DNA from: Streptomyces avermitilis MA-4680 = NBRC 14893
GTDB taxonomy: Bacteria > Actinomycetota > Actinomycetes > Streptomycetales > Streptomycetaceae
DNA: 64,000 bases
Direction of reading: 5' to 3'
Assembly (NCBI RefSeq): GCF_000009765.2
Contig: NC_003155.5
Coordinates: forward strand, 6,758,001-6,822,000
Shown here: positions 1 to 64,000 of the stretch, in pieces
Layout: each line of letters starts with the position of its first letter
Numbering within the stretch: the first letter of the stretch is position 1
Position numbers and translations under genes: made by a program
Notes under the pieces: model-generated
Told to the model about the DNA's origin: nothing
The model's input: the letters and a program-made list of their open reading frames with translations, nothing else
Database searches by the model: none

Positions 1-131
1 ACCTGCTCGGTTACGACCACGAGGAGCCGGACGAGAAGGCCGAGATGTTCGGCCTCCAGGCCGCCATCGTGGACGGCTGGCGCGCGGAGAAGGGCCTGAC
101 CGGCCCGTCCCCGGCCCCGACCGTGTCATGA
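1..131 (+). CDS. ybeY: YbeY endoribonuclease, C-terminal end (partial)
   Basis: Only the last 42 codons are present; the reading frame begins at base 3 and the gene starts upstream of the window. The visible segment [16 protein letters not shown] is the conserved C-terminal zinc-site region of YbeY (the HxLxxLGYDH motif, of which LLGYDH is seen), followed by a short tail. YbeY is a single-strand endoribonuclease needed for 16S rRNA 3-prime maturation and ribosome quality control. The TGA stop overlaps the ATG of the next gene (ATGA), so the two are translationally coupled. The family call is firm, and nothing can be said about the missing N-terminus. Confidence 0.9.
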
Positions 132-1435
132 GCCCCCAGCTCGTCATCGGCGCCATCGCCCTCGTGGTCGTCGCCTGGCTCGCCGCCTGCGCGGAGGCGG
201 GCCTCGCGCGCGTCTCCAGCTTCCGCGCCGAGGAGGCCGTACGGTCCGGGCGGCGCGGCAGCGCGAAGCTCGCGCAGATCGCCGCCGACCCCACCCGCTA
301 TCTCAATGTCGCCCTGCTGGTGCGCGTGGCGTGCGAGATGGCGGCCGCCGCGCTCGTCACCTACGCCTGCCTGAAGGAGTTCGACCGGACCTGGCAGGCG
401 CTGGCGGTCGCCATCGGCGTCATGGTCCTCGTGTCGTACGTGGCCGTCGGCGTCTCCCCGCGCACCATCGGCCGCCAGCACCCGCTGAACACGGCGACGG
501 CAGCCGCGTACGTGCTGCTCCCGCTGGCCCGGATCATGGGCCCGATCCCGCCCCTGCTCATCCTCATCGGCAACGCGCTCACCCCCGGCAAGGGCTTCCG
601 GCGCGGCCCCTTCGCCTCCGAGGCCGAGCTGCGTGCGATGGTCGACCTCGCCGAGAAGGAGTCCCTCATCGAGGACGAGGAGCGCCGCATGGTGCACTCG
701 GTCTTCGAGCTGGGCGACACGCTCGTGCGCGAGGTCATGGTGCCGAGGACGGACCTGGTGGTCATCGAGCGCTACAAGACCATCCGCCAGGCGCTGACCC
801 TGGCCCTGCGCTCCGGGTTCTCCCGCATCCCGGTCACGGGCGAGAGCGAGGACGACATCGTCGGGATGGTGTACCTGAAGGACCTGGTCCGCAAGACGCA
901 CATCAGCCGGGACGCCGAGTCCGAGCTGGTGTCCACCGCGATGCGCCCGGCCACCTTCGTGCCCGACACCAAGAACGCGGGCGATCTGCTGCGCGAGATG
1001 CAGCAGGAGCGCAACCACGTCGCGGTCGTCATCGACGAGTACGGTGGCACGGCCGGGATCGTCACCATCGAGGACATCCTGGAGGAGATCGTCGGCGAGA
1101 TCACCGACGAGTACGACCGGGAGCTGCCGCCCGTCGAGGACCTGGGCGACGACCGCCACCGGGTCACCGCCCGCCTCGACATCGGCGACCTCGGCGAGCT
1201 GTACGGCATCGAGGCCTACGACGACGAGGACGTGGAGACGGTCGGTGGACTGCTCGCCAAGGCGCTCGGGCGGGTCCCGATCGCCGGTGCCTCCTCGGTC
1301 GTCGAACTGCCCGACGGCCGTGAACTCCGCCTGACCGCGGAGACGTCGGCGGGCCGCCGGAACAAGATCGTGACGGTCCTCGTGGAGCCGATCGACCCGG
1401 CCGGACCCTCGGCGGAGGGGGCGAAGGAGGAATGA
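128..1435 (+). CDS. CNNM/CorC-type membrane protein (hemolysin family)
   Basis: A 435-residue protein of the DUF21-CBS-CorC_HlyC family, linked in bacteria to magnesium or cobalt homeostasis; hemolysin is a historical misnomer. The first ~150 residues hold the hydrophobic DUF21 segments. [10 protein letters not shown] at about residue 204 opens the paired CBS domains, and [20 protein letters not shown] marks the end of the CBS pair before the C-terminal CorC_HlyC domain. The start ATG overlaps the ybeY stop by 4 bp, and its own stop overlaps the next gene the same way. Length and domain order are normal. The ybeY-corC adjacency is common in bacteria. Confidence 0.92.
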
Positions 1436-1791
1436 CCCCGCAGGAACTGCGCGCGTTCTGCCTGTCCTTCAACGCGACCGTCGAGGACTTCCCCTTCACC
1501 CCGGAGACCTCGGTCTTCAAGGTGCAGGGCAAGCTCTTCGCGCTGACCCGCCTGGACGCGCGGCCCCTGACGGTCAATCTGAAGTGCGACCCGGATGACG
1601 CGGTGCGGCTGCGGAGCGAGTACGAGGGACTGATCATCCCCGGCTACCACATGAACAAGCGGCACTGGAACACCGTCACGGTGGACGGCGAGCTCCCGGA
1701 CCGTCTGGTCCGGGAGCTCGTCGAGGACTCGTACGACCTGGTGGTCGCGGGCCTACCGAGAGCCGACCGCCTCCGCCTCGACCGCCCCTGA
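1432..1791 (+). CDS. MmcQ/YjbR family protein
   Basis: A 119-residue protein of the small MmcQ/YjbR (DUF419) family, a CyaY-like alpha/beta fold often labelled DNA-binding without proof of function. Seen in order: TVEDFPFTPETSVFKVQGKLFAL, LNLKCDP-like VNLKCDPDDA, and PGYHMNKRHWNTV, which are the diagnostic family blocks. The ATG overlaps the stop of the CorC gene (ATGA). Its 3-prime end overlaps the convergent exporter gene by 39 bp, so the two transcripts are antisense there. Length matches the family. Confidence 0.88.
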   Translation: MTPQELRAFCLSFNATVEDFPFTPETSVFKVQGKLFALTRLDARPLTVNLKCDPDDAVRLRSEYEGLIIPGYHMNKRHWNTVTVDGELPDRLVRELVEDSYDLVVAGLPRADRLRLDRP

Positions 1792-3222
1792 GGCCGCGCC
1801 CGGGGCCGTCGCGGGCCGCCGGCCCAGTCCCACCGCGATCAGTACCGCCGCCGCCAGGACGATCACGGCGTCCAGGGCCAGCACCGTGTGCACCCCGGCG
1901 AGCAGGTCCGAGGACGTGGTGGCCAGGACGCCCAGGAGCGGGATGCCGATGGTGATGCCGACCTGCTGGGTCGACGTCACCAGGCCGGTGGCCAGGCCCT
2001 GTTCGTCGTCGGGCACGCCCGAGGTGACCGTCAGGCCGTACGAGATGATCGCGCCCAGGTGGCACATGCTGGCCAGGGACACCGCGGCGGTGGCGAGCCA
2101 CACGGACCAGCCGCCGTCGCCGAGAGCCACCAGCGTGGCCACGAACGCGCCCTGTCCGGCCAGGGAGACCACCAGCGTACGGCGGGCGCCGAGCCGGCCG
2201 ATGACCTTGGAGGCGTTCGCCCCCGCCACCGCCGACAGCACGCCCTGGACCCCGAAGACCAGGCCCGTCTCGAAGGCCGAGAGGCCCAGGGTCTCCTGGA
2301 GGTACAGGGTCAGGACGAAGACCACCGTCGACATCATCGAGAAGGTGATCAGACCGCCCAGGTTGCCCCAGGCCACCGTGCGGCGGCGCAGCATGGGCAG
2401 CGAGACGAGGGGTGCCTCGGCGTGGGACTCGACGGTCACGAAGGCCGCCAGCAGGAGTACGCCCGCGACCAGCGTCGCGATGACGTCGGTGCCGCCGAAG
2501 CCGCGTTCGGCGGCCGTCGACAGGGCGTAGATCAGGGACAGCAGTCCGCCGGTGACGGTGACCGCGCCGGGGATGTCCAGCCGCGGGCGGTCCGGGGTGC
2601 GGGACTCGGGCAGCAGCCCGGGCGCCAGCGGCAGCACGATCAGCGCGAAGAGGGTGAGCAGCCCCATGGTGGAACGCCAGCCGAACGCGTCCGTCAGTAC
2701 GCCGCCCGCGACCATGCCGACCGTGAAGCCGAGCGACAGCAGCGTGCCGGAGATGCCGAGGGCGCGGTCGCGGGCGGGGCCCTCCGGGAACGTCGTGGTC
2801 AGCAGCGACATGCCGGTCGGCACGATCGCCGCCGCGCCGAGGCCCTGGAGGGCGCGGCCCGCCAGGAACGACGCCGGGTCCCAGGCGAAGGTCGCAAGGA
2901 GCGAGGCCGTGCCGAAGAGGGCCAGGCCGGTCAGGAACAGCCTGCGACGGCCGTAGAGGTCGCCGATGCGGCCGAAGAGGAGCAGGAAGCCGCCGGAGGG
3001 CAGCGCGAACGCGGTGACCGCCCACTGGAGCGCGGACTGGCTCATGCCCAGGTCCCTGCCGAGGACGGGCAGGGCGACGTTGAGTACGGAGAAGTCGAGC
3101 GCGACCATGAACTGCGCCGCGCACAGGACGAAGAGCACGAGCTTGTCGCGGGTCGACAGCCGGGTGTCGAGAGGGGGTTGCGGTTCGTGGACGGGAGCGG
3201 ATGAGGTGGTGTCGATCGCCAT
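1753..3222 (-). CDS. MFS multidrug-type exporter, DHA2 (14-TMS) family
   Basis: A 489-residue major facilitator of the drug:proton antiporter-2 type. LVLFVLCAAQFMVALDFSVLNVALPVLG is helix 1 with the family D-x-x-x-V-N-V-A-L-P motif, GRIGDLYGRRR is motif A, and about 14 hydrophobic segments follow. The ATG at 3222 (MAIDTTSS) is chosen because upstream in-frame codons translate the operator repeats. It is divergent from an MmyB-like regulator across a 10-bp repeat array. This is the usual exporter/repressor arrangement and suggests ligand-induced efflux. The substrate cannot be read from sequence. Confidence 0.9.
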   Translation of the reverse strand: MAIDTTSSAPVHEPQPPLDTRLSTRDKLVLFVLCAAQFMVALDFSVLNVALPVLGRDLGMSQSALQWAVTAFALPSGGFLLLFGRIGDLYGRRRLFLTGLALFGTASLLATFAWDPASFLAGRALQGLGAAAIVPTGMSLLTTTFPEGPARDRALGISGTLLSLGFTVGMVAGGVLTDAFGWRSTMGLLTLFALIVLPLAPGLLPESRTPDRPRLDIPGAVTVTGGLLSLIYALSTAAERGFGGTDVIATLVAGVLLLAAFVTVESHAEAPLVSLPMLRRRTVAWGNLGGLITFSMMSTVVFVLTLYLQETLGLSAFETGLVFGVQGVLSAVAGANASKVIGRLGARRTLVVSLAGQGAFVATLVALGDGGWSVWLATAAVSLASMCHLGAIISYGLTVTSGVPDDEQGLATGLVTSTQQVGITIGIPLLGVLATTSSDLLAGVHTVLALDAVIVLAAAVLIAVGLGRRPATAPGAASGAVEAEAVGSR

Positions 3223-3270
3223 GGCAAGAGCTTCGGGCGATCGGAATATCCGTGGGGAGTCAGAACTTAT

Positions 3271-3340
3271 GGTGGTGCTGGCACCACCAGGCACCACCAG
3301 GCACCACCAGGCACCGTCAGGCGCCACCAGGCACCCCACA
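3271..3340. promoter_or_regulatory. Operator-like palindrome plus 10-bp direct repeats between MFS and regulator
   Basis: Bases 3271-3288 form an inverted repeat with 8-bp arms, GGTGGTGC-TG-GCACCACC. Running on in register are six 10-bp units from 3281: GCACCACCAG three times exactly, then GCACCGTCAG, GCGCCACCAG and GCACCCCACA. One unit is about one helical turn, so protein copies would line up on one DNA face. The position between divergent start codons suggests the binding region of the adjacent regulator; this is inference. Confidence 0.5.
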
Positions 3341-3428
3341 CGTGCCACCAGCACACCGCCAGGCACCGCCGAGAGACAGCACACACATCGCACGCGCAAC
3401 GCGCGCACATCGCAAGGGGGATGCGTAC

Positions 3429-4298
3429 GTGGCCGAGGACGCGCTCAAGACCCATCGGCTGCGGGAACTGCGCGAGTTCCTGATGAGCCGCCGGGCCCGG
3501 GTCACACCCGTGGAGGCCGGTCTGCCGGACGGCGGCGCGCGGCGCCGCACCCCCGGGCTGCGCCGTGAGGAGGTCGCCGTGCTCGCCGGCGTGGGTGCCT
3601 CCTGGTACCAGTGGCTGGAGCAGGGGCGGGACATCTCCGTCTCCCCGCAGGTCCTGGACGCCGTCGCCCGCGTGCTGCGGCTCAGCAACGCCGAGCGACG
3701 CCATCTGTACGTCCTCGCCGGCCTGAACCCGCCGGCGCCCGAGCCCGCGAGCAGGGACGACTGCGAGGGGCTGCGGCGGCTGATCGACACGTGGATGCCG
3801 TATCCGGCGCACATCATGGACATCTACTACAACTGCGTGATGTACAACGACGCGGCCGGTGTGGTGCTCGGCATGCGGCCCGAGAACACGCAGAACTGCC
3901 TCATCGACTTCTTCACCGACCAGCTCTACCGGGGGCGTTCCCACAGCTGGGAGCGGAACGCGCGCACGGTGGTCGCCCAGTTCCGCGCGACGTGCTCCGC
4001 CTGCCCCGACGACGAGGGGTTCCAGCAGGTGCTGGCGCAGGCGAAGGCGGCGAGTGAGGAGTTCGCCGCGCTGTGGGACGAGCGGGACATCCAGGACGCC
4101 GGGCTGATCCGCAAGGAGCTGGAGCACCCGGTGGTGGGCCTGCTGTGCGTGGAGTCGACGGCGATGAAGGTGCCGGCGCGGCCCGATCTGACGGTAGTGC
4201 TGCACACACCGCTGCCGGAGGCGAACACCGCGGCGAAGCTGGAGTGGCTGGCGTCGCCGGAGGGGCGGCGCGGGACGATGTACCCCGTCGCCGGGTAG
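3429..4298 (+). CDS. XRE-family regulator with MmyB-like ligand-binding domain
   Basis: A 289-residue transcription factor. The helix-turn-helix lies near residues 30-75: TPGLRREEVAVLAGVGASWY followed by WLEQGRDI, the signature of the MmyB-like group. A C-terminal ~170-residue MLTR-type ligand-binding region follows, with DIYYNCVMYNDAAG and the HP-LCVESTAM region. The GTG at 3429 is preferred because AAGGGGG lies 8 bases upstream; upstream in-frame codons only translate the repeat array. These regulators commonly sit beside and divergent from a transporter or short-chain dehydrogenase that they control. Here the partner is the DHA2 exporter. The ligand is unknown, though a fatty acid has been reported in one structure of the family. 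Confidence 0.88.
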   Translation: MAEDALKTHRLRELREFLMSRRARVTPVEAGLPDGGARRRTPGLRREEVAVLAGVGASWYQWLEQGRDISVSPQVLDAVARVLRLSNAERRHLYVLAGLNPPAPEPASRDDCEGLRRLIDTWMPYPAHIMDIYYNCVMYNDAAGVVLGMRPENTQNCLIDFFTDQLYRGRSHSWERNARTVVAQFRATCSACPDDEGFQQVLAQAKAASEEFAALWDERDIQDAGLIRKELEHPVVGLLCVESTAMKVPARPDLTVVLHTPLPEANTAAKLEWLASPEGRRGTMYPVAG

Positions 4299-4327
4299 CC
4301 GCTCGCTCTCGCCGCACCGGTTCTTCG

Positions 4328-4333
4328 TATGCT
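4328..4333 (+). promoter_or_regulatory. -10 hexamer TATGCT of a probable leaderless promoter
   Basis: TATGCT ends 6 bases before the ATG at 4340, and no ribosome-binding site is present. A transcript started at the usual -10 distance would begin at or next to the start codon. Confidence 0.5.
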
Positions 4334-4339
4334 CGGGGC

Positions 4340-4693
4340 ATGACCGAAAGCAGCGCGCTTGACCCCGAGGACCGCAAGATCGTCACCCTGGCCCGCTCGG
4401 CGCGGGCCCGCAACGGTGTGCCCGAGGGGGCGGCCGTACGGGACGAGACGGGCCGTACGTATGTGGCCGGAACCGTGGCCCTCGACTCGCTGAAGCTGAG
4501 CGCGCTCCAGACCGCTGTCGCGATGGCCGTGGCGTCCGGGGCGAAGTCCCTGGAGGCGGCGGCGGTGGTGACGGAATCCGCCGAGGCGTCCGCGGAGGAC
4601 CGGGCGGCGGTACGTGATCTGGGCGGCCCCGGGACGCCGGTGCTGGTGGCCGGTCCGGACGGGGCCGTGCGGGTCACGGTGACGGCGGGCTGA
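4340..4693 (+). CDS. Cytidine deaminase-like protein lacking zinc ligands
   Basis: A 117-residue protein that aligns by eye with small cytidine deaminases: VPEGAAVRDETGRTYVAGTV corresponds to the substrate-side strand pair, and SALQTAVAMAVASGA replaces the helix that should carry (H/C)AE. There is no cysteine or histidine anywhere in the protein, so the C/HAE and PCxxC zinc ligands are all missing. Deaminase chemistry is therefore excluded unless the fold call is wrong. Databases often label such Streptomyces proteins cytidine deaminase, and that name should not be trusted. It lies upstream of era, interrupted here by an accessory block. Translation is probably leaderless. Confidence 0.75.
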   Translation: MTESSALDPEDRKIVTLARSARARNGVPEGAAVRDETGRTYVAGTVALDSLKLSALQTAVAMAVASGAKSLEAAAVVTESAEASAEDRAAVRDLGGPGTPVLVAGPDGAVRVTVTAG

Positions 4694-5076
4694 TTCCGCC
4701 CTTGCCCCCAGCCCTCGCCGCCCCAGCCCGTCCCATCCCCGGGGCCGAAGCGGGGGTCTGGGGGCGGCAGCCCCCAGGGACGTAACCCTTCCCGCGTCAC
4801 CGACAGCGTTCTTCGGCCACTTTTTCCAACCCCTGGAAGAATCCGTCGGCATCTCTTGCAATCCCACGCCCCCGGCGCCTCAATGGAATCGTCAATTCCG
4901 ACGGACCGTCAGATTCGCCGCCGCGTGGCGTGCCGCACCCCGCTCGCGGGCGGTCCGCGTACACCTCTCCCCGCACCCGTCACCGTGCCCCGGCGACGCG
5001 TTCGTGTGCGCGGTCCACGGCGGGCCCCAGGTCCGTCCCCCCACATGGCAATTCCCGTATCAGGGAAGGGAATCCG
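4694..5076. other. Non-coding stretch with one REP-like hairpin
   Basis: No supported gene in 383 bases. The only clear element is the hairpin at 4758-4777. Just before the next start codon, GGGAAGGG at 5063-5070 is a ribosome-binding site. Confidence 0.6.
4758..4777. terminator. Hairpin terminator or REP-like element
   Basis: CTGGGGGC and GCCCCCAG form a perfect 8-bp stem with loop GGCA. The surrounding GGGGTCTGGGGGCGGCAGC context recurs between genes in many Streptomyces genomes (recalled, not searched), so it may be a dispersed repeat used as a terminator. Confidence 0.6.
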
Positions 5077-5556
5077 ATGAGAAGCAAGCGACTCGGGACA
5101 GGCGTGGCGCTGGCCGCGGGCACCTTGGCGGTGGCCGGCCTCGCCTTCGCGCCCACCGCTCAGGCCGTCACTCCCCAGACGGCCACGATCGTCGCGGACT
5201 GCGGCACCTACGGCGGTGGTGAGGCCACCCTCACGGCCACCCAGAGCGGCACCGCCGCCACCATCACCCTCTCCTCCTCCGAGATCACCTCTCCACTGGC
5301 GCTCTCCCAGGACTCGATCACGTCCACGCTCACCCTGGTGAAGGCGAGCGGCGGCACCACGGCCTTCACCGGCACCAAGAACCCGGCCGTCGCCGCCGGT
5401 GCCGGCGTCACGGTCGGCCCGCTCAGCGGCACCGTGGCCGCCGGCGACAGCCTTCAGGCGTACGGCGGCTCCCTCAAGATGGTGATCTTCGGGTTCGTCA
5501 CCATCACGTGTACGGCGCAGGGGCTCCAGTCACCCGGGCCGTTCGTGTACGAGTAG
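5077..5556 (+). CDS. Small secreted Thr/Ser-rich protein
   Basis: A 159-residue exported protein. The signal peptide is clear: MRSKRLGTGVALAAGTLAVA then GLAFAPTAQA, with cleavage near residue 31. The mature part is rich in Thr, Ser, Gly and Ala, with beta-strand-like alternation (TATIVADC, GEATLTATQS, VGPLSGTVAAGD) and two cysteines (DCGTYGG and TITCTAQG) that could pair. ATG 5077 is chosen for the GGGAAGGG site 6 bases upstream and because the signal peptide begins there. It belongs with the next two exported proteins. No named family is recognised; an Ig-like or lectin-like beta fold is only a guess. Confidence 0.7.
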   Translation: MRSKRLGTGVALAAGTLAVAGLAFAPTAQAVTPQTATIVADCGTYGGGEATLTATQSGTAATITLSSSEITSPLALSQDSITSTLTLVKASGGTTAFTGTKNPAVAAGAGVTVGPLSGTVAAGDSLQAYGGSLKMVIFGFVTITCTAQGLQSPGPFVYE

Positions 5557-5587
5557 GCCACCGCGGTAACCAAGCCCGCACGTACGG

Positions 5588-5620
5588 ACCGGTGCCGCCC
5601 GCGCACGTCGCGGCACCGGT
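5588..5620 (+). terminator. Rho-independent-type hairpin after the small secreted protein
   Basis: ACCGGTGCCGC at 5588-5598 pairs perfectly with GCGGCACCGGT at 5610-5620 (11 bp), 31 bases after the stop codon. There is no T-run, which is usual for Streptomyces terminators. Confidence 0.65.
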
Positions 5621-5677
5621 TCCTTCAACTTGCCTGCGGGCAAGCCAAGTTGGCGACATACGTGACATTGACAGAAC

Positions 5678-5692
5678 CTGATGGCCCATCAG
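5678..5692. promoter_or_regulatory. 15-bp palindrome upstream of surface protein gene
   Basis: CTGATGG-C-CCATCAG is a perfect 7-1-7 inverted repeat 105 bases before the next start, next to the TTGACA-like stretch CATTGACAGAAC. It could be an operator or an activator site for the secreted-protein genes; this is inference. Confidence 0.4.
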
Positions 5693-5797
5693 TCGGTGTG
5701 CGGCGGGTCCATTGACTATTCACACAACCTGCACATCAATGACCCCCTGTCGGCGCAGAAAGAGCCGCTGCGCCCGCATCTCCCAAAAGGGGGCAAC

Positions 5798-7120
5798 ATG
5801 GCTGCCAGAACCCGAAGACACCGCTGGGCGGCGGTGCTCGGAGCGACCGCGCTCGCGCTCGCCGGGGGAGGGGCGCTGGCCTGCCCGGCCGGTGCCGTCT
5901 CACAGCAGGTGGACTTCGCCACGCACTGCATACCGCCCGCGATCGCGGGCATCCCGCCGATCGACGGCACGACCGCCGCGAAGATCGACGTCGACAACAC
6001 CGCGCCCAAGGTGGGCGACACGGTCACCGTGACCTACACGGTGGTCACGCCCGCCGCGAGCAACCCCACCGACCTGGCTCTCCCGGCCGACATCATGACG
6101 CCCACCGGCAAGGTCACCCTGGGCGGCGCGCAGACCGGCGCCGTCACGGTCACGGGACCCAAGAAGAACGATCCCGTGCCGGGCAAGGGTGCCTTCCCGT
6201 CGTTCAGCATGACCGGCACCTTCACGGTCACCTCACCCGGCGCGATCACGCTCGCGCCCGGCGACTACAACATCCACACCAGCTACATCCTGGAGCTGGA
6301 CACCCCCTGCACGGTCATCAGCCCGCCCGCGCCCGTCTCCCAGACGATCACCGCCGCCGACACCACGCCGGTCAACAACCGTGCCATCACGCTCGGTTCG
6401 GCCTCCGGGAAGCCGGGGGACGGCGTCACCGTCACCGGCAGCAACTTCACCGCGGGCGCGACCGTCACCCTCGCCGGGCGGGCGGGGACGGCCCAGACCG
6501 CGGACACGGCGACCGTCACCGCCAACGCGCAGGGCGCCGTCAGTGGCTCGCTCGTCGTGAACGACAAGGCGACGACCGGTGTCGTGGCGTACGAGGGCAG
6601 TGCCTGGAGCGACACCAAGGGCGCGGGCCCGGCCGCGTACGTCGTCATCGACGACACGCCGGTCCCGGCCGGCAGCCAGAAGATCAACACCAAGGTCACG
6701 GCGGGCACCCTGTCCATGTCGCAGGCCGGTGACACCGTCGACCTCGCGGCGGTCGACTTCGGCAAGGGCGGCTTCTCGCGCGGCTCGCTGCAGACGGTGA
6801 CCGTCAAGGACTTCCGCGGCGGCGCGGCGGGCTGGTCCCTGACCGGCAAGGTCACCGACTTCACCGGACCCGGCGGGGCGAAGATCGACGCGGCCAAGCT
6901 GGGCTGGACCCCGGTGTGCCTCACCAAGGCGGGCAGCCCGAGCACCTGCGCGGCCGGTTCGCCCGGTTCCGTGGGCAGCGCCGGAGCGACTCTGGCGTCC
7001 GCTCCCAACGGCACGGTCACCGGCGGTGAGTTCACCGTCGACGCCCGGCTCTCGCTGAACGTGCCGGCGTTCACCCCGGCCGGTTCGTACTCCGGTGTGC
7101 TGACACTCACGCTCACCTGA
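5798..7120 (+). CDS. Secreted surface protein with repeated beta-sandwich-like domains
   Basis: A 440-residue exported protein. It has an N-terminal signal peptide (MAARTRRHRWAAVLGATALA, then LAGGGALACPAGAVS) and then several Ig/IPT-like segments: KVGDTVTVTYTVV, a central NNRAITLGSASGKPGDGVTV plus GSNFTAGATVTLAG stretch resembling IPT/TIG modules, and a C-terminal VDARLSLNVPAFTPAGSYSG plus VLTLTLT strand typical of wall-bound beta domains. ATG 5798 is fixed by the AAAAGGGGG site just upstream. No sortase motif or membrane anchor is visible. It precedes a DUF916-like membrane protein, recalling the WxL surface-protein loci of Firmicutes in layout only. Function is unknown, possibly cell-surface binding. 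Confidence 0.7.
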   Translation: MAARTRRHRWAAVLGATALALAGGGALACPAGAVSQQVDFATHCIPPAIAGIPPIDGTTAAKIDVDNTAPKVGDTVTVTYTVVTPAASNPTDLALPADIMTPTGKVTLGGAQTGAVTVTGPKKNDPVPGKGAFPSFSMTGTFTVTSPGAITLAPGDYNIHTSYILELDTPCTVISPPAPVSQTITAADTTPVNNRAITLGSASGKPGDGVTVTGSNFTAGATVTLAGRAGTAQTADTATVTANAQGAVSGSLVVNDKATTGVVAYEGSAWSDTKGAGPAAYVVIDDTPVPAGSQKINTKVTAGTLSMSQAGDTVDLAAVDFGKGGFSRGSLQTVTVKDFRGGAAGWSLTGKVTDFTGPGGAKIDAAKLGWTPVCLTKAGSPSTCAAGSPGSVGSAGATLASAPNGTVTGGEFTVDARLSLNVPAFTPAGSYSGVLTLTLT

Positions 7121-7132
7121 ACCGGCCCGTCC

Positions 7133-7196
7133 CCTAGTGCCGTGACAGGCAACGTTCGCCCCGTCGCGGGCAAACATTGCCTGCCACGGCACTAGG
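7133..7196. repeat. 64-bp near-perfect inverted repeat (bidirectional terminator or MITE/REP-like)
   Basis: The outer arms CCTAGTGCCGTG / CACGGCACTAGG and then CAGGCAA / TTGCCTG are separated by one mismatched base. The inner GTTCGCCC / GGGCAAAC pair with one mismatch, so nearly the whole 64 bases fold back. It starts 12 bases after a stop codon and 65 bases before the next gene. The symmetrical ends bearing CTAG are unusual for an ordinary terminator and recall mobile repeat ends. Confidence 0.6.
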
Positions 7197-7260
7197 TGGG
7201 CCGGGCGCGCACCCGCCCGCCCACCATGTCGTCGACGTCTGCCTCCGGGGGCCCGCACCC

Positions 7261-9973
<2,713 letters not shown>

Positions 9974-9991
9974 TCAGGGACAATGGGCGCC

Positions 9992-10975
9992 ATGAGCGTT
10001 CGTACCCAGTCATCCGAGCCGTCCGAGGGTGGGGGCACCTCCCACGCCACTAAGGCAGTGGGGGACCACCGCGCCGGCTTCGCCTGCTTCGTGGGCCGCC
10101 CCAACGCGGGCAAGTCCACCCTCACGAATGCTCTGGTCGGCCAGAAGGTGGCGATCACCGCCAACCAGCCGCAGACCACGCGGCACACGGTGCGAGGCAT
10201 CGTGCACCGGCCCGACGCGCAGCTGATCCTGGTGGACACGCCTGGACTGCACAAGCCGCGCACGCTGCTCGGTGAGCGGCTGAACGACATCGTGCGCACC
10301 ACCTGGGCCGAGGTCGACGTCATCGGCTTCTGTCTGCCCGCGAACGAGAAGCTGGGCCCCGGCGACCGTTTCATCGCGAAGGAGCTGGCGTCGATCAAGA
10401 AGACGCCGAAGATCGCGATCGTCACGAAGACCGACCTGGTGGACGGCAAGACGCTGGCGGAACAGCTCATCGCGATCGACCAGCTCGGCCAGGAGCTGGG
10501 CTTCGAGTGGGCGGAGATCATCCCGGTGTCGGCGGTCGGTGACAAGCAGGTGGACCTGCTCGCCGACCTGATCGTCCCGCTGCTGCCGGAGGGGCCCGCG
10601 CTCTACCCCGAGGGCGACCTGACCGACGAGCCCGAGCAGGTCATGGTGGCCGAGCTGATCCGGGAAGCCGCCCTGGAGGGCGTGCGCGACGAGCTGCCGC
10701 ACTCCATCGCGGTGGTGGTCGAGGAGATGATCCCGCGCGAGGACCGCCCCGCGGACAAGCCGCTCCTGGACATCCACGCCTTCGTCTACATCGAGCGCCC
10801 GAGCCAGAAGGGCATCATCATCGGCCCCAAGGGCAAGCGCCTGAAAGAGGTCGGCATCAAGTCCCGCAAACAGATCGAGGCGCTCCTCGGCACGCCGGTC
10901 TTCTTGGACCTCCACGTCAAGGTGGCGAAGGACTGGCAGCGGGACCCTCGGCAGTTGCGGAAGCTGGGGTTCTGA
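9992..10975 (+). CDS. era: GTPase Era
   Basis: A 327-residue Era GTPase, which binds 16S rRNA and matures the 30S subunit. G1 GRPNAGKS is followed by the switch I T, LVDTPGLHKP as G3, TKTD as G4 and VSAVG as G5. The C-terminal KH domain carries GIIIGPKGKRLKEVGIKSRK. The start is 9992 (MSVRTQ), with ATG 9983 a close alternative; GGGA lies at 9977-9980. The N-terminal SEGGGTSHATKAVGDH is encoded by a hairpin-forming repeat (10028-10065) and looks like an insertion ahead of the conserved GTPase domain. A divergent accessory block separates the gene from its usual upstream neighbours. Confidence 0.95.
   Translation: MSVRTQSSEPSEGGGTSHATKAVGDHRAGFACFVGRPNAGKSTLTNALVGQKVAITANQPQTTRHTVRGIVHRPDAQLILVDTPGLHKPRTLLGERLNDIVRTTWAEVDVIGFCLPANEKLGPGDRFIAKELASIKKTPKIAIVTKTDLVDGKTLAEQLIAIDQLGQELGFEWAEIIPVSAVGDKQVDLLADLIVPLLPEGPALYPEGDLTDEPEQVMVAELIREAALEGVRDELPHSIAVVVEEMIPREDRPADKPLLDIHAFVYIERPSQKGIIIGPKGKRLKEVGIKSRKQIEALLGTPVFLDLHVKVAKDWQRDPRQLRKLGF
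10028..10065. repeat. REP-like hairpin sequence inside the era coding region
   Basis: GGTGGGGGCACCTCCCACGC followed by CACTAAGGCAGTGGGGGA contains two competing stems: GTGGG/CCCAC, and CCCACGCC with GGC-A-GTGGG. The GTGGGGGCACCTCCC word is a common intergenic repeat of Streptomyces (recalled). Here it is translated in frame near the Era N-terminus. Confidence 0.5.
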
Positions 10976-10997
10976 GGGGCTGCGTCTTCCGCTCGGA

Positions 10998-11032
10998 GGC
11001 CACCCGCGTCGACGACCTCGACGCGGGTGGCC
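10998..11032. terminator. Convergent terminator between era and GNAT gene
   Basis: A perfect 15-bp stem (GGCCACCCGCGTCGA with its complement) with a 5-base loop, placed 22 bases after the era stop and 8 bases from the convergent stop codon. Confidence 0.8.
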
Positions 11033-11040
11033 CGTAGCCG

Positions 11041-11886
11041 CTACTCGGCGGGCCCCGCGGGCTCCTCGGGCTCCGCAGGCTCCTCGGGCTCCGCGATGAG
11101 GGCCGTGGCCACCCGGGTGAATCCCAGCCGGCCGTACATACGGGCCACGTCCTCGTCCCCGGCGGACAGGAACAGCGTGTCCACGCCGGCCGCCCGCGCG
11201 TCGGCCACCAGGGCTGCGGTGACCGCGAGGCCGAGCCCGCGCCGTCGCGCCGAGGGCAGCGTGCCGACGCCCGCGATCTCGCTCACCCGGCCGACCGGCA
11301 GATGCATCCCGGAGCAGAGCGCGACACCGTCCTCGACGGCCGCGGCCAGTACCGTGCGCCCCGCGCGGATACGGTCCGCGGCGCCCGGGACCTCACCGGC
11401 GCGGTCGGTGATCGCCGCGGCCAGTTCGGCGAGCCCGGCCTCGCCCACCGCGGTGCCGGGGGCCGCGAAGGCCACGTGCGGGACGGCCAACGCGCTTGCC
11501 AGGAAAGGGTCCTCGGGGCCCAGGACGCGGACGAGCGGATGCGGTTCGGGCAGCGGCAGGTCCTCGGTCAGGACCATCAGCGGGTGCGCGTGCACCCGCA
11601 GCCCCGTCGCCGCGACCGCCTCCCGCAGTCCCGGCGACACCTCCGCCACCCACTCGAACGCCTCGGGCACGCCCAGTTCCCGCTGCCGCTCCCGGACCCG
11701 CTCGACGTCCTTCGCGGTGGCCGCGGGGCCCGTCCAGTCCAGGGTCGGCCGCGCGTAGTACGGCCAGCCCGCCGTCTCCCGTACGAAGAGGGTGAGCGGT
11801 CCGAAGTCCTCGGCCCGGCCGGCTGCGCGGGGCACGGAGTCGTAGTAGCCCTCGAGCAGGTCGAGGGGCTGGTTCTGAGTAGTCAT
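11041..11886 (-). CDS. GNAT-family N-acetyltransferase
   Basis: A 281-residue acetyltransferase with the catalytic GNAT core in the C-terminal half. EIAGVGTLPSARRRGLGLAV holds motif A (Q/R-x-x-G-x-G/A as RRRGLG), followed by VTAALVADARAAGVDTLFLS and a DVARMYGRLGFTRV motif B typical of the family. The N-terminal ~130 residues are a divergent GNAT-like half (YYDSVPRAAGRAEDFGPLTL). The C-terminus ends in an acidic EPEEPAEPEEPAGPAE tail. The start is uncertain: ATG 11886 (MTTQNQP) is used, and 11895 is possible. Acceptor substrate unknown; a small molecule or protein amine are both possible. Confidence 0.8.
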   Translation of the reverse strand: MTTQNQPLDLLEGYYDSVPRAAGRAEDFGPLTLFVRETAGWPYYARPTLDWTGPAATAKDVERVRERQRELGVPEAFEWVAEVSPGLREAVAATGLRVHAHPLMVLTEDLPLPEPHPLVRVLGPEDPFLASALAVPHVAFAAPGTAVGEAGLAELAAAITDRAGEVPGAADRIRAGRTVLAAAVEDGVALCSGMHLPVGRVSEIAGVGTLPSARRRGLGLAVTAALVADARAAGVDTLFLSAGDEDVARMYGRLGFTRVATALIAEPEEPAEPEEPAGPAE

Positions 11887-11928
11887 CGCGGCCATCCAAC
11901 AGGTAACTCGCCGCCACGGCACCTGAAT

Positions 11929-13194
11929 TCAGTCGACCCCGCGAATCCGCCCCACCAGCACGGCCCCCGCCAGTCCGATCACCGCCGCCACCAGATACAG
12001 GACCCGGTAGCCGCCGAGGTACGTGACGATCGGCGCGGCGAGGGCCGGGGCGGCCACCTGGGGGAGGGCGTTGGCCACATTGATGACGCCCAGGTCCTTG
12101 CCGCGGTCCAGGGCCTTCGGCAGGACGTCCGTCATCAGCGCGAAGTCGACCGAGGCGAAGACGCCGAAGCCCACGCCGAGCACCGCCGCCGCGACGACCG
12201 CGCCGGGCCAGGTCTGCCAGGCCGCCAGGGCCGCCGTCGCCACCGCCATCAGGACGCCCGACCAGATCACGAAGGGCTTGCGGCGGCCGACGCGGTCCGA
12301 CCACACCCCGCCGACGACGACCGTGGCCAGGAGGGTCACACCGTTCACCGCCGTCAGGATCAGCACCCCCTGTCCGGGGTCGTCGTACCGCAGGCGGTCC
12401 CGCAGGTAGTAGAGGAGGTAGAGGAGCACGAGCGCGTTGCTCAGGTTGATCAGGAAGCGGGTCAGCCAGGCCCAGCCCAGATCCGGGTGGCGGCGCGGGC
12501 TCAGCCAGAAGGAGGTCACGAAGGCACGCCAGGACCAGGGCGGGCGCGCGGCACGGGGCAGCCGCAGGTCCCGGTACCTCAGTACGTACGGGAGGACCCC
12601 GGCGGCCGTGAACAGCGCGCACGCCGCATACCCCGCGCCCACCCCGCCCGCCACCGTCGCCAGCCCCGTGCCCCCGACCACACCGAGGATCTGCGCCGCC
12701 CCGAGCCAGCCGCCCACCGCGCCGCGCTGCCGTCTGGGCACCCGGTCGGGCACGGCGGCCGTGACCGCGGCGAACGCCGCGTTCAGCGTCAGCTGGACCA
12801 GACACCAGCCCGCCGCCATCGTCCACACCCCGCCCGCGCCCGCGAGCAGCAGCAGCGACAGCGCACCGCCCGCCGCCCCGGCCACGATCCACGGCGTACG
12901 GCGGCCCCGGCGCGCCGTCGTGCGGTCCGACAGCGCCCCGAAGAGCGGATTCGCGACCAGCGACACCACCGCGCCCGCGCCCGTGACCCACGCCAGCATC
13001 GTCTCCTTCGACATGCCGGTGCCGGGCGCGAAGTCCTCGGCCTGGGAGGCGAGCAGGATCTGGAGCGGGCCGTACCAGCCCACCCAGATCGCCCCGTTGG
13101 CGAGTGAGAGCGCGAAGGCCCAGCCACGGCCGACCCGCTCGACGGGCTCGGCGAGGGCCTCCACGGAGGAGGTGACGGGCTCGGCCGCGGTCAT
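11929..13194 (-). CDS. MFS transporter, probable sugar permease
   Basis: A 421-residue 12-helix major facilitator resembling sugar:cation symporters. ANGAIWVGWYGPLQILLASQ is helix 1, LFGALSDRTTARRGRRTPWI is a motif A-like loop and VGGVWSDRVGRRKPF a second one. The start codon overlaps the GH1 stop (4 bp), so hydrolase and permease are made from one mRNA. This couples glucoside or oligosaccharide uptake with hydrolysis; that role is inferred from context. Confidence 0.82.
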   Translation of the reverse strand: MTAAEPVTSSVEALAEPVERVGRGWAFALSLANGAIWVGWYGPLQILLASQAEDFAPGTGMSKETMLAWVTGAGAVVSLVANPLFGALSDRTTARRGRRTPWIVAGAAGGALSLLLLAGAGGVWTMAAGWCLVQLTLNAAFAAVTAAVPDRVPRRQRGAVGGWLGAAQILGVVGGTGLATVAGGVGAGYAACALFTAAGVLPYVLRYRDLRLPRAARPPWSWRAFVTSFWLSPRRHPDLGWAWLTRFLINLSNALVLLYLLYYLRDRLRYDDPGQGVLILTAVNGVTLLATVVVGGVWSDRVGRRKPFVIWSGVLMAVATAALAAWQTWPGAVVAAAVLGVGFGVFASVDFALMTDVLPKALDRGKDLGVINVANALPQVAAPALAAPIVTYLGGYRVLYLVAAVIGLAGAVLVGRIRGVD

Positions 13195-14504
13195 CTCCGC
13201 GCCCGCAGCGCGTCCCGCAGCCAGCCGTACGAGGCCTTCGGCGTCCGCTCCAGGGTGTCGTAGTCGACGTGTACGAGCCCGAAGCGGCGCTCGTACCCCT
13301 CCGCCCACTCGAAGTTGTCCAGCAGCGACCACACGAAGTAGCCGCGCACGTCGACGCCCGCCTCCACCGCGCGGTGGAGCGCCCGCACATGGCCGTCGAG
13401 GTAGGCGATCCGCTCCTGGTCGTCGATGCCCTCGTACGAGCAGCCGTTCTCGGTGATGACGATCGGCGGGAGCCGGTCGCCGAACCGCTCACGGAAGCCC
13501 GTCAGCAACTCCGTCAGCGCCTGAGGCACCACCGGCCAGCCGAAGTCCGTCACCGGGTGACCCTCGATCTCCCGTACGGAGAAAGGGAGTTCCGCGGGAA
13601 GGGTGAGCCCGCCGAACTCGATCTCCGCGCCCTGGGGAGCGCCCACCTTCGTCGGCGCGTAGTAGTTGATGCCGTACCAGTCGATCGGCTCCGCGATGAC
13701 CTTCAGATCGGACTCGATGCCTGCTGAGCCTTTGGGCATCAGCTCACCGATCCCCTCCGGGTACCGGCCGAGCAGCAGCGGGTCGGAGAACAGGCGGTTG
13801 AGGAGGAGGTCGTAGAAGGCCGCCGCCTCCAGGTCCGCCGGCTCCTGGGAGGCCGGCCAGGTCGGTCCGTGCGAGTTCGCGATGCCGATGTCGGTGACCC
13901 CGGCCGCGCGCAGCGCCCGTACCGCCAGACCGTGGGCGAGGAGCTGGTGGTGGGCCGCCGGCAGCGCGTCGAAGAGCAACTGCCTGCCGGGGGCGTGCGC
14001 ACCGAGCGCGTGGCCCAGCAGGGTGTGCTCGGCGGGCTCGTTGAGGGTGATCCACTTCGTCACCCGGTCGCCGAGGCGCTCGGCCACGCGTGCCGCGTAC
14101 TCGGCGAACCGCGCCGCCGTGTCCCGGTCGAGCCAGTCCAGCGCGAGGGGCAGATCCCAGTGGAAGAGCGTCGGCACGGGGCGGACGCCCGCCGCGCACA
14201 GCTCGTCGACCAGGCGGTCGTAGAAGTCGAGGCCGCCGGGTGAGTTCACCCGGGGCCAGGACACGGAGAAGCGGTACGCGTCCACGCCCAGGTCGGCGAG
14301 GAGCGCCACGTCCTCGGCGTAGCGGTGGTAGTGGTCGCAGGCCACCGCCGCCGTCGAGCCGTCCTTCACCCGGCCCGGCTCGGCCGTGAAGGCGTCCCAC
14401 ACGGAGGGCTCGCGCTCGTCCGCGGCTCCCTCGATCTGGTGGGCCGAGGTGGAGACACCCCACAGGAAGCCGGCCGGGAACTGAGATATCGGGTTCGTCG
14501 CCAT
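13191..14504 (-). CDS. GH1 beta-glucosidase
   Basis: A 437-residue family 1 glycoside hydrolase without a signal peptide, so intracellular. FPAGFLWGVSTSAHQIEGA is the N-terminal GH1 signature. TLNEP at about residues 154-158 gives the acid/base Glu, and VITENG carries the nucleophile Glu near residue 352. It hydrolyses beta-glucosides such as cellobiose to glucose, though aglycone preference is not readable. ATG 14504 (MATNP) is used; ATG 14516 is in frame and cannot be excluded. The operon partner is the MFS permease. Confidence 0.93.
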   Translation of the reverse strand: MATNPISQFPAGFLWGVSTSAHQIEGAADEREPSVWDAFTAEPGRVKDGSTAAVACDHYHRYAEDVALLADLGVDAYRFSVSWPRVNSPGGLDFYDRLVDELCAAGVRPVPTLFHWDLPLALDWLDRDTAARFAEYAARVAERLGDRVTKWITLNEPAEHTLLGHALGAHAPGRQLLFDALPAAHHQLLAHGLAVRALRAAGVTDIGIANSHGPTWPASQEPADLEAAAFYDLLLNRLFSDPLLLGRYPEGIGELMPKGSAGIESDLKVIAEPIDWYGINYYAPTKVGAPQGAEIEFGGLTLPAELPFSVREIEGHPVTDFGWPVVPQALTELLTGFRERFGDRLPPIVITENGCSYEGIDDQERIAYLDGHVRALHRAVEAGVDVRGYFVWSLLDNFEWAEGYERRFGLVHVDYDTLERTPKASYGWLRDALRARR

Positions 14505-14562
14505 GCGCCGGATCATCCGTACCGGCGGTAACGTAAGTCAACGCCCCGGCGTGAACTGCGAG

Positions 14563-14829
14563 TTACGCCCCTTCCTTGAGTACCCGCGAGACCAGTTTCC
14601 GCTGCTCCTCGGTCAGCCGGGGATCCGCGGCGTACACCGTTGTCCCGTCCACGGTGATCTCGTAGCCGAAGCCGTCCGGCACTCCGATCGGGGGCGTGCC
14701 CCGGCCCGCGGCGACCGCCCGCTCGGCCAGGGCATGCCACTCGGGTGCGTCGGCCCGCCCCGAGGTGTCCACCTCGGCGTGGCGCTCGATGCCCGCGAAC
14801 CCGCCCGTACGCTTCACCTGGATACGCAT
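14563..14829 (-). CDS. Emfourin-type inhibitor of the adjacent M4 protease
   Basis: An 88-residue soluble protein beginning MRIQVKRTGGFAGIERHAEV and ending LTEEQRKLVSRVLKEGA. This matches the emfourin (protealysin-associated inhibitor) pattern: an N-terminal beta strand with RTGGFAG, a central EITVDGTTVYAAD strand pair and a terminal helix. Emfourins bind protealysin-like M4 proteases and block them inside the producing cell. The gene follows the protease on the same strand by 53 bases, as in other protealysin operons. It has no signal peptide, consistent with a cytosolic safety role. Confidence 0.8.
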   Translation of the reverse strand: MRIQVKRTGGFAGIERHAEVDTSGRADAPEWHALAERAVAAGRGTPPIGVPDGFGYEITVDGTTVYAADPRLTEEQRKLVSRVLKEGA

Positions 14830-14850
14830 GGGTCCTGTCTAGTACGCGGC

Positions 14851-14890
14851 GGCCCGAAGAGCTACGACGCAGGCCCGAAGAGCTACGACG
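14851..14890. repeat. 21-bp-period tandem duplication spanning the protease stop codon
   Basis: GGCCCGAAGAGCTACGACG occurs at 14851-14869 and again at 14872-14890. The second copy contains the TAG stop of the protease gene, so the stop codon and its downstream sequence were copied into the protease-emfourin gap. Confidence 0.85.
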
Positions 14891-15953
14891 TCGGCACGCC
14901 GACCTGCTCCCACGCCTTCAGCACCCCCTGCTGCTCCTCGCCGTCCCCGTACCGCGCCTTCGCCGCCGCCACCGTCAGCTTGGCGAAGTCCGCGAAGCTC
15001 GCCTGGGACTGGAGCTCGCCGCCGGTCAGCACGTCGTACCAGATCTGCCCGGCCCGCTCCCAGGCGTGCCCGCCGAGCGTGTTGGCCACCAGGTAGAAGG
15101 CGTGGTTGGGGATGCCGGAGTTGATGTGCACGCCGCCGTTGTCGCGGCCCGTGCGCACATAGCCGTCCATCGTCCCGGGCTGCGGGTCCTTGCCGAGCAG
15201 GTCGTCGTCGTACGCGCTGCCCGGCTCCTTCATCGAGCGCAGCGCCGTGCCGGTGACGCGCGGCGCGAGCAGCCCGGCGCCGATCAGCCAGTCGGCCTCG
15301 GTGGCGGTCTGGCCCAGCGTGTACTGCTTGATCAGCGAGCCGAAGACGTCCGACATGGACTCGTTGAGGGCGCCCGGCTGGCCGAAGTAGGTGAGGTTCG
15401 CCGTGTACTGCGTGACGCCATGGGTCAGCTCGTGCCCGATGACGTCGACCGGGATGGTGAAGTCGAGGAAGATCTCCCCGTCACCGTCGCCGAACACCAT
15501 CTGCTCGCCGTTCCAGAAGGCGTTGTTGTAGTTCTCGTCGAAGTGCACGGTCGCGGTCAGCGGCAGGCCCTCGCCGTTGATCGAGTTGCGGGTGTAGGCG
15601 CTCAGATAGAGCTCGAAGGTCGCGCCGAGTCCGGCGAACGCGCGGTTGACCGTGGCGTCCTTGCCGGGCTTGTCGTTCTCGCCGCGCACCTTCTTGCCGG
15701 GCAGGTCCTGGTGGTGCCTGGCGTCGTAGATCGTGCGCTGCGGCTTGTCCGCGGCCGCGTCCCTGGGCGGGGCCACGGTGGGCGCGCCGAGGACCGTGGT
15801 CAGCCGGCGGTGGGTGCGCTCGAGGGCGTCGCGCTCCAGGGTGCGGCGCGCGGGCTCGGCGACCGCGGGGTCCTCGTGCTGGGCGAGCGTGTCGAGGACG
15901 TGCGGCGGGACGATGGTGCAGAAGACGGGCTCGAAGCCCCCGTTGGTGGTCAT
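14883..15953 (-). CDS. Protealysin-like M4 metallopeptidase
   Basis: A 356-residue zinc peptidase. The short propeptide contains CTIVPPHVLDTLAQ, the PPL motif region of protealysin-type precursors, instead of the long FTP-PepSY propeptide. Catalytic HELTH is at residues 174-178 with ALNESMSD supplying the third zinc ligand Glu, and the active-site His lies in NGGVHINSGIPNHAFY. No signal peptide is visible. That is typical of protealysins, which act intracellularly or exit by an unknown route. The downstream gene encodes its emfourin inhibitor. A second, classical secreted M4 protease lies at 49623-52019. Confidence 0.9.
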   Translation of the reverse strand: MTTNGGFEPVFCTIVPPHVLDTLAQHEDPAVAEPARRTLERDALERTHRRLTTVLGAPTVAPPRDAAADKPQRTIYDARHHQDLPGKKVRGENDKPGKDATVNRAFAGLGATFELYLSAYTRNSINGEGLPLTATVHFDENYNNAFWNGEQMVFGDGDGEIFLDFTIPVDVIGHELTHGVTQYTANLTYFGQPGALNESMSDVFGSLIKQYTLGQTATEADWLIGAGLLAPRVTGTALRSMKEPGSAYDDDLLGKDPQPGTMDGYVRTGRDNGGVHINSGIPNHAFYLVANTLGGHAWERAGQIWYDVLTGGELQSQASFADFAKLTVAAAKARYGDGEEQQGVLKAWEQVGVPTS

Positions 15954-16198
15954 GTCCGGCACCCTTGCACTGGGTGACGACTCTGTCACCACCCGCAACC
16001 ATGATTGGTGAAATGCGGAGATAAGGAACCCCGGAGTCCGCCCGGGAGTGGTATCGGGGCCTCCGCGGTGGTGCGGGAGCCCTCCGTGGCGGTGCGGAAA
16101 GTGGCATTGCGCACTATTTGTCCTATTCCTGGCCACGGTCCCGCATACTGATACGGGCCACGCGCATCCGGCGCGGCTCGGCTAGCATGCGGAGCATC

Positions 16199-16237
16199 AT
16201 GCGTTTCGGGCTGCTCCTCCTTAGCTGCCGCGGCGAG

Positions 16238-16246
<9 letters not shown>
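16199..16246 (+). CDS. leuL: Leucine leader peptide of leuA
   Basis: A 15-codon open frame, MRFGLLLLSCRGEGL, with four consecutive leucine codons (CTG CTC CTC CTT) and a final leucine before TAA. GCGGAG lies 5 bases upstream as a ribosome site. Leucine shortage would stall ribosomes in the run. It sits 81 bases before leuA and directly ahead of alternative RNA stems. Leucine leaders before leuA are known in actinobacteria. Confidence 0.85.
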
Positions 16247-18049
<1,803 letters not shown>

Positions 18050-18071
18050 CGTCTCTGACCGGCACTTTTCC

Positions 18072-18104
18072 GGCCCCGTCCGCCGTTTTACGGCGGGCGG
18101 GGCC
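18072..18104 (+). terminator. leuA terminator hairpin
   Basis: A 14-bp stem (GGCCCCGTCCGCCG with CGGCGGGCGGGGCC, one G-U pair) with loop TTTTA, 22 bases after the leuA stop. Confidence 0.85.
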
Positions 18105-18184
18105 GTGTCGTATCCCGGCCAATCACCGGCCCGGTCACGAACGGGTCTCGCCCGAGGTACTGACTCCGCATCAACAATGTGGCT

Positions 18185-18209
18185 AACATCACGCCAACGC
18201 GGCGATGTT
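18185..18209. promoter_or_regulatory. Imperfect palindrome before the TerB-like gene
   Basis: AACATC and GATGTT flank GCC/GGC around a short centre, ending 24 bases before the GTG start. It could be an operator or a 5-prime hairpin; the evidence is only symmetry and position. Confidence 0.3.
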
Positions 18210-18233
18210 GCCGCGGCGTTACGGAGGTGCGAC

Positions 18234-18959
18234 GTGCTGCCAGGACGGGGACGAAACGGCCGGGTTGTCCTGAGAGGCCGCGTGCCACAGATCCTTGGCA
18301 TCCGTACGTCGATCCTCGGCACGCGGACGTCCTGGACTCCCGTCGGTGACGGCGAGTTCTTCTGCCCGGGGTGCGGGGGTGACCGCAACTACCAGCGGCT
18401 CACCGGCCGCCGCCGCTTCACGCTCGTCGGCGTCCCCGTACTGCCGCGCGGTGAGACCGGGCCCGTCGTCGAATGCGCGGCCTGCCGCCACCACTACGGC
18501 AACGACGTCCTCGACCACCCCACCACCGTCCGCTTCTCCGCGATGCTGCGCGAGGCGGTCCACACGGTCGCGCTGGCCGTGCTGGCCGCGGGCGGCACCT
18601 GTGCCCGCGCGTCCCTGGAGACGGCCGCGTCCGCGGTGCGCTCCGCGGGCTTCGAGGACTGCACGGAAGACCAGCTCAGCGCGCTGGTCGAGGCCCTCGC
18701 CGCCGACACGGGCCGCGTCTTCGGCGGCCCCTGCGACCCAGGTCTGGCCATAGAGCTCCACGAGGCCCTGGACCCGCTCGCCCCGCACCTCGCCGCCACG
18801 GGCCGGGAGGCGATCCTGCTCCAGGGCGCCCGCATCGCCCTGGCGGACGGCCCCTACACACCGGCCGAGCGGGATGCGCTGGCCACGGTGGGCGCGGCGC
18901 TGACGATCTGCTCGGACGACGTGACACGGTTGCTGGCGGCGGCGCGCACGCCTTCCTGA
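18234..18959 (+). CDS. TerB-like tellurite-resistance family protein with N-terminal zinc ribbon
   Basis: A 241-residue cytosolic protein. A zinc ribbon is formed by FFCPGCGGDRNY and VVECAACRHHYG at about residues 40-85, followed by a helical TerB-type domain (VRFSAMLREAVHTVALAVLA, then ILLQGARIALADGPYTPAER) whose C-terminal IALADG resembles the TerB acidic metal loop. GTG 18234 is fixed by GGAGG 6 bases upstream. TerB proteins occur in stress and membrane-associated tellurite loci; the true function is unresolved. It is common in Streptomyces next to leuA (recalled). Confidence 0.8.
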   Translation: MLPGRGRNGRVVLRGRVPQILGIRTSILGTRTSWTPVGDGEFFCPGCGGDRNYQRLTGRRRFTLVGVPVLPRGETGPVVECAACRHHYGNDVLDHPTTVRFSAMLREAVHTVALAVLAAGGTCARASLETAASAVRSAGFEDCTEDQLSALVEALAADTGRVFGGPCDPGLAIELHEALDPLAPHLAATGREAILLQGARIALADGPYTPAERDALATVGAALTICSDDVTRLLAAARTPS

Positions 18960-19034
18960 CCCGCGCCTCCGCCGCACCGCGGGTTCCCCGGTCCCGGGGC
19001 CCCCTCGCGCTGCGCCGAGCGCCTACGGCCGGAG

Positions 19035-19050
19035 TACTCCCCGGGGAGTA
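19035..19050. promoter_or_regulatory. Perfect 16-bp palindrome upstream of MMPL gene
   Basis: TACTCCCCGGGGAGTA is fully self-complementary with no spacer, 120 bases before the transporter start. It may be a regulator site or a simple snapback hairpin; no binding protein is recognised. Confidence 0.35.
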
Positions 19051-19170
19051 AGCCCGCCCGGGGGCCGCCCGCCGGAGTAGGCGACAACTCGCCCTCGCGC
19101 CGGAGGAATCCCCCCTCCCGCGACGGAAGTCTGGTGTGTGTCCAGACACCGTCCAGAGGGAGTTCAGTCC

Positions 19171-21249
19171 ATGGGGGCCAGAAATACGAGTGTGACGCGT
19201 TCACGGCGGCGGGCCGTGCCCTGGCTGGTGCTCGGGCTGTGGGTGGCCGCGCTGGCCGCCGTCGGACCGTTCGCGGCGAAGCTCGCCGAGGTGCAGCACG
19301 ACCGGGTCGTCGACTATCTGCCCGCGAGCGCCGACTCCACCCAAGTGGCCAGGATCCAGGACCAGTTGCCCGGCGGCGAGACCACCGAGCTGGTGCTCGT
19401 GTATCACCGTGAGGGCGGGCTGACCGCCGCCGACCGGACCGTGGCGGGGGAGCAGGTCACCGAGATCGCCGGGCGGCACCGGCTGACCGGGACACCCCGC
19501 GGGGTCCCGTCGACGGACGGTACGACCCTCATGTACCCGGTCGCCAGCAACGAGCCCGGTGCCGACGAGGACGAGCGGGACGCCCTCGTCGACGACATAC
19601 GCCACATCGCCCACGGTGAAGGCGGGCTGAGCGTCGAAGTCGGAGGGACGGCCGCACTCGCCACCGACGCCGCCGGGGTCTACGCCTCACTCGGCGGGCC
19701 CCTGCTCTACACGACCGTCGCCGTCGTCGCCGTGCTGCTCGTTCTCATTTACCGGAGCCCGGTGCTGTGGCTCGTACCGCTCGCCGTGGCCGGTGTCGGC
19801 GACTATCTGGCCATGGGCGTCGCGTACGGGCTCCACCAGGCCTTCGGGACGACGATCTCGGGGCAGAGCCAGGGCATCATGACCATCCTCGTCTTCGGCG
19901 CGGGGACGGACTACGCGCTGCTGCTCGTCTCCCGCTACCGGGAGGAGCTGCGGCGCTTCGAGCGGCCCTACGAGGCCATGCGCGCCGCCCTGCGCGGCTG
20001 CGGGCCCGCCGTGCTCGCCTCCTCCGGAACCGTCGCCGCCGGGCTGCTGTGCCTGCTCGCCGCCGACCTCAACTCCAACCGGGACATGGGGCCGCTGGGG
20101 ACGGTCGGCGTGCTGTGCGCGCTCGTCGCGATGCTGACGCTGCTGCCCGCCGTGCTCGTGCTGCTCGGACGTCGGGTGTTCTGGCCGCTCGTGCCCGCGT
20201 ACGGGAGTGAGCCGAAGGCGCGGCGGTCACTGTTCGCCGCGATGGGCTCCTCCGCCGGGCGGCGGCCCCTGGCGGTGCTCGCCGGCGGTGCCGTGCTGCT
20301 CGGCGCGCTCGCCCTGGGCGCGCTGAACCTGCCCGGTCCGATCAAGCAGCAGGACACCTTCGTCGACAAACCCGAGTCGATCGCGGCGATGGAGACCCTC
20401 GCCGAGGCCTACCCCGAGCGGTCGACCCAGCCGATCGCCGTGATCACACCGGCCGGACGCGCGGACGGGACGCTCGCGCGGATCCGTACCGTGCGGGGTG
20501 TCGACAGCGTGCGGGAGGGGCGCACGGGGGACGGCTGGACCGAGATCTCCGTCATCGCGAAGGACGTGCCCCAGTCGGCGGGTGAGACCGCGACCATCGA
20601 GCGGCTGCGGCACGCGCTGACGGGCTCGTACGTCGGCGGGCCCAGCGCCCAGCGGATCGACCTGTTGGACACCAACGCCCGGGACCGGGGGGTCGTCGTA
20701 CCGATCGTGCTCGCCTCCGTGCTGCTGATCCTGGTCGCGCTGCTGCGCGGCCTCGTAGCGCCGCTGCTGCTGGTCGGCGCCGTGGTCGCGGTGTGGGGTG
20801 CGGCGCTCGGCATCGGCGGGCTGGTCTTCGGGCCGCTGTTCGGCTTCGAGGGCACGGATCCGGGGCTCGGGCTGCTGTCCTTCGTGTTCCTGGTGGCGCT
20901 GGGCGTCGACTACGGGATCTTCCTCATGCACCGGATGCGGGAGGAGTCCACGGCGGGCGCGGAACCCGCGGCGGCCGCGCTCACCGCCCTGCGGACCACC
21001 GGGGGTGTCATCGCCTCGGCCGGTCTCGTCCTCGCCGCCACCTTCGCCGTGCTGACGAACATGGGGCTGGTGCAGCTCGTCGAGCTGGGCTTCGTGATCG
21101 CGGTCGGGGTGCTGCTCGACACGTTCCTCGTCCGTACGTATCTGGTGACCAGCGCGAGCGTGGCGCTGGGCCGGAAGGTGTGGTGGCCGGGCGGGCTCTC
21201 CAAAGAACCCGATCCACCGCGGCCCGAGCGTCAGCCGGAACCCGTATGA
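19171..21249 (+). CDS. MMPL/RND-family transporter
   Basis: A 692-residue membrane protein of the actinobacterial MMPL class with two repeated halves. Each half has one helix, an extracellular loop and a five-helix bundle. VFGAGTDYALLLVSRYREEL in the first half and LVALGVDYGIFLMHRMREES in the second carry the G-x-D-Y-x-x-x-x-x-R proton-relay motif. These proteins export lipids, antibiotics or pigments. ATG 19171 is set by GAGGGAG 8 bases upstream, and an upstream GTG is in frame. The following two-component genes share orientation but are separated by a repeat ladder and a hairpin, so co-transcription is not certain. Confidence 0.9.
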   Translation: MGARNTSVTRSRRRAVPWLVLGLWVAALAAVGPFAAKLAEVQHDRVVDYLPASADSTQVARIQDQLPGGETTELVLVYHREGGLTAADRTVAGEQVTEIAGRHRLTGTPRGVPSTDGTTLMYPVASNEPGADEDERDALVDDIRHIAHGEGGLSVEVGGTAALATDAAGVYASLGGPLLYTTVAVVAVLLVLIYRSPVLWLVPLAVAGVGDYLAMGVAYGLHQAFGTTISGQSQGIMTILVFGAGTDYALLLVSRYREELRRFERPYEAMRAALRGCGPAVLASSGTVAAGLLCLLAADLNSNRDMGPLGTVGVLCALVAMLTLLPAVLVLLGRRVFWPLVPAYGSEPKARRSLFAAMGSSAGRRPLAVLAGGAVLLGALALGALNLPGPIKQQDTFVDKPESIAAMETLAEAYPERSTQPIAVITPAGRADGTLARIRTVRGVDSVREGRTGDGWTEISVIAKDVPQSAGETATIERLRHALTGSYVGGPSAQRIDLLDTNARDRGVVVPIVLASVLLILVALLRGLVAPLLLVGAVVAVWGAALGIGGLVFGPLFGFEGTDPGLGLLSFVFLVALGVDYGIFLMHRMREESTAGAEPAAAALTALRTTGGVIASAGLVLAATFAVLTNMGLVQLVELGFVIAVGVLLDTFLVRTYLVTSASVALGRKVWWPGGLSKEPDPPRPERQPEPV

Positions 21250-21310
21250 ACCCTCATGAACACGCATGACACCGCATGAACTCCTGTGAATCTCCATGGA
21301 TTTCTATGAG
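21246..21310 (+). repeat. Seven-step 10-bp ladder of ATGA/GTGA words
   Basis: From the MMPL stop codon onward, ATGA occurs at 21246, 21256, 21266, 21276 and 21306, with GTGA at 21286 and ATGG at 21296: seven steps in exact 10-bp register, each separated by six variable bases. The variable bases are not conserved, so it is either an eroded tandem repeat or a site array with helical phasing. Confidence 0.7.
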
Positions 21311-21315
21311 CCACC

Positions 21316-21344
21316 GGGCGCCCCTCCCTGCCGGAGGGGCGCCC
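21316..21344 (+). terminator. Terminator hairpin between MMPL and sensor kinase
   Basis: GGGCGCCCCTCC and GGAGGGGCGCCC form a perfect 12-bp stem with loop CTGCC, 66 bases after the MMPL stop and just before the kinase ribosome site. Confidence 0.75.
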
Positions 21345-21364
21345 CCCTGGCGGAGGATGGACCC

Positions 21365-22648
21365 GTGCAGGCAACCACCACAGCGGCGCGGCCCCGCCGG
21401 GGCGAGCGGATCATGGCGGCGGTCAACCGCGACCCCCGGACCGCCCCGCACGCCCTCCGCAACGACGCGCTGCTGGCCGTGGCGGTCGCCGTCCTCGGCA
21501 CGGCGCTCGCCCTGTTCACCGACGAGGGCCGCCGGCCCGACACGCTCGGCTGGGTGCTGCTGCTCGCCGCCCAGGTGCCGCTGGTGTGGCGGCGGCGCCA
21601 CCCGATGCTCGTCCTGGCCGTGGTGGTGGCGCTGGTCGTGCCCTATCACGCCCTCGACAACAACCACGCCGCGCCGACCCCGGCCTCGTACGTCGCGCTC
21701 TACACGGTCGCCGTCACCGGCCGCCCGCTGCGCACGCTCCTGACCGGCATGACCGTCCTCGCCATCTCCGTGAGCGTGATGCTCACCGTCAACACCCACC
21801 AGGCCGTCGAACTGCTGCGGATCTCCGGCTGGATCGTCGCCATGCTCTTCTTCGGCGTCGACGTCCGCTTCTACCGTCAGTACGTCGCCTCGATCGTCGA
21901 ACGCGCCGAACGCGCCGAACGCACCCGCGAGGAGGAGGCCCGCCGCCGCGTCGCCGAGGAACGGCTCCGCATCGCGCGCGACCTGCACGACCTGCTCGCG
22001 CACAGCATCACCCTGATCGGCGTCCAGACCTCCGTGGCCGCGCACGTCCTCGCCGCCGACCCCGAGCGCCTCGACCGGGCGGCGGTCGCTAAGGCGCTGG
22101 ACGACATCGCGGAGACGTGCCGTTCGGCGCGGGGCGAGTTGCGTACGACGCTGGAGGTGCTGCGGGAGCACACGGCGGACGACTCCTGGCAGGCCCCGTA
22201 CGGCGCGCACGGACCGCTGCCCGGCCTCGACGGCCTGCCCGACCTCGCCGGGGCCGCCCGGGCCGCCGGCGCCGAGGTCGAGCTGTCCGTACGGGCCGAC
22301 GGTGTCCCGCCCGCCGTGGGCGCCGCCGCCTACCGGATCGTGCAGGAGGCGCTCACCAACGCGGTGCGGCACGGGGGCCGCGCGGACCTCACGGTGCGGG
22401 TGGGCGTGGCCGACCGGGACGGCGCCCTGCGGGTGAGCGTCACCGACGACGGCGCGGGCACCGGCGGGGGCACACCCGGCTTCGGGCTGGTCGGGATGCG
22501 GGAGCGGGCGCGGAGCGTGGGCGGCACACTGGACGCCGGGCCGGGTCCGGAGGAGGGGTTCGAGGTGCTCGCCGTACTACCGCTGACCAGGGGCGATGTC
22601 CCATCGGCCCGCACAGCGGGGCCATTGCGCCCGGAAGGAGTCCGATGA
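21365..22648 (+). CDS. Sensor histidine kinase (HisKA_3 / NarL class)
   Basis: A 427-residue sensor kinase. Four to five hydrophobic segments occupy about residues 30-165. EERLRIARDLHDLLAHSITL carries the phosphoacceptor His near residue 208, IVQEALTNAVRHG is the N box and GFGLVGMRERARSVGG the G box. GTG 21365 is chosen because GGAGGA lies 7 bases upstream; the longer frame would start inside the hairpin. The stop overlaps the response-regulator ATG. The signal is unknown, and the MMPL exporter upstream is a candidate target. Confidence 0.92.
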   Translation: MQATTTAARPRRGERIMAAVNRDPRTAPHALRNDALLAVAVAVLGTALALFTDEGRRPDTLGWVLLLAAQVPLVWRRRHPMLVLAVVVALVVPYHALDNNHAAPTPASYVALYTVAVTGRPLRTLLTGMTVLAISVSVMLTVNTHQAVELLRISGWIVAMLFFGVDVRFYRQYVASIVERAERAERTREEEARRRVAEERLRIARDLHDLLAHSITLIGVQTSVAAHVLAADPERLDRAAVAKALDDIAETCRSARGELRTTLEVLREHTADDSWQAPYGAHGPLPGLDGLPDLAGAARAAGAEVELSVRADGVPPAVGAAAYRIVQEALTNAVRHGGRADLTVRVGVADRDGALRVSVTDDGAGTGGGTPGFGLVGMRERARSVGGTLDAGPGPEEGFEVLAVLPLTRGDVPSARTAGPLRPEGVR

Positions 22649-23343
22649 CCCCGCCGACCGTGCCGCCCACGCCCGTCCGGGTACTCCTCGCCGACGACCA
22701 GACCCTCGTCCGCGCCGCCTTCGCGATGCTCGTCGAGTCGGCCACCGACATGGAGGTCGTCGGGCAGGCGGGCACGGGACGGGAGGCCGTGCGGCTGGCC
22801 AGGTCCGAGCGGGCCGACGTCGTCGTCATGGACCTGCGCATGCCCGACCTGGACGGCATCGACGCGACCCGGCTGATCGCCGCCGACGACGACCTCGCCG
22901 GGGTCAGGGTCCTCGTCCTCACCACGTACGACACCGACGAGTACATCGTGGAGGCGCTGCGCGCCGGCGCCTCCGGCTTCCTCGTGAAGGACACGAAACC
23001 GGCCGAACTCCTCGACGCCATCCGTACGGTGGCCGCCGGCGAGGCCCTGCTCTCCCCGGGCCCCACCGCCCGCCTGATCGCCCGCCTGCTGCGCACCCCC
23101 GTCCCGCCCCCGGCGGCGGCCGTCGGCCCCGAGTGCCTCTCCGGCCGGGAGCGCGAAGTGCTCACGCTGGTCGCGCGCGGGCTCAACAACACGGAGATCG
23201 CCGAGTCGTTGGGACTCAGCCCGCTCACCGCGAAGACCCATGTCAGCCGCATCATGGGCAAGCTGGGCGCCCGGGACCGGGCCCAGCTGGTGATCGTGGC
23301 GTACGAGTCGGGGCTGGTCACACCCGGTACCGCCCAGGGCTGA
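22645..23343 (+). CDS. LuxR/NarL-family response regulator
   Basis: A 232-residue regulator. The receiver domain has RVLLADDQTLVRAA (acidic pocket), phosphoacceptor Asp63 in VVVMDLRMPD and the conserved Lys in FLVKDTKP. The C-terminal LuxR helix-turn-helix is LSGREREVLTLVARGLNNTE followed by IAESLGLSPLTAKTHVSRIM. Coupled to the kinase by ATGA overlap. Confidence 0.94.
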   Translation: MTPPTVPPTPVRVLLADDQTLVRAAFAMLVESATDMEVVGQAGTGREAVRLARSERADVVVMDLRMPDLDGIDATRLIAADDDLAGVRVLVLTTYDTDEYIVEALRAGASGFLVKDTKPAELLDAIRTVAAGEALLSPGPTARLIARLLRTPVPPPAAAVGPECLSGREREVLTLVARGLNNTEIAESLGLSPLTAKTHVSRIMGKLGARDRAQLVIVAYESGLVTPGTAQG

Positions 23344-23452
23344 CGTCACTTCAGAACATCAGTGCCGTACGGCTCTTGTCGTGTCACGCGGGACGCCTTA
23401 CGTTGCCCGGGACATCCTACGTCCCATGTCCGCCGCGCCCCCGGGGAGAGCC

Positions 23453-24664
23453 ATGTCCGTCAGGAGCCGTACGACCCTGCTCGCCGCCGCGGTGGGGCTG
23501 GTGACCGCCCTCGCGGTCACCGGCACGGCGGGCCCGGCCGCGGCCGCCCCGCCGCCCTCCCGCGGCTGCACGTCCTCCGTGCCGTACACCGCGGGCCAGT
23601 ACGGCTACGACACCTACCGCATCCCGGCGACGCTCAGGACGAGGGCCGGCACGCTCCTCGCCTTCGCGGAGGGACGGCGAGGCGGCGCGGGCGACACCGG
23701 CAACATCGACGTGGTCCTCAGACGCTCCTTCGACGGTGGCTGCGCCTGGGGCCCGCTGACGGTCGTCGCGGCGGGCCGGGGCGACACCCGGGGCAACCCC
23801 GCGCCGGTGGTGGATTCGAGGACCGGCCGGATCGTCCTGGTCACGTCCTACAACGGCGGTGCCGTGACCGAGGCGCAGATCATGCGCGGGGAGGTGACCC
23901 CCGAGCAGAGCCGCCGCGTCTTCGTCCAGACGAGCCGCGACGACGGCCGGCACTTCTCCGCGCCCCGTGACATCACGGCGCAGGTCAAGCCGGCGAACTG
24001 GCGGTGGTACGCGACCGGCCCGGGCCACGCGGTGGCCCTCACGCGGGGCCCGCACGCCGGCCGCCTCGTCGTCCCCGCCAACCACTCCGCCGCGCCGCCC
24101 GAGGGTTCGGCCGACACCGGGCGGGAGGCCAGGTACTACGGCGCGCACGCGATCTACAGCGACGACGGCGGGCTCACCTGGCGGCTCGGCTTCGTCGACG
24201 ACTCCTACGACGGCGTCGACAACGCCAACGAGAACGCCGCCGCCGAACTGCCCGACGGACGGCTCTACTTCAGCGCCCGCGACCAGAACGGCACGAGCGC
24301 CGGCAACCGGCTGGACACGTACTCCGGCGACGGCGCGCAGACCCTGGACCGCCCGTACGCCGTCCAGCCCACCCTGAACGACGTCCCGGTCGTCCAGGGC
24401 AGCGTGCTGCAACTGACGGGGAACGGGGCGCCCCTGCTCTTCTCCGGGCCCTCCGTGCCGACCGCCCGCCGGTCGATGGCGATCCGGCGGAGCGAGGACG
24501 GGGGCGGGACGTTCGTGACGGTGAAGACCCTGTCGGCACTGCCGGCGGCGTACTCGGACCTGGTGCAGGTGAGCGCCACGAAGGTCGGGATCCTGTACGA
24601 GACCGGGGTGGCCGGGCCCTACGACTCGATCGAGTTCCGGCGGGTGCCGGTGGGGGAGCTGTGA
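23453..24664 (+). CDS. Secreted exo-alpha-sialidase (GH33)
   Basis: A 403-residue exported sialidase that releases terminal sialic acid from glycans. The signal peptide ends near residue 33 (GTAGPAAAAPPP). YRIP at residues 55-58 is the FRIP-type Arg motif. At least four Asp boxes are visible: SFDGGCAWG, SRDDGRHFS, SDDGGLTW and SEDGGGTF. LYETG near residue 382 carries the catalytic Tyr. ATG 23453 is used for the signal peptide, with GGGGAGAG just upstream; ATG 23426 is in frame. It is convergent by 30 bases with a lyase-importer operon that would take up and cleave the product. Confidence 0.92.
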   Translation: MSVRSRTTLLAAAVGLVTALAVTGTAGPAAAAPPPSRGCTSSVPYTAGQYGYDTYRIPATLRTRAGTLLAFAEGRRGGAGDTGNIDVVLRRSFDGGCAWGPLTVVAAGRGDTRGNPAPVVDSRTGRIVLVTSYNGGAVTEAQIMRGEVTPEQSRRVFVQTSRDDGRHFSAPRDITAQVKPANWRWYATGPGHAVALTRGPHAGRLVVPANHSAAPPEGSADTGREARYYGAHAIYSDDGGLTWRLGFVDDSYDGVDNANENAAAELPDGRLYFSARDQNGTSAGNRLDTYSGDGAQTLDRPYAVQPTLNDVPVVQGSVLQLTGNGAPLLFSGPSVPTARRSMAIRRSEDGGGTFVTVKTLSALPAAYSDLVQVSATKVGILYETGVAGPYDSIEFRRVPVGEL

Positions 24665-24694
24665 GGGGCCCACCTGCCGGACGGGCTGGGGGAC

Positions 24695-25630
24695 TCACAG
24701 CAATCCCGCCGCCGCCAGATGCTTCCCCACCCGCTCCACCTCTTCCTCCGAGAGCGGCACCTGCGGCTCCGCCGTCGCCGCGCACGCGATCACTCCCCGC
24801 AGGAACAGCGCCGCCTTGAACGCTCCGAGTGCCGACGAACTCCCGCCCATCCGCGCCGGATCCCCGGCCCCGACCATCCCGTACAGCGCGCACAGCCGCT
24901 CCTGCTCGGCCCGCGCCCGCTCCCCGTCGCCCGCGCGGCACAGACGGTCCAGGCGGACGTACCCCTCGGGGTCGACGTTCGCCAGCCCGGGCACCGCCCC
25001 GGCCGCGCCCAGGGCCAGCGCCGAGTCCACGAACAGCTCCGACCCCGTCAGAACGCTGAAGCCGGTGATGTCGGGACGCGCGCGGGCGCCGGTGACGACG
25101 GCGCGGAAGCCGCCCAGGTCGCCGCTGGAGTCCTTCAGGCCGGCCAGGACGCCCTCGGCCGCCAGCTCGAGGACCAGCTCGGGGTCCAGTTTCGTGTGCA
25201 CGGCGACCGGGAGGTCGTACGCGAAGACCGGTACCGAGGAGCGGGCCGCGATCAGACGGTAGTGGCGGGCGATCTCCGCCGGGTGCGTCCGCGTGTAGAA
25301 GGGCGCCGTCACGACGATCGCGTCCGCGCCGGCCGCCGTCACGTACTCCACGTGGTCCAGCACCCGGGGCGTCGTCATGTCGATCGCCCCCGCCAGGACG
25401 GGGACGCTCCCGCCGACATGCGCGGTCACCGTCTCCACCACCAGCCTGCGGTGGCGGTCGGTCAGGTACGCCGCCTCCGAGGACGAGCCCAGCACGAACA
25501 GGCCGTCCACACCCCCGTTCACCAGGTGGTCCACGAGCCTGATGAGCGAGGGGACGTCCACCTCGCGATCCGGTGTCAGGGGGGTGCAGACGGGCGGTAC
25601 GACACCGGTCAACGGGGTGGGCAGGGTCAT
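24695..25630 (-). CDS. DapA/NanA-family aldolase, probable N-acetylneuraminate lyase
   Basis: A 311-residue class I aldolase of the dihydrodipicolinate synthase superfamily. The Schiff-base lysine is Lys166 in GLKDSSGD, with the partner Tyr138 in [16 protein letters not shown] at 48-57 replaces the GTTGE loop of true DapA, where the two Thr activate pyruvate. The family fixes pyruvate chemistry but not substrate. Neighbouring sialidase, importer and FCD regulator point to sialic acid cleavage into N-acetylmannosamine and pyruvate (inference). Its start overlaps the ATPase stop by 4 bp. No nanE or nanK is in the window. Confidence 0.8.
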
Positions 25631-26694
25631 GAAGGCTCCCGGGGGACGTGCTGGACGGGTACGTCGGCCATGGCGGTGGCCGGGGAGGCGGACGCGGCCT
25701 GGCCCACGAGGTCGTGGGTCGACTCGCCCTCCTGCACAGGATGGTGGCAGCGGAACCGGTGCTCCGGACCCGACACGGCCGTGAAGTCCGGCATCTCGCC
25801 GGCGCACCGGGCGTCGGCCTTCCAGCACCGGGTACGGAACGGGCAGCCGCTCGGCGGGCGCGTCGCCGACGGGACCGGACCCACCAGCGGGATCGGGTCG
25901 ATCGGGTCCAGCAGGCCGGGCGTCGCGGAGAAGAGGGCGCGGGTGTACGGGTGCCGGGAGCCGTCCGTGACCTCGTCCGCCGGCGCCTCCTCGACGATCC
26001 GGCCCAGATACATCGTGATCACCCGGTCGCTCATCCGGCGTACCGTCTGGATGTCGTGCGAGACGAAGACCAGGGCCAGCCCGAGCCGTTCCTTCAGGTC
26101 CAGCAGGAGATTGAGGATCTGCGCGCGTACGGACACGTCCAGCGCGCTCGTCGGCTCGTCCGCGACCACCAGATCCGGGTCGAGCGCCAGGGCCCGGGCG
26201 ATGGCGACACGCTGCCGCTGGCCGCCGGAGAGCTGGCCGGGCAGCCCGTCGGCCAGGGCGCGCGGCAGACCCACCAGCGCCATCAACTCCCGTACCCGGT
26301 CCTCCCGTTCGGCGGGCGTGCCGCGCCGGTGGACGTCCAGGGGATCGCGCAGGATCCGGCGGACCGTCAGACGGCGGTTCAAAGCCGTCGAAGGGTCCTG
26401 GAAGATCATGCCGGTGCCGCCGCCGACCACCGTCCTGCGCTCGGCCGGCTTCATCGACCACAGGTCGCGGCCCCCGAAGGACACCGTCCCGGACGTCGGC
26501 CGTTGCACCCCCACCAGCACCTTCGCCAGCGTCGACTTGCCGCATCCGGACTCGCCCACCACGCCCACCGTCTCGCCGCGGGCGACGGCGAGGTCGGCGC
26601 CGGTCAGCGCGTGGACCCGGTCCCGGGTGAACAGGCCGCCGCTGCGCGCCTTGTGAACGACATGGACGCCGGACAGCGAGACCAGCCCGGTCAC
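25627..26694 (-). CDS. Opp/Dpp-type ABC transporter ATPase (DppF-like)
   Basis: A 355-residue ATPase with Walker [10 protein letters not shown], signature [15 protein letters not shown], Walker [13 protein letters not shown] and the H-loop SHD. The C-terminal oligopeptide_HPY region holds [14 protein letters not shown], an iron-sulfur-type Cys cluster of this class. GTG 26694 overlaps the upstream stop (GTGA). It is the second ATPase of a five-domain importer whose other ATPase is fused to a permease. Confidence 0.9.
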
Positions 26695-28649
26695 GTCACC
26701 GCCTCGCTCTCCGTGGTCACCAGGTCGACGGCCGGATGGTGGCAGGCCGCCGTGTGCGTACGCGTCCCGGCCAGACCGGGTGCCGTCGTCCGGCACACCT
26801 CGCTCGCCAGCGGGCAGCGGTCGGCGAAGCGGCAGCCCGCCGGGAAGTCCGCGGGGGCGGGGACGACGCCCTCGATCTGTGTCATCCGCCGGGCCGCCGA
26901 CTCCAGGGACAGCACGCTGCCGAGCAGCCCGCGCGTGTAGTGGTGGGCCGGTGCCTCCACCAGGTCCGCGGTCACCCCCGTCTCCACGATCTGACCGCCG
27001 TACATCACGACCACCCGGTCCGTGACGTCCGCGACGAGGGCCAGGTCGTGCGAGACGAGGATCAGTGCGAAGCCCAGCTCCGCCCGCAGCCGCAGCAGCA
27101 GCTCCATGACCTGCGCCTGCACCGTCACGTCCAGGGCGGTCGTCGGCTCGTCCGCGACGATCAGCCTGGGGCTGCGGGACAGCGCCATGGCGATCAGCAC
27201 GCGCTGGCGCTGGCCGCCGGACAGCTCGTGCGGATAGCTGCGCAGGGTGCGCTCGGGGTCGAGGCCGACCAGCTCCAGCAGGGCCGCCGGGGACCGCTTC
27301 CCGCCCCTGCGCACGACCTGCTTCAGCTGCGCCCGGACGGTCATCGCGGGGTTCAGGGACGACAGCGCGTCCTGGTAGATCATCGCCATCTCGTGGCCGA
27401 GGAGCCTGCGGCGCACCCGCATCGGCTCGCCCACCAGTTGCCGCTGACGGAAACGGACCTGGCCGCGGACCCGTGCCCCCTTCGGTTCCAGGCCCATCAC
27501 CGTCAGCGCCGTCAGCGACTTGCCGCAGCCCGACTCGCCCACCAGGCCCAGGACTTCGCCGGGGCGCACCTCGAAGCTGATGCCGTCGACGATGTCCACG
27601 CCGCCGTGGCGGGCGTCGAAGCCGATGGCGAGGTTCTCCACGGCGAGGACCGGCCGGCCCTCGGGCAGGGGCCGGGCGCGGGAGCGCAGCCGCAGGGCCG
27701 CCTCCGTCAGGCCGGGCAGCCGCAGCACCTCCCCGCTGCCGGGCCGAGGCGTCTCCAACCGGTCGTCACGCCCCTGCACGTCCCGGGCGGCCGGGGCGGC
27801 CCAGGCGTCGGAGACACCCTCGGAGAGGATGTTCAGCGACAGGACGGTGACCAGCATCAGCAGACCGGGGAAGACGGTCGCCCACCAGCCACCGGTCAGC
27901 ACCATGTTCTTGCCGTCCGCGATGACACTGCCCCACGACGGGTCCGGGGGCCGTACGCCCGCGCCGATGAAGGACAGCGACGCCTCGAACACGATGGCCT
28001 CGGCGACCTGGACCGTGCAGAACACCAGCACGGGCGCCGCGCAGTTGACGGCGACGTGCCGCAGCACGATGTGCGGGGTGCGCGCGCCGATGACCTGTTC
28101 CGCGGTCACGTAGTCCTCGCCGTACTGGTCGAGGACGTTGGCCCGTACGACCCTGGCGACCGGCGGGGTGAACAGGAACGCGATCGCGCAGATCAGGACC
28201 GTGACGCCGCCGCCGAACACCGCGACCAGGACCGCCGCGAGCGCGATGCCGGGGAACGCCATCACGACGTCCAGGCACCGCATCAGCGTCTCGTCGACCG
28301 CCTTGCGCGAGGTCGCCGCGACCGCGCCGAGGAGTGCTCCCACGAGGAGGGCGAGCGCGGTGGCGCCGAGGCCGATGGCGAGGGACCAGCGGGCGCCGTA
28401 CATCAGCCGGCTGAGGATGTCCCGGCCGAGGCTGTCCTGCCCCATCCAGTGCCCGGCGGACGGGTGCCCGCTGCCGTCGGCCGGCGGCTGCTGGTCGAGC
28501 GGGTCGTGCGGGGCGAGCAGCGGGGCGAACAGGGCCGCCAGGACCACGACGGTGAGGAGCCCGAGGGCGATGCGCGAGAGCGGGGGCAGTCGGCGCAGCC
28601 GGACGCCGGGCCGGGACAGGGCGTGGGCGAGGCGCGTACGAGTGATCAT
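26691..28649 (-). CDS. Fused ABC permease-ATPase (DppC-DppD)
   Basis: A 652-residue fusion. Residues 1-~290 form a BPD_transp_1 permease with five to six helices and the EAA-like loop DYVTAEQVIGARTPHIVLRH. From ~345 an Opp-type ATPase follows, with Walker A GESGCGKS, signature [16 protein letters not shown], Walker B VADEPTTALD, and a C-terminal CRFADRCPLASEVC cluster. Such fusions are known in actinobacterial peptide/nickel-type importers. Both junctions in the operon are 4-bp overlaps. The linker DVQGRDDRLETPRPGSGEV is charged and probably flexible. Confidence 0.9.
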   Translation of the reverse strand: MITRTRLAHALSRPGVRLRRLPPLSRIALGLLTVVVLAALFAPLLAPHDPLDQQPPADGSGHPSAGHWMGQDSLGRDILSRLMYGARWSLAIGLGATALALLVGALLGAVAATSRKAVDETLMRCLDVVMAFPGIALAAVLVAVFGGGVTVLICAIAFLFTPPVARVVRANVLDQYGEDYVTAEQVIGARTPHIVLRHVAVNCAAPVLVFCTVQVAEAIVFEASLSFIGAGVRPPDPSWGSVIADGKNMVLTGGWWATVFPGLLMLVTVLSLNILSEGVSDAWAAPAARDVQGRDDRLETPRPGSGEVLRLPGLTEAALRLRSRARPLPEGRPVLAVENLAIGFDARHGGVDIVDGISFEVRPGEVLGLVGESGCGKSLTALTVMGLEPKGARVRGQVRFRQRQLVGEPMRVRRRLLGHEMAMIYQDALSSLNPAMTVRAQLKQVVRRGGKRSPAALLELVGLDPERTLRSYPHELSGGQRQRVLIAMALSRSPRLIVADEPTTALDVTVQAQVMELLLRLRAELGFALILVSHDLALVADVTDRVVVMYGGQIVETGVTADLVEAPAHHYTRGLLGSVLSLESAARRMTQIEGVVPAPADFPAGCRFADRCPLASEVCRTTAPGLAGTRTHTAACHHPAVDLVTTESEAVT

Positions 28650-29608
28650 CGGGCCGCATCCCTCAGTCGCGGATTGACCAGCAGATACAGGATGTCGATG
28701 ACGAGGTTCACCACGACGAAGCCGGTGGCCGTCGTCAGCACGACCCCCTGGACGACCGCGGGATCGCCGTTCTGCACGGCGTCGATCATCAGTTTCCCCA
28801 TGCCCGGCAGGGAGAAGATCGTCTCGATGACGACCGCGCCGCCGAGCAGATAGCCGACGCGCAGGCCGAGCACGGTGAGCGGATTGATGAGGGCGTTGCG
28901 CAGGACGTTGCGGCCCACCACGACCCTCGGCGGCAGCCCGCTCCCGATCGCCGTCCGTACGTAGTCCTTGTCGAGCTCCTCGACGACGGCCGTGCGCACG
29001 ATGCGGGTGAGCTGTGCCGCGACCGGCAGGGACAGCGCGAACGCGGGCAGCGTCATCGTCCTGAGCCAGCCGCTCGGCGAGTCGGCGGGGTTGATGTAGC
29101 CGCCGGTCGGGAACCAGCCCCGGTCGACCGCCAGGTACTGGATCATCAGCAGCGCCAGCCAGAAGCCGGGGGCGGCGACGCCGGTGAGCGAGACCACCCG
29201 GACCAGCTGGTCGGGCAGCCGGTCGCGGTAGATGGCGGCGGTCACTCCGCCGGTCAGGGCGAGCACCACCGCGATGCCGAGGCCCAGGAAGGTGAGCTGG
29301 AGCGTGAGCGGCAGCGCGGTGGTGACCTGCTCGACCACCGGCGCCCGGGTCAGCGCGCTGATGCCCAGGTCGCCGTGCAGCAGGTCGCCCACGAAGTGGA
29401 CGTAGCGCACCGGCAGCGGGTCGAGCAGGCCGTTCTGCTGCCGGAAGTCGTGCAGTTGCCGCGGTGTGGGGTTCGCGCCCTGGAAGAACGCGGACGCCGG
29501 GTCGACGTCCGAGAACCGCATCACCAGGAACACGAAGAGCACGATGCCGAGCATCAGCGGGACGAGCAGGACGACACGGCGGGCCAGGATTCTGGCGATG
29601 GCGATCAC
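28646..29608 (-). CDS. ABC transporter permease (DppB-like)
   Basis: A 320-residue membrane permease starting RRVVLLVPLMLGIVLFVFLV, with six helices and the DppB-type motif GSGLPPRVVVGRNVLRNALI (EAA loop). It forms the transport channel with the fused permease. It starts 19 bases after the binding-protein stop and overlaps the fused gene. Confidence 0.9.
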   Translation of the reverse strand: MIAIARILARRVVLLVPLMLGIVLFVFLVMRFSDVDPASAFFQGANPTPRQLHDFRQQNGLLDPLPVRYVHFVGDLLHGDLGISALTRAPVVEQVTTALPLTLQLTFLGLGIAVVLALTGGVTAAIYRDRLPDQLVRVVSLTGVAAPGFWLALLMIQYLAVDRGWFPTGGYINPADSPSGWLRTMTLPAFALSLPVAAQLTRIVRTAVVEELDKDYVRTAIGSGLPPRVVVGRNVLRNALINPLTVLGLRVGYLLGGAVVIETIFSLPGMGKLMIDAVQNGDPAVVQGVVLTTATGFVVVNLVIDILYLLVNPRLRDAAR

Positions 29609-29627
29609 TGCGGCGACTCCCCTGTAC

Positions 29628-31259
29628 TTACGCCCACTTGGCCTGGAGGAGATTGACGCCGGGGTAGGGCTGGGCCCTGATCCCGCTGAGCTTCTCCGGG
29701 TCCCAGGCGGTCATCAGCTCGTTGTGGACGACCGGGTAGAGCACGGCCTGTTCGGCGACGACGTCGATGTAGTCCTGGATCATCAACTTCTTCTTCTCGG
29801 CGTCCGGCTGCCGGGTGGCCAGGTCCATGTCCCTGAAGAGCTGCTTGGCGACGGAGTCGCCGGCCCAGCGGGCGTACTGCATCCACAGGTTCTGGGGGCC
29901 GTAGTTGTAGTGCATGATCAGGTCGGCGTCGAGGCCGAACTGGTTGGGGTTCGAGGCGGCGGCGACGACCTGGTAGTCCTGCTTCTGGTCCATCTTCGTG
30001 AAGACGGCCGTGGTCTCCTGCGGGGAGAGCGTGGTCCGCACGCCGATCGCGTCCCAGGACGCCTTGATGGTCGGCAGACAGTCCACGATCCAGCTGACGT
30101 TCACCGAGAGGATCTCGATCTCCAGTCCCTTGACGCCGGCCGCCTTCAGAAGCTCCTTGGCCTTCTCGGGGTCGTAGTCGTAGACGGTCTTCGCCTTGCG
30201 GTAAGCCGGGTTGCCCTCGTTGAGGAACGAACTCGAGGGCTTGCCATGGCCTTTGAGGGCGACCTCGACCATCTTGCCGGTGTCGATGGCGTAGTGGAGG
30301 GCCTGGCGCACGCGCACGTCGTCGAACGGCTTGTGTTTGGTGTTGAACATCAGGAACAGGTTGTTCATCCCTGCCCCGCCCTCGACGGTCATCCCGTCCT
30401 TCTTCAGCTGCTGGATGTTGGCGTACGGGATGTTGTCGGCGAGCTGCGCGCCGGCGCTCGCGCCGGAGACCTTCGCGACGCGCGGGGCGGCGTCGACGAT
30501 GGTCAGCCAGTTCATCTTCTTGAAGGCCGGCTTGCGCGGGCCGTTGTAGCCGGCGAACGCCTCGAACGTGGTGTTGGACTTCGGGTGGTGCGCGGTCTGC
30601 CGGTACGGCCCCGAGCCCACCGCCTTGCCCTTGATCGCGTCCTCCCAGGCGCCCGGCCGGGAGAAGACGTGCCGGGGCATGATCTTGGCGAGCGTGAGCC
30701 GCGAAACCCCTTCGGGGAAGGGGAACTTGAGCACCAGCTCGACGTTCTGTGCGTCGATCTTCCGGACGTCCTTCAGCCAGCTCGCGAAGAACCCCTTGAC
30801 GAGGGTCTGGGTCTTCGGGTCGAGGATCCGGCCGAAGACGAACACCACGTCGTCGGCGGTGACCGGCTTCCCGTCGTGGAACGTGGCCCCGGAGCGCAGC
30901 GTGAACTTCCATGACGTGCCGCCGAGATCCTTCGGCACCTGGGTGGCGAGCGCCGCGTAGGGCTCGCGGGAGATCGGATCGGTGTCGAGCAGGCCCTCGT
31001 AGATGTGGTTGTTGGCGGCCATGCTGAAGGCGGACGCGGTCTGTGTCGGATCCCAGCTGCCGTCGTTCCCATAGCCGATGACGGCGGTCAACGTCCGGTT
31101 CCCGCCGCTGCCCCCGCCGCCGGTGTCGTTGGTGGACTCCGGGCCCGAGGAGCAGGCGGCCAGCGACGAGGAGAGCGCGGCGGCCGCGCCCAGCGCGCCG
31201 GAGTACTTCAGGAACGAACGGCGGTGCAGCGCCGGTACGTCGTGGGTCGCGTCGCGCAC
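29628..31259 (-). CDS. SBP family 5 substrate-binding lipoprotein (probable sialic acid importer)
   Basis: A 543-residue peptide/nickel-type binding protein. The N-terminus combines a twin-arginine-like RRSFLKYSGALGAAAAL with the lipobox SLAAC, so it is a lipoprotein possibly exported by Tat. The SBP_bac_5 core shows FHDGKPVTADDVVFVF and VRQALHYAIDTGKM. GTG 31259 is set by GGAGGA 5 bases upstream. Family 5 includes sialic-acid binders such as SatA of Haemophilus ducreyi. That parallel plus the adjacent sialidase and lyase support sialic acid as ligand, but peptides remain possible. Confidence 0.85.
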   Translation of the reverse strand: MRDATHDVPALHRRSFLKYSGALGAAAALSSSLAACSSGPESTNDTGGGGSGGNRTLTAVIGYGNDGSWDPTQTASAFSMAANNHIYEGLLDTDPISREPYAALATQVPKDLGGTSWKFTLRSGATFHDGKPVTADDVVFVFGRILDPKTQTLVKGFFASWLKDVRKIDAQNVELVLKFPFPEGVSRLTLAKIMPRHVFSRPGAWEDAIKGKAVGSGPYRQTAHHPKSNTTFEAFAGYNGPRKPAFKKMNWLTIVDAAPRVAKVSGASAGAQLADNIPYANIQQLKKDGMTVEGGAGMNNLFLMFNTKHKPFDDVRVRQALHYAIDTGKMVEVALKGHGKPSSSFLNEGNPAYRKAKTVYDYDPEKAKELLKAAGVKGLEIEILSVNVSWIVDCLPTIKASWDAIGVRTTLSPQETTAVFTKMDQKQDYQVVAAASNPNQFGLDADLIMHYNYGPQNLWMQYARWAGDSVAKQLFRDMDLATRQPDAEKKKLMIQDYIDVVAEQAVLYPVVHNELMTAWDPEKLSGIRAQPYPGVNLLQAKWA

Positions 31260-31385
31260 GGTTCCTCCAGCGGGAGAGTCTGGAAAGGGTGAGGAGATAC
31301 GACGTCCTACGTCCTGGGTCAGCGTGACCATAGGAGGGGCCGTGAGGGCGGTCAAGGGCTCGCACACGAATGGCGTATCTGCCAC

Positions 31386-31396
31386 AGGTGCGACCA
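31386..31396. promoter_or_regulatory. Candidate FCD-regulator operator in the divergent promoter
   Basis: AGGTGCGACCA fits the FadR-subfamily pattern TNGTNNNACNA at all fixed positions but the first. It lies between the binding-protein and regulator genes, 95 bases from the regulator start. Confidence 0.4.
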
Positions 31397-31477
31397 ATGA
31401 CGGTGCGGACGGACGGGAGTTGACGCCGGATCCACGGAGTCCGGACCAGAGGTGGGACGTGGGACGTCCGGCGCGCG

Positions 31478-31483
31478 TACGAT
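31478..31483 (+). promoter_or_regulatory. -10 hexamer TACGAT of a probable leaderless promoter
   Basis: TACGAT ends 7 bases before ATG 31491, and no Shine-Dalgarno sequence intervenes. Confidence 0.5.
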
Positions 31484-31490
31484 GCGGCGC

Positions 31491-32195
31491 ATGTCCGAGG
31501 AGACCGGGAACAGTCGGATACGGCGCGAGGTCGTGCAGCTGATCCTCGACCGCAGGCTCCGGGCCGGCGCGCCGCTGCCCACCGAGACGGAGCTGATGGA
31601 GGATCTCGGTGTCAGCCGCAACTCCGTGCGCGAGGCGCTGAAGGCGTTGCAGGCCCTGGACATCGTGGAGATCAGACACGGCTACGGCACCTACGTCGGA
31701 CGTGCCTCGCTGACCCCGCTGGTCGACGGCCTCACCTTCCGTACGCTCTCGCGGCCCGACGACGACACGGACGCGCTGGCGGAGATCCTCCAGGTCCGGG
31801 AGGTCCTGGAGGAGGGTCTGATCCGCCGGGTCACGGCGACCCTCTCCGAGGCGGAGCTGGACCGGCTGGAGTCGGTGGTGGCGCGGATGGAGACGGCCGG
31901 CCGGGCGGGCCGTTCGTTCGCCGAACTGGACCGGGAGTTCCACGAGTTGCTGTACGCGTCCCTCGGCAACGCCTTTGTGCCGCAGCTCCTCGGCGCCTTC
32001 TGGACGGTGTTCCGCCGGGTCGCGGGCGCCCGTGACTGGACGGACGACCCGGCCCCGGCGGTGACGGCCCGCCGCCACCGCGACATCCTCACGGCCCTGC
32101 GGGCCCGGGACGTCGAGGGCGCGCAACGGGCGATGGCGGACCACTTCAGGGGCATCGAGGCGCGGGCGGCGGAGGAGTCGCGGGGGGTGGGGTGA
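31491..32195 (+). CDS. GntR-family regulator, FCD (FadR/NanR-like) subfamily
   Basis: A 234-residue repressor-type protein. The N-terminal winged helix is LPTETELMEDLGVSRNSVRE followed by ALKALQALDIVEIRHGYGTY. The C-terminal FCD domain has the metal-site residues of the group in EVREVLE-like REVLEEGLIRR, DREFHELLYA, RRHRDILTAL and MADHFRG. It is divergent from the importer operon, with a FadR-type half-perfect operator between them. By analogy with NanR it would respond to sialic acid or a catabolite (inference). ATG 31491 is used; ATG 31482 is in frame. Confidence 0.9.
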   Translation: MSEETGNSRIRREVVQLILDRRLRAGAPLPTETELMEDLGVSRNSVREALKALQALDIVEIRHGYGTYVGRASLTPLVDGLTFRTLSRPDDDTDALAEILQVREVLEEGLIRRVTATLSEAELDRLESVVARMETAGRAGRSFAELDREFHELLYASLGNAFVPQLLGAFWTVFRRVAGARDWTDDPAPAVTARRHRDILTALRARDVEGAQRAMADHFRGIEARAAEESRGVG

Positions 32196-32208
32196 GCGGG
32201 GGAGTGCC

Positions 32209-32214
32209 TAGGCT
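32209..32214 (+). promoter_or_regulatory. -10 hexamer TAGGCT of a probable leaderless promoter
   Basis: TAGGCT ends 6 bases before ATG 32221, with no ribosome-binding site between. Confidence 0.5.
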
Positions 32215-32220
32215 GGGCCG

Positions 32221-32655
32221 ATGACCGACACCTGGAGTCCCACGGACGTGGGTGTGCTGCGGCTGCCGTCAGGGCGCCTGGTCCGCGGCCGAGGCCTGCG
32301 CCGCCCTCTTCCGGAGGGGCAGGAACCGACGTACGCCGTGTATCTGCTCGGCAAGCGGCCGCCCGAAGTCCCCTGGGAGGCGCACTGGTTGCGCTGGCCG
32401 GACTTCCGCCTGCCCAGCAGCCGTACACAGGCCCGGGAGGTGCTGACCGACGCCTGGCGGCGGGCCGCCGCCGAGCGCGTGGAGATCGCCTGCGGCGGGG
32501 GCCGGGGGCGGACCGGTACGGCCCTCGCGTGCCTGGCGGTACTCGACGGCGTACCCCCTCAGGAGGCCGTGGCGTACGTCCGCGCCCACTACGACCGGCA
32601 TGCGGTGGAGACGCCCTGGCAGCGGAGGTACGTACGACAGGCGGGCTGCTGGTAG
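32221..32655 (+). CDS. Protein-tyrosine-phosphatase-like protein
   Basis: A 144-residue cytosolic protein with the C-x5-R phosphatase loop CGGGRGRTG (Cys91, Arg97) and, ahead of it, LRWPDFRLP, which supplies a WPD-loop Asp at residue 61. Both parts of the cysteine phosphatase mechanism are therefore present. The usual His before the Cys is Ala (IACGGG), which may alter the Cys pKa. Small dual-specificity-type phosphatases of this length are common in Streptomyces; substrates are unknown. The transcript is probably leaderless and the gene is convergent with the MATE gene. Confidence 0.8.
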   Translation: MTDTWSPTDVGVLRLPSGRLVRGRGLRRPLPEGQEPTYAVYLLGKRPPEVPWEAHWLRWPDFRLPSSRTQAREVLTDAWRRAAAERVEIACGGGRGRTGTALACLAVLDGVPPQEAVAYVRAHYDRHAVETPWQRRYVRQAGCW

Positions 32656-32706
32656 CGGTCCCGGCCCACCCCGCGCTCACCACGGGTGCGGTCACCCCGT
32701 ATGCGG

Positions 32707-34155
32707 TCAGGTCGCCGTGAGGGGAGTGTGCCGGGCGGATCGGGTGGTGAGGGACTGCGCGTAGCGGCGCAGGAGGAGGACGGCGGTGGTGGCGAGGCCG
32801 GTGAGGAGGCCGAGCCAGATGCCCAGGGTGTCGAGTTCCAGGGCGTAGGCGAGGAGCCATGCGGCGGGGAGTCCGACGGCCCAGTAGCCGATGAGGGTGA
32901 TGCGGAAGCCGCTCCTGGTGTCGTCGAGGCCGCGCAGGAGTCCGACGCCGATGTTCTGGGCGCAGTCGAAGAACTGGAGGAAGGCGGTGACGACGAGCAG
33001 GTGGGTGGCGATCGTCAGGGCCTGCCCGGAGCCGGATTCCAGGAACGGGGCCAGGACCAGCTCGGGGAGGGTGAGGTAGACGACGCCGACGACGGTCATG
33101 ACGGCCGCGGCGCAGGCGAGCGCCGTGTTCTTGATGCGGCCGGCGTCTTCGTAACGGCCTACGGCGAGTTCACGGCTGACGTTGATGGACGCGGCGTGCG
33201 AGAGGCCCACGGCGACCTGGAAGACGATGTAGACGAGCTGGTTGACAGCGGTGTGCGCGGCCAGAGCGGCCGGTCCGAAGGATCCGGCCATGAGCGCGGT
33301 GAGGGAGAAGAACCCGGCCTCCGACCCGTAGGTCGCGGCGATCGGCAGCCCCAGACGCAGCAGCCGCCTGAGGACGGCCGGGTCGGCCTTCATGACGTCC
33401 AGGGCGAGCAGCGGGGCGAGCGCGCCGTCCTTCCTCGCCGAGACGTAGAGGGCGATGCAGGTGAGGACGTACACGCTGGAGGTGGCGACACCGACGCCGG
33501 TCAGCCCCATGCGGGGCAGGCCCCAGGTGCCGTGGATGAGGACCCAGTTGAGGCCGGCGTTGACGGCGACGGAGGCGACGGTGATCCGGAGCAGGGCCTG
33601 GGGGCGCCGCATTCCGACCGTGAACTGGCGGATCGCCTGGAACCAGAGACAGGGCAGCAGGCCGGGAGCGAGCGCGAACAGCATCGTCTGGGCCCGGTCG
33701 GCGACCGCGGCGTCCTGGCCTAGCCAGGGGAGGGCCTGCCCGATGAGGATCATGAGGACGGCACCGGCGAGGCCGGCGAGGGTGGCCAGCGCCAGGCTGG
33801 CGCGCACGATGCCCCGCATCTCCTCGTGTGCCTCTTCCTGCGCGTGGCCCCGGCCGTCGTCGTCACGGCCGGCCGTCCGCTCGGCCTCGGCCTGCTCGGC
33901 CTGTTCTGCCCGGGCCCCGGCGGCGGCGATCTGGTTGCCGACCGAGGTGACCAGGCCGACGCCCATGGTGCGCAGCTGGTTGAAGATGACGAGGGCCAGC
34001 CCGCCCGCCGCCAGCTCCCGGGTGCCGAGCAGACCCATCATCACCGTGTCCGTGGTCGTCAGGGCGACCTGCGCGAGCTGGGTGAGGATCAGCGGGACGG
34101 CGAGGGCGGCGAGCGCGCGGCTGTCGCGGAGGAGGGTGGTGAGCATGAGGGTCAT
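32707..34155 (-). CDS. MATE-family exporter of the iron-regulated Dap cluster
   Basis: A 482-residue multidrug and toxin extrusion protein with 12 helices in two MATE halves. It starts LAALAVPLILTQLAQVALTT, followed by DTVMMG of the N-lobe and YGSEAGFFSLTALMAGSFGP of the C-lobe. A Glu/Ala/Arg-rich cytosolic insertion (ARAEQAEQAEAERTAGRDDD) lies between helices 2 and 3 and is atypical. Its start overlaps the SbnA-like stop by 4 bp, so it is the last gene of the biosynthetic operon. MATE proteins export small cationic or amphoteric molecules; here the cluster product is the likely cargo (inference). Confidence 0.9.
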   Translation of the reverse strand: MTLMLTTLLRDSRALAALAVPLILTQLAQVALTTTDTVMMGLLGTRELAAGGLALVIFNQLRTMGVGLVTSVGNQIAAAGARAEQAEQAEAERTAGRDDDGRGHAQEEAHEEMRGIVRASLALATLAGLAGAVLMILIGQALPWLGQDAAVADRAQTMLFALAPGLLPCLWFQAIRQFTVGMRRPQALLRITVASVAVNAGLNWVLIHGTWGLPRMGLTGVGVATSSVYVLTCIALYVSARKDGALAPLLALDVMKADPAVLRRLLRLGLPIAATYGSEAGFFSLTALMAGSFGPAALAAHTAVNQLVYIVFQVAVGLSHAASINVSRELAVGRYEDAGRIKNTALACAAAVMTVVGVVYLTLPELVLAPFLESGSGQALTIATHLLVVTAFLQFFDCAQNIGVGLLRGLDDTRSGFRITLIGYWAVGLPAAWLLAYALELDTLGIWLGLLTGLATTAVLLLRRYAQSLTTRSARHTPLTAT

Positions 34156-35180
34156 CGGTTCCCGCGGAGCTTGGTGAGGAGTTCGTCGACTTCCCGTTCC
34201 GCCGCGGGATCGAGGAGGTCGCGGGCCCGCATCCAGTCGTCGTTGAAGACGGTGTCCATGTACTTCTCCCCGCCGTCATTGATCAGGGCGACCATAGTCG
34301 TGCCGGGCGGAAGTCCGGGCAGGCGGGTCAGGGCTTCGTGGACGACGCCGCCGGCGGAGCCCCCGATGAGCAGGCCGGTGCGGGCCACGGCCCGGCAGGT
34401 GGCGAACGCCTCGACGTCACCGACCTTGGCCCCTTCGTCGATGAGGCCGAAGTCGACCAGAGCACCGATCGGGGCGCCCTCGGGCGTGCCGGTGCCCGAC
34501 TGGTAGTAGTCGTGCGCCGGGCCGCCGAACGCGATCGACCCCTTCGGTTCGACGCCGATGGTGGTGAAGCCGGGTATGAGGGTGCGCAGTTCACGGGCCG
34601 TGCCGCACAGGCCGCCGCCGGTGCCGACGGCCCCGACGAGGACGTCGAGGCGGCCGTCGAGTGCCTCGTGGAGTTCGTGGGCGACGGGGAAGTAGCCGAC
34701 GCCGTTGCTGGGGTTGTTGTGCTGCTCGGTGAAGATGGTGTTGTCCTGGCCGCGCGCCATCTCCTCGGCGAGTTCCTCACGGGCGGCGGTGGCGAGTTCG
34801 TCGGTTCCGTCGTCCACGACGTGGACCAGTTCGGCGCCCAGGGCCTTCATGGCCCGCAGCTTGTCGACGGCGGCGTGGTTGTCGACGACGGCGGTGAAGG
34901 TGTAGCCGCGTTCGGCGGCGATGACGGCCAGGCCCAGGCCGGTGTTGCCGGAGGTGGACTCGATGATCCGGCCTCCCGCGCGCAGTTCGCCGCGCTCCTC
35001 GGCATCGGTGATCATCTGGCGGGCCATGCGGATCTTCGCGGTGCCGGTGGGGTTGAACATCTCCAGCTTCAGCAGCAGGCGGCTGCCGGTCTCCGTGGCC
35101 GCGAGTTCCAGCAGCGGGGTGTAGCCGATGAGGTCGGACACGCGGGAGACCACGGACGGGCGCCGCAGGGATCCGGGCAT
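34152..35180 (-). CDS. SbnA-like PLP synthase (ACEGA synthase, Dap pathway)
   Basis: A 342-residue fold-type II PLP enzyme of the cysteine synthase family. KLEMFNPTGTAKIRMA contains the PLP lysine (NPTGTAK), and ESTSGNTGLGLAV binds phosphate and carboxylate. The C-terminal ALINDGGEKYMDTVFNDDWM matches SbnA rather than CysK. In staphylococci SbnA joins O-phospho-L-serine and glutamate to give N-(1-amino-1-carboxy-2-ethyl)glutamate. The SbnB-like partner is two genes upstream in the same operon. AGGAGAA lies 7 bases before the ATG. Confidence 0.88.
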   Translation of the reverse strand: MPGSLRRPSVVSRVSDLIGYTPLLELAATETGSRLLLKLEMFNPTGTAKIRMARQMITDAEERGELRAGGRIIESTSGNTGLGLAVIAAERGYTFTAVVDNHAAVDKLRAMKALGAELVHVVDDGTDELATAAREELAEEMARGQDNTIFTEQHNNPSNGVGYFPVAHELHEALDGRLDVLVGAVGTGGGLCGTARELRTLIPGFTTIGVEPKGSIAFGGPAHDYYQSGTGTPEGAPIGALVDFGLIDEGAKVGDVEAFATCRAVARTGLLIGGSAGGVVHEALTRLPGLPPGTTMVALINDGGEKYMDTVFNDDWMRARDLLDPAAEREVDELLTKLRGNR

Positions 35181-35222
35181 CGAAATTCTCCTGGGGAATC
35201 GGTGGGGGACGTCGGCTCGGGA

Positions 35223-36590
35223 TCAGGGGGCGTGACGGTCGAGGCGCCAGCGCGGGCGGGCCCGGTCGGTGTGGTCGATGACCACCTTGGGCGGCAGCGC
35301 CAGGTCGTGGAAGGGGGACTCGTTGGAGTCCATCTGGTAGCCGGCGGTGTTCGGGTAGACCAGCAGGTCCCCGGTGCGCGGTCTGCGGGGGAAGGGGACC
35401 TTGCGCCACGTGAGCATGTCCGATTCCAGGCAGGTCGCGGCGCCCACGGCGGCCGGCCACACCGCGTCCGGTGTGTCGGGGTGGGCTGACAGCAGGTGCG
35501 GGTCGGGCAGGTACTCGCTGTTGAACCACTGCTCGGACAGGCTCAGGCTGGTGCCGTTCACCGTCAGGAGCTGGTATCCGTCCCGGTCCTTGACCCCCTG
35601 GACACGGAAGACGGTGCCGCCGGCCCGGTCGAGCAGAGCGCGTCCGGGCTCCAGCAGAAGCGTGATGCCGGCGTCGTTCAGCAGCGCCGCGAGGCTTGGA
35701 CGGTGCCCTTCGGGGCGCGTGGCCAGGATCCGGCGCAGGGCGTCCGCCCCGGCGACCGGTGAGTGGTAGGGGTAGAAGCCGTCGGGGTCGAACGTCCTGT
35801 CCGCGTGGTAGTGGCCGCCGTTCTGTCGCGTCAGGAAGGTGTTCCAGTCGGCGGCGGAGCTGTAGCTGACCGGCAGGCCGCCGCCGATGCTGATGCGGTC
35901 GGCCTCCAGTCCGAGGACGCGGGCCTTGAGGCACAGTTCGACGAGGTGCCCGGCCAGGTCGGCGCGGAGCTTCACGTCGTATCCGGACAGGTGGAAGCTG
36001 AAGCCCTCCATACGGACCGCTTCGCCCGCCGTGACACAGCGCTCCAGGGCGAGGGCCACTTCGGCCTCGCCCAGGCCGAAACGGCTGTGGGGCTGAGCGG
36101 GCGGCAGGCAGCGCAGCAGCAGCCGGGCCGGGCGCGTGCGGTCCCCGGACACGGTGGTGATGAGCGTGTCGAGTTCGTCGAGCGCGTCCACGGCGATCAG
36201 GGCACCGTGCCGGACGGCCAGTCCCAGCAGTGCCAAGTCCTTGGCCGGACCGGTGACCACGAGGTGCTCCCCGCGCACACCGTGCCCCAGGGCCTGGCGC
36301 AGTTCGGCGGCGGAAGCGACGTCGACTCCCGCCCCGCCGGCGGCGGATCGTTCCGCCCACACGGCTGCCTTGTTGGCCTTCTTCGCGAAGTACACGAAAC
36401 CGTCGACGCCGGTCTCGTCGAGGACGCTGTGCAGGGCGCGCAGGTTGGCGTCGAAGGCGTCGGGCAGCAGGAAGTGGAACGGGCCGCCGAGCGCGTAGGC
36501 GAGTTCCTCCAGCAGCCCGCTGCCCAGCACGGCGTCGGCGGCCGGGTCGGGCAGGGCGGGAAGGGTGGGAAGGGCGGGGGGCCCGGTCAC
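35223..36590 (-). CDS. Type III PLP decarboxylase (SbnH/Orn-DAP-Arg decarboxylase-like)
   Basis: A 455-residue enzyme of the alanine racemase-fold decarboxylases. The PLP lysine lies in FVYFAKKANKAAVW. HLSGYDVKL and SIGGGLPVSY bind the cofactor phosphate, LLEPGRALLDRAGG follows, and the C-terminal active-site Cys motif is TCLESDMLTWRKVPFP. GTG 36590 overlaps the SbnB-like stop (GTGA). The closest functional parallel is SbnH, which decarboxylates a Dap-citrate intermediate. Here no citrate ligase is present, so free or modified Dap may be the substrate (inference). Confidence 0.82.
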   Translation of the reverse strand: MTGPPALPTLPALPDPAADAVLGSGLLEELAYALGGPFHFLLPDAFDANLRALHSVLDETGVDGFVYFAKKANKAAVWAERSAAGGAGVDVASAAELRQALGHGVRGEHLVVTGPAKDLALLGLAVRHGALIAVDALDELDTLITTVSGDRTRPARLLLRCLPPAQPHSRFGLGEAEVALALERCVTAGEAVRMEGFSFHLSGYDVKLRADLAGHLVELCLKARVLGLEADRISIGGGLPVSYSSAADWNTFLTRQNGGHYHADRTFDPDGFYPYHSPVAGADALRRILATRPEGHRPSLAALLNDAGITLLLEPGRALLDRAGGTVFRVQGVKDRDGYQLLTVNGTSLSLSEQWFNSEYLPDPHLLSAHPDTPDAVWPAAVGAATCLESDMLTWRKVPFPRRPRTGDLLVYPNTAGYQMDSNESPFHDLALPPKVVIDHTDRARPRWRLDRHAP

Positions 36591-37612
36591 CGCCACAGTG
36601 CCACCTCGGTGCCCAGGCCCTGTTCGAGGGCGAGCTGTGCGAAGCGGTGCCCCAGCGCGATATCGGTGACGACGAGTCCGCTGTTGTAGGCGAAGATCCG
36701 CTCCGTCGCGGTGCGGCGGCCCGCGGTGTCGCCGGTGATCACGGGCGGGAACTCGGCGTCGACCGCGCGGAGTTCGCCGTCGGCGTCGGCCATGTCGATG
36801 CCGGTGACCTTCATCTGGGCCTCGCTGGTGGCGATCACCCGGTCGGCCCGGTGCAGGGCCGACGGGGCGAGACCGTGGCCCACGAGGATGGACAGGGAGC
36901 CCGGCTTGAGCCGGTCCGCCCCGACCGCGGCCGGGGTGTGGCCGCCGGCCGTGGCCACGATGATGTCGGCCTCCGAGGCCGCGGCCCCCGCGTCGGTGAC
37001 GATCTCCACGTCCCGGTCCGGGAAGTGCGCCCGAAGCCGCTCGCGCACCGCGGTGACGCCCTCGGGGTGGGTGCCGAAGAGCATCAGCCGGTCCAGCCCG
37101 GGCAGCGTCGTCAGCAGGAAGGGCAGCGCCAGACGGCCCTGGGTGCCCGTACCGATGACCAGGGCGCTGCGCGCACCGGGGGCGGCGCATTCGCGGGCCA
37201 GCAGCGCGGAGACCGCCGGGGTGCGCAGCGATCCGATCCGGGAGCAGTCCATCATCGCCACGGGCAGCCCGGTGACATCGTCGTAGAGGGTCAGCGTGGT
37301 GTAGTAGTGCTGCTCCTCGCGCCCCTTGTCCAGGCCGTGCTTGTAGGAGGTCTTGACGGCGACGACGTCGCGGGAGCCGTCCCGGCCGAGCATCGCGTAC
37401 GCGACCGAATGCCCGTCCCGCGGCTTGACGGTGAGCTTGCGGGGGTTGTCGGACTCACCGGCGTGCAGGGTGCGGTAGGCGTCCTCCACGGTGGACACCA
37501 CGTCGGCCAGGGAGATGTCGATCCCGGCCAGATCGCCGGTCGAGAGGATCCGCAGGTGCCGGTCGGCGCGGGGTATCGGTTCGGCGGCGGCGGTGGTCGA
37601 GGCGTCAGGCAT
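36587..37612 (-). CDS. SbnB-like NAD-dependent dehydrogenase (Dap-forming)
   Basis: A 341-residue ornithine cyclodeaminase/mu-crystallin family protein. SALVIGTGTQGRLALPFLLT is the Rossmann dinucleotide site and SRIGSLRTPAVSALLAREC the substrate Arg region. SbnB splits N-(1-amino-1-carboxy-2-ethyl)glutamate oxidatively to L-2,3-diaminopropionate and 2-oxoglutarate. Pairing with the SbnA-like gene makes Dap synthesis more likely than ornithine cyclisation. ATG 37612 is chosen: GGAGGA abuts the upstream ATG 37618 with no spacing but lies 6 bases from 37612. Confidence 0.85.
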   Translation of the reverse strand: MPDASTTAAAEPIPRADRHLRILSTGDLAGIDISLADVVSTVEDAYRTLHAGESDNPRKLTVKPRDGHSVAYAMLGRDGSRDVVAVKTSYKHGLDKGREEQHYYTTLTLYDDVTGLPVAMMDCSRIGSLRTPAVSALLARECAAPGARSALVIGTGTQGRLALPFLLTTLPGLDRLMLFGTHPEGVTAVRERLRAHFPDRDVEIVTDAGAAASEADIIVATAGGHTPAAVGADRLKPGSLSILVGHGLAPSALHRADRVIATSEAQMKVTGIDMADADGELRAVDAEFPPVITGDTAGRRTATERIFAYNSGLVVTDIALGHRFAQLALEQGLGTEVALWR

Positions 37613-37640
37613 GGTCATTCCTCCAGGAACGGGGCGGGGT

Positions 37641-38633
37641 TCAGCGCGCGTGGGCTTCGATCGCGCTCTGGCCGTAGCCGTGCTCGTGGGCTTCTGTCAG
37701 GGGGCGGGTGCGGCGCCCGGGAACGCGGACGGAGGCGCGCTTGAGCCACCGGTCGGTGCCGTCGTAGCGGGCCTGGAAGGGAACACGGCCGTGGACGACC
37801 AGGTCGTTGTCGACGACCAGGACCTCACCGGGAGCGAGGCTGACCGCGACGGAGACACGGGCCAGTTCTTCCCCGAGCCGCCCGTACGCGCTCCGGTAGG
37901 CGTCGTCCGCCTGGTCGAGGGGGGTGTAGGCGGGGTCGAAGCGCAGCGTGATCCCGTCCTCGCTCGCGAACAGGGCGGGCACGGGCGGCGGCTCCTCGGC
38001 GTAGCCCTGGGCCTCGGCGTAGGCGTCGTCCGGCAGGATGGGGAGCACCGGGCGGGTCAGGGTGCGCACGTCCCGCTCCGACAGCCGCGTCTTGCGGACG
38101 CTCGCCGCGGTGGTGGCGATGTCGTCGTGGTTGCGCATGCAGCCGAGCATCAGCAGGTGGGCGCGGCCGGGGTGGAAGGCGTCCTCGGTGTGGGGGCTGA
38201 GCAGCACGGTGCTGCTGGCGCCGGTCTGCTCGGTCTCGTGGCCGGGCGAGGGCACGATGTTGTGGACGAAGCGGCCGTCCTGCTGCCCCTCCCAGGCGAT
38301 CGGGTTGCCCATCACGGTGGCCAGCAGCAGGAGCGTGATGTCGTGGGCCGCTCCGCTGTCTCCGGCCGTGGCCCAGCTGTCCGGCGTCGGACCGGCCGCG
38401 GCGTCGTCGATGTCGAGGCCGCGCAGGACGAACAGTCCGTCGTCGGTGTCGACGGGGCGGCAGTGGTGACGCAGGCCGTCGCCGAACGCGTTCGCGGTCG
38501 TCGCGATCCGCTTCAGCAGCGCGGGGGTCGTCGCCGAGGTGCCGAATTCGGCGTGTATGTGCTCTGTGGCTTGGCGGAGTTCACTCACGGAGTCGGGGTC
38601 GAGCTGACGGGCAGGTGCGGCTGCCGTGCTCAT
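37641..38633 (-). CDS. Clavaminate synthase-like Fe(II)/2-oxoglutarate oxygenase
   Basis: A 330-residue TauD/CAS-type dioxygenase. The iron triad is HTE in LLSPHTEDAFHPGR plus the distal His in VVDNDLVVHGRVPF, and the 2-oxoglutarate Arg follows in RWLKRASVRVPG. Relatives (VioC, AsnO, clavaminate synthase) hydroxylate or desaturate free basic amino acids at the beta carbon. As the first gene after iron box 38788-38806, it probably modifies Dap or its precursor. No strong ribosome site is visible. It is 28 bases from the SbnB-like gene. Confidence 0.87.
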   Translation of the reverse strand: MSTAAAPARQLDPDSVSELRQATEHIHAEFGTSATTPALLKRIATTANAFGDGLRHHCRPVDTDDGLFVLRGLDIDDAAAGPTPDSWATAGDSGAAHDITLLLLATVMGNPIAWEGQQDGRFVHNIVPSPGHETEQTGASSTVLLSPHTEDAFHPGRAHLLMLGCMRNHDDIATTAASVRKTRLSERDVRTLTRPVLPILPDDAYAEAQGYAEEPPPVPALFASEDGITLRFDPAYTPLDQADDAYRSAYGRLGEELARVSVAVSLAPGEVLVVDNDLVVHGRVPFQARYDGTDRWLKRASVRVPGRRTRPLTEAHEHGYGQSAIEAHAR

Positions 38634-38787
38634 GGCGAAGTGGTCCGTTTCGTGTGGGGGCAGGGGTGTCGGGCGCCGTACGTCCTGAAGGTGCGGCGAC
38701 GGTCAACCAGTAGGAGGGCAGCAGGAGTTCGGCCCACGCGGCGGGCGGCTCAGCTCTCGGGGGGGCGTTCGAACGCTAACACCGAAC

Positions 38788-38806
38788 TTAGGTTAGGCAT
38801 ACCTAA
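38788..38806 (-). promoter_or_regulatory. DmdR/IdeR iron box of the biosynthesis-export operon
   Basis: TTAGGTTAGGCATACCTAA differs from the consensus TTAGGTTAGGCTCACCTAA at two central positions and keeps the inverted-repeat ends. It lies 155 bases upstream of the oxygenase start. Fe(II)-bound DmdR1 should repress here. Confidence 0.88.
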
Positions 38807-38945
38807 TTCACAGGCCATATGATGTGGCCGGAAGCCGGCGGGGGGATGCGGCGGGGCGCCCCTGTGAATGCACGCGCCCGGCGTGCGCCCCGTATGCCCA
38901 GCGCGCACCCTGCATGCCGAGATCCCCTTGCGGGAACGATTGTCA

Positions 38946-38964
38946 TTAGGGTAGGCAAACCTAA
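38946..38964 (+). promoter_or_regulatory. DmdR/IdeR iron box of the importer operon
   Basis: TTAGGGTAGGCAAACCTAA has three differences from the consensus and lies 40 bases before the binding-protein start. With the other box it gives each divergent operon its own iron control. The rest of 38634-39003 holds no gene. Confidence 0.86.
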
Positions 38965-39003
38965 GCACCACTGGGGTGCTCGGGACGGGGATCGGGGACG
39001 TAC

Positions 39004-40554
39004 GTGAACATCAACAGGCGTCAAGTGCTGCTGGCCGGCGGGGCGATGGGCGCGTCGGCGCTGCTGGCCGCCTGCTCCGGGGGCGGGGACGACACGTCGG
39101 CCGCCTCCTCCGACAAGGGCGGCAAGCCCCGCAAGGGCGGCACGCTCCGCATCGGGGCGCTCGGCCGCGCCGGCGCCATCACCCGTGACCCGCACGGCAC
39201 TCAGGGCAACGAGAGCGACTACCTGATCCTCGCCCTCGTCTACGACACCCTCACCGTCCCGGGCGCCGACCCCAACACCAAGCCTCGGCTGGCCGCTTCG
39301 TGGGAGCCGTCGAAGGACCTGAAGACCTGGCGCTTCAAGCTGGCCGAGGACGCCGCCTTCCACGACGGCAGCCCGGTCACCGCCGACGACGTCGTGTGGT
39401 CGCTGCGGCGGCTGCGCAACACCCCCTCCGGGGCCGCCCGCCTGCCCGGCATCAAGGCCGAGAACATCACCGCCGACGGGAAGGACACGGTGGTGCTGGT
39501 CTCCGACTACGCGAACGCCGAACTCCCGCCCCTGACCCGGCTGACGACGTTCGTACTGAAGAAGGGCACATCGGACAAGGAGTTGGCGAAGGCGCCGGGC
39601 ACCGGGCCGTTCAAGCTCGACCGGTACCGCGCCGGCAACGCGCGCCTGGTGCGCAACGACCAGTGGTACGGCGGCACCGTGTACCTCGACGCGATCGAGG
39701 TGACGATGTTCGAGACGCCGCAGGCGATGGCCAACGCGCTGCTCGCCGGGCAGATCGACGTCGCCTCCAACGCGGGTGCGGTCGCCGCGCGCACGGCAAA
39801 GTCCCGCAAGGACGTCCAGGTGGTGCGCCGCCCCGACGACATGTCGATGCCCCTCGTCATGCGCACCGCGGACGGCCCGTTCGCCGATGCCCGGGTGCGG
39901 GAGGCGATGCGTCTGGTGGTGGACCGCGAGGCCATGGTCAAGCAGGTCCTGTCCGGATACGGAACCGTCGCCAACGACATCATGGGAACCGGCGACCCCG
40001 GCTACGCCAAGGACGTCCCGCAGCGGGAGCGTGACCTGGCCGAGGCCGAGCGGCTGCTCTCCGAGGCGAAGTTCGACCTGTCCAAGACCTACGAGCTGGT
40101 CACCACCGAGGACATCTCGGGGCTCGCCGAGTCCGCCACCCTGTTCGCCTCCCAGGCCCGCGAGGCCGGAATCAAGATCAAGGTCGTCAAGCAGGAGTCC
40201 GGCGCGTTCTACGAGAAGACCTGGCTCAAGGGCGACCTCTACACGACGTACTGGGGCACCAACGACTCGGTGGTGTTCTTCGCGTCCAAGACCCTGGTCA
40301 GCGAGGCCGGGCAGAACGAAGCCGGCTTCGCGGACAAGAAGTTCGACGCGACCTACCGCAAGGTGATCGCCACCGCGGACCCGAAGGCCCGCGCCGAGGT
40401 ACTCAAGGAGCTCCAGCGGATCGAGTACGACCGGTCCGGCTATCTGCTGTGGGGCATGGCCGACGGCATCGACCTGGCCGCCTCCAAGGTCCGTGGTCTG
40501 CCCGAGCTCGCCGGCTACGGCCGCGTCCAGCTCGAGAACGTGTGGCTGGGTTGA
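39004..40554 (+). CDS. SBP family 5 lipoprotein of the iron-regulated importer
   Basis: A 516-residue peptide/nickel-type binding protein. MNINRRQVLLAGGAMGASAL then LAAC shows a twin-arginine-like start and lipobox. The SBP_bac_5 core includes FHDGSPVTADDVVWSLRRLR and VREAMRLVVDREAM. GTG 39004 has GGGGA 5 bases upstream and follows the iron box by 40 bases. Family 5 proteins bind peptides, nickel chelates and opine metallophores such as staphylopine (CntA). Import of the metal-loaded cluster product is the natural reading (inference); siderophore importers more often use FepB/FhuD-type proteins. Confidence 0.88.
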   Translation: MNINRRQVLLAGGAMGASALLAACSGGGDDTSAASSDKGGKPRKGGTLRIGALGRAGAITRDPHGTQGNESDYLILALVYDTLTVPGADPNTKPRLAASWEPSKDLKTWRFKLAEDAAFHDGSPVTADDVVWSLRRLRNTPSGAARLPGIKAENITADGKDTVVLVSDYANAELPPLTRLTTFVLKKGTSDKELAKAPGTGPFKLDRYRAGNARLVRNDQWYGGTVYLDAIEVTMFETPQAMANALLAGQIDVASNAGAVAARTAKSRKDVQVVRRPDDMSMPLVMRTADGPFADARVREAMRLVVDREAMVKQVLSGYGTVANDIMGTGDPGYAKDVPQRERDLAEAERLLSEAKFDLSKTYELVTTEDISGLAESATLFASQAREAGIKIKVVKQESGAFYEKTWLKGDLYTTYWGTNDSVVFFASKTLVSEAGQNEAGFADKKFDATYRKVIATADPKARAEVLKELQRIEYDRSGYLLWGMADGIDLAASKVRGLPELAGYGRVQLENVWLG

Positions 40555-40574
40555 GCCGGTTGTCCAAGGATGGC

Positions 40575-41558
40575 GTGACGGCCGCCCCGCCGTGGGCGGC
40601 CACCGTGTCGCGTCGCGTGCTGCCGCCGCTCGCCCGCGCGGGTGCGGCGCTGGCCCGCCGGGTACTCATGCTCGCGATCCTGATCGCGGCCGTGTTCGCC
40701 GCGGTGGAGCTGTTGCCCGGGGACGCGGCGAACGCGACCTCCGAGCGTGGGGACAGCGCCGCGGATGTCGCGGCACGCCGTCATCTGCTCGGCCTGGACC
40801 GGCCCCTGTGGGAACGCTTCGCCGACTGGATGACGGGTCTGCCCACCGGCGACCTGGGCACCAGCGCCCGCGGCCAGAAAGTCACCGACCTGCTGGCCGA
40901 CCCCTTTCCCAACACCCTGCTGCTGGCGACGGTCGCCTTCGTCCTCACCGCCGCGCTCTCGCTGGCGCTCGGCTGCTGGACCGCCGCCCGGCCGGGCTCG
41001 ATGACCGACCGGATCGTCGGCCACGCCGCCACCTCGGCGTTCGCCATCCCCGAATTCGTCGTCTCCGTCGGCCTGCTCATCGTGCTGTCGCTGTGGACGG
41101 GCTGGCTGCCCGCCGTGACCCTGACCGGTGCCGACGGTGCCCCCGCCACCTGGACCATGCTGATCATGCCGGCCCTCGCGCTGGTCATCCCGCAGACCGG
41201 ATGGAACACCACCATCGTGCGCGGGGCGCTCGCCGACCAGGCGGCCACCCCGCACGTCGAGGCCGCCCAGCTCGACGGCCTGTCGCCGCACCGCGTCATC
41301 TGGCGCCACGCGCTTCCCGGAGCCGTCCCGGCCGTCGCCACCGGCCTGGCCACCTCCACCGGGATGCTGCTGGGCGGCGCGGTGGTGGTGGAGACGCTCT
41401 TCAACTACCCGGGCATCGGCAGTGTGCTGGCCGGCGCCGTCGCCAACCGCGACACCCCCCTCATCGCCGGCGTCGTCGTCTGCGCCGGCGCCGCCATCAG
41501 CCTGGTCCTGCTGGCCGCCGACGTCATCCGCGCCCGAGTCCTGGGAGCCTCCTCATGA
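40575..41558 (+). CDS. ABC permease 1 of the iron-regulated importer (DppB/NikB-like)
   Basis: A 327-residue permease with about six helices. After a short basic N-terminus, LARRVLMLAILIAAVFAAVE is helix 1, GLDRPLWERFADWMTGLPTG is the typical DppB loop, and VEAAQLDGLSPHRVIWRHAL the EAA loop that touches the ATPase. The start is uncertain: GTG 40575 has AAGGA 4 bases upstream, and TTG 40551 would overlap the previous stop. Confidence 0.86.
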   Translation: MTAAPPWAATVSRRVLPPLARAGAALARRVLMLAILIAAVFAAVELLPGDAANATSERGDSAADVAARRHLLGLDRPLWERFADWMTGLPTGDLGTSARGQKVTDLLADPFPNTLLLATVAFVLTAALSLALGCWTAARPGSMTDRIVGHAATSAFAIPEFVVSVGLLIVLSLWTGWLPAVTLTGADGAPATWTMLIMPALALVIPQTGWNTTIVRGALADQAATPHVEAAQLDGLSPHRVIWRHALPGAVPAVATGLATSTGMLLGGAVVVETLFNYPGIGSVLAGAVANRDTPLIAGVVVCAGAAISLVLLAADVIRARVLGASS

Positions 41559-42403
41559 GCGTCGCCACGACGGGCCGCAGGCCGGCCACGGCCGACGGGC
41601 GAGGCCGTGTGCTGCCCCGCGTCACGCCCGCCATCCTCCTGGTCCTGCTCGCCCTGACCGGCCCGTACCTCGCCGCCCACCCCCTGGACAAGCCCGTCAC
41701 CGCCCCCTTCGCTCCCCCCGGCGACGGGGCGCCGCTGGGCGGGGACCAGCTCGGCCGCGATGTGCTCAGCCGACTGCTCCACGGCGGCACCGCCCTGATC
41801 GGCAGCGCCCTCCTGGTCGCCTTCGTCGTCACCCTGCTGGCCGCCCTGATCGGCTGTTTCGCCGTCCTGCACCCCGTCGTGGGACGCGCCGTGGAGCGGA
41901 CCGCCGACGTGTTCATCCTGCTGCCGCCCGTCCTGGGCATCATGCTCATCGCACTGGCCTGGCCCGGCGGCGGTCGATGGGCCGTCATCAGCGCAGCCAC
42001 CGTCCTGGGCATCCCGTACGCCGTACGCGTCGTCGCAGGCGCCGCCGCCCCCCTGGCCACCGCCGGATACGTCGAAGCCGCCCTGGCGCGCGGGGAAAGC
42101 GTCACCTACACCGCCACCCGCGAACTCCTGCCGAACCTGCGGGGCACCGTCCTCGCCCTGTTCGGCCTGCGCTTCGTCGAAGCCGTCTACGTCATCTCGA
42201 TGGCCGGCTTCCTCCAGATCGGCCCCCAGCCCCCGGCCGCGGACTGGGCGCTGATGATCCGCGAGAACGCCCCGGGCATCCTCCTCAACCCGTGGGCCGT
42301 CGTCGCCCCCAGCCTGACCATCGCCCTGCTCGCCATCAGCGTCAACCTCGCGGCCACCTCCCTCGCGCCCCGCTCCGCACGCAAGGCGGTGACCACCCCG
42401 TGA
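41555..42403 (+). CDS. ABC permease 2 of the iron-regulated importer (DppC/NikC-like)
   Basis: A 282-residue permease coupled to both neighbours by 4-bp overlaps. LGGDQLGRDVLSRLLHGGTA is the DppC/NikC N-terminal signature, and YVEAALARGESVTYTATREL is the EAA loop. About six helices are visible. Confidence 0.88.
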   Translation: MSVATTGRRPATADGRGRVLPRVTPAILLVLLALTGPYLAAHPLDKPVTAPFAPPGDGAPLGGDQLGRDVLSRLLHGGTALIGSALLVAFVVTLLAALIGCFAVLHPVVGRAVERTADVFILLPPVLGIMLIALAWPGGGRWAVISAATVLGIPYAVRVVAGAAAPLATAGYVEAALARGESVTYTATRELLPNLRGTVLALFGLRFVEAVYVISMAGFLQIGPQPPAADWALMIRENAPGILLNPWAVVAPSLTIALLAISVNLAATSLAPRSARKAVTTP

Positions 42404-43986
42404 CCACGCCCACCCCCGCTCCGGCCACCGGCCACACCCCCGACACCCCTGCCTCCGGCGCGGCCGGAACACCCGCGACCCTGGTGACGGCGACCGACGT
42501 CGGCATCCGCATCCCCGACGGTCCCGTCCTCCTGCCCCCCACCAGCCTGACCGTCCGCGCCGGCGAGATCACCGCCCTGACCGGGGCCTCCGGTTCCGGC
42601 AAGACCACTCTGCTGCGCGCCCTGATCGGCCACCTGCCCGCCCGAGCCGCACTGGCCTGCACCGCGCTGGACGTCCTCGGCCACCACGTCCCCGGCCTCT
42701 CCCCGGCAGCACTGCGTGCACTGCGCCGCAGCAGGATCGCCTACGTCGGCCAGGACCCCGGCTCCGCGCTCAACCCGCGCATGACGATCCGCCGGCTCAT
42801 CGCCGAGACCGCCACGGACGCCGGCGACCACGTCGTGCCCGACCTGCTGCGCGAATGCCGCCTCCCCACCGTGGACGGATTCCCCGACCGAAGGCCCACC
42901 GCGCTCTCCGGGGGCCAGCAGCGCCGCGTCGCGCTCGCCCGCGCCCTCGCCCGTACCCCGGACATCCTGCTTCTGGACGAGCCCACGGCCGGACTCGACG
43001 CCGCCCTGCGCGACGACATCGCCGACCTGCTGCGCCACCTGGCCACCGCACGCGGTCTGGCCATCGTCATGGCCTGCCACGACCCGAAGCTCGTCGACAC
43101 CTGCGCCGACCACGTCGTACGCCTGACCGCCCCCGCACGGCCCGCCTCCGTGGCGCCTGTCTCCGTGGCGCCTGTCTCCGCGGCGCCCGCCCCCGCACCG
43201 CCCCGCGTCCCGGGCCGGCGCAGGCCGGCACCGGCACCGGTGGTGGCGGCAGGCCCGGCGAGCGCCGCGGACGAGGGGATCGCCGCACGGTCGGTCAGCG
43301 TGGTGTTCCGCGGCCGATATGGCGTACAACAGGCTCTCGACAGCGTCGACTTCACCGCTCCGCCCGGCTCGGCCACCGGGATCGTCGGGCCTTCCGGCTC
43401 GGGCAAGACCACCCTGCTGCGGGTCCTGGCCGGCCTGCACCGCCCCGACTCCGGGACGCTCACCCTCGAAGGGCAGCCGCTCGCCCACACCGCCCGCGGG
43501 CGCAGGCCCGAACATCACCGGCGCATCCAGTTCGTTCCGCAGAATCCCCTCGCCGCCCTCAACCCGTCCCGCACCGTCGGCGCCGCCCTGACCCGGCCCC
43601 TTCGCCGGCACACCCGCCTCGCCAGGGCGGAGATACCCGGCCGGATCACCGCGCTGCTCGAACAGGTGGAACTGCCCGCCGACTTCGCCCGCCGCTACCC
43701 GGCCGAACTCTCCGGCGGACAGCGCCAGCGCGTGTCCATCGCCCGGGCCCTCGCCGCCGAGCCCGACGTCCTGCTCTGCGACGAGATCACCTCCGCGCTC
43801 GACCCGGACACCGCCGTCGCCGTCATGGAAGTCCTGCGACGCCTGCGGACGGAACGCGACATGACCGTCGCCCTCGTCAGCCACGAGATACACCTGGTGG
43901 CCGCGTACACCGACACCGTGCACCTGCTCGACGCCGGACGGGTCACCGCGTACGGACCCACCGCGGCACTCCTCCCGACGGCCTGA
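42400..43986 (+). CDS. Double ABC ATPase (fused DppD-DppF) of the iron-regulated importer
   Basis: A 528-residue protein with two complete nucleotide-binding domains. Domain 1 has Walker A GASGSGKT, signature LSGGQQRRVALARAL and Walker B LLLDEPTAGLD. Domain 2, from ~285, has Walker A GPSGSGKT, signature [16 protein letters not shown] and Walker B LLCDEITSALD, where the common Pro is Ile. They are joined by an Ala/Pro linker containing imperfect VAPVS repeats (43147-43200). The GTG overlaps the permease stop (GTGA). One gene supplies both ATPases for the two permeases. Confidence 0.9.
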   Translation: MTTPTPAPATGHTPDTPASGAAGTPATLVTATDVGIRIPDGPVLLPPTSLTVRAGEITALTGASGSGKTTLLRALIGHLPARAALACTALDVLGHHVPGLSPAALRALRRSRIAYVGQDPGSALNPRMTIRRLIAETATDAGDHVVPDLLRECRLPTVDGFPDRRPTALSGGQQRRVALARALARTPDILLLDEPTAGLDAALRDDIADLLRHLATARGLAIVMACHDPKLVDTCADHVVRLTAPARPASVAPVSVAPVSAAPAPAPPRVPGRRRPAPAPVVAAGPASAADEGIAARSVSVVFRGRYGVQQALDSVDFTAPPGSATGIVGPSGSGKTTLLRVLAGLHRPDSGTLTLEGQPLAHTARGRRPEHHRRIQFVPQNPLAALNPSRTVGAALTRPLRRHTRLARAEIPGRITALLEQVELPADFARRYPAELSGGQRQRVSIARALAAEPDVLLCDEITSALDPDTAVAVMEVLRRLRTERDMTVALVSHEIHLVAAYTDTVHLLDAGRVTAYGPTAALLPTA

Positions 43987-44188
43987 GCACCACCGGGTGC
44001 CCCCAGTGGCCGCCCGCCTCACACATCCCGCAGGTCCACGACCACCGCCGTCACCGCCGCCGCGCCCTCCGCGGACAGCACCGACGTCAGACCGACGGCC
44101 TCCGGGGTGCGCCGCCTGCAGTCCAACGGCACGGCTGTCGACCCTGGTTGTACGTCCGCGGTCCGATGACCGCCCGCGACGGCGCGCC

Positions 44189-44194
44189 TACGAT
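44189..44194 (+). promoter_or_regulatory. -10 hexamer TACGAT of a probable leaderless promoter
   Basis: TACGAT ends 6 bases before ATG 44201. No ribosome-binding site is seen. Confidence 0.5.
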
Positions 44195-44200
44195 CGCCGT

Positions 44201-45397
44201 ATGTCCGCCACACCGCCGCTTCCCCTGCTCAAACGCCTGCCCCCGGCTGTCTGGGTGGCCGTGACCTGGTGCGCGAGCACGCTGTTCACGCTCCTGACGA
44301 CCGTCAGGTTCCCGGGCGAGACGGAGCCGGGCAAGTGGCCCGCGGCGCAGCTGTACCGCTGGGACGGCCTGACGTTCCTGGTGCTGGCCGCCGCCCTGGT
44401 CCTGACGGGCAGCCGCCGGCTGCCCGGACGGCCCCTGACCGCCCTCGCCCTGCTGCTCACCGCCGCCGGACTGGTCACCACCACCCTGGGCGTGGGGGAG
44501 GTCCCGCTGGCCCAGTTCCTGGTGGTCGACGTCGCCCTGTACTTCATCGCGGCCGGCCACCGACGCCGCACCGGCGTCATCGCCCTCTCCATGGCGCTCG
44601 CCATGCTGGTGACATGGATGGCCGTACGCCTCCTGAGTAGCTGGGACGTCGGCATGTCGGCCGAACTGGCCGTCGCCCTCGTGACCGTCATCGCCTGGCT
44701 GCTCGGCAACGCCACGCACCGCACCCGCGAGTACGCCGACAAGCTCAGCGCCCGGGCCGCCGAACAGGCCGTCACCGCCGAACGGCTGCGCATCGCCCGC
44801 GAGATGCACGACATGGTCGCCCACAGCATCGGCATCATCGCCCTCCAGGCGGGCGCGGCGGCCCGGGTCGTCACCACCCAGCCGGAGGCCGCGCGCGAGG
44901 CGATGACGGCCGTGGAGAACACGGGCCGCGAGGCACTGTCGGGGCTGCGCCGCATGCTGGGCGCCCTCCGCCAGGCCGACCACGGCGAGGCCCCGGAGGC
45001 GGCGGGTCTCGCGGACGTCGACGGCCTCGCCGCCGCGACGACGGCCGCGGGCGTCCGCGTCGACGTCCGCCGCCTGGGCGAACGCCGTCAACTCCCGCCG
45101 GACATCGACCTGTCCGCCTTCCGCATCATCCAGGAGTCCGTCACCAACGTCGTACGGCACGCCGCCACCGACTCCTGCGAGGTCTCCATCGACTACGGCG
45201 ACGACGACCGGCTCTCCATCGAGGTCGCCGACCGCGGCCGTGGCAGCGGCACCCGCACCGACACCGGGTTCGGCCTGTCCGGCATGCGTGAGCGAGTCGC
45301 CCTGCTGCACGGCGAGTTCACCGCCGGCCCGCGCCCCGAGGGAGGCTTCCGGGTGACGGTCCGCCTGCCCGTCCCGGCGCCTGCGGCGGCACGATGA
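44201..45397 (+). CDS. Sensor histidine kinase (HisKA_3 / NarL class)
   Basis: A 398-residue sensor kinase with about five hydrophobic segments over residues 15-170. The dimerisation/phosphoacceptor motif is ERLRIAREMHDMVAHSIGII (His203), the N box RIIQESVTNVVRHA and the G box GFGLSGMRERVALLHG. The transcript appears leaderless. Its stop overlaps the response-regulator ATG. The signal is unknown, and the gene is 214 bases downstream of the iron-regulated importer on the same strand. Confidence 0.92.
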   Translation: MSATPPLPLLKRLPPAVWVAVTWCASTLFTLLTTVRFPGETEPGKWPAAQLYRWDGLTFLVLAAALVLTGSRRLPGRPLTALALLLTAAGLVTTTLGVGEVPLAQFLVVDVALYFIAAGHRRRTGVIALSMALAMLVTWMAVRLLSSWDVGMSAELAVALVTVIAWLLGNATHRTREYADKLSARAAEQAVTAERLRIAREMHDMVAHSIGIIALQAGAAARVVTTQPEAAREAMTAVENTGREALSGLRRMLGALRQADHGEAPEAAGLADVDGLAAATTAAGVRVDVRRLGERRQLPPDIDLSAFRIIQESVTNVVRHAATDSCEVSIDYGDDDRLSIEVADRGRGSGTRTDTGFGLSGMRERVALLHGEFTAGPRPEGGFRVTVRLPVPAPAAAR

Positions 45398-46113
45398 GCG
45401 CCGTCCGCGTCGTCCTCGCCGACGACCAGCAACTGATCCGTACGGCACTGCGCATGGTCATCGCCGACCTCGCGGACATGGACGTGGTGGGCGAGGCGGC
45501 GAACGGCGAGGAAGCGGTACGCCTCGCCGACGAACTCCGCCCCGACGTCGTCGTCATGGACATCCGCATGCCCGGCACGGACGGCATCGAGGCGACCCGC
45601 CGGATCACGGAGGCCCCCGGTGACGTCCGCATCCTCATGCTCACCACCTTCGACGACGACGACTACGTCTACGGGGCGCTGCGCGCGGGCGCGTCCGGAT
45701 TCCTGGTCAAGGACATGGGTCTCGACGACATCCTGGCGGCGGTGCGGGTGGTGGCGGCGGGCGACGCGCTGATCGCCCCGGGCGTGACCCGCCGGCTGAT
45801 CCAGGACTTCGTCGCCAGTCCCGAACAGCCGCGCGCCCGGCGCGAGTTGACCGAAATCACGGAACGGGAGCGGGAGGTCCTGACCCTCGTCGGCACGGGC
45901 CTGACCAACACGGAGATAGCCGAGCGCCTGTTCATCAGCGTGGCGACGGCGAAGACGTATCTGACCCGGCTGCTGGCGAAACTGGACGCGCGGGACCGGG
46001 TGCAGCTGGTGATCATCGCCTACGAGGCGGGCCTGGTGGCCCCGGCTCGCGGCGGGCGGTCCGACGATCACCGGGGAGCGGGCGGTGCGGTCACGCCGTT
46101 ACGGCGCCGATGA
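45394..46113 (+). CDS. LuxR/NarL-family response regulator
   Basis: A 239-residue regulator. The receiver has VVLADDQQLIRTA, phosphoacceptor Asp56 in VVVMDIRMPG and Lys in FLVKDMGL. The LuxR helix-turn-helix is LTEITEREREVLTLVGTGLT followed by EIAERLFISVATAKTYLTRL. Coupled to the kinase by ATGA overlap. The last 23 bases overlap the convergent DUF397 gene. Confidence 0.93.
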   Translation: MSAVRVVLADDQQLIRTALRMVIADLADMDVVGEAANGEEAVRLADELRPDVVVMDIRMPGTDGIEATRRITEAPGDVRILMLTTFDDDDYVYGALRAGASGFLVKDMGLDDILAAVRVVAAGDALIAPGVTRRLIQDFVASPEQPRARRELTEITEREREVLTLVGTGLTNTEIAERLFISVATAKTYLTRLLAKLDARDRVQLVIIAYEAGLVAPARGGRSDDHRGAGGAVTPLRRR

Positions 46114-46363
46114 AATCCGTCCAGGAGGCCGAGCCGATGAGGAGGACCGGGCCGTCCGGCACCTTGCTGTCGCGGACCGGGACGACGCCGGGGACTCCGT
46201 CGGCGACCTCGACGCACTCGCCGCCGTTGTCGTCGCTGTACGTGCTCTTGCGCCAGCGGGCGGCGCCGATGAAGTCGTACGCGACCTCGACGCACTCGCC
46301 GCCTTCGCCGTTGCTGTACGTGCTCTTGCGCCAGCGGGCGTTGCTCAGGTCGTACTCGCGCAT
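46091..46363 (-). CDS. Tandem DUF397 protein
   Basis: A 90-residue protein made of one and a half DUF397 units: ARWRKSTYSNGEGGECVEVA at the start, then a second ARWRKSTYSDDNGGECVEVA followed by the normal ending VPVRDSKVPDGPVLLIGSAS. Usual DUF397 proteins are ~60 residues with one unit. DUF397 proteins act with XRE/DUF5753 partners in WhiJ-type developmental switches and toxin-antitoxin-like pairs. The gene overlaps the partner by 19 bp. Confidence 0.88.
   Translation of the reverse strand: MREYDLSNARWRKSTYSNGEGGECVEVAYDFIGAARWRKSTYSDDNGGECVEVADGVPGVVPVRDSKVPDGPVLLIGSASWTDFIGAVTA
46203..46340. repeat. 60-bp tandem duplication inside the DUF397 gene (78-bp period)
   Basis: Two 60-bp copies, 46203-46262 and 46281-46340, both begin GCGACCTCGACGCACTCGCC and end TTGCGCCAGCGGGCG. 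They differ only at a few central positions, showing a recent in-frame duplication. Confidence 0.85.
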
Positions 46364-47178
46364 CGTCTGTAGTCCTCAGCCGCCGATTCGATCAGGGCTA
46401 GGGACGTCTTCGGCGACAGCGCGGCGCCCCTGAGCAGATCGTATGCGCGCTGCGCTCGCTTCACCACCGCCGGGTCGTCCAGCAGTTCGCCCGAAAACGA
46501 CGTCTCTGTATAGAGGGTTGGGGGAGCGTCGTCGAACTCCATGAGCTGCATCATCGCCGCCATTGACGCGCAGGCCCCCTCCTCGCGGGGGACCACCGTC
46601 ACCAGCACCCTCCGCCCGTCCGCCAGCGCAGCAATGTGCTCCAGCTGCATGACCATGGCTGCGGGGCCTCCCACGGGTACTCGCAGGACGTTCTCGTGCA
46701 GGATCGCCCAATACTCGGGCCTTGTAGCGTCCTTGAGGATGCGGGCCCGCTCCAATCGGGCGGAGACCTTCTCTTCCACATACTCGTCGGTGACGAACGG
46801 GTTGGCCGCGATGGTCACTGCCCGCGCGTACGCGGCCGTCTGCAACAACCCTGGGATCACCGACGGAGCGAACTGACAGATCTTCGTCGCCGCCCGCTCC
46901 AGCTCCACAACCTCCGCGAAGTAATCCGCGTACCGCTTGTCGTCAATCAGCTTTCGCCATGTGCGTTCGAAAAAACCGTCGGTTTGCAGGATCTCGTCGA
47001 TCCGCTGTGCCACATCCAACTGCGGTTTGCGAATGGCCTGTTCGAACTGTCCGATGTAGCCGCCCGAGACGAAGACCCGTGATCCCAACTCCACCTGGGT
47101 GAATCCCGCGTCTTCCCGGCGTCGTTTCAGCTCCGCTCCGAAGAACTCCCACGCCGCCTGTCGCGAACCGTTGGCCAT
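46345..47178 (-). CDS. XRE-family regulator with DUF5753 (WhiJ-like)
   Basis: A 277-residue DNA-binding protein. The HTH near residues 15-70 is LKRRREDAGFTQVELGSRVF, with GGYIGQFEQAIRKP as the recognition part. The DUF5753 domain follows, with QFAPSVIPGLLQTAAYARAV and a C-terminal VVKRAQRAYDLLRGAALSPK. ATG 47178 is chosen because GGGGGG lies 6 bases upstream; a TTG at 47184 is in frame. Paralogous WhiJ-type pairs control development and antibiotic production in Streptomyces. Confidence 0.9.
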   Translation of the reverse strand: MANGSRQAAWEFFGAELKRRREDAGFTQVELGSRVFVSGGYIGQFEQAIRKPQLDVAQRIDEILQTDGFFERTWRKLIDDKRYADYFAEVVELERAATKICQFAPSVIPGLLQTAAYARAVTIAANPFVTDEYVEEKVSARLERARILKDATRPEYWAILHENVLRVPVGGPAAMVMQLEHIAALADGRRVLVTVVPREEGACASMAAMMQLMEFDDAPPTLYTETSFSGELLDDPAVVKRAQRAYDLLRGAALSPKTSLALIESAAEDYRRCASTT

Positions 47179-47295
47179 GGCCAACCCCCCTTTGTGCTGC
47201 CCCGCATTTGTAGAGCACAGACTCCTGTCGAGTCTAAGCGCAGAGCGTCACCATGGAGATGCGAAGAGTGAAACCTGAAAGGGAAGGGGAGCACG

Positions 47296-47523
47296 GTGAC
47301 GGCAGAACACACACCACTCGGGGGACGACACTCGGCGCTCTGCGTCGAAGAGGCGGAGGAAGCAGTGCAGGAATTGCGGGCAGCACTCGCAAATGTCGGA
47401 ATCACGTTGCCCTCACTGCGGCTCGACCCGGCAGTCCTTGCGCGAGAGGCACCCTGCTCGCTCGTCGAACTGGGCGGCTGTTCCGTCGACGTCGCCGTCC
47501 GGCTCGCGGCGGCGCTGCGGTGA
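47296..47523 (+). CDS. Small conserved Streptomyces protein of the XRE/DUF397 island
   Basis: A 75-residue acidic helical protein (CVEEAEEAVQELRAALANVG, then LVELGGCSVDVAVRLAAALR). GTG 47296 has GGAAGGGGA upstream. Similar short proteins accompany XRE/DUF5753 and anti-sigma-type genes in Streptomyces (recalled). The stop overlaps the next GTG (GTGA), implying coupled synthesis. Function unknown. Confidence 0.6.
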   Translation: MTAEHTPLGGRHSALCVEEAEEAVQELRAALANVGITLPSLRLDPAVLAREAPCSLVELGGCSVDVAVRLAAALR

Positions 47524-47807
47524 AGCCACATAGCTCACGGAACCCGCGGAACCCGCAGGACTTACGGAACCCGCAGGACTTGCAGAACCCGCAGAACCCG
47601 CCGATCGGCTCGTACGCCGTCGACACCAGAAACGGAAGAGTGGGCATCGTCATGGGGTACGAGGGACCGTACGTACAGCTGAGGCCGTACGGCGGAGGCA
47701 GGGAGTGGGACGTCGAGCCGGAGGCCGTCCGGGGCGCGACCCAGGCCGAGCGGCTCAGCGCGGCGACGGCGTACGCCAACGCACGCAGCCGGGGCGAGCT
47801 GCCTTGA
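47520..47807 (+). CDS. Small conserved protein with N-terminal Asn-Pro tripeptide repeats
   Basis: A 95-residue protein. The first third is seven tripeptides of RNP/QDL/QNP type (RNPRNPQDLRNPQDLQNPQN). The rest is a conserved ~60-residue beta-rich segment, GSYAVDTRNGRVGIVMGYEG, then YVQLRPYGGGREWDVEPEAV, seen beside XRE/DUF397 genes in other Streptomyces without the repeats (recalled). The repeats are probably an expansion of the N-terminus. Function unknown. Confidence 0.65.
   Translation: MKPHSSRNPRNPQDLRNPQDLQNPQNPPIGSYAVDTRNGRVGIVMGYEGPYVQLRPYGGGREWDVEPEAVRGATQAERLSAATAYANARSRGELP
47538..47600 (+). repeat. Seven 9-bp units encoding tripeptide repeats
   Basis: CGGAACCCG (47538, 47547, 47565), CAGGACTTA/G (47556, 47574) and CAGAACCCG (47583, 47592) follow without gaps and in frame. 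Repeat-number changes would alter protein length but not frame. Confidence 0.9.
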
Positions 47808-47879
47808 AGGGAGGCCCGGCAGGGACGGAACATGCCGCCCCGGGCCGATGCGCGGGCGCCGTAGGCGAGAATGGGCCTC

Positions 47880-48626
47880 ATGAGTCTGTTCCGCGACGAC
47901 GGCATCGTGCTGCGCACCCAGAAGCTGGGTGAGGCGGACCGGATCATCACCTTGCTCACGCGTGGTCACGGACGCGTACGCGCCGTGGCGCGCGGTGTGC
48001 GGCGGACCAAGTCGAAGTTCGGGGCGCGGCTGGAGCCGTTCTCCCACGTGGACGTGCAGTTCTTCTCGCGCGGGAGCGAGCTGATCGGGCGCGGCCTGCC
48101 CCTGTGCACACAGAGCGAGACCATCGCTCCGTACGGTGGCGCCATCGTGACGGACTACGCGCGGTACACCGCCGGGACGGCCATGCTCGAGACCGCCGAG
48201 CGGTTCACCGATCACGAGGGGGAGCCCGCCGTGCAGCAGTATCTGCTGCTGGTCGGCGGGCTGCGCACGCTCGCCCGGGGGGAACACGAACCCCACCTCG
48301 TGCTCGACGCCTTCCTGCTGCGCTCCCTCGCCGTGAACGGGTACGCGCCCAGCTTCAGCAACTGCGCGAAGTGCGGAATGCCGGGGCCGAACCGGTTCTT
48401 CTCGGTGGCCGCGGGCGGCTCCGTCTGCGTCGACTGCCGGGTGCCCGGCAGCGTCGTACCCTCGGCGCAGGCGCTGGTGCTGCTCGGCGCGCTGCTGACG
48501 GGAGACTGGGAGACCGCGGACGCCTGTGAGCCGCGGTACGTCCGGGAGGGCAGCGGCCTGGTGTCGGCCTATCTGCACTGGCACCTGGAGCGCGGCCTGC
48601 GCTCCCTGCGTTACGTCGAGAAGTAG
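47880..48626 (+). CDS. recO: DNA repair protein RecO
   Basis: A 248-residue RecO, which anneals single strands and loads RecA with RecF/RecR. The N-terminal OB fold is [20 protein letters not shown], then [20 protein letters not shown]. The C-terminal helical domain contains a four-Cys zinc site, [10 protein letters not shown] and VCVDCR. ATG 47880 (MSLFRDD) is the conserved start; ATG 47871 is in frame. It precedes uppS, as in other Streptomyces. Confidence 0.95.
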
Positions 48627-48674
48627 AGAAGCACGGAAGCGCAGAAGTACGGAAGCACAGAAGTACAGACACAG
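48627..48674 (+). repeat. Three 16-bp tandem repeats between recO and uppS
   Basis: AGAAGCACGGAAGCGC, AGAAGTACGGAAGCAC and AGAAGTACAGACACAG follow directly from the recO stop. The purine-rich units contain repeated GGAAG-like words and lead into the uppS ribosome site GGAG. Confidence 0.85.
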
Positions 48675-48694
48675 CTCAAGGAGACGAGAAGCAC

Positions 48695-49552
48695 ATGGTC
48701 GTACGCGGGATCCTGGGACGCCAGCGCCGCGAGTACAGGGCGCCGGAGCCGCACCCGTCCGGTGCCCGCGCGCCCAAACTCCCCGGCGAGCTGATCCCGA
48801 ACCATGTCGCGTGTGTCATGGACGGGAACGGCCGGTGGGCCAAGGAGCGCGGGCTGCCGCGCACCGAGGGGCACAAGGTCGGCGAGGGCGTCGTCATGGA
48901 CGTCCTCAAGGGCTGTATCGAGCTGGGCGTGAAGAACCTGTCCCTGTACGCCTTCTCGACGGAGAACTGGAAGCGGTCGCCCGAGGAGGTCCGCTTCCTG
49001 ATGAACTTCAACCGGGACGTCATCCGGCGCCGGCGGGACGAGATGGACGCGCTCGGGATCCGGATCCGCTGGGTAGGCCGCATGCCGAAGCTCTGGAAGT
49101 CCGTCGTCCAGGAACTTCAGATCGCCCAGGAGCAGACCAAGGACAACGACGCCATGACGCTGTACTTCTGCGTCAACTACGGCGGCCGTGCGGAGCTCGC
49201 CGACGCGGCGAAGGCGATGGCCGAGGATGTCGCGGCCGGCCGTCTCGACCCCGCCAAGGTCAGCGAGAAGACCATCCAGAAGTACCTGTACTACCCGGAC
49301 ATGCCGGACGTCGACCTCTTCCTGCGCCCCAGCGGCGAGCAGCGCACCTCGAACTACCTGCTCTGGCAGTCGAGTTACGCGGAGATGGTCTTCCAGGACG
49401 TGCTGTGGCCCGACTTCGACCGGCGTGACCTGTGGCGCGCCTGCGTCGAGTACGCCTCCCGTGACCGCCGCTTCGGCGGCGCCGTTCCGAACGAGCAGCT
49501 GCTCGAGATGGAGCGGGACATGAAGGGGAGCGAAGGCGTCCAGGACGCCTGA
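48695..49552 (+). CDS. uppS: Isoprenyl (undecaprenyl diphosphate) synthase
   Basis: A 285-residue cis-prenyltransferase making the C55 carrier lipid for peptidoglycan. The diphosphate and Mg site is [20 protein letters not shown], with EGHKVG following. [17 protein letters not shown] is the conserved middle motif, and [20 protein letters not shown] plus YAEMVF the C-terminal signature. Start ATG 48695, with GGAGACG about 10 bases upstream. Confidence 0.95.
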
Positions 49553-49560
49553 CCGTCACG

Positions 49561-49612
49561 ACGACGGCAGCGGCACCCGGCGCTCGAAGGCGCCGGGTGC
49601 CGCTGCCGTCGT
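49561..49612. terminator. Bidirectional terminator between uppS and the M4 protease
   Basis: A perfect 23-bp stem (5-prime arm starts ACGACGGCAGCGGCACC at 49561; 3-prime arm ends CTGCCGTCGT at 49612) with a six-base loop. It lies between convergent genes, 8 bases from one stop codon and 11 from the other. Confidence 0.9.
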
Positions 49613-49622
49613 TCGTACGGGG

Positions 49623-52019
49623 TCAGCTGGTCGTCAGCGCCGTGTCGTCGATGACGAAGCTCGTCTGGAGCGACGAGTCCTCGACACCGCTGAACTTGAG
49701 GGCGACCGTGGTGCCCGCCAGCGAGGACAGGTCGAAGGTCTTCTGGGTGTAGCCGGAGGCGGCGTTCAGGTTGGAGTACGTCGCCAGGGTCGTCGATCCG
49801 GCGGTCACCGTCAGCTTGTCGTACTGGGTGCTGGTGGTGGTCTCCGCCGTGTCGATGTGCAGGTAGAAGGTCAGGCTGGCCTTGCAGCCGGACGGGATGG
49901 TCACCGACTGGGAGAGCGTGTCGGTGTGGGTGGAGCCGTAGCCGTCGAGCCAGGCCTTGTAGGAGCCTGCGTGGGCCGCTTCACTGCTGGAGTTGGTGAT
50001 GACTCCACTGCTCGCGGTCCAGGTGGTGTTGCCTGATTCGAAGCCCGGGTTGCCGAGCAGCTGGGTGGAGGCGCAGGTGCCGCCGCCTCCGCTGGAGCTG
50101 ACGGTCCAGGTGAAGCTCGCGGTGCCGGTCGCGCCGGTGCTGTCGGTCACCGTGACGGTCGTGCTGTAGGTGCCGGCCGTGGTCGGGGTGCCGGAGATCA
50201 CGCCGGTGGAGCTGTTGACCGACAGGCCGGTGGGCAGGCCGGTCGCGGCGTACGTCAGTGAGCCGCTGTTGGTGCTGCTGGCCGAGACCTGGAGACTCAC
50301 CGCGGTACCGACGGTGGACGACTGGCTGCCCGGGTTGGTGACCGTCACGCCGCTCGTCGGCGGGGTGACGTGGCTGCCGACGTTGATGCCCGCGAAGGCG
50401 TTCGCCACCCCCGCGTACTGGGTGGAGCTGGCGCCGTACAGGGCGGTCGCCGCGTTCAGGGCGGCGGTGCGGGCGCCGGCGTAGTTGGTGCTGGACGTCA
50501 TGTACGTCGTCAGCGCCTTGTACCAGATCTGCAGGGCCGCGGCCCGGCCGATGCCGGCGACGGCGACACCGTCGGAGGTCGGGCTGTTGTAGGTGACCCC
50601 GTTGATGGTCTTGGAGCCGCTGCCCTCGGAGAGCAGGTAGAACATGTGGTTCGCCGGGCCCGAGGAGTAGTGGACGTCCAGGTTGCCGACGCCGGAGTAC
50701 CAGCTGTCGGCGGAGCCGCCGTCCTTGTCGGGCTCGTCCATGTAGCGCAGCGGGGTGCCGTCGCCGTTGATGTCGATCTTCTCGCCGATGAGGTAGTCAC
50801 CGACGTCGCTGCTGTTGGCGGCGTAGAACTCGACACCCGTGCCGAAGATGTCGGAGGTCGCCTCGTTCAGACCGCCGGACTCACCGGTGTAGTTCAGGCC
50901 CGCGGTGTTGGAGGTGACGCCGTGGCTCATCTCGTGGCCCGCGACGTCGAGCGAGGTGAGGGCGTGGGTGCTGCTGGTGCCGTCGCCGTAGGTCATGCAG
51001 AAGCAGTCGTCGTCCCAGAACGCGTTGACGTACGCGGTGCTGTAGTGGACGCGGGAGTAGGCCGCGACGCCGTCGTTCTTGATGCCGCTGCGGCCGAAGG
51101 TGTTCTTGTAGAAGTCCCAGGTCGTCTGCGCGCCGTAGGCGGCGTCCGCGCCGGCGGTCTGGGTGTTGGAGCCGGAGCCGGTGCCCCAGGTGTCGTCGGC
51201 GTCGGTCATCAGGGTGCCGGTGCCCGACGTGCCGTTGTTGAGGCTGTACGTCTTGTGGCCGCCGCGCGTGGTGTCGTACAGCTGGTACGTCGACCCGGAC
51301 AGGGTCGTGCTCAGCGAGACCGTGCCGCTGTACTGGGTGTTGCCGGTGCCGGTCTTGACGCCCTGGTAGCGGTAGAGCTCCTTGCCGGTGGTGGCGTCCG
51401 TGATGACGTGCAGCTGGCTGGGCGTGCCGTCGTCCTGGAGTCCGCCGATCACCGTCTCCCAGGCGAGCTTGGGGGCGCCGCTGCCGGCCCAGATCACCTT
51501 GCGGGCGCTGTCGGTGGTCGCCTTCTCGGCGGCGAGGTCCTTGGCGGCCTTCAGCGCCTTGGTCACGGCGGCCGACCTGGTGAAGGACGCGGTGGTGGAG
51601 GCGACCTTGATGGTGCGCTTGTTGTTGAAGGTGCTGCTCACCGTGCCGGCGGCCAGCGAGGCGGGCGGGGTGTGCACGACGACGTCGCCGCCGAGGACCG
51701 GCAGACCGGCCCAGGTGCGCTCGTAACGCGTGTGCAGCGTGCCGTCGTTGTCCTTCACGACGTCCCGGACGACCAGCTTCTCCTTGGCGCCGAGGCCCAG
51801 GGTGGCGGCGGTCGTCGTGGTCTTCTTCGCGGCGCTCTTGAGCAGGGCGCTGTGCTGCGCGGGCGTGAGCTTGGCTTCCTGGCCGCCGGTGCGCAGGGGG
51901 CTGGGGTGCGGCGCGGCGGGCTTGGCGGTGGCCGGGACGGCCTGTATGCCGACGGTCAGAAAGGCGGTGGCGGCCATCAAGGCTCCGGCGGCGGTCGCCT
52001 TACGGGGGGTTCGTCTCAC
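49623..52019 (-). CDS. Secreted thermolysin-like M4 metallopeptidase with C-terminal Ig and binding domains
   Basis: A 798-residue secreted protease. The signal peptide (residues ~1-32) is followed by an FTP/PepSY propeptide to ~225. The M4 catalytic domain has HEMSHGVT (362-369), GGLNEATSD with the third zinc ligand, and the active His in VHYSSGPANHMFY. A putative Ig domain (GLPTGLSVNSSTGVISGTPT) and a ~150-residue beta-sandwich C-terminal domain starting GNPGFESGNTTW follow. It degrades extracellular protein; the added domains may bind cell walls or polysaccharide. Normal family architecture. Confidence 0.92.
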   Translation of the reverse strand: MRRTPRKATAAGALMAATAFLTVGIQAVPATAKPAAPHPSPLRTGGQEAKLTPAQHSALLKSAAKKTTTTAATLGLGAKEKLVVRDVVKDNDGTLHTRYERTWAGLPVLGGDVVVHTPPASLAAGTVSSTFNNKRTIKVASTTASFTRSAAVTKALKAAKDLAAEKATTDSARKVIWAGSGAPKLAWETVIGGLQDDGTPSQLHVITDATTGKELYRYQGVKTGTGNTQYSGTVSLSTTLSGSTYQLYDTTRGGHKTYSLNNGTSGTGTLMTDADDTWGTGSGSNTQTAGADAAYGAQTTWDFYKNTFGRSGIKNDGVAAYSRVHYSTAYVNAFWDDDCFCMTYGDGTSSTHALTSLDVAGHEMSHGVTSNTAGLNYTGESGGLNEATSDIFGTGVEFYAANSSDVGDYLIGEKIDINGDGTPLRYMDEPDKDGGSADSWYSGVGNLDVHYSSGPANHMFYLLSEGSGSKTINGVTYNSPTSDGVAVAGIGRAAALQIWYKALTTYMTSSTNYAGARTAALNAATALYGASSTQYAGVANAFAGINVGSHVTPPTSGVTVTNPGSQSSTVGTAVSLQVSASSTNSGSLTYAATGLPTGLSVNSSTGVISGTPTTAGTYSTTVTVTDSTGATGTASFTWTVSSSGGGGTCASTQLLGNPGFESGNTTWTASSGVITNSSSEAAHAGSYKAWLDGYGSTHTDTLSQSVTIPSGCKASLTFYLHIDTAETTTSTQYDKLTVTAGSTTLATYSNLNAASGYTQKTFDLSSLAGTTVALKFSGVEDSSLQTSFVIDDTALTTS

Positions 52020-52509
52020 TCGTTCGTACTCCTACTGCGGCGGCCGCGTGGGGCGGCCGGTGACAGACCGGACAGACGGGGGTGTGCAGCCCGGGACGAG
52101 CTGAGCAGTGAGGTGCGCGGCCGTGGTGACGGCCAGAAGATGTGCGCGAGACGTGGGGGATGGCTGGGGGAAGGGTGGCACCATTGACCGGGGCATGTCA
52201 GCAAGGTGGCGGCAGGTCAAGGGTTATCCCTCTGCCTCCCGCCCGGACCGGCTGACCGCCGGTAGCGCGATCCGGCCATGAAGGCGGGGCGGAATGCCGC
52301 ACGGGGCAGGGCGAGCTGGTCTACCGGCCGGCCGTCGGGGACTTCTCGTCGGCGCCGACGGCGGGCGGGGGAGTCGGCCGGGCGCGCTGTCCCGCGCACC
52401 CGGCGCTCATTGTCGTAGCAGCCGCGAGCGGCCTACGGGGTCTGTCCGGCAGGGCATGTTTCCGCACCGCCGTCACGGCCGCCGGACCGGCCGTGGGCAC
52501 CGAAACGAC
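52020..52509. other. Long upstream region of the M4 protease gene, no gene seen
   Basis: 490 bases without a supported reading frame. A possible minus-strand -35 element TTGACC lies near 52226, but no convincing -10 was found. Confidence 0.5.
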
Positions 52510-52560
52510 GGACGCGGGTCGGGTTGCGGTCGATCATCGACCGCAACCCGACCCGCGTCC
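52510..52560. terminator. 51-bp perfect palindrome downstream of zur
   Basis: Two 25-base arms (from GGACGCGGGTCGGG at 52510 to CCCGCGTCC at 52560) are exact inverted copies around a single central C at 52535. It starts 22 bases past the zur stop, so it is the likely zur operon terminator, although a 1-base loop is unusual for one. Confidence 0.75.
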
Positions 52561-52582
52561 CAAGTCCCGGGAGGTCCCGGCC

Positions 52583-52999
52583 TCAGCTCTTCGCCGCGGC
52601 GCACTCCGCGCACGTACCGAAGATCTCCACCGTGTGCGCGACGTTCACATAGCCGTGCTCCGCCGCGATCGCCTCCGCCCACTTCTCCACGGCCGGGCCC
52701 TCGACCTCGACCGCCTTGCCGCAGACGCGGCAGACGAGGTGGTGGTGGTGCTCGCCGCTGGAGCAGCGGCGGTAGACGGACTCGCCGTCGGAGGTGCGCA
52801 GCACGTCGACCTCGCCCGCGTCGGCGAGGTTCTGCAGCGTGCGGTACACGGTGGTGAGCCCTACGGAGTCGCCTTTGTGCTTGAGCATGTCGTGGAGCTC
52901 CTGCGCACTGCGGAACTCGTCCACCTCGTCGAGCGCCGCCGCCACGGCGGCACGCTGCCGGGTGGAGCGGCCCCGAACGGGCGATCCAGCGGTTGTCAC
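52583..52999 (-). CDS. zur: Zinc uptake regulator Zur (Fur family)
   Basis: A 138-residue Fur-family repressor. The winged helix includes RSAQELHDMLKHKGDSVGLT, followed by TVYRTLQNLADAGEVDVLR. SSGEHHHHLVCRVCGKAVEV supplies regulatory and structural zinc ligands, and GTCAEC the second CxxC. GTG 52999 is set by GGAGG 6 bases upstream. It is the last gene of znuACB-zur, giving autoregulation through the Zur boxes before znuA. Confidence 0.95.
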   Translation of the reverse strand: MTTAGSPVRGRSTRQRAAVAAALDEVDEFRSAQELHDMLKHKGDSVGLTTVYRTLQNLADAGEVDVLRTSDGESVYRRCSSGEHHHHLVCRVCGKAVEVEGPAVEKWAEAIAAEHGYVNVAHTVEIFGTCAECAAAKS

Positions 53000-53057
53000 C
53001 GTTGCCTCCTCACGTCTGCCCTTGCCCGGCCATTGTGCCAGCCCGGACTGTGCGTGG

Positions 53058-53954
53058 TCAGACGCCGACCTTCCGTTCCGGGCTACGGGTGGCCGGAATC
53101 GTGCACTCGGCCGGGTCGCCGGTCTCCTGTGCGGCGGCCCGTGCCCTGCGGCGCGCCAGTGGTGTCGCCAGCGCCGTCAGCAGGATGAACGCGCCGATGG
53201 CCAGCAGGACGATCGTCGCGCCGGGCGGCACGTTCCGGTAGTACGTGGTCACCGTGCCGCCGATGGTCACGCTCACCCCGATCGCCACCGCGATGGCGAA
53301 GGTGGCGGCGAAGCTCCGGCTGAGCTGCTGCGCGGCCGCGACCGGCACCACCATCAGGGCGGAGACGAGCAGCAGGCCGACGATCCGCATGGCGACCGTG
53401 ACGGTGACCGCCGCCGTGACGGCCGTGAGCAGGTTCAGGGCGCGCACCGGAAGGCCGGTCACCCGCGCGAACTCCTCGTCCTGGCTGACCGCGAACAACT
53501 GCCGGCGCAGGCCGAGGGTGACGAGCAGGACGAAGGCCGCCAGCAGGCAGATGGCCGTCACGTCCTCCTGCGAGACCGTCGTGAGCGAGCCGAAGAGGTA
53601 CGACATGAGGTTGGTGTTGCTGCCGCCCGGCGCGAGGTTGATCAGCATCACACCGCCCGCCATGCCCCCGTAGAAGAGCATCGCGAGCGCGATGTCGCCG
53701 CGCGTTTTGCCGTACCAGCGGATCAGCTCCATGAGGACCGCGCCGAGCACGGAGACGGCCGTCGCCATCCACACCGGGGACCAGGACAGCAGGAAGCCGA
53801 GGCCGACGCCCGTCATCGCCACGTGGCCGATGCCGTCGCCCATCAGGGCCTGGCGGCGCTGCACCAGGTAGATGCCGACGGCGGGCGCGGTGATGCCCAC
53901 GAGGACGGCGGCGAGCAGGGCCCGCTGCATGAAGGCGTAGTCGAGGAAGGTCAT
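53058..53954 (-). CDS. znuB: Zinc ABC transporter permease ZnuB
   Basis: A 298-residue ABC-3 family permease, starting FLDYAFMQRALLAAVLVGIT. It has about eight helices and the ABC-3 motif RRQALMGDGIGHVAMTGVGL. It imports zinc with ZnuA and ZnuC and starts at the last base of znuC. Confidence 0.93.
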   Translation of the reverse strand: MTFLDYAFMQRALLAAVLVGITAPAVGIYLVQRRQALMGDGIGHVAMTGVGLGFLLSWSPVWMATAVSVLGAVLMELIRWYGKTRGDIALAMLFYGGMAGGVMLINLAPGGSNTNLMSYLFGSLTTVSQEDVTAICLLAAFVLLVTLGLRRQLFAVSQDEEFARVTGLPVRALNLLTAVTAAVTVTVAMRIVGLLLVSALMVVPVAAAQQLSRSFAATFAIAVAIGVSVTIGGTVTTYYRNVPPGATIVLLAIGAFILLTALATPLARRRARAAAQETGDPAECTIPATRSPERKVGV

Positions 53955-54787
53955 CAGCTCAGCAGTCCCGTCCGGATCGGTTCGGCGTCGTGAGCCGCGT
54001 GCGGGTGTACGTGGTCGTGGCCGGGCAGCGCGTGCTGGCCGACCGCCTGCGGGGGCGGGCCGTCGTGCAGGACGCAGCCGTCGCGCAGGACGACCGCGCG
54101 GTCGATCAGCGGCTCCAGGGGGCCCAACTCGTGCAGGACCAGCAGCACGCTCGTGCCCCGGGACACCTGCTCGCGCAGGGTCGCCGCGAGGATCTCCTGG
54201 CTGGCCAGGTCGACGCCCGCCATCGGCTCGTCCATGATCAGGAGTTCGGGTTCGGAGGCGAGGGCGCGGGCGATCAGCACGCGCTGGTGCTGGCCGCCGG
54301 AGAGCGCGTCGACGGAGTCCTTGGCGCGGTCGGCCATGCCGACGAGTTCCAGGGCCCGCCGCACGGCCTGGTGGTCGGCCTTGCGCAGCATGCCGAAGCG
54401 GGCGCGGGAGAGCCGGCCCGAGGCGACGATCTCGGTCACCGTGGCGGGCACGCCGCCCGCCGCCGTGGTGCGCTGCGGCACGTATCCGACGCGCTTCCAG
54501 TCGCGGAAGCCGCGGCGTGGGGTGCCGAACAGCTCGATCTCGCCGCCGCTGACCGGTACCTGGCCGATGATGCTGCGTACGGCGGTGGACTTGCCGGAAC
54601 CGTTGGCGCCGAGCAGCGCGACGACCTCACCGCGGTGCACGGCGAGGTCGATGCCGCGCAGCACCGGGCGCGAGCCCAGCTCGGCGCGTACACCGCGCAG
54701 GGATATGACGGGGTCGTTCGCACCGCCTATGCCGTCCACGCCGTCCATGCCGCCCACACCGTCCATGCCGTCCTCCGTAAAGATCAC
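53954..54787 (-). CDS. znuC: Zinc ABC transporter ATPase ZnuC
   Basis: A 277-residue ATPase. Walker A is GANGSGKST, the signature ALSGGQHQRVLIARAL and Walker B LLIMDEPMAGVD. A histidine-rich tail (GHDHVHPHAAHDAE) probably senses or buffers zinc. GTG 54787 overlaps the znuA stop. The first ~25 residues are a Met/Asp/Gly repeat (MDGVGGMDGVDGIGG), an odd low-complexity extension, so a shorter internal start is possible. Confidence 0.9.
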   Translation of the reverse strand: MIFTEDGMDGVGGMDGVDGIGGANDPVISLRGVRAELGSRPVLRGIDLAVHRGEVVALLGANGSGKSTAVRSIIGQVPVSGGEIELFGTPRRGFRDWKRVGYVPQRTTAAGGVPATVTEIVASGRLSRARFGMLRKADHQAVRRALELVGMADRAKDSVDALSGGQHQRVLIARALASEPELLIMDEPMAGVDLASQEILAATLREQVSRGTSVLLVLHELGPLEPLIDRAVVLRDGCVLHDGPPPQAVGQHALPGHDHVHPHAAHDAEPIRTGLLS

Positions 54788-55746
54788 TTGGCACCCAGGG
54801 CTGTCCGCAGCGCCTTGAGGTTGGACTCCATGACCTGGAAGTAGTCGGTGCCCCGGGACTTCTCGGTGATGCCCTCGATCGGGTCGAGGACGTCCGTCCT
54901 GAGCCGGGCGTCCTTGGCGACGGTCTTCGCGGTCTTGTCGCTGACGAGCGTCTCGTAGAAGACCGTCGAGACGCCGTCCGCCTGCGCCATCTTCTCAAGC
55001 TCCTTCACGCGGTTCCCGCTGGGCTCCGACTCCGGGTCCAGGCCGCTGATGGCCTCCTCGGTGAGGCCGTAGCGCTCGGCGAGGTAGCCGAAGGCGGCGT
55101 GGGTGGTGATGAAGACCTTGGTCCCGGTGTTCTTCAGCCCGTCCGCGTACCGCGTGTCGAGGCCGTCCAGCTTCTCGACCAGCGCGGCGGTGTTCTTCCG
55201 GTAGTCCGCGGCGTGCTCGGGGTCGGCCTTCGCGAGGGCCTTGCCGACGCCCTGGGCGACCTCGGAGTACTTCACGGGGTCGAGCCAGATGTGCGGGTCC
55301 GTGCCGCCGGACTCCTCGCCCTTGGTGTCGTCGTGCGCGGCCGCGTGCCCGCCGACCTCGTTGCCGTGCTTCTCCAGCGTGGTCAGCGACGCGGCGTCGA
55401 TCTTCGTCCTGACCCCGGACTGCGCGACGGCGTCGTCGACGGCGGGCTGGAGGTTCTTGAGGTAGAGGACCGCGTCCGACTTCTCGAGCTGCACGGTCTG
55501 CTGGGCGCTGATCTCCAGGTCGTGCGGCTCCTGGCCGGGCTGGGTCAGACTGGTGACCCGCACATGCTTCCCGCCGATCTGCTCGGCGAGATACTGCATG
55601 GGGTAGAACGACGCCACCACGTCGAGCTTTCCGCCGTTCCCGCCGTCGGCCGCGGTCGAGTCCGAGCAGGCGGAGAGCGTGCCGAGACCGAGAAGGGTGG
55701 TCGCGGCCACGGCGGTCCCGGGTATGAGGCGTCGTCGTACGTTCAT
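54784..55746 (-). CDS. znuA: Zinc-binding lipoprotein ZnuA
   Basis: A 320-residue cluster A-I metal-binding protein. The lipobox is LSAC near residue 27. VVASFYPMQYLAEQIGG is the family start; metal ligands include His in EPHDLEIS, PHIWLDP and ITTHAAFGYLAERYG. A His-rich loop (EKHGNEVGGHAAAHDD) is typical of zinc importers. ATG 55746 (MNVRRRL) is used; ATG 55755 and 55764 are in frame but would place the Zur boxes inside the gene. Confidence 0.93.
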   Translation of the reverse strand: MNVRRRLIPGTAVAATTLLGLGTLSACSDSTAADGGNGGKLDVVASFYPMQYLAEQIGGKHVRVTSLTQPGQEPHDLEISAQQTVQLEKSDAVLYLKNLQPAVDDAVAQSGVRTKIDAASLTTLEKHGNEVGGHAAAHDDTKGEESGGTDPHIWLDPVKYSEVAQGVGKALAKADPEHAADYRKNTAALVEKLDGLDTRYADGLKNTGTKVFITTHAAFGYLAERYGLTEEAISGLDPESEPSGNRVKELEKMAQADGVSTVFYETLVSDKTAKTVAKDARLRTDVLDPIEGITEKSRGTDYFQVMESNLKALRTALGAK

Positions 55747-55782
55747 GACAGTCATTTTCAACAAAACTGGAAACGATTGTCA
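55746..55782 (-). promoter_or_regulatory. Two Zur-box-like 7-1-7 palindromes at the znuA start
   Basis: TGACAGTCATTTTCA (55746-55760) and TGGAAACGATTGTCA (55768-55782) each resemble the 15-bp Streptomyces Zur box (TGaaAAT-n-ATTttCA) with a few mismatches. They are 22 bp apart, two helical turns. Confidence 0.7.
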
Positions 55783-55889
55783 ACAAGGCTTCTGTCCCGG
55801 ATGGTGACCCCAACCGATTTGATACGGGGGTGGGCGGCGCCGGTAACCTGAAGCATTCGCTGCCGTCCGTTCGTAATGAAGAGAGCACC

Positions 55890-57272
<1,383 letters not shown>

Positions 57273-57285
57273 CCTCCGTTCCGGC

Positions 57286-57333
57286 GCGAAAGCCCCCGGT
57301 TTCCCGTGAGTACGGGAAACCGGGGGCTTTCGC
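57286..57333. terminator. Bidirectional terminator between glyS and chitinase
   Basis: A perfect 22-bp stem (GCGAAAGCCCCCGG outwards, mirrored by CCGGGGGCTTTCGC) with loop GAGT. The A/T-flanked outer ends give CTTTCGC on both strands. It lies 14 bases after glyS and 50 from the convergent chitinase stop. Confidence 0.92.
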
Positions 57334-57382
57334 ATGGGAGGTCAACGGCGTTGCAAGCCCTTGTGACGGCCTCGCGGGGGCT

Positions 57383-58435
57383 TCAACGGCCTTGCAGCGC
57401 CTTCACGTTGTCGCCGAACGTCCAGTTCTTCGAGCCGTCCCAGTTGATCGACCAGGTCATCAGGCCCTTGAGGCCGCTGCCGTAGTGCCGCCAGGCCTGG
57501 GAGACGAGGCTCGGTGACATATAGCCGCCTCCGGCGCCCGACTGGGCGGGCAGACCCGGGACCTGCTTGTCGTACGGCACCCTGACGGTGGTGCCCTGGA
57601 CGACCAGCCCCTTGTTCAGGCAGTCGGTCTGGGCGGTGAAGCCCTGCACGGTGCCGGCGGAGTACGAGTCGCCGGAGCAGCCGTACATGCTGCCGTTGTA
57701 GTACTGCATGTTCAGCCACCACAGGCGGCCGTTGTCGGCGTACTTCTTGACGATCGGCAGGTACGCGCCCCAGATCGAGCCGTAGGCGACGCTGCCGCCG
57801 GTGACGTACGCGGTCTCCGGGGCCATGGTCAGCCCGAAGTTGGACGGCATCTGGCCCAGCACCCCGTCGATGATGCGGATCAAGTTGGCCTGCGAGGCGG
57901 AGAGTTGGCCGATGTTGCCGCTGCCGACGAGACCCGTCTCGATGTCGATGTCGATGCCGTCGAAGTTGTACTTCTTCAGGAGGGGGACGATCGTCGCGAC
58001 GAACCTGTCGGCGACGGCGGACGAGCTGAGGTCGATCCCGGCCGCAGCCCCGCCGATGGACAGCAGGATCGTCTGCCCGGACGCCTTGGCCTGGCACATC
58101 TCGGCCGGCGTCGCGACCTTCACGCCCGTGTCCATGCCGTCCTCCCACAGCGCGGTGCCGTCGGAGCGGATGACCGGGAACGCGGCGTTGATCACGTTGT
58201 AGCCGTGCGCGGCGATACGGGAGTCGGTGATCGGGGTCCAGCCGAAGGGCGGGTGCACTCCGTTGGAAGAGCCGTCCCAGTTCTCCCAGTAGCCCTGGAG
58301 AACCTTGCCGGACGGGCGGGACTTCACGGCGCAGGTGTCGGCCGCCGATGCGGTGGGGGCGGTGGCGATCGACAGTGGGGTCAGGACGGCTGCGGTCAGC
58401 GCGACGGCGAGCAGGCGCAGCTTCCGACGGATCAT
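57383..58435 (-). CDS. Secreted GH18 chitinase
   Basis: A 350-residue family 18 chitinase. The signal peptide ends near residue 32 (TAPTASAADTC). LLSIGGAAAG is the SxGG motif and FDGIDIDIETG (158-168) the DxxDxDxE catalytic motif with Glu166. LMTWSINWDG closes the barrel. It has no separate chitin-binding domain; the C-terminus is only the barrel. Paired DasR-type sites lie upstream, linking it to GlcNAc control. Confidence 0.94.
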   Translation of the reverse strand: MIRRKLRLLAVALTAAVLTPLSIATAPTASAADTCAVKSRPSGKVLQGYWENWDGSSNGVHPPFGWTPITDSRIAAHGYNVINAAFPVIRSDGTALWEDGMDTGVKVATPAEMCQAKASGQTILLSIGGAAAGIDLSSSAVADRFVATIVPLLKKYNFDGIDIDIETGLVGSGNIGQLSASQANLIRIIDGVLGQMPSNFGLTMAPETAYVTGGSVAYGSIWGAYLPIVKKYADNGRLWWLNMQYYNGSMYGCSGDSYSAGTVQGFTAQTDCLNKGLVVQGTTVRVPYDKQVPGLPAQSGAGGGYMSPSLVSQAWRHYGSGLKGLMTWSINWDGSKNWTFGDNVKALQGR

Positions 58436-58487
58436 TCGGGCCTCCCGGTGGGGGTGCGGTGAGGTGTCGTAGGCATGACACTGCTCT

Positions 58488-58520
58488 TGGTCCAGACCTT
58501 TCGTCAATAGGTCTGGACCA
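58488..58520 (-). promoter_or_regulatory. Paired DasR/chitinase-repeat sites around a -35 element
   Basis: TGGTCCAGACCT (58488-58499) and AGGTCTGGACCA (58509-58520) are inverted copies of the 12-bp chitinase promoter repeat and match the DasR core TGGTCYAGACCA. The minus-strand TTGACG lies between them at the -35 position. Confidence 0.85.
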
Positions 58521-58565
58521 GAGGGGCAGGGCGTCCGGTCTCGAGTGGCAGGTGAGAGGTAACAG

Positions 58566-58603
58566 ATGACAGCTGACAGATATTGAAATCTGTCAGCTGT
58601 CAT
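58566..58603. promoter_or_regulatory. Perfect 16-bp inverted repeat in the chitinase/AKR divergent region
   Basis: ATGACAGCTGACAGAT and ATCTGTCAGCTGTCAT flank the six bases ATTGAA. It is A/T-rich compared with its surroundings, lies 69 bases before the reductase start, and is a candidate operator for the TetR protein encoded just downstream. Confidence 0.6.
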
Positions 58604-58671
58604 GGCAGGGTGGATGACACGACAGCCCACCCGGCGACCCCCCTCCCGCCGGGAAACCCCAAGGAGCCCTC

Positions 58672-59688
58672 ATGCGCACCCGCCCCCTCGGATCCACCGG
58701 CCCCCAGGTCTCCGCCCTCGGCCTCGGCTGCATGGGCATGTCCTCGTTGTACGGCGAGGCCGACCGGGCCGAGTCCGTCGCCACGATCCACGCCGCCCTC
58801 GAAGCGGGCGTGACCCTGCTCGACACCGGTGACTTCTACGCCATGGGCCACAACGAGATGCTGATCGGCGAGGCGCTCCGCACGGCGCCCGCCGGCCTGC
58901 GCGAACAGGCTCTGACCAGCGTCAAGTTCGGCGCGCTGCGCGGCCCGGACGGCAACTGGATCGGATACGACGGCCGCCCCGCCGCCGTGCAGAACTTCGC
59001 CGCGTACTCGCTCCAGCGCCTCGGCGTGGACCACATCGACGTCTACCGGATCGCCCGGGTCGACCCCGACGTACCGATCGAGGAGACGGTCGGCGCGATC
59101 GCCGAGCTGGTGGAGAAGGGATACGTGAAGCACATCGGCCTGAGCGAGGTCGGCGCCGAGACGATCCGCCGAGCCGCGGCCACCGCCCCGATCTCGGACG
59201 TCCAGATCGAGTACTCCCTCATCTCCCGCGGTATCGAGGACCGCATCCTGCCCACCACCCGGGAACTGGGCATCGCCATAACCGCGTACGGCGTCCTCTC
59301 CCGCGGTCTGATCTCCGGCCACTTCACCCGCGACCGGCAGCTGGCCGCGACGGACTTCCGCGCCTTCTCGCCCCGCTTCCAGGGGGAGAACCTGGACCAC
59401 AACCTCACTCTGGTCGAGGCGCTGCGGAAGATCGCCGAGCAGAAGGGCGTCAGTGTCGCGCAGCTCGCCATCGCCTGGGTGCTGTCGCGGGGCCAGCGGC
59501 ACAACACGGACATCGTGCCGCTGATCGGGGCCCGTACCCGGGAGCGGCTGTCGGAGGCGCTGGGCGCGCTGGAGGTGACGCTGGACGACGCCGACCTGAA
59601 CGCGATCGAGGCGGCCGTACCGGCGGACTCCGCCGCGGGCGAGCGCTACCCGCAGGCGCAGATGGCGCACCTCGACAGCGAGCGCTGA
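58672..59688 (+). CDS. Aldo/keto reductase lacking the usual catalytic His
   Basis: A 338-residue AKR. TRPLGSTGPQVSALGLGCMG is the N-terminal signature, DTGDFYAMGHNE carries the catalytic Asp and Tyr, and LTSVKFG the Lys. Where most AKRs have HRVD, this has DVYRIARVDP, so the His of the tetrad is Ala, as in a known Streptomyces subgroup (recalled). ATG 58672 has AAGGAG 5 bases upstream. NADPH-dependent reduction of an unknown carbonyl is likely; the TetR gene 26 bases downstream is its probable regulator. Confidence 0.9.
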   Translation: MRTRPLGSTGPQVSALGLGCMGMSSLYGEADRAESVATIHAALEAGVTLLDTGDFYAMGHNEMLIGEALRTAPAGLREQALTSVKFGALRGPDGNWIGYDGRPAAVQNFAAYSLQRLGVDHIDVYRIARVDPDVPIEETVGAIAELVEKGYVKHIGLSEVGAETIRRAAATAPISDVQIEYSLISRGIEDRILPTTRELGIAITAYGVLSRGLISGHFTRDRQLAATDFRAFSPRFQGENLDHNLTLVEALRKIAEQKGVSVAQLAIAWVLSRGQRHNTDIVPLIGARTRERLSEALGALEVTLDDADLNAIEAAVPADSAAGERYPQAQMAHLDSER

Positions 59689-59701
59689 CGGCAGCGCCGG
59701 G

Positions 59702-59707
59702 TACGGT
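59702..59707 (+). promoter_or_regulatory. -10-like hexamer TACGGT of a probable leaderless promoter
   Basis: TACGGT ends 7 bases before ATG 59715, inside the 26-base gap after the reductase gene, giving the regulator its own possible start. Confidence 0.4.
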
Positions 59708-59714
59708 CGTCGTC

Positions 59715-60302
59715 ATGGCACCGAGTACCGAGACCCTGACCGCCGAGCGCATCCTCGAAGCGACCGAGGAGGTGCTGCGCCGCCACGGTCCGGCGAAGGC
59801 CACGGTGGTGGACGTGGCCCGCGCGCTCGGCGTCAGCCACGGGAGTGTGTACCGCCACTTCCGTACGAAGGCCGCACTGCGGGAGGCGGTGACCCAGCGC
59901 TGGCTGGACCGTACGGCCAAGGCGCTGTCGGGCATCGTCGCGGAGGACCGTGATCCGCAGGAGCGGCTGCTGGACTGGTTCTCGGCGCTGTTCGCCGCCA
60001 AGCGCCACAAGGCGGGCGACGACCCGGAGCTGTTCGCCACCTTCATGGTGCTGACCGGTGAGAGCAGTGGGGTCGTCGACGACCACATAGCGGACCTGAC
60101 CGGCCAGATCGCCGCGATCGTCCGCGACGGTGTGGCCCGTGGCACGTTCGCGGCGTCCGACCCGGTGGTCGCGGCCCGCGCCCTCTTCCAGGCCACGGGC
60201 CGCTTCCACGACCCGTGCTACGCCCGGGAGTGGGAACAGCCCGGCATCGAGGCCGAGTTCGACGCGCTCCTGGAGCTGGTACTGCGGGGGCTGCGGGCCT
60301 GA
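59715..60302 (+). CDS. TetR-family regulator
   Basis: A 195-residue repressor. The TetR N-terminal HTH is ILEATEEVLRRHGPAKATVV, with DVARALGVSHGSVYRHFRTK as the recognition segment. The C-terminal ligand domain is helical with no close named subfamily. It follows the aldo/keto reductase by 26 bases and could bind the palindrome at 58566-58603. Confidence 0.92.
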   Translation: MAPSTETLTAERILEATEEVLRRHGPAKATVVDVARALGVSHGSVYRHFRTKAALREAVTQRWLDRTAKALSGIVAEDRDPQERLLDWFSALFAAKRHKAGDDPELFATFMVLTGESSGVVDDHIADLTGQIAAIVRDGVARGTFAASDPVVAARALFQATGRFHDPCYAREWEQPGIEAEFDALLELVLRGLRA

Positions 60303-60361
60303 CCGGCCGGCTCCCCGGCGGTGCGACCGTCAGGGATTGCGGCCTGCTACCAGGGATCGCG

Positions 60362-61186
60362 TCAGGGCTTGCGGGCGAGGCCGCCGTGCTGACCGATCGG
60401 GGCGGGGGCGGGGGCGTCGGCCCCGGATTCCTCCGGACGCCACAGCGGTACGGAGACGACGCCCGGCTCCACGAGTTCCAGGCCGTCGAAGAACGCCTCG
60501 ATCCGCGCCACCGGCCGCAGGAAGTACGGGACCGCGCCGGTCTCGTTGTAGCCGTCCTGGGCTCGCTCGTAGTCCGGGTCGGTCCCCCGGGAGCCGTCGT
60601 TGACGGACAGATAGCTGCCGGAGGGCAGGCCGTCCAGCAGGCGCCGGACGATGGAGCGTGCCTCGTCGTAGTCCGGGACGTGCCCCAGGATGCCGCTGAG
60701 GATGAGGGCGGTCGGACGGGTGAGGTCCAGCGTCTCGGCGGCGGCCGCCAGGATGCGGTCGGGCTCGTACAGACTGACGTCCACGTACGAGGTCGCCCCC
60801 TGCGGGGTGGAGCGGAGCAGGGCGCGGGCGTGCGCGAGGATCATCGGGTCGTTGTCGACGTAGACGATCCTGGACTCCGGCGCGATTCCCTGGGCGACCT
60901 CGTGGGTGTTGTCCACGGTCGGCAGCCCCGTCCCGACGTCCAGGAACTGCCGGATGCCCGCCTCGGCGACCAGATGGCGGATGCTGCGGCGCAGGAAGGC
61001 GCGGCTGCTGCGGGCGATGGTCACGATGCCGGGGTACACGGCGCTGTAGGCGTCGCCGGCCGCCTCGTCCACCGCGTAGTTGTCCTTGCCGCCCAGCCAG
61101 TAGTTCCAGATCCGGGCCGAGTGCGGCACCGAGGTGTCGAACTCCGGCCGCGCCTGCGCGCCGGGAGCGGTCGTGTGGTCGGTCAT
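60362..61186 (-). CDS. DUF574-type SAM-dependent methyltransferase
   Basis: A 274-residue methyltransferase of the family abundant in Streptomyces (methyltransf_19, DUF574). RIWNYWLGGKDNYAVDEAAG is the diagnostic N-terminal motif, FLDVGTGLPTVDNTHEVAQG the SAM-binding glycine loop, and VYVDNDPMILAHARALL motif II. ATG 61186 has GAGGAG about 10 bases upstream. Methyl acceptor unknown; many paralogs flank DUF397/XRE or regulatory genes. Confidence 0.9.
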   Translation of the reverse strand: MTDHTTAPGAQARPEFDTSVPHSARIWNYWLGGKDNYAVDEAAGDAYSAVYPGIVTIARSSRAFLRRSIRHLVAEAGIRQFLDVGTGLPTVDNTHEVAQGIAPESRIVYVDNDPMILAHARALLRSTPQGATSYVDVSLYEPDRILAAAAETLDLTRPTALILSGILGHVPDYDEARSIVRRLLDGLPSGSYLSVNDGSRGTDPDYERAQDGYNETGAVPYFLRPVARIEAFFDGLELVEPGVVSVPLWRPEESGADAPAPAPIGQHGGLARKP

Positions 61187-61648
61187 GGGGCGGGGTCTCC
61201 TCGGCCGGGGCGATGACGGTGGTGACTGCGGTCGGCTTCCAACGTAGAGCCCAACGTCCGCCGCACGCAGGACAGTTCCTGGGGCCTGATGCCGCCGTTG
61301 TGATCCGGCGGTCGTGTTCATTGGGCCATGCGGGGCTCCGGAGACTTGTCGGCGTGACGTGGGTTTTCGGGTCTCGTTGAGTGACTGGCCCCCTGTTCCT
61401 GCCGAACGAGGAGAGCGGAGTGCGCGGACCGGCGGCGGCTCGGCAGAGGCCGTGGCGACGGGCAGTGATACGAACCCCGAGCAGCCCCGGGACCGACGTC
61501 GTCGACCCGGGGGGGGGCGAAAGGCCGACTCGGCCGCAGCGTCTCCTCACCGAAGCGACGGGTAGCCCCCCGGGGCCGCCCGAACCCCTCCCTCGGGCGG
61601 CCCGCCATCACATGGACATGGACGGACCATGACTTTTCGACCGGCCGG
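61187..61648. other. Non-coding region, including a G-run
   Basis: 462 bases between divergent genes without a supported gene. A run of nine G near 61509-61517 is prone to sequencing or slippage error. Confidence 0.5.
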
Positions 61649-61715
61649 GCGTTACCCGCCCATGACGAGTGCTCCGGCCACGCGCGGCCGGAGCACTCGT
61701 CATGGCGGGTAACGC
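61649..61715 (+). repeat. 67-base hairpin with 30-bp stem upstream of the repeat-protein gene
   Basis: The arms starting GCGTTACCCGCC (61649) and ending GGCGGGTAACGC (61715) pair over 30 bp with one bulged C; the loop is ACGCGC. It ends 32 bases before the start codon. In a long 5-prime leader it could stabilise the mRNA or terminate upstream transcription. Confidence 0.75.
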
Positions 61716-61747
61716 AGGCCCGACGGACACCGACAAGGAGAGCTGGC

Positions 61748-62596
61748 ATGGGACAGCGAGGACGGCACGCGGCGCCCAGGGCAGGAATGCAGAGAGTCCG
61801 CCGGGTGGCGGCCGTGGTGCTTGCCGCCGGTGCACTGGCATCCGCCGGCACCAGTGCCGCGTTTGCCGACATGCTCGAAGACATCCCCCTGAGCGGTGAG
61901 CAGAACATCGACCAGGTCGGGGCGCAGAACCTGGCCTGCGGCAACTCCGCCCGGCTGGTCAGGCTCAACGTCGCGCAGATCGAGCACCGCGACCGCGTCT
62001 GCACCGATGACGACGGCCACACCGGCCACAACAGCGCCCACGCCGGCGGGGCCCGGGCCGAGGGGGGTACCACGCTGGGCCCGCAGGGCAACACCGCTCA
62101 GACGGGCAAGCAGAACCTCGCCTGCGGCAACTCCGCCGACCTGGTCACCGTCAACGTGACCGGGGACATGTACTGGGACACCACCTGCGTGGTCACCGAC
62201 GACGGCCATCACCACCACGGCGGCCACCAGCAGGGTGCGCACGCCGAGGGGGCCCGGGCCGTGGGTGGCACCAGCGTGGGGCCGCAGGCCAACACCGCCC
62301 AGACCGGTCGGCAGAACCTCTACTGCGGCAACTCCGCCGACGCCCTCACCGTCAACGTGATGGGCACCATCAGCAAGCACACCACGTGCGCCGCCGCCGA
62401 CCGCTCCTCCCACGGTTCCGGCGACACCGACCACGGTCGGGCCTCGGTCCTGCCCGGCCAGGCGGTCGGCCCGGAGGCCAACGCCGCCCAGAACGGCAAC
62501 CAGAACCAGACCTGCGGCAACCCCGGTACCGGCGTGGACGTCCCCCTCGGCCGGACCACACGCCAGACCAGCTGCACCGTCCACGCAGGTGCCTGA
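61748..62596 (+). CDS. Secreted curlin-like repeat protein A
   Basis: A 282-residue exported protein. The signal peptide ends near residue 40 (SAGTSAAFADM). The mature part has four repeats of 62, 67 and 63 residues starting at 61904, 62090, 62291 and 62480: N-x-x-Q-x-G-x-Q-N, L-x-CGNSADxxTVNV, then a second Cys ~20 residues later and a His/Gly-rich linker (DDGHHHHGGHQQGAHAEG). Q-x-G-x-x-N spacing is that of curli amyloid repeats, but with two Cys per repeat that could staple strands. ATG 61748 has AAGGAG 7 bases upstream. The His-rich linker could bind metals. No database family is recognised; amyloid behaviour is inferred. Confidence 0.75.
   Translation: MGQRGRHAAPRAGMQRVRRVAAVVLAAGALASAGTSAAFADMLEDIPLSGEQNIDQVGAQNLACGNSARLVRLNVAQIEHRDRVCTDDDGHTGHNSAHAGGARAEGGTTLGPQGNTAQTGKQNLACGNSADLVTVNVTGDMYWDTTCVVTDDGHHHHGGHQQGAHAEGARAVGGTSVGPQANTAQTGRQNLYCGNSADALTVNVMGTISKHTTCAAADRSSHGSGDTDHGRASVLPGQAVGPEANAAQNGNQNQTCGNPGTGVDVPLGRTTRQTSCTVHAGA
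61904..62520 (+). repeat. Four protein-coding repeats of 62-67 codons
   Basis: Repeat starts at 61904, 62090, 62291 and 62480 (186, 201 and 189 bp apart) encode NIDQVGAQNL, NTAQTGKQNL, NTAQTGRQNL and NAAQNGNQNQ, each followed by C-G-N. The last is truncated. Confidence 0.9.
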
Positions 62597-62747
62597 TCAA
62601 CCCGTACCGGCTCCCTGAGCCACGCACCCTGGCGTACGCCGCTTTCCGCCACTTCGCCGCTGAGCCGAGGCGTGCGTCGAGGACCTCGGTCGGCAGGCGG
62701 AACTCGCCGTGTTATGGGGGTAATTCCACTACCGTCCGAGTTAATCC

Positions 62748-62776
62748 GGACAAGGACCCCGTGTCCGTCTTGTCCT
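62748..62776. promoter_or_regulatory. Inverted repeat before the second repeat-protein gene
   Basis: GGACAAGGAC and GTCCGTCTTGTCC pair imperfectly about 70 bases before the GTG start. It may be a terminator for the first gene or a promoter element. Confidence 0.35.
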
Positions 62777-62846
62777 TTCGGCGTTGCCTGGTGAGTGACG
62801 GCCGTCGTACGGGCCGTCGAGGAGATCAACTGAGCTGGGAGGCGTC

Positions 62847-64000
62847 GTGCGCGCGGGAAAAGCCAGGTGCGTAGCGGTTGCGGTGGCCGTCGTTGGCGGA
62901 GTGATGTCGGTGGCCTGCGGGCCGGCCGGTGCGGACACTCCTGGAGCCAGGGCGGAGGGAGGAAGCGGCACGGGGGATGTGTTTCAGACGAACGTCGCGC
63001 AGGAGGGGCGTCAGAACAACCACTGTTCCAACGTGACCGGTGACGAGACGGTGGATCTGACCGGCGGGCGGCTGCAGGGGCGCTGCGTGACCGAGGACGG
63101 CTCCTTCAATGGGTTCTCCAAGGTGCACACCGGTCCCGCCGACGCCAAGGGCGGGGGCGGGACCACCCGGCTCGCCCAGCAGAACGTCGCGCAGCGTGGC
63201 CGCCAGAACAACGACTGCGCCAGCCGGAACACGTTTTCGCTGACGGCGAGCGGTGACAAGATCCAAAGTAACTGTGCCGACGAAGACACCTCCGTCAGCG
63301 ACCACACGTACTCCCAGGGGCGCGGGGCCTCCGCCGAGGGCCGCTCGGGCGGGAACTTCGACCAGCAGAACGTCGCCCAGGCAGGTCGGCAGAACAACAT
63401 CTGCGACAGCCCCGACTATGTGTTCCCCGACCTGACGGGCAGCCGGTTCGACACCGACTGCACGAACAAGGACGCCTCGGTGAGCCGGCACACCTCGGAC
63501 AAGAGCGGTGGCGCCCAGGCCCGTGGGGCACAGGCAGGCTCCTCCGAGGTGCAGGACATCGCCCAGGAAGGCCGGCAGAACAACTTCTGCGCCAACCCCA
63601 ACTCCACGGACGCCGACCCGGTGTCGGACAGCCGTGTCGACGCCGACTGCGCGAACAAGGACGCCTCGCTGAGCGAGAAAACCCGGCACAAGGGCGGTGG
63701 CGCCCAGGCCAAGGGAGGAGCTCTGGCCCAGGAGCAGCAGAACATCGCCCAGGAAGGCCGGCAGAACAACAGCTGCGCCAACCCCAACGTCTCCACTCTC
63801 GACCTCAGCGGTGCGCGGACCGACACCGACTGCGTGAACAAGGACGTCTCCCGCACCAAGCACAGTCTGGTCAAGGGCGGCCCGGCCCGCGCCGAGGGCG
63901 GTTCCGGCGAAGACGTGTTCCAGCAGAACATCGCGCAGGAAGGCCGCCAGAACAACGCCTGCGACAACGCCAACGACTCGGACATCACCGCGACTGGTGG
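62847..64000 (+). CDS. Secreted curlin-like repeat protein B (partial, runs off the window)
   Basis: At least 384 residues are visible, with no stop before the window end. GTG 62847 has GGGAGG 4 bases upstream. A signal peptide (VAVAVAVVGGVMSVACGPAG) precedes six repeats beginning 62991, 63183, 63369, 63555, 63741 and 63927, the last five spaced exactly 186 bp (62 codons). Each has [ND][IV]AQxGRQNNxC, a Cys about 19 residues later in DTDCxNKD-type context, and a Gly/Lys/Ala-rich tail. The same Q-x-G-x-x-N logic as the preceding gene marks a paralogous pair with a different linker. It is probably extracellular fibre material; the end of the protein is unseen. Confidence 0.78.
   Translation, partial: MRAGKARCVAVAVAVVGGVMSVACGPAGADTPGARAEGGSGTGDVFQTNVAQEGRQNNHCSNVTGDETVDLTGGRLQGRCVTEDGSFNGFSKVHTGPADAKGGGGTTRLAQQNVAQRGRQNNDCASRNTFSLTASGDKIQSNCADEDTSVSDHTYSQGRGASAEGRSGGNFDQQNVAQAGRQNNICDSPDYVFPDLTGSRFDTDCTNKDASVSRHTSDKSGGAQARGAQAGSSEVQDIAQEGRQNNFCANPNSTDADPVSDSRVDADCANKDASLSEKTRHKGGGAQAKGGALAQEQQNIAQEGRQNNSCANPNVSTLDLSGARTDTDCVNKDVSRTKHSLVKGGPARAEGGSGEDVFQQNIAQEGRQNNACDNANDSDITATG
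62991..64000 (+). repeat. Six or more 186-bp coding repeats
   Basis: Repeat starts at 62991, 63183, 63369, 63555, 63741 and 63927. Spacing is 192 and then 186 bp four times. The core words NVAQEGRQNN, NVAQRGRQNN, NVAQAGRQNN, DIAQEGRQNN and NIAQEGRQNN are nearly invariant while the linkers vary. The array continues beyond the window. Confidence 0.95.

Follow-up and report, generated by a model that had tools for sequence, protein, structure and literature searches.

The distal end of the window, the whole 64,000-nucleotide stretch of Streptomyces avermitilis DNA analysed here, raises the question of what two adjacent genes for cysteine-containing repeat proteins, P1 and P2, might build outside the cell, and whether either belongs to a known family of surface proteins. 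The original prediction described them as exported, side-by-side paralogs with curlin-like repeats and a faint resemblance to chaplins. Two plus-strand open reading frames are indeed present, with the following features.

61748-62596, + strand: P1, 282 residues, ATG start, four two-cysteine repeats, probably secreted
61748..61867, + strand: putative P1 signal peptide, residues 1-40, ending ...AFA/D, assigned by eye
61895..62035, + strand: P1 repeat 1 core, from the Q/N word through Cys1 to 11 residues beyond Cys2
62081..62221, + strand: P1 repeat 2 core
62282..62422, + strand: P1 repeat 3 core
62471..62593, + strand: P1 repeat 4 core, reaching the C-terminus
62847..64000 in the window, + strand: P2, GTG start, probably secreted, running on past the window end
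62847..62933, + strand: putative P2 signal peptide, residues 1-29, ending ...AGA/D, assigned by eye
62982..63119, + strand: P2 repeat 1 core
63174..63308, + strand: P2 repeat 2 core
63360..63494, + strand: P2 repeat 3 core
63546..63683, + strand: P2 repeat 4 core
63732..63866, + strand: P2 repeat 5 core
63918..64000, + strand: P2 repeat 6 core, truncated where the window stops (repeats 6-9 run on in L005:2918-3619)

The sequence AAGGAG directly precedes the ATG of P1, and GGGAGG lies 5' of the P2 GTG at 62847. Both N-termini read by eye as Sec-type signal peptides (...SAAFA/D in P1, ...GPAGA/D in P2), in keeping with the proposed export of both proteins, and no C-terminal anchor was seen by eye in P1. 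Downstream sequence, which the original prediction had called for, completes P2 to 594 residues and nine repeats, six of which start inside the window; the stop codon lies at L005:3631 (genome C1:6822631), 631 bases beyond the window. The claimed exact 186-bp period over five spacings holds for the last four (62 residues each) and fails for the first, which measures 64 residues or 192 bp, and the three spacings past the window are each 63 residues. P1 is less regular, with spacings of 62, 67, and 63 residues. Repeats 6 and 7 of P2 are 89% identical, the product of a recent duplication. Across the listed family proteins, repeat spacing ranges from 59 to 67 residues in P2 (two values of 128 and 130, each covering one copy overlooked by the search pattern, were set apart) and from 55 to 75 in P1. 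Repeat length is thus kept only loosely. Ratios of dN/dS are 0.42-0.75 in six ortholog pairs and 0.42-1.89 between neighbouring S. avermitilis P2 repeats, where one of eight pairs exceeds 1.

As foreseen, each repeat of S. avermitilis P1 (four) and P2 (nine) contains exactly two cysteines, both after a Q-x-G-x-x-N-like word. The word recurs with few deviations throughout the family, although a loose form of it is built into the search pattern behind the repeat list. All 164 listed units (121 from P2 and 43 from P1) contain exactly two cysteines, a state expected for ~27% of units under random scatter; the listing pattern imposes the first cysteine and not the total number. When repeats are counted with a hidden Markov model, 27 of 28 open reading frames have twice as many cysteines as repeats. 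Both counts cover frames with at least three pattern hits, which leaves out L032, the final piece of L027, and the P1 piece of L164. The Cys1-Cys2 distance is 16-22 residues in 121/121 P2 units and 20-21 residues in 41 of 43 P1 units, with 28 in the other two. Conservation in P2 extends to two further words, D-x-S-x-N (97, 100, and 64% at its fixed positions) and A-x-A-x-G-G (93, 88, 95, and 96%), in which the alternation of conserved and free positions resembles that in beta strands. Linker G, A, and G-G positions of P2 are likewise 86-96% conserved in 106-107 units. Profile comparison of the P1 and P2 repeats (hhalign 97.6%, E 2.9e-12) and a tree placing 43/43 P1 repeats in one clade (support 0.876) show the two to be real paralogs, old sister subfamilies.

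No model in the libraries searched places either protein. None of the Pfam and NCBIfam models matched P1 or P2 above its own cut-off, PHROGs gave no match, and sequence comparison with the PDB returned nothing credible; toxin-like or catalytic domains were not found in either protein with the model libraries searched. The hits that did appear were dismissed as chance likenesses over short stretches. LRRCT_2 hit P1 at E 9.8e-05, which does not pass its cut-off, YunG hit the window part of P2 (E 0.081), and DUF3991 hit full-length P2 (E 0.11); the hits among 77 single repeats were GlyL_C on five (best E 0.0014), Zn_ribbon_NUD on one (E 0.0069), LRRCT_2 on two (E 0.12), Curlin_rpt on one (E 0.14), and three further models with E above 0.05. 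No publication describing the family was found by title or abstract, most subscription papers lying outside the scope of that search. The sequences define an undescribed, rare protein pair without a family model in the searched libraries, and the expectation that no known Streptomyces family would fit is borne out for chaplins, rodlins, and curlins as well.

The chaplins and rodlins of the aerial hyphal coat are secreted Streptomyces proteins, as P1 and P2 probably are. In favour of a diverged chaplin or rodlin are the CGN(S/T) letters at the first cysteine and a second cysteine ~20 residues later, as in chaplins, and the best chaplin profile alignment (4.5%) does align Cys to Cys. Chaplin domains also contain two cysteines, in a spacing and context that differ from those of P1 and P2; all chaplins except ChpE have two, for which an intramolecular disulfide has been suggested (PMC5618241, partial text). 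Kinship is nevertheless not supported by local hhalign scores of 0.9-4.5% (1.8-4.5% for repeats and 0.9-1.2% for full alignments) or by global scores of at most 0.1%, obtained with a chaplin alignment covering 31 of 34 loci, three short ones being omitted. PF03777 identifies six chaplin domains in the S. avermitilis genome, none of them at P1 or P2, and hmmsearch in both directions gave nothing above noise. Hydropathy is opposite, with a GRAVY of about +0.50 for 31 chaplin domains versus -0.58 for P1 and -0.91 for P2 of S. avermitilis, leaving the resemblance as one of the CGN(S/T) letters and the second cysteine. Rodlins offer an organizational parallel as a secreted Streptomyces paralog pair, both members of which are required for one surface layer (PMC5314377, partial text). 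The rodlin model NF041022, which recognised both rodlins tested as controls, has no match at E <= 10 in P1, window P2, or full P2; hhalign reaches at most ~1%, and the four aligned rodlins, in contrast to P1 and P2, lack tandem two-cysteine repeats. These rodlins come from other genomes, none having been found near two chaplin loci of S. avermitilis. Membership in the developmental rodlet/chaplin layer is largely refuted on this evidence, and we consider it very improbable.

The curlin resemblance meets a similar end as homology, since the chaplin, rodlin, curlin, and CsgG models all fail to place P1 and P2. Curlin profiles align with only 6-11 residues at hhalign scores of 2-6%, and PF07012 is reached by one of the 77 single repeats (E 0.14). 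In the S. avermitilis genome, PF07012 has no match at E <= 10 (three of 14 control genomes match, E. coli included) and the CsgG model PF03783 none at E <= 0.1 (four of 14 control genomes match). Some features are shared. Curli subunits are secreted tandem repeats with the same Q-x-G-x-x-N arc word, and CsgA and CsgB form a major/minor paralog pair like P2 and P1; in Burkholderiaceae, CsgB homologues mostly have five repeats and CsgA 3-14 (PMC12822426, partial text). Curlin repeats, however, measure 23 +/- 5 residues (PMC10192328, partial text) rather than the 59-67 of P2 and 55-75 of P1, which carry in addition two cysteines in every repeat. The Fap system of Pseudomonas presents a comparable case, its subunit FapC and nucleator FapB combining Asn/Gln/Gly-rich imperfect repeats with linkers. 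Both nearly always have exactly three repeats, and their genes lie in a fap operon that also encodes an outer-membrane pore (PMC12822426, partial text). FapB motif spacing compared by eye is unlike that of P2 (PMC12392863, partial text), and Fap cysteines occur, in the available part of PMC5618241, as a C-terminal CxxC or a single residue rather than as a pair per repeat.

The strongest feature of the system, missed by the original prediction, is a conserved two-gene partnership between a fixed-size and a variable-size member. Family genes were located in 11 genomes, taken as Streptomyces, and all 11 contain both P1 and P2, which adjoin in nine genomes in three arrangements and are separated in two. 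P1 was found as one copy per genome, with four repeats in 10/10 complete copies. P2 ranges from five to ten repeats among 17 proteins (including L027, which is interrupted by a stop) and from one to five copies per genome. The best reading is that P2 is a variable subunit and P1 its fixed partner, in a division of labour that would work like that of CsgA and CsgB while lying outside that family.

The same survey bears on the possibility that P1 and P2 are secreted competition or decoy molecules, such as antimicrobial or recognition-evading surface material, a role that would account for rarity, fast divergence, and paralog expansion. Sampling of the genus, in searches that scored only some first-look candidates, found the family in four of 392 genomes, and it is therefore not a core surface layer; other samples, overlapping with this one and not additive, gave 5/391 (one a 12-residue fragment), 2/150, and 1/396. 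S. anandii carries five P2 genes, and S. aurantiogriseus has three, of which one is broken. P1 of S. avermitilis and SA15 share 60% identity versus 92% for the nearby glyS, and a relaxase gene adjoins the pair in G253, as a transposase gene lies near it in TRM68367. Against such a role stand ortholog dN/dS values below 1, the lack of a toxin-like or catalytic domain, and flanks in which no gene common to all compared loci, and no shared immunity-like neighbour, was found. The searched mobile-element collections likewise returned no match for P2 in plasmids, for P1 in phages or plasmids, or for the repeat profile in viral contigs. We regard this explanation as improbable.

The P2 model, folded from an 11-row, five-repeat alignment after an earlier 26-row version was discarded for shifted rows, is all beta, with a repeated strand-turn-strand pattern at low confidence (pLDDT 59.9, pTM 0.53). 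AlphaFold2 is prone to predict beta-solenoids too readily where repeats are perfect (PMC11795689, partial text), and the stacked strands by which the original prediction could be judged are a tentative prediction for P2. The P1 model, from five alignment rows, is unusable (pLDDT 40.1). Foldseek with the P2 model places FapC 9u4u (E 0.079, prob 0.03) and CsgA 8c50 (E 0.24) as the top two of 83 rows, and none of the fold matches is significant. In VIA-align, the SufB/SufD beta-helices score best (Z 10.3), above FapC (Z 5.6 over 93 residues) and CsgA (Z 5.5), a ranking that does not single out the amyloids.

A bead-on-string adhesin, with every repeat forming a small disulfide-closed domain of its own that binds a surface, polysaccharide, or another cell, and with repeat number tuning reach and avidity without polymerisation, would accommodate the low confidence of the modelled stacking, the two cysteines of every listed unit, the variable linkers and spacings, and the changing repeat number. 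The adhesin reading is countered by conservation of the P2 linker words themselves, whose alternating pattern leaves little free linker in the repeat, and by the few hydrophobic residues that P2, as its strongly negative GRAVY indicates, could offer to the core of a small domain. Such adhesins are possible, though on balance rather unlikely.

The preferred reading, to which we give somewhat less than an even chance, is a secreted two-component structural system of disulfide-closed, stacked repeats in which P2 provides a fibre or matrix and P1 acts as its partner. Both proteins would leave the cell via Sec without covalent anchoring, and the two cysteines of each repeat would then pair as a disulfide closing a ~20-residue loop. 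The polar words QQNxAQxGRQNNxC, DxSxN, and GGxAxAxGG would form beta strands stacking repeat on repeat, and chains of P2 would supply the length of an extracellular, hydrophilic fibre or matrix. P1, as a single-copy protein of four repeats, would nucleate, cap, or anchor the polymer of P2, in the role that CsgB has towards CsgA. Against this reading, an intramolecular disulfide prevented amyloid formation in engineered CsgA (PMC7264389, partial text), so that stapled repeats need not polymerise. A more specific version, tentative and clearly the less probable, is an amyloid-like system of a monoderm with disulfide-locked repeats, in which P1 sets nucleation and P2 repeats and copies tune the fibre. 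Its nucleator/subunit arrangement would have an independent origin, with no sequence kinship to curli, chaplins, rodlins, or, perhaps, Fap.

The pair may build an extracellular fibre or matrix. If P1 and P2 polymerise, the design of curli and Fap, a subunit with a fixed partner, would have arisen independently once more, here in a bacterium that lacks an outer membrane and with a disulfide in each repeat, and the pair would allow tests of covalent staples and repeat number in fibre assembly. Even without polymerisation, they form a well-defined pair in 11 genomes and might serve as a source of stable repeat scaffolds.

Two peculiarities of S. avermitilis P1 concern its linkers and its upstream region. 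The linkers are rich in His and Asp (14 His in 241 residues), and together with the Cys pairs present throughout they bring to mind a metal-binding or redox-buffering secreted matrix protein. Extracellular cysteines should, however, be oxidised; an HHHH run occurs in one of five aligned P1 rows, that of S. avermitilis, the others having scattered His, and P2 has nine His in 564 residues. Such a function is accordingly highly unlikely. Among 15 upstream regions of the family searched for a common promoter word, the best 9-mers occur in just three. Separately, a long hairpin lies 5' of S. avermitilis P1. None of 13 other upstream or intergenic regions has an inverted repeat comparable to it, and no element like it thus occurs elsewhere among them: ten lack an inverted repeat of at least 12 nt, and the remaining ones have 12-nt arms, before P1 in L028 and before P2 in L095, or, before P2 in L028, arms of 32 nt that are 78% complementary.

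P1 and P2, neighbouring paralogous genes on the same strand whose products are built of repeats of about 62 residues with two cysteines each, encode a real, rare and undescribed protein pair, of which a literature search returned no description. The genes lie as follows, L005 being the locus that takes in the part of P2 beyond the window end and C1 the contig coordinates.

61748-62596, + strand: P1, 282 residues, four repeats
GTG at 62847 to L005:3631 (C1:6822631), past the window end, + strand: P2, 594 residues, nine repeats

Both proteins begin with a putative Sec signal peptide, and neither shows a sortase motif or membrane segment at its C-terminus, as judged by eye. In its typical form a P2 repeat carries x-QQN-x-AQEGRQNN-x-C, then, about 19 residues on, C-x-N-x-D-x-S-x-N, followed by GGGAxAxGGS. 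Successive repeats are spaced by 62, 67 and 63 residues in P1 and by 64, 62, 62, 62 and 62 residues in P2 within the window, with three spacings of 63 residues past its end; the exact 186-bp period originally predicted over five P2 spacings thus holds for four of them and fails for the one of 64 residues. P2 repeats 6 and 7 (63918-64000, L005:2918-3241) are 89% identical, with a dS of 0.13; tandem duplication is thus still altering the number of repeats. A near-perfect hairpin (61650-61714), with a 6-nt loop between arms of 30 and 29 nt and a single bulged base, sits 33 bases 5' of the P1 start codon, and no counterpart was found in 13 other family upstream or intergenic regions.

Repeats were listed with a simple pattern over 28 family ORFs from 11 genomes, giving 43 P1 and 121 P2 units; exactly two Cys are present in all 164, against a chance expectation of about 27% for an equal number of Cys scattered over the units. 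The first Cys is demanded by the pattern, as are parts of the Q/N word, making their 100% values uninformative; the second Cys and the Cys total are left free. Left out of this count, with fewer than three hits, were the S. anandii locus L032, the last piece of the S. aurantiogriseus locus L027 and the P1 piece of L164, from genome G1018. By HMM count, 27 of 28 ORFs have twice as many Cys, counted from the first repeat onward, as repeats; the sole exception is one of the three S. aurantiogriseus P2 genes (L027:5968-7821), which is cut by an in-frame stop. Values of dN/dS are 0.42-0.75 across six ortholog pairs and 0.42-1.89 between adjacent repeats of the S. avermitilis P2, exceeding 1 in one of eight pairs.

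Nothing scored above cut-off in Pfam or NCBIfam for P1, the window portion of P2 or full-length P2; PHROGs gave no match, and PDB sequences no credible one. Within the S. avermitilis genome, the curlin model has no match anywhere at E ≤ 10, CsgG was not found at E ≤ 0.1, and the chaplin model identifies six domains elsewhere and none at P1 or P2. The NF041022 rodlin model picks out two rodlins of related genomes but matches neither P1 nor P2. Profile comparison gives 0.9-4.5% for chaplin, 2-6% over 6-11 residues for curlin and about 1% or less for rodlin; the best chaplin alignment pairs Cys to Cys, at a noise-level score. P1 and P2 are hydrophilic (GRAVY -0.58 and -0.91), in contrast to the hydrophobic chaplin domains (about +0.50). 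With family models and profile comparisons yielding no match, membership of the curlin, chaplin and rodlin families was rejected. The curlin likeness of the original prediction is not supported as kinship, the curlin model being silent and the profile overlap short; nor is its faint chaplin likeness, by chaplin model, profile comparison and opposite hydropathy. Its view that no known Streptomyces family fits both features holds up in these searches.

P1 and P2 occur together in 11/11 family genomes, with one P1 found in each; that of G1018 is split at contig ends into two pieces (L164 and L165) having a stretch of words in common. Repeats number four in 10/10 complete P1 copies and 5-10 across 17 P2 proteins. 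P2 is present once per genome, except in S. aurantiogriseus (three copies, one broken) and S. anandii (five). In addition to its five intact P2 genes, S. anandii has a P2-like stretch whose repeats are broken, a degenerate remnant (L032:5605-6531). P1 and P2 adjoin in 9 of 11 genomes, in the order P1-P2 in the window, P2-P1 at the relatives' loci L028, L031, L095 and L161, and divergently at L029, L030, L096 and L164; only in S. aurantiogriseus and G976 are the two genes separated. Because all 43 P1 repeats fall in a single clade of the repeat tree (support 0.876) and the repeat profiles of P1 and P2 match each other at 97.6%, the two are, judged by sequence, sister subfamilies of long standing rather than products of a recent duplication.

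A model of P2, built from five window repeats and ten rows of relatives, is all-beta at low confidence (pLDDT 59.9, pTM 0.53); that of P1 is unusable (pLDDT 40.1). The first repeats of the P2 model show about six strands apiece; as many as three layers of strand-turn-strand form, each about 21 residues long, would fit this. Foldseek puts FapC (E 0.079) and CsgA (E 0.24) at the head of 83 rows, both short of significance, and VIA-align places SufB/SufD beta-helices on top (Z 10.3), with FapC at 5.6 and CsgA at 5.5. AlphaFold2 is reported to turn perfect random repeats into unrealistic solenoids (PMC11795689), a warning that applies here although the P2 repeats are divergent. Independent of the model, conservation in P2 alternates residue by residue (D-x-S-x-N; A-x-A-x-G-G), as would be expected of two strand faces.

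The pair most likely represents a secreted fibre or matrix with a fixed P1 part, its polymerisation being a proposal: both proteins would be secreted, their paired cysteines would oxidise outside the cell, P2 would form a hydrophilic fibre or matrix, and P1 would supply its fixed four-repeat start, cap or anchor. Fixed P1 and variable P2 repeat numbers resemble curli CsgB/CsgA; in Burkholderiaceae, repeats number five in most CsgB homologues and 3-14 in CsgA (excerpt of PMC12822426). The N/Q-rich words recall the Asn/Gln networks that hold FapC layers (PMC12392863, in part). Counting against a P2 fibre, an engineered disulfide keeps CsgA soluble until reduction (portions of PMC7264389); the main rival would make P1/P2 an adhesin of independent small domains. 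Chaplins carry two Cys with a suggested intramolecular bond, and the Cys are required, as shown for ChpH (PMC5618241, partial text). Because the disulfide blocks CsgA whereas chaplins need their Cys, that of P1/P2 could be either staple or brake. The pair is curli-like in logic, is placed by the tests made in none of the curlin, chaplin and rodlin families, and its polymerisation is hypothetical. Excerpts of PMC5314377, PMC10192328 and PMC6242892 were also drawn on.

Hosts besides S. avermitilis are S. anandii, S. aurantiogriseus and strains TRM68367, MMG1533 and SA15, and, in the window's genus, genomes G253, G350, G844, G976 and G1018. That genus is taken to be Streptomyces because its member G106 has contigs and positions identical to those of S. 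anandii. No constant neighbour gene was seen when all ORFs of the S. avermitilis locus and ten others were compared, or, at L161-L165, by seven query proteins only. S. avermitilis and SA15 have the glyS neighbourhood in common, glyS being 92% and P1 60% identical. IPT/TIG-repeat proteins adjoin the divergent pairs and a lone P2 gene of S. anandii, at L026:

L029:2329-4764, IPT/TIG-repeat protein
L026:1825-4174, IPT/TIG-repeat protein
L096:7096-8472, IPT/TIG-repeat protein
L030:2-694, IPT/TIG-repeat protein
L164:3710-4183, IPT/TIG-repeat protein

Those of L029 and L096 show no signal peptide at their start by eye. In G253, at about 0.37 Mb from the contig end, a TrwC relaxase gene (L095:6675-8495) lies directly 5' of the P2-P1 pair, hinting at an accessory region, and an ISL3 transposase gene lies near the pair in TRM68367. 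Mobile-element collections gave no match for P2 in plasmids or P1 in phages and plasmids, nor did a repeat profile search of viral contigs. Among sampled genomes, the family is present in at least 4 of 392 from the genus, at least 4 of 391 from the order (solid matches, plus one short remnant) and at least 1 of 396 from the phylum, namely S. avermitilis itself, all lower bounds because the searches score only part of the candidates. In G813, a frame that is otherwise unrelated (L166:3790-4608) includes a short remnant similar to one P2 repeat in its linker and Q/N word but lacking the cysteines; it has the look of a copy that has decayed.
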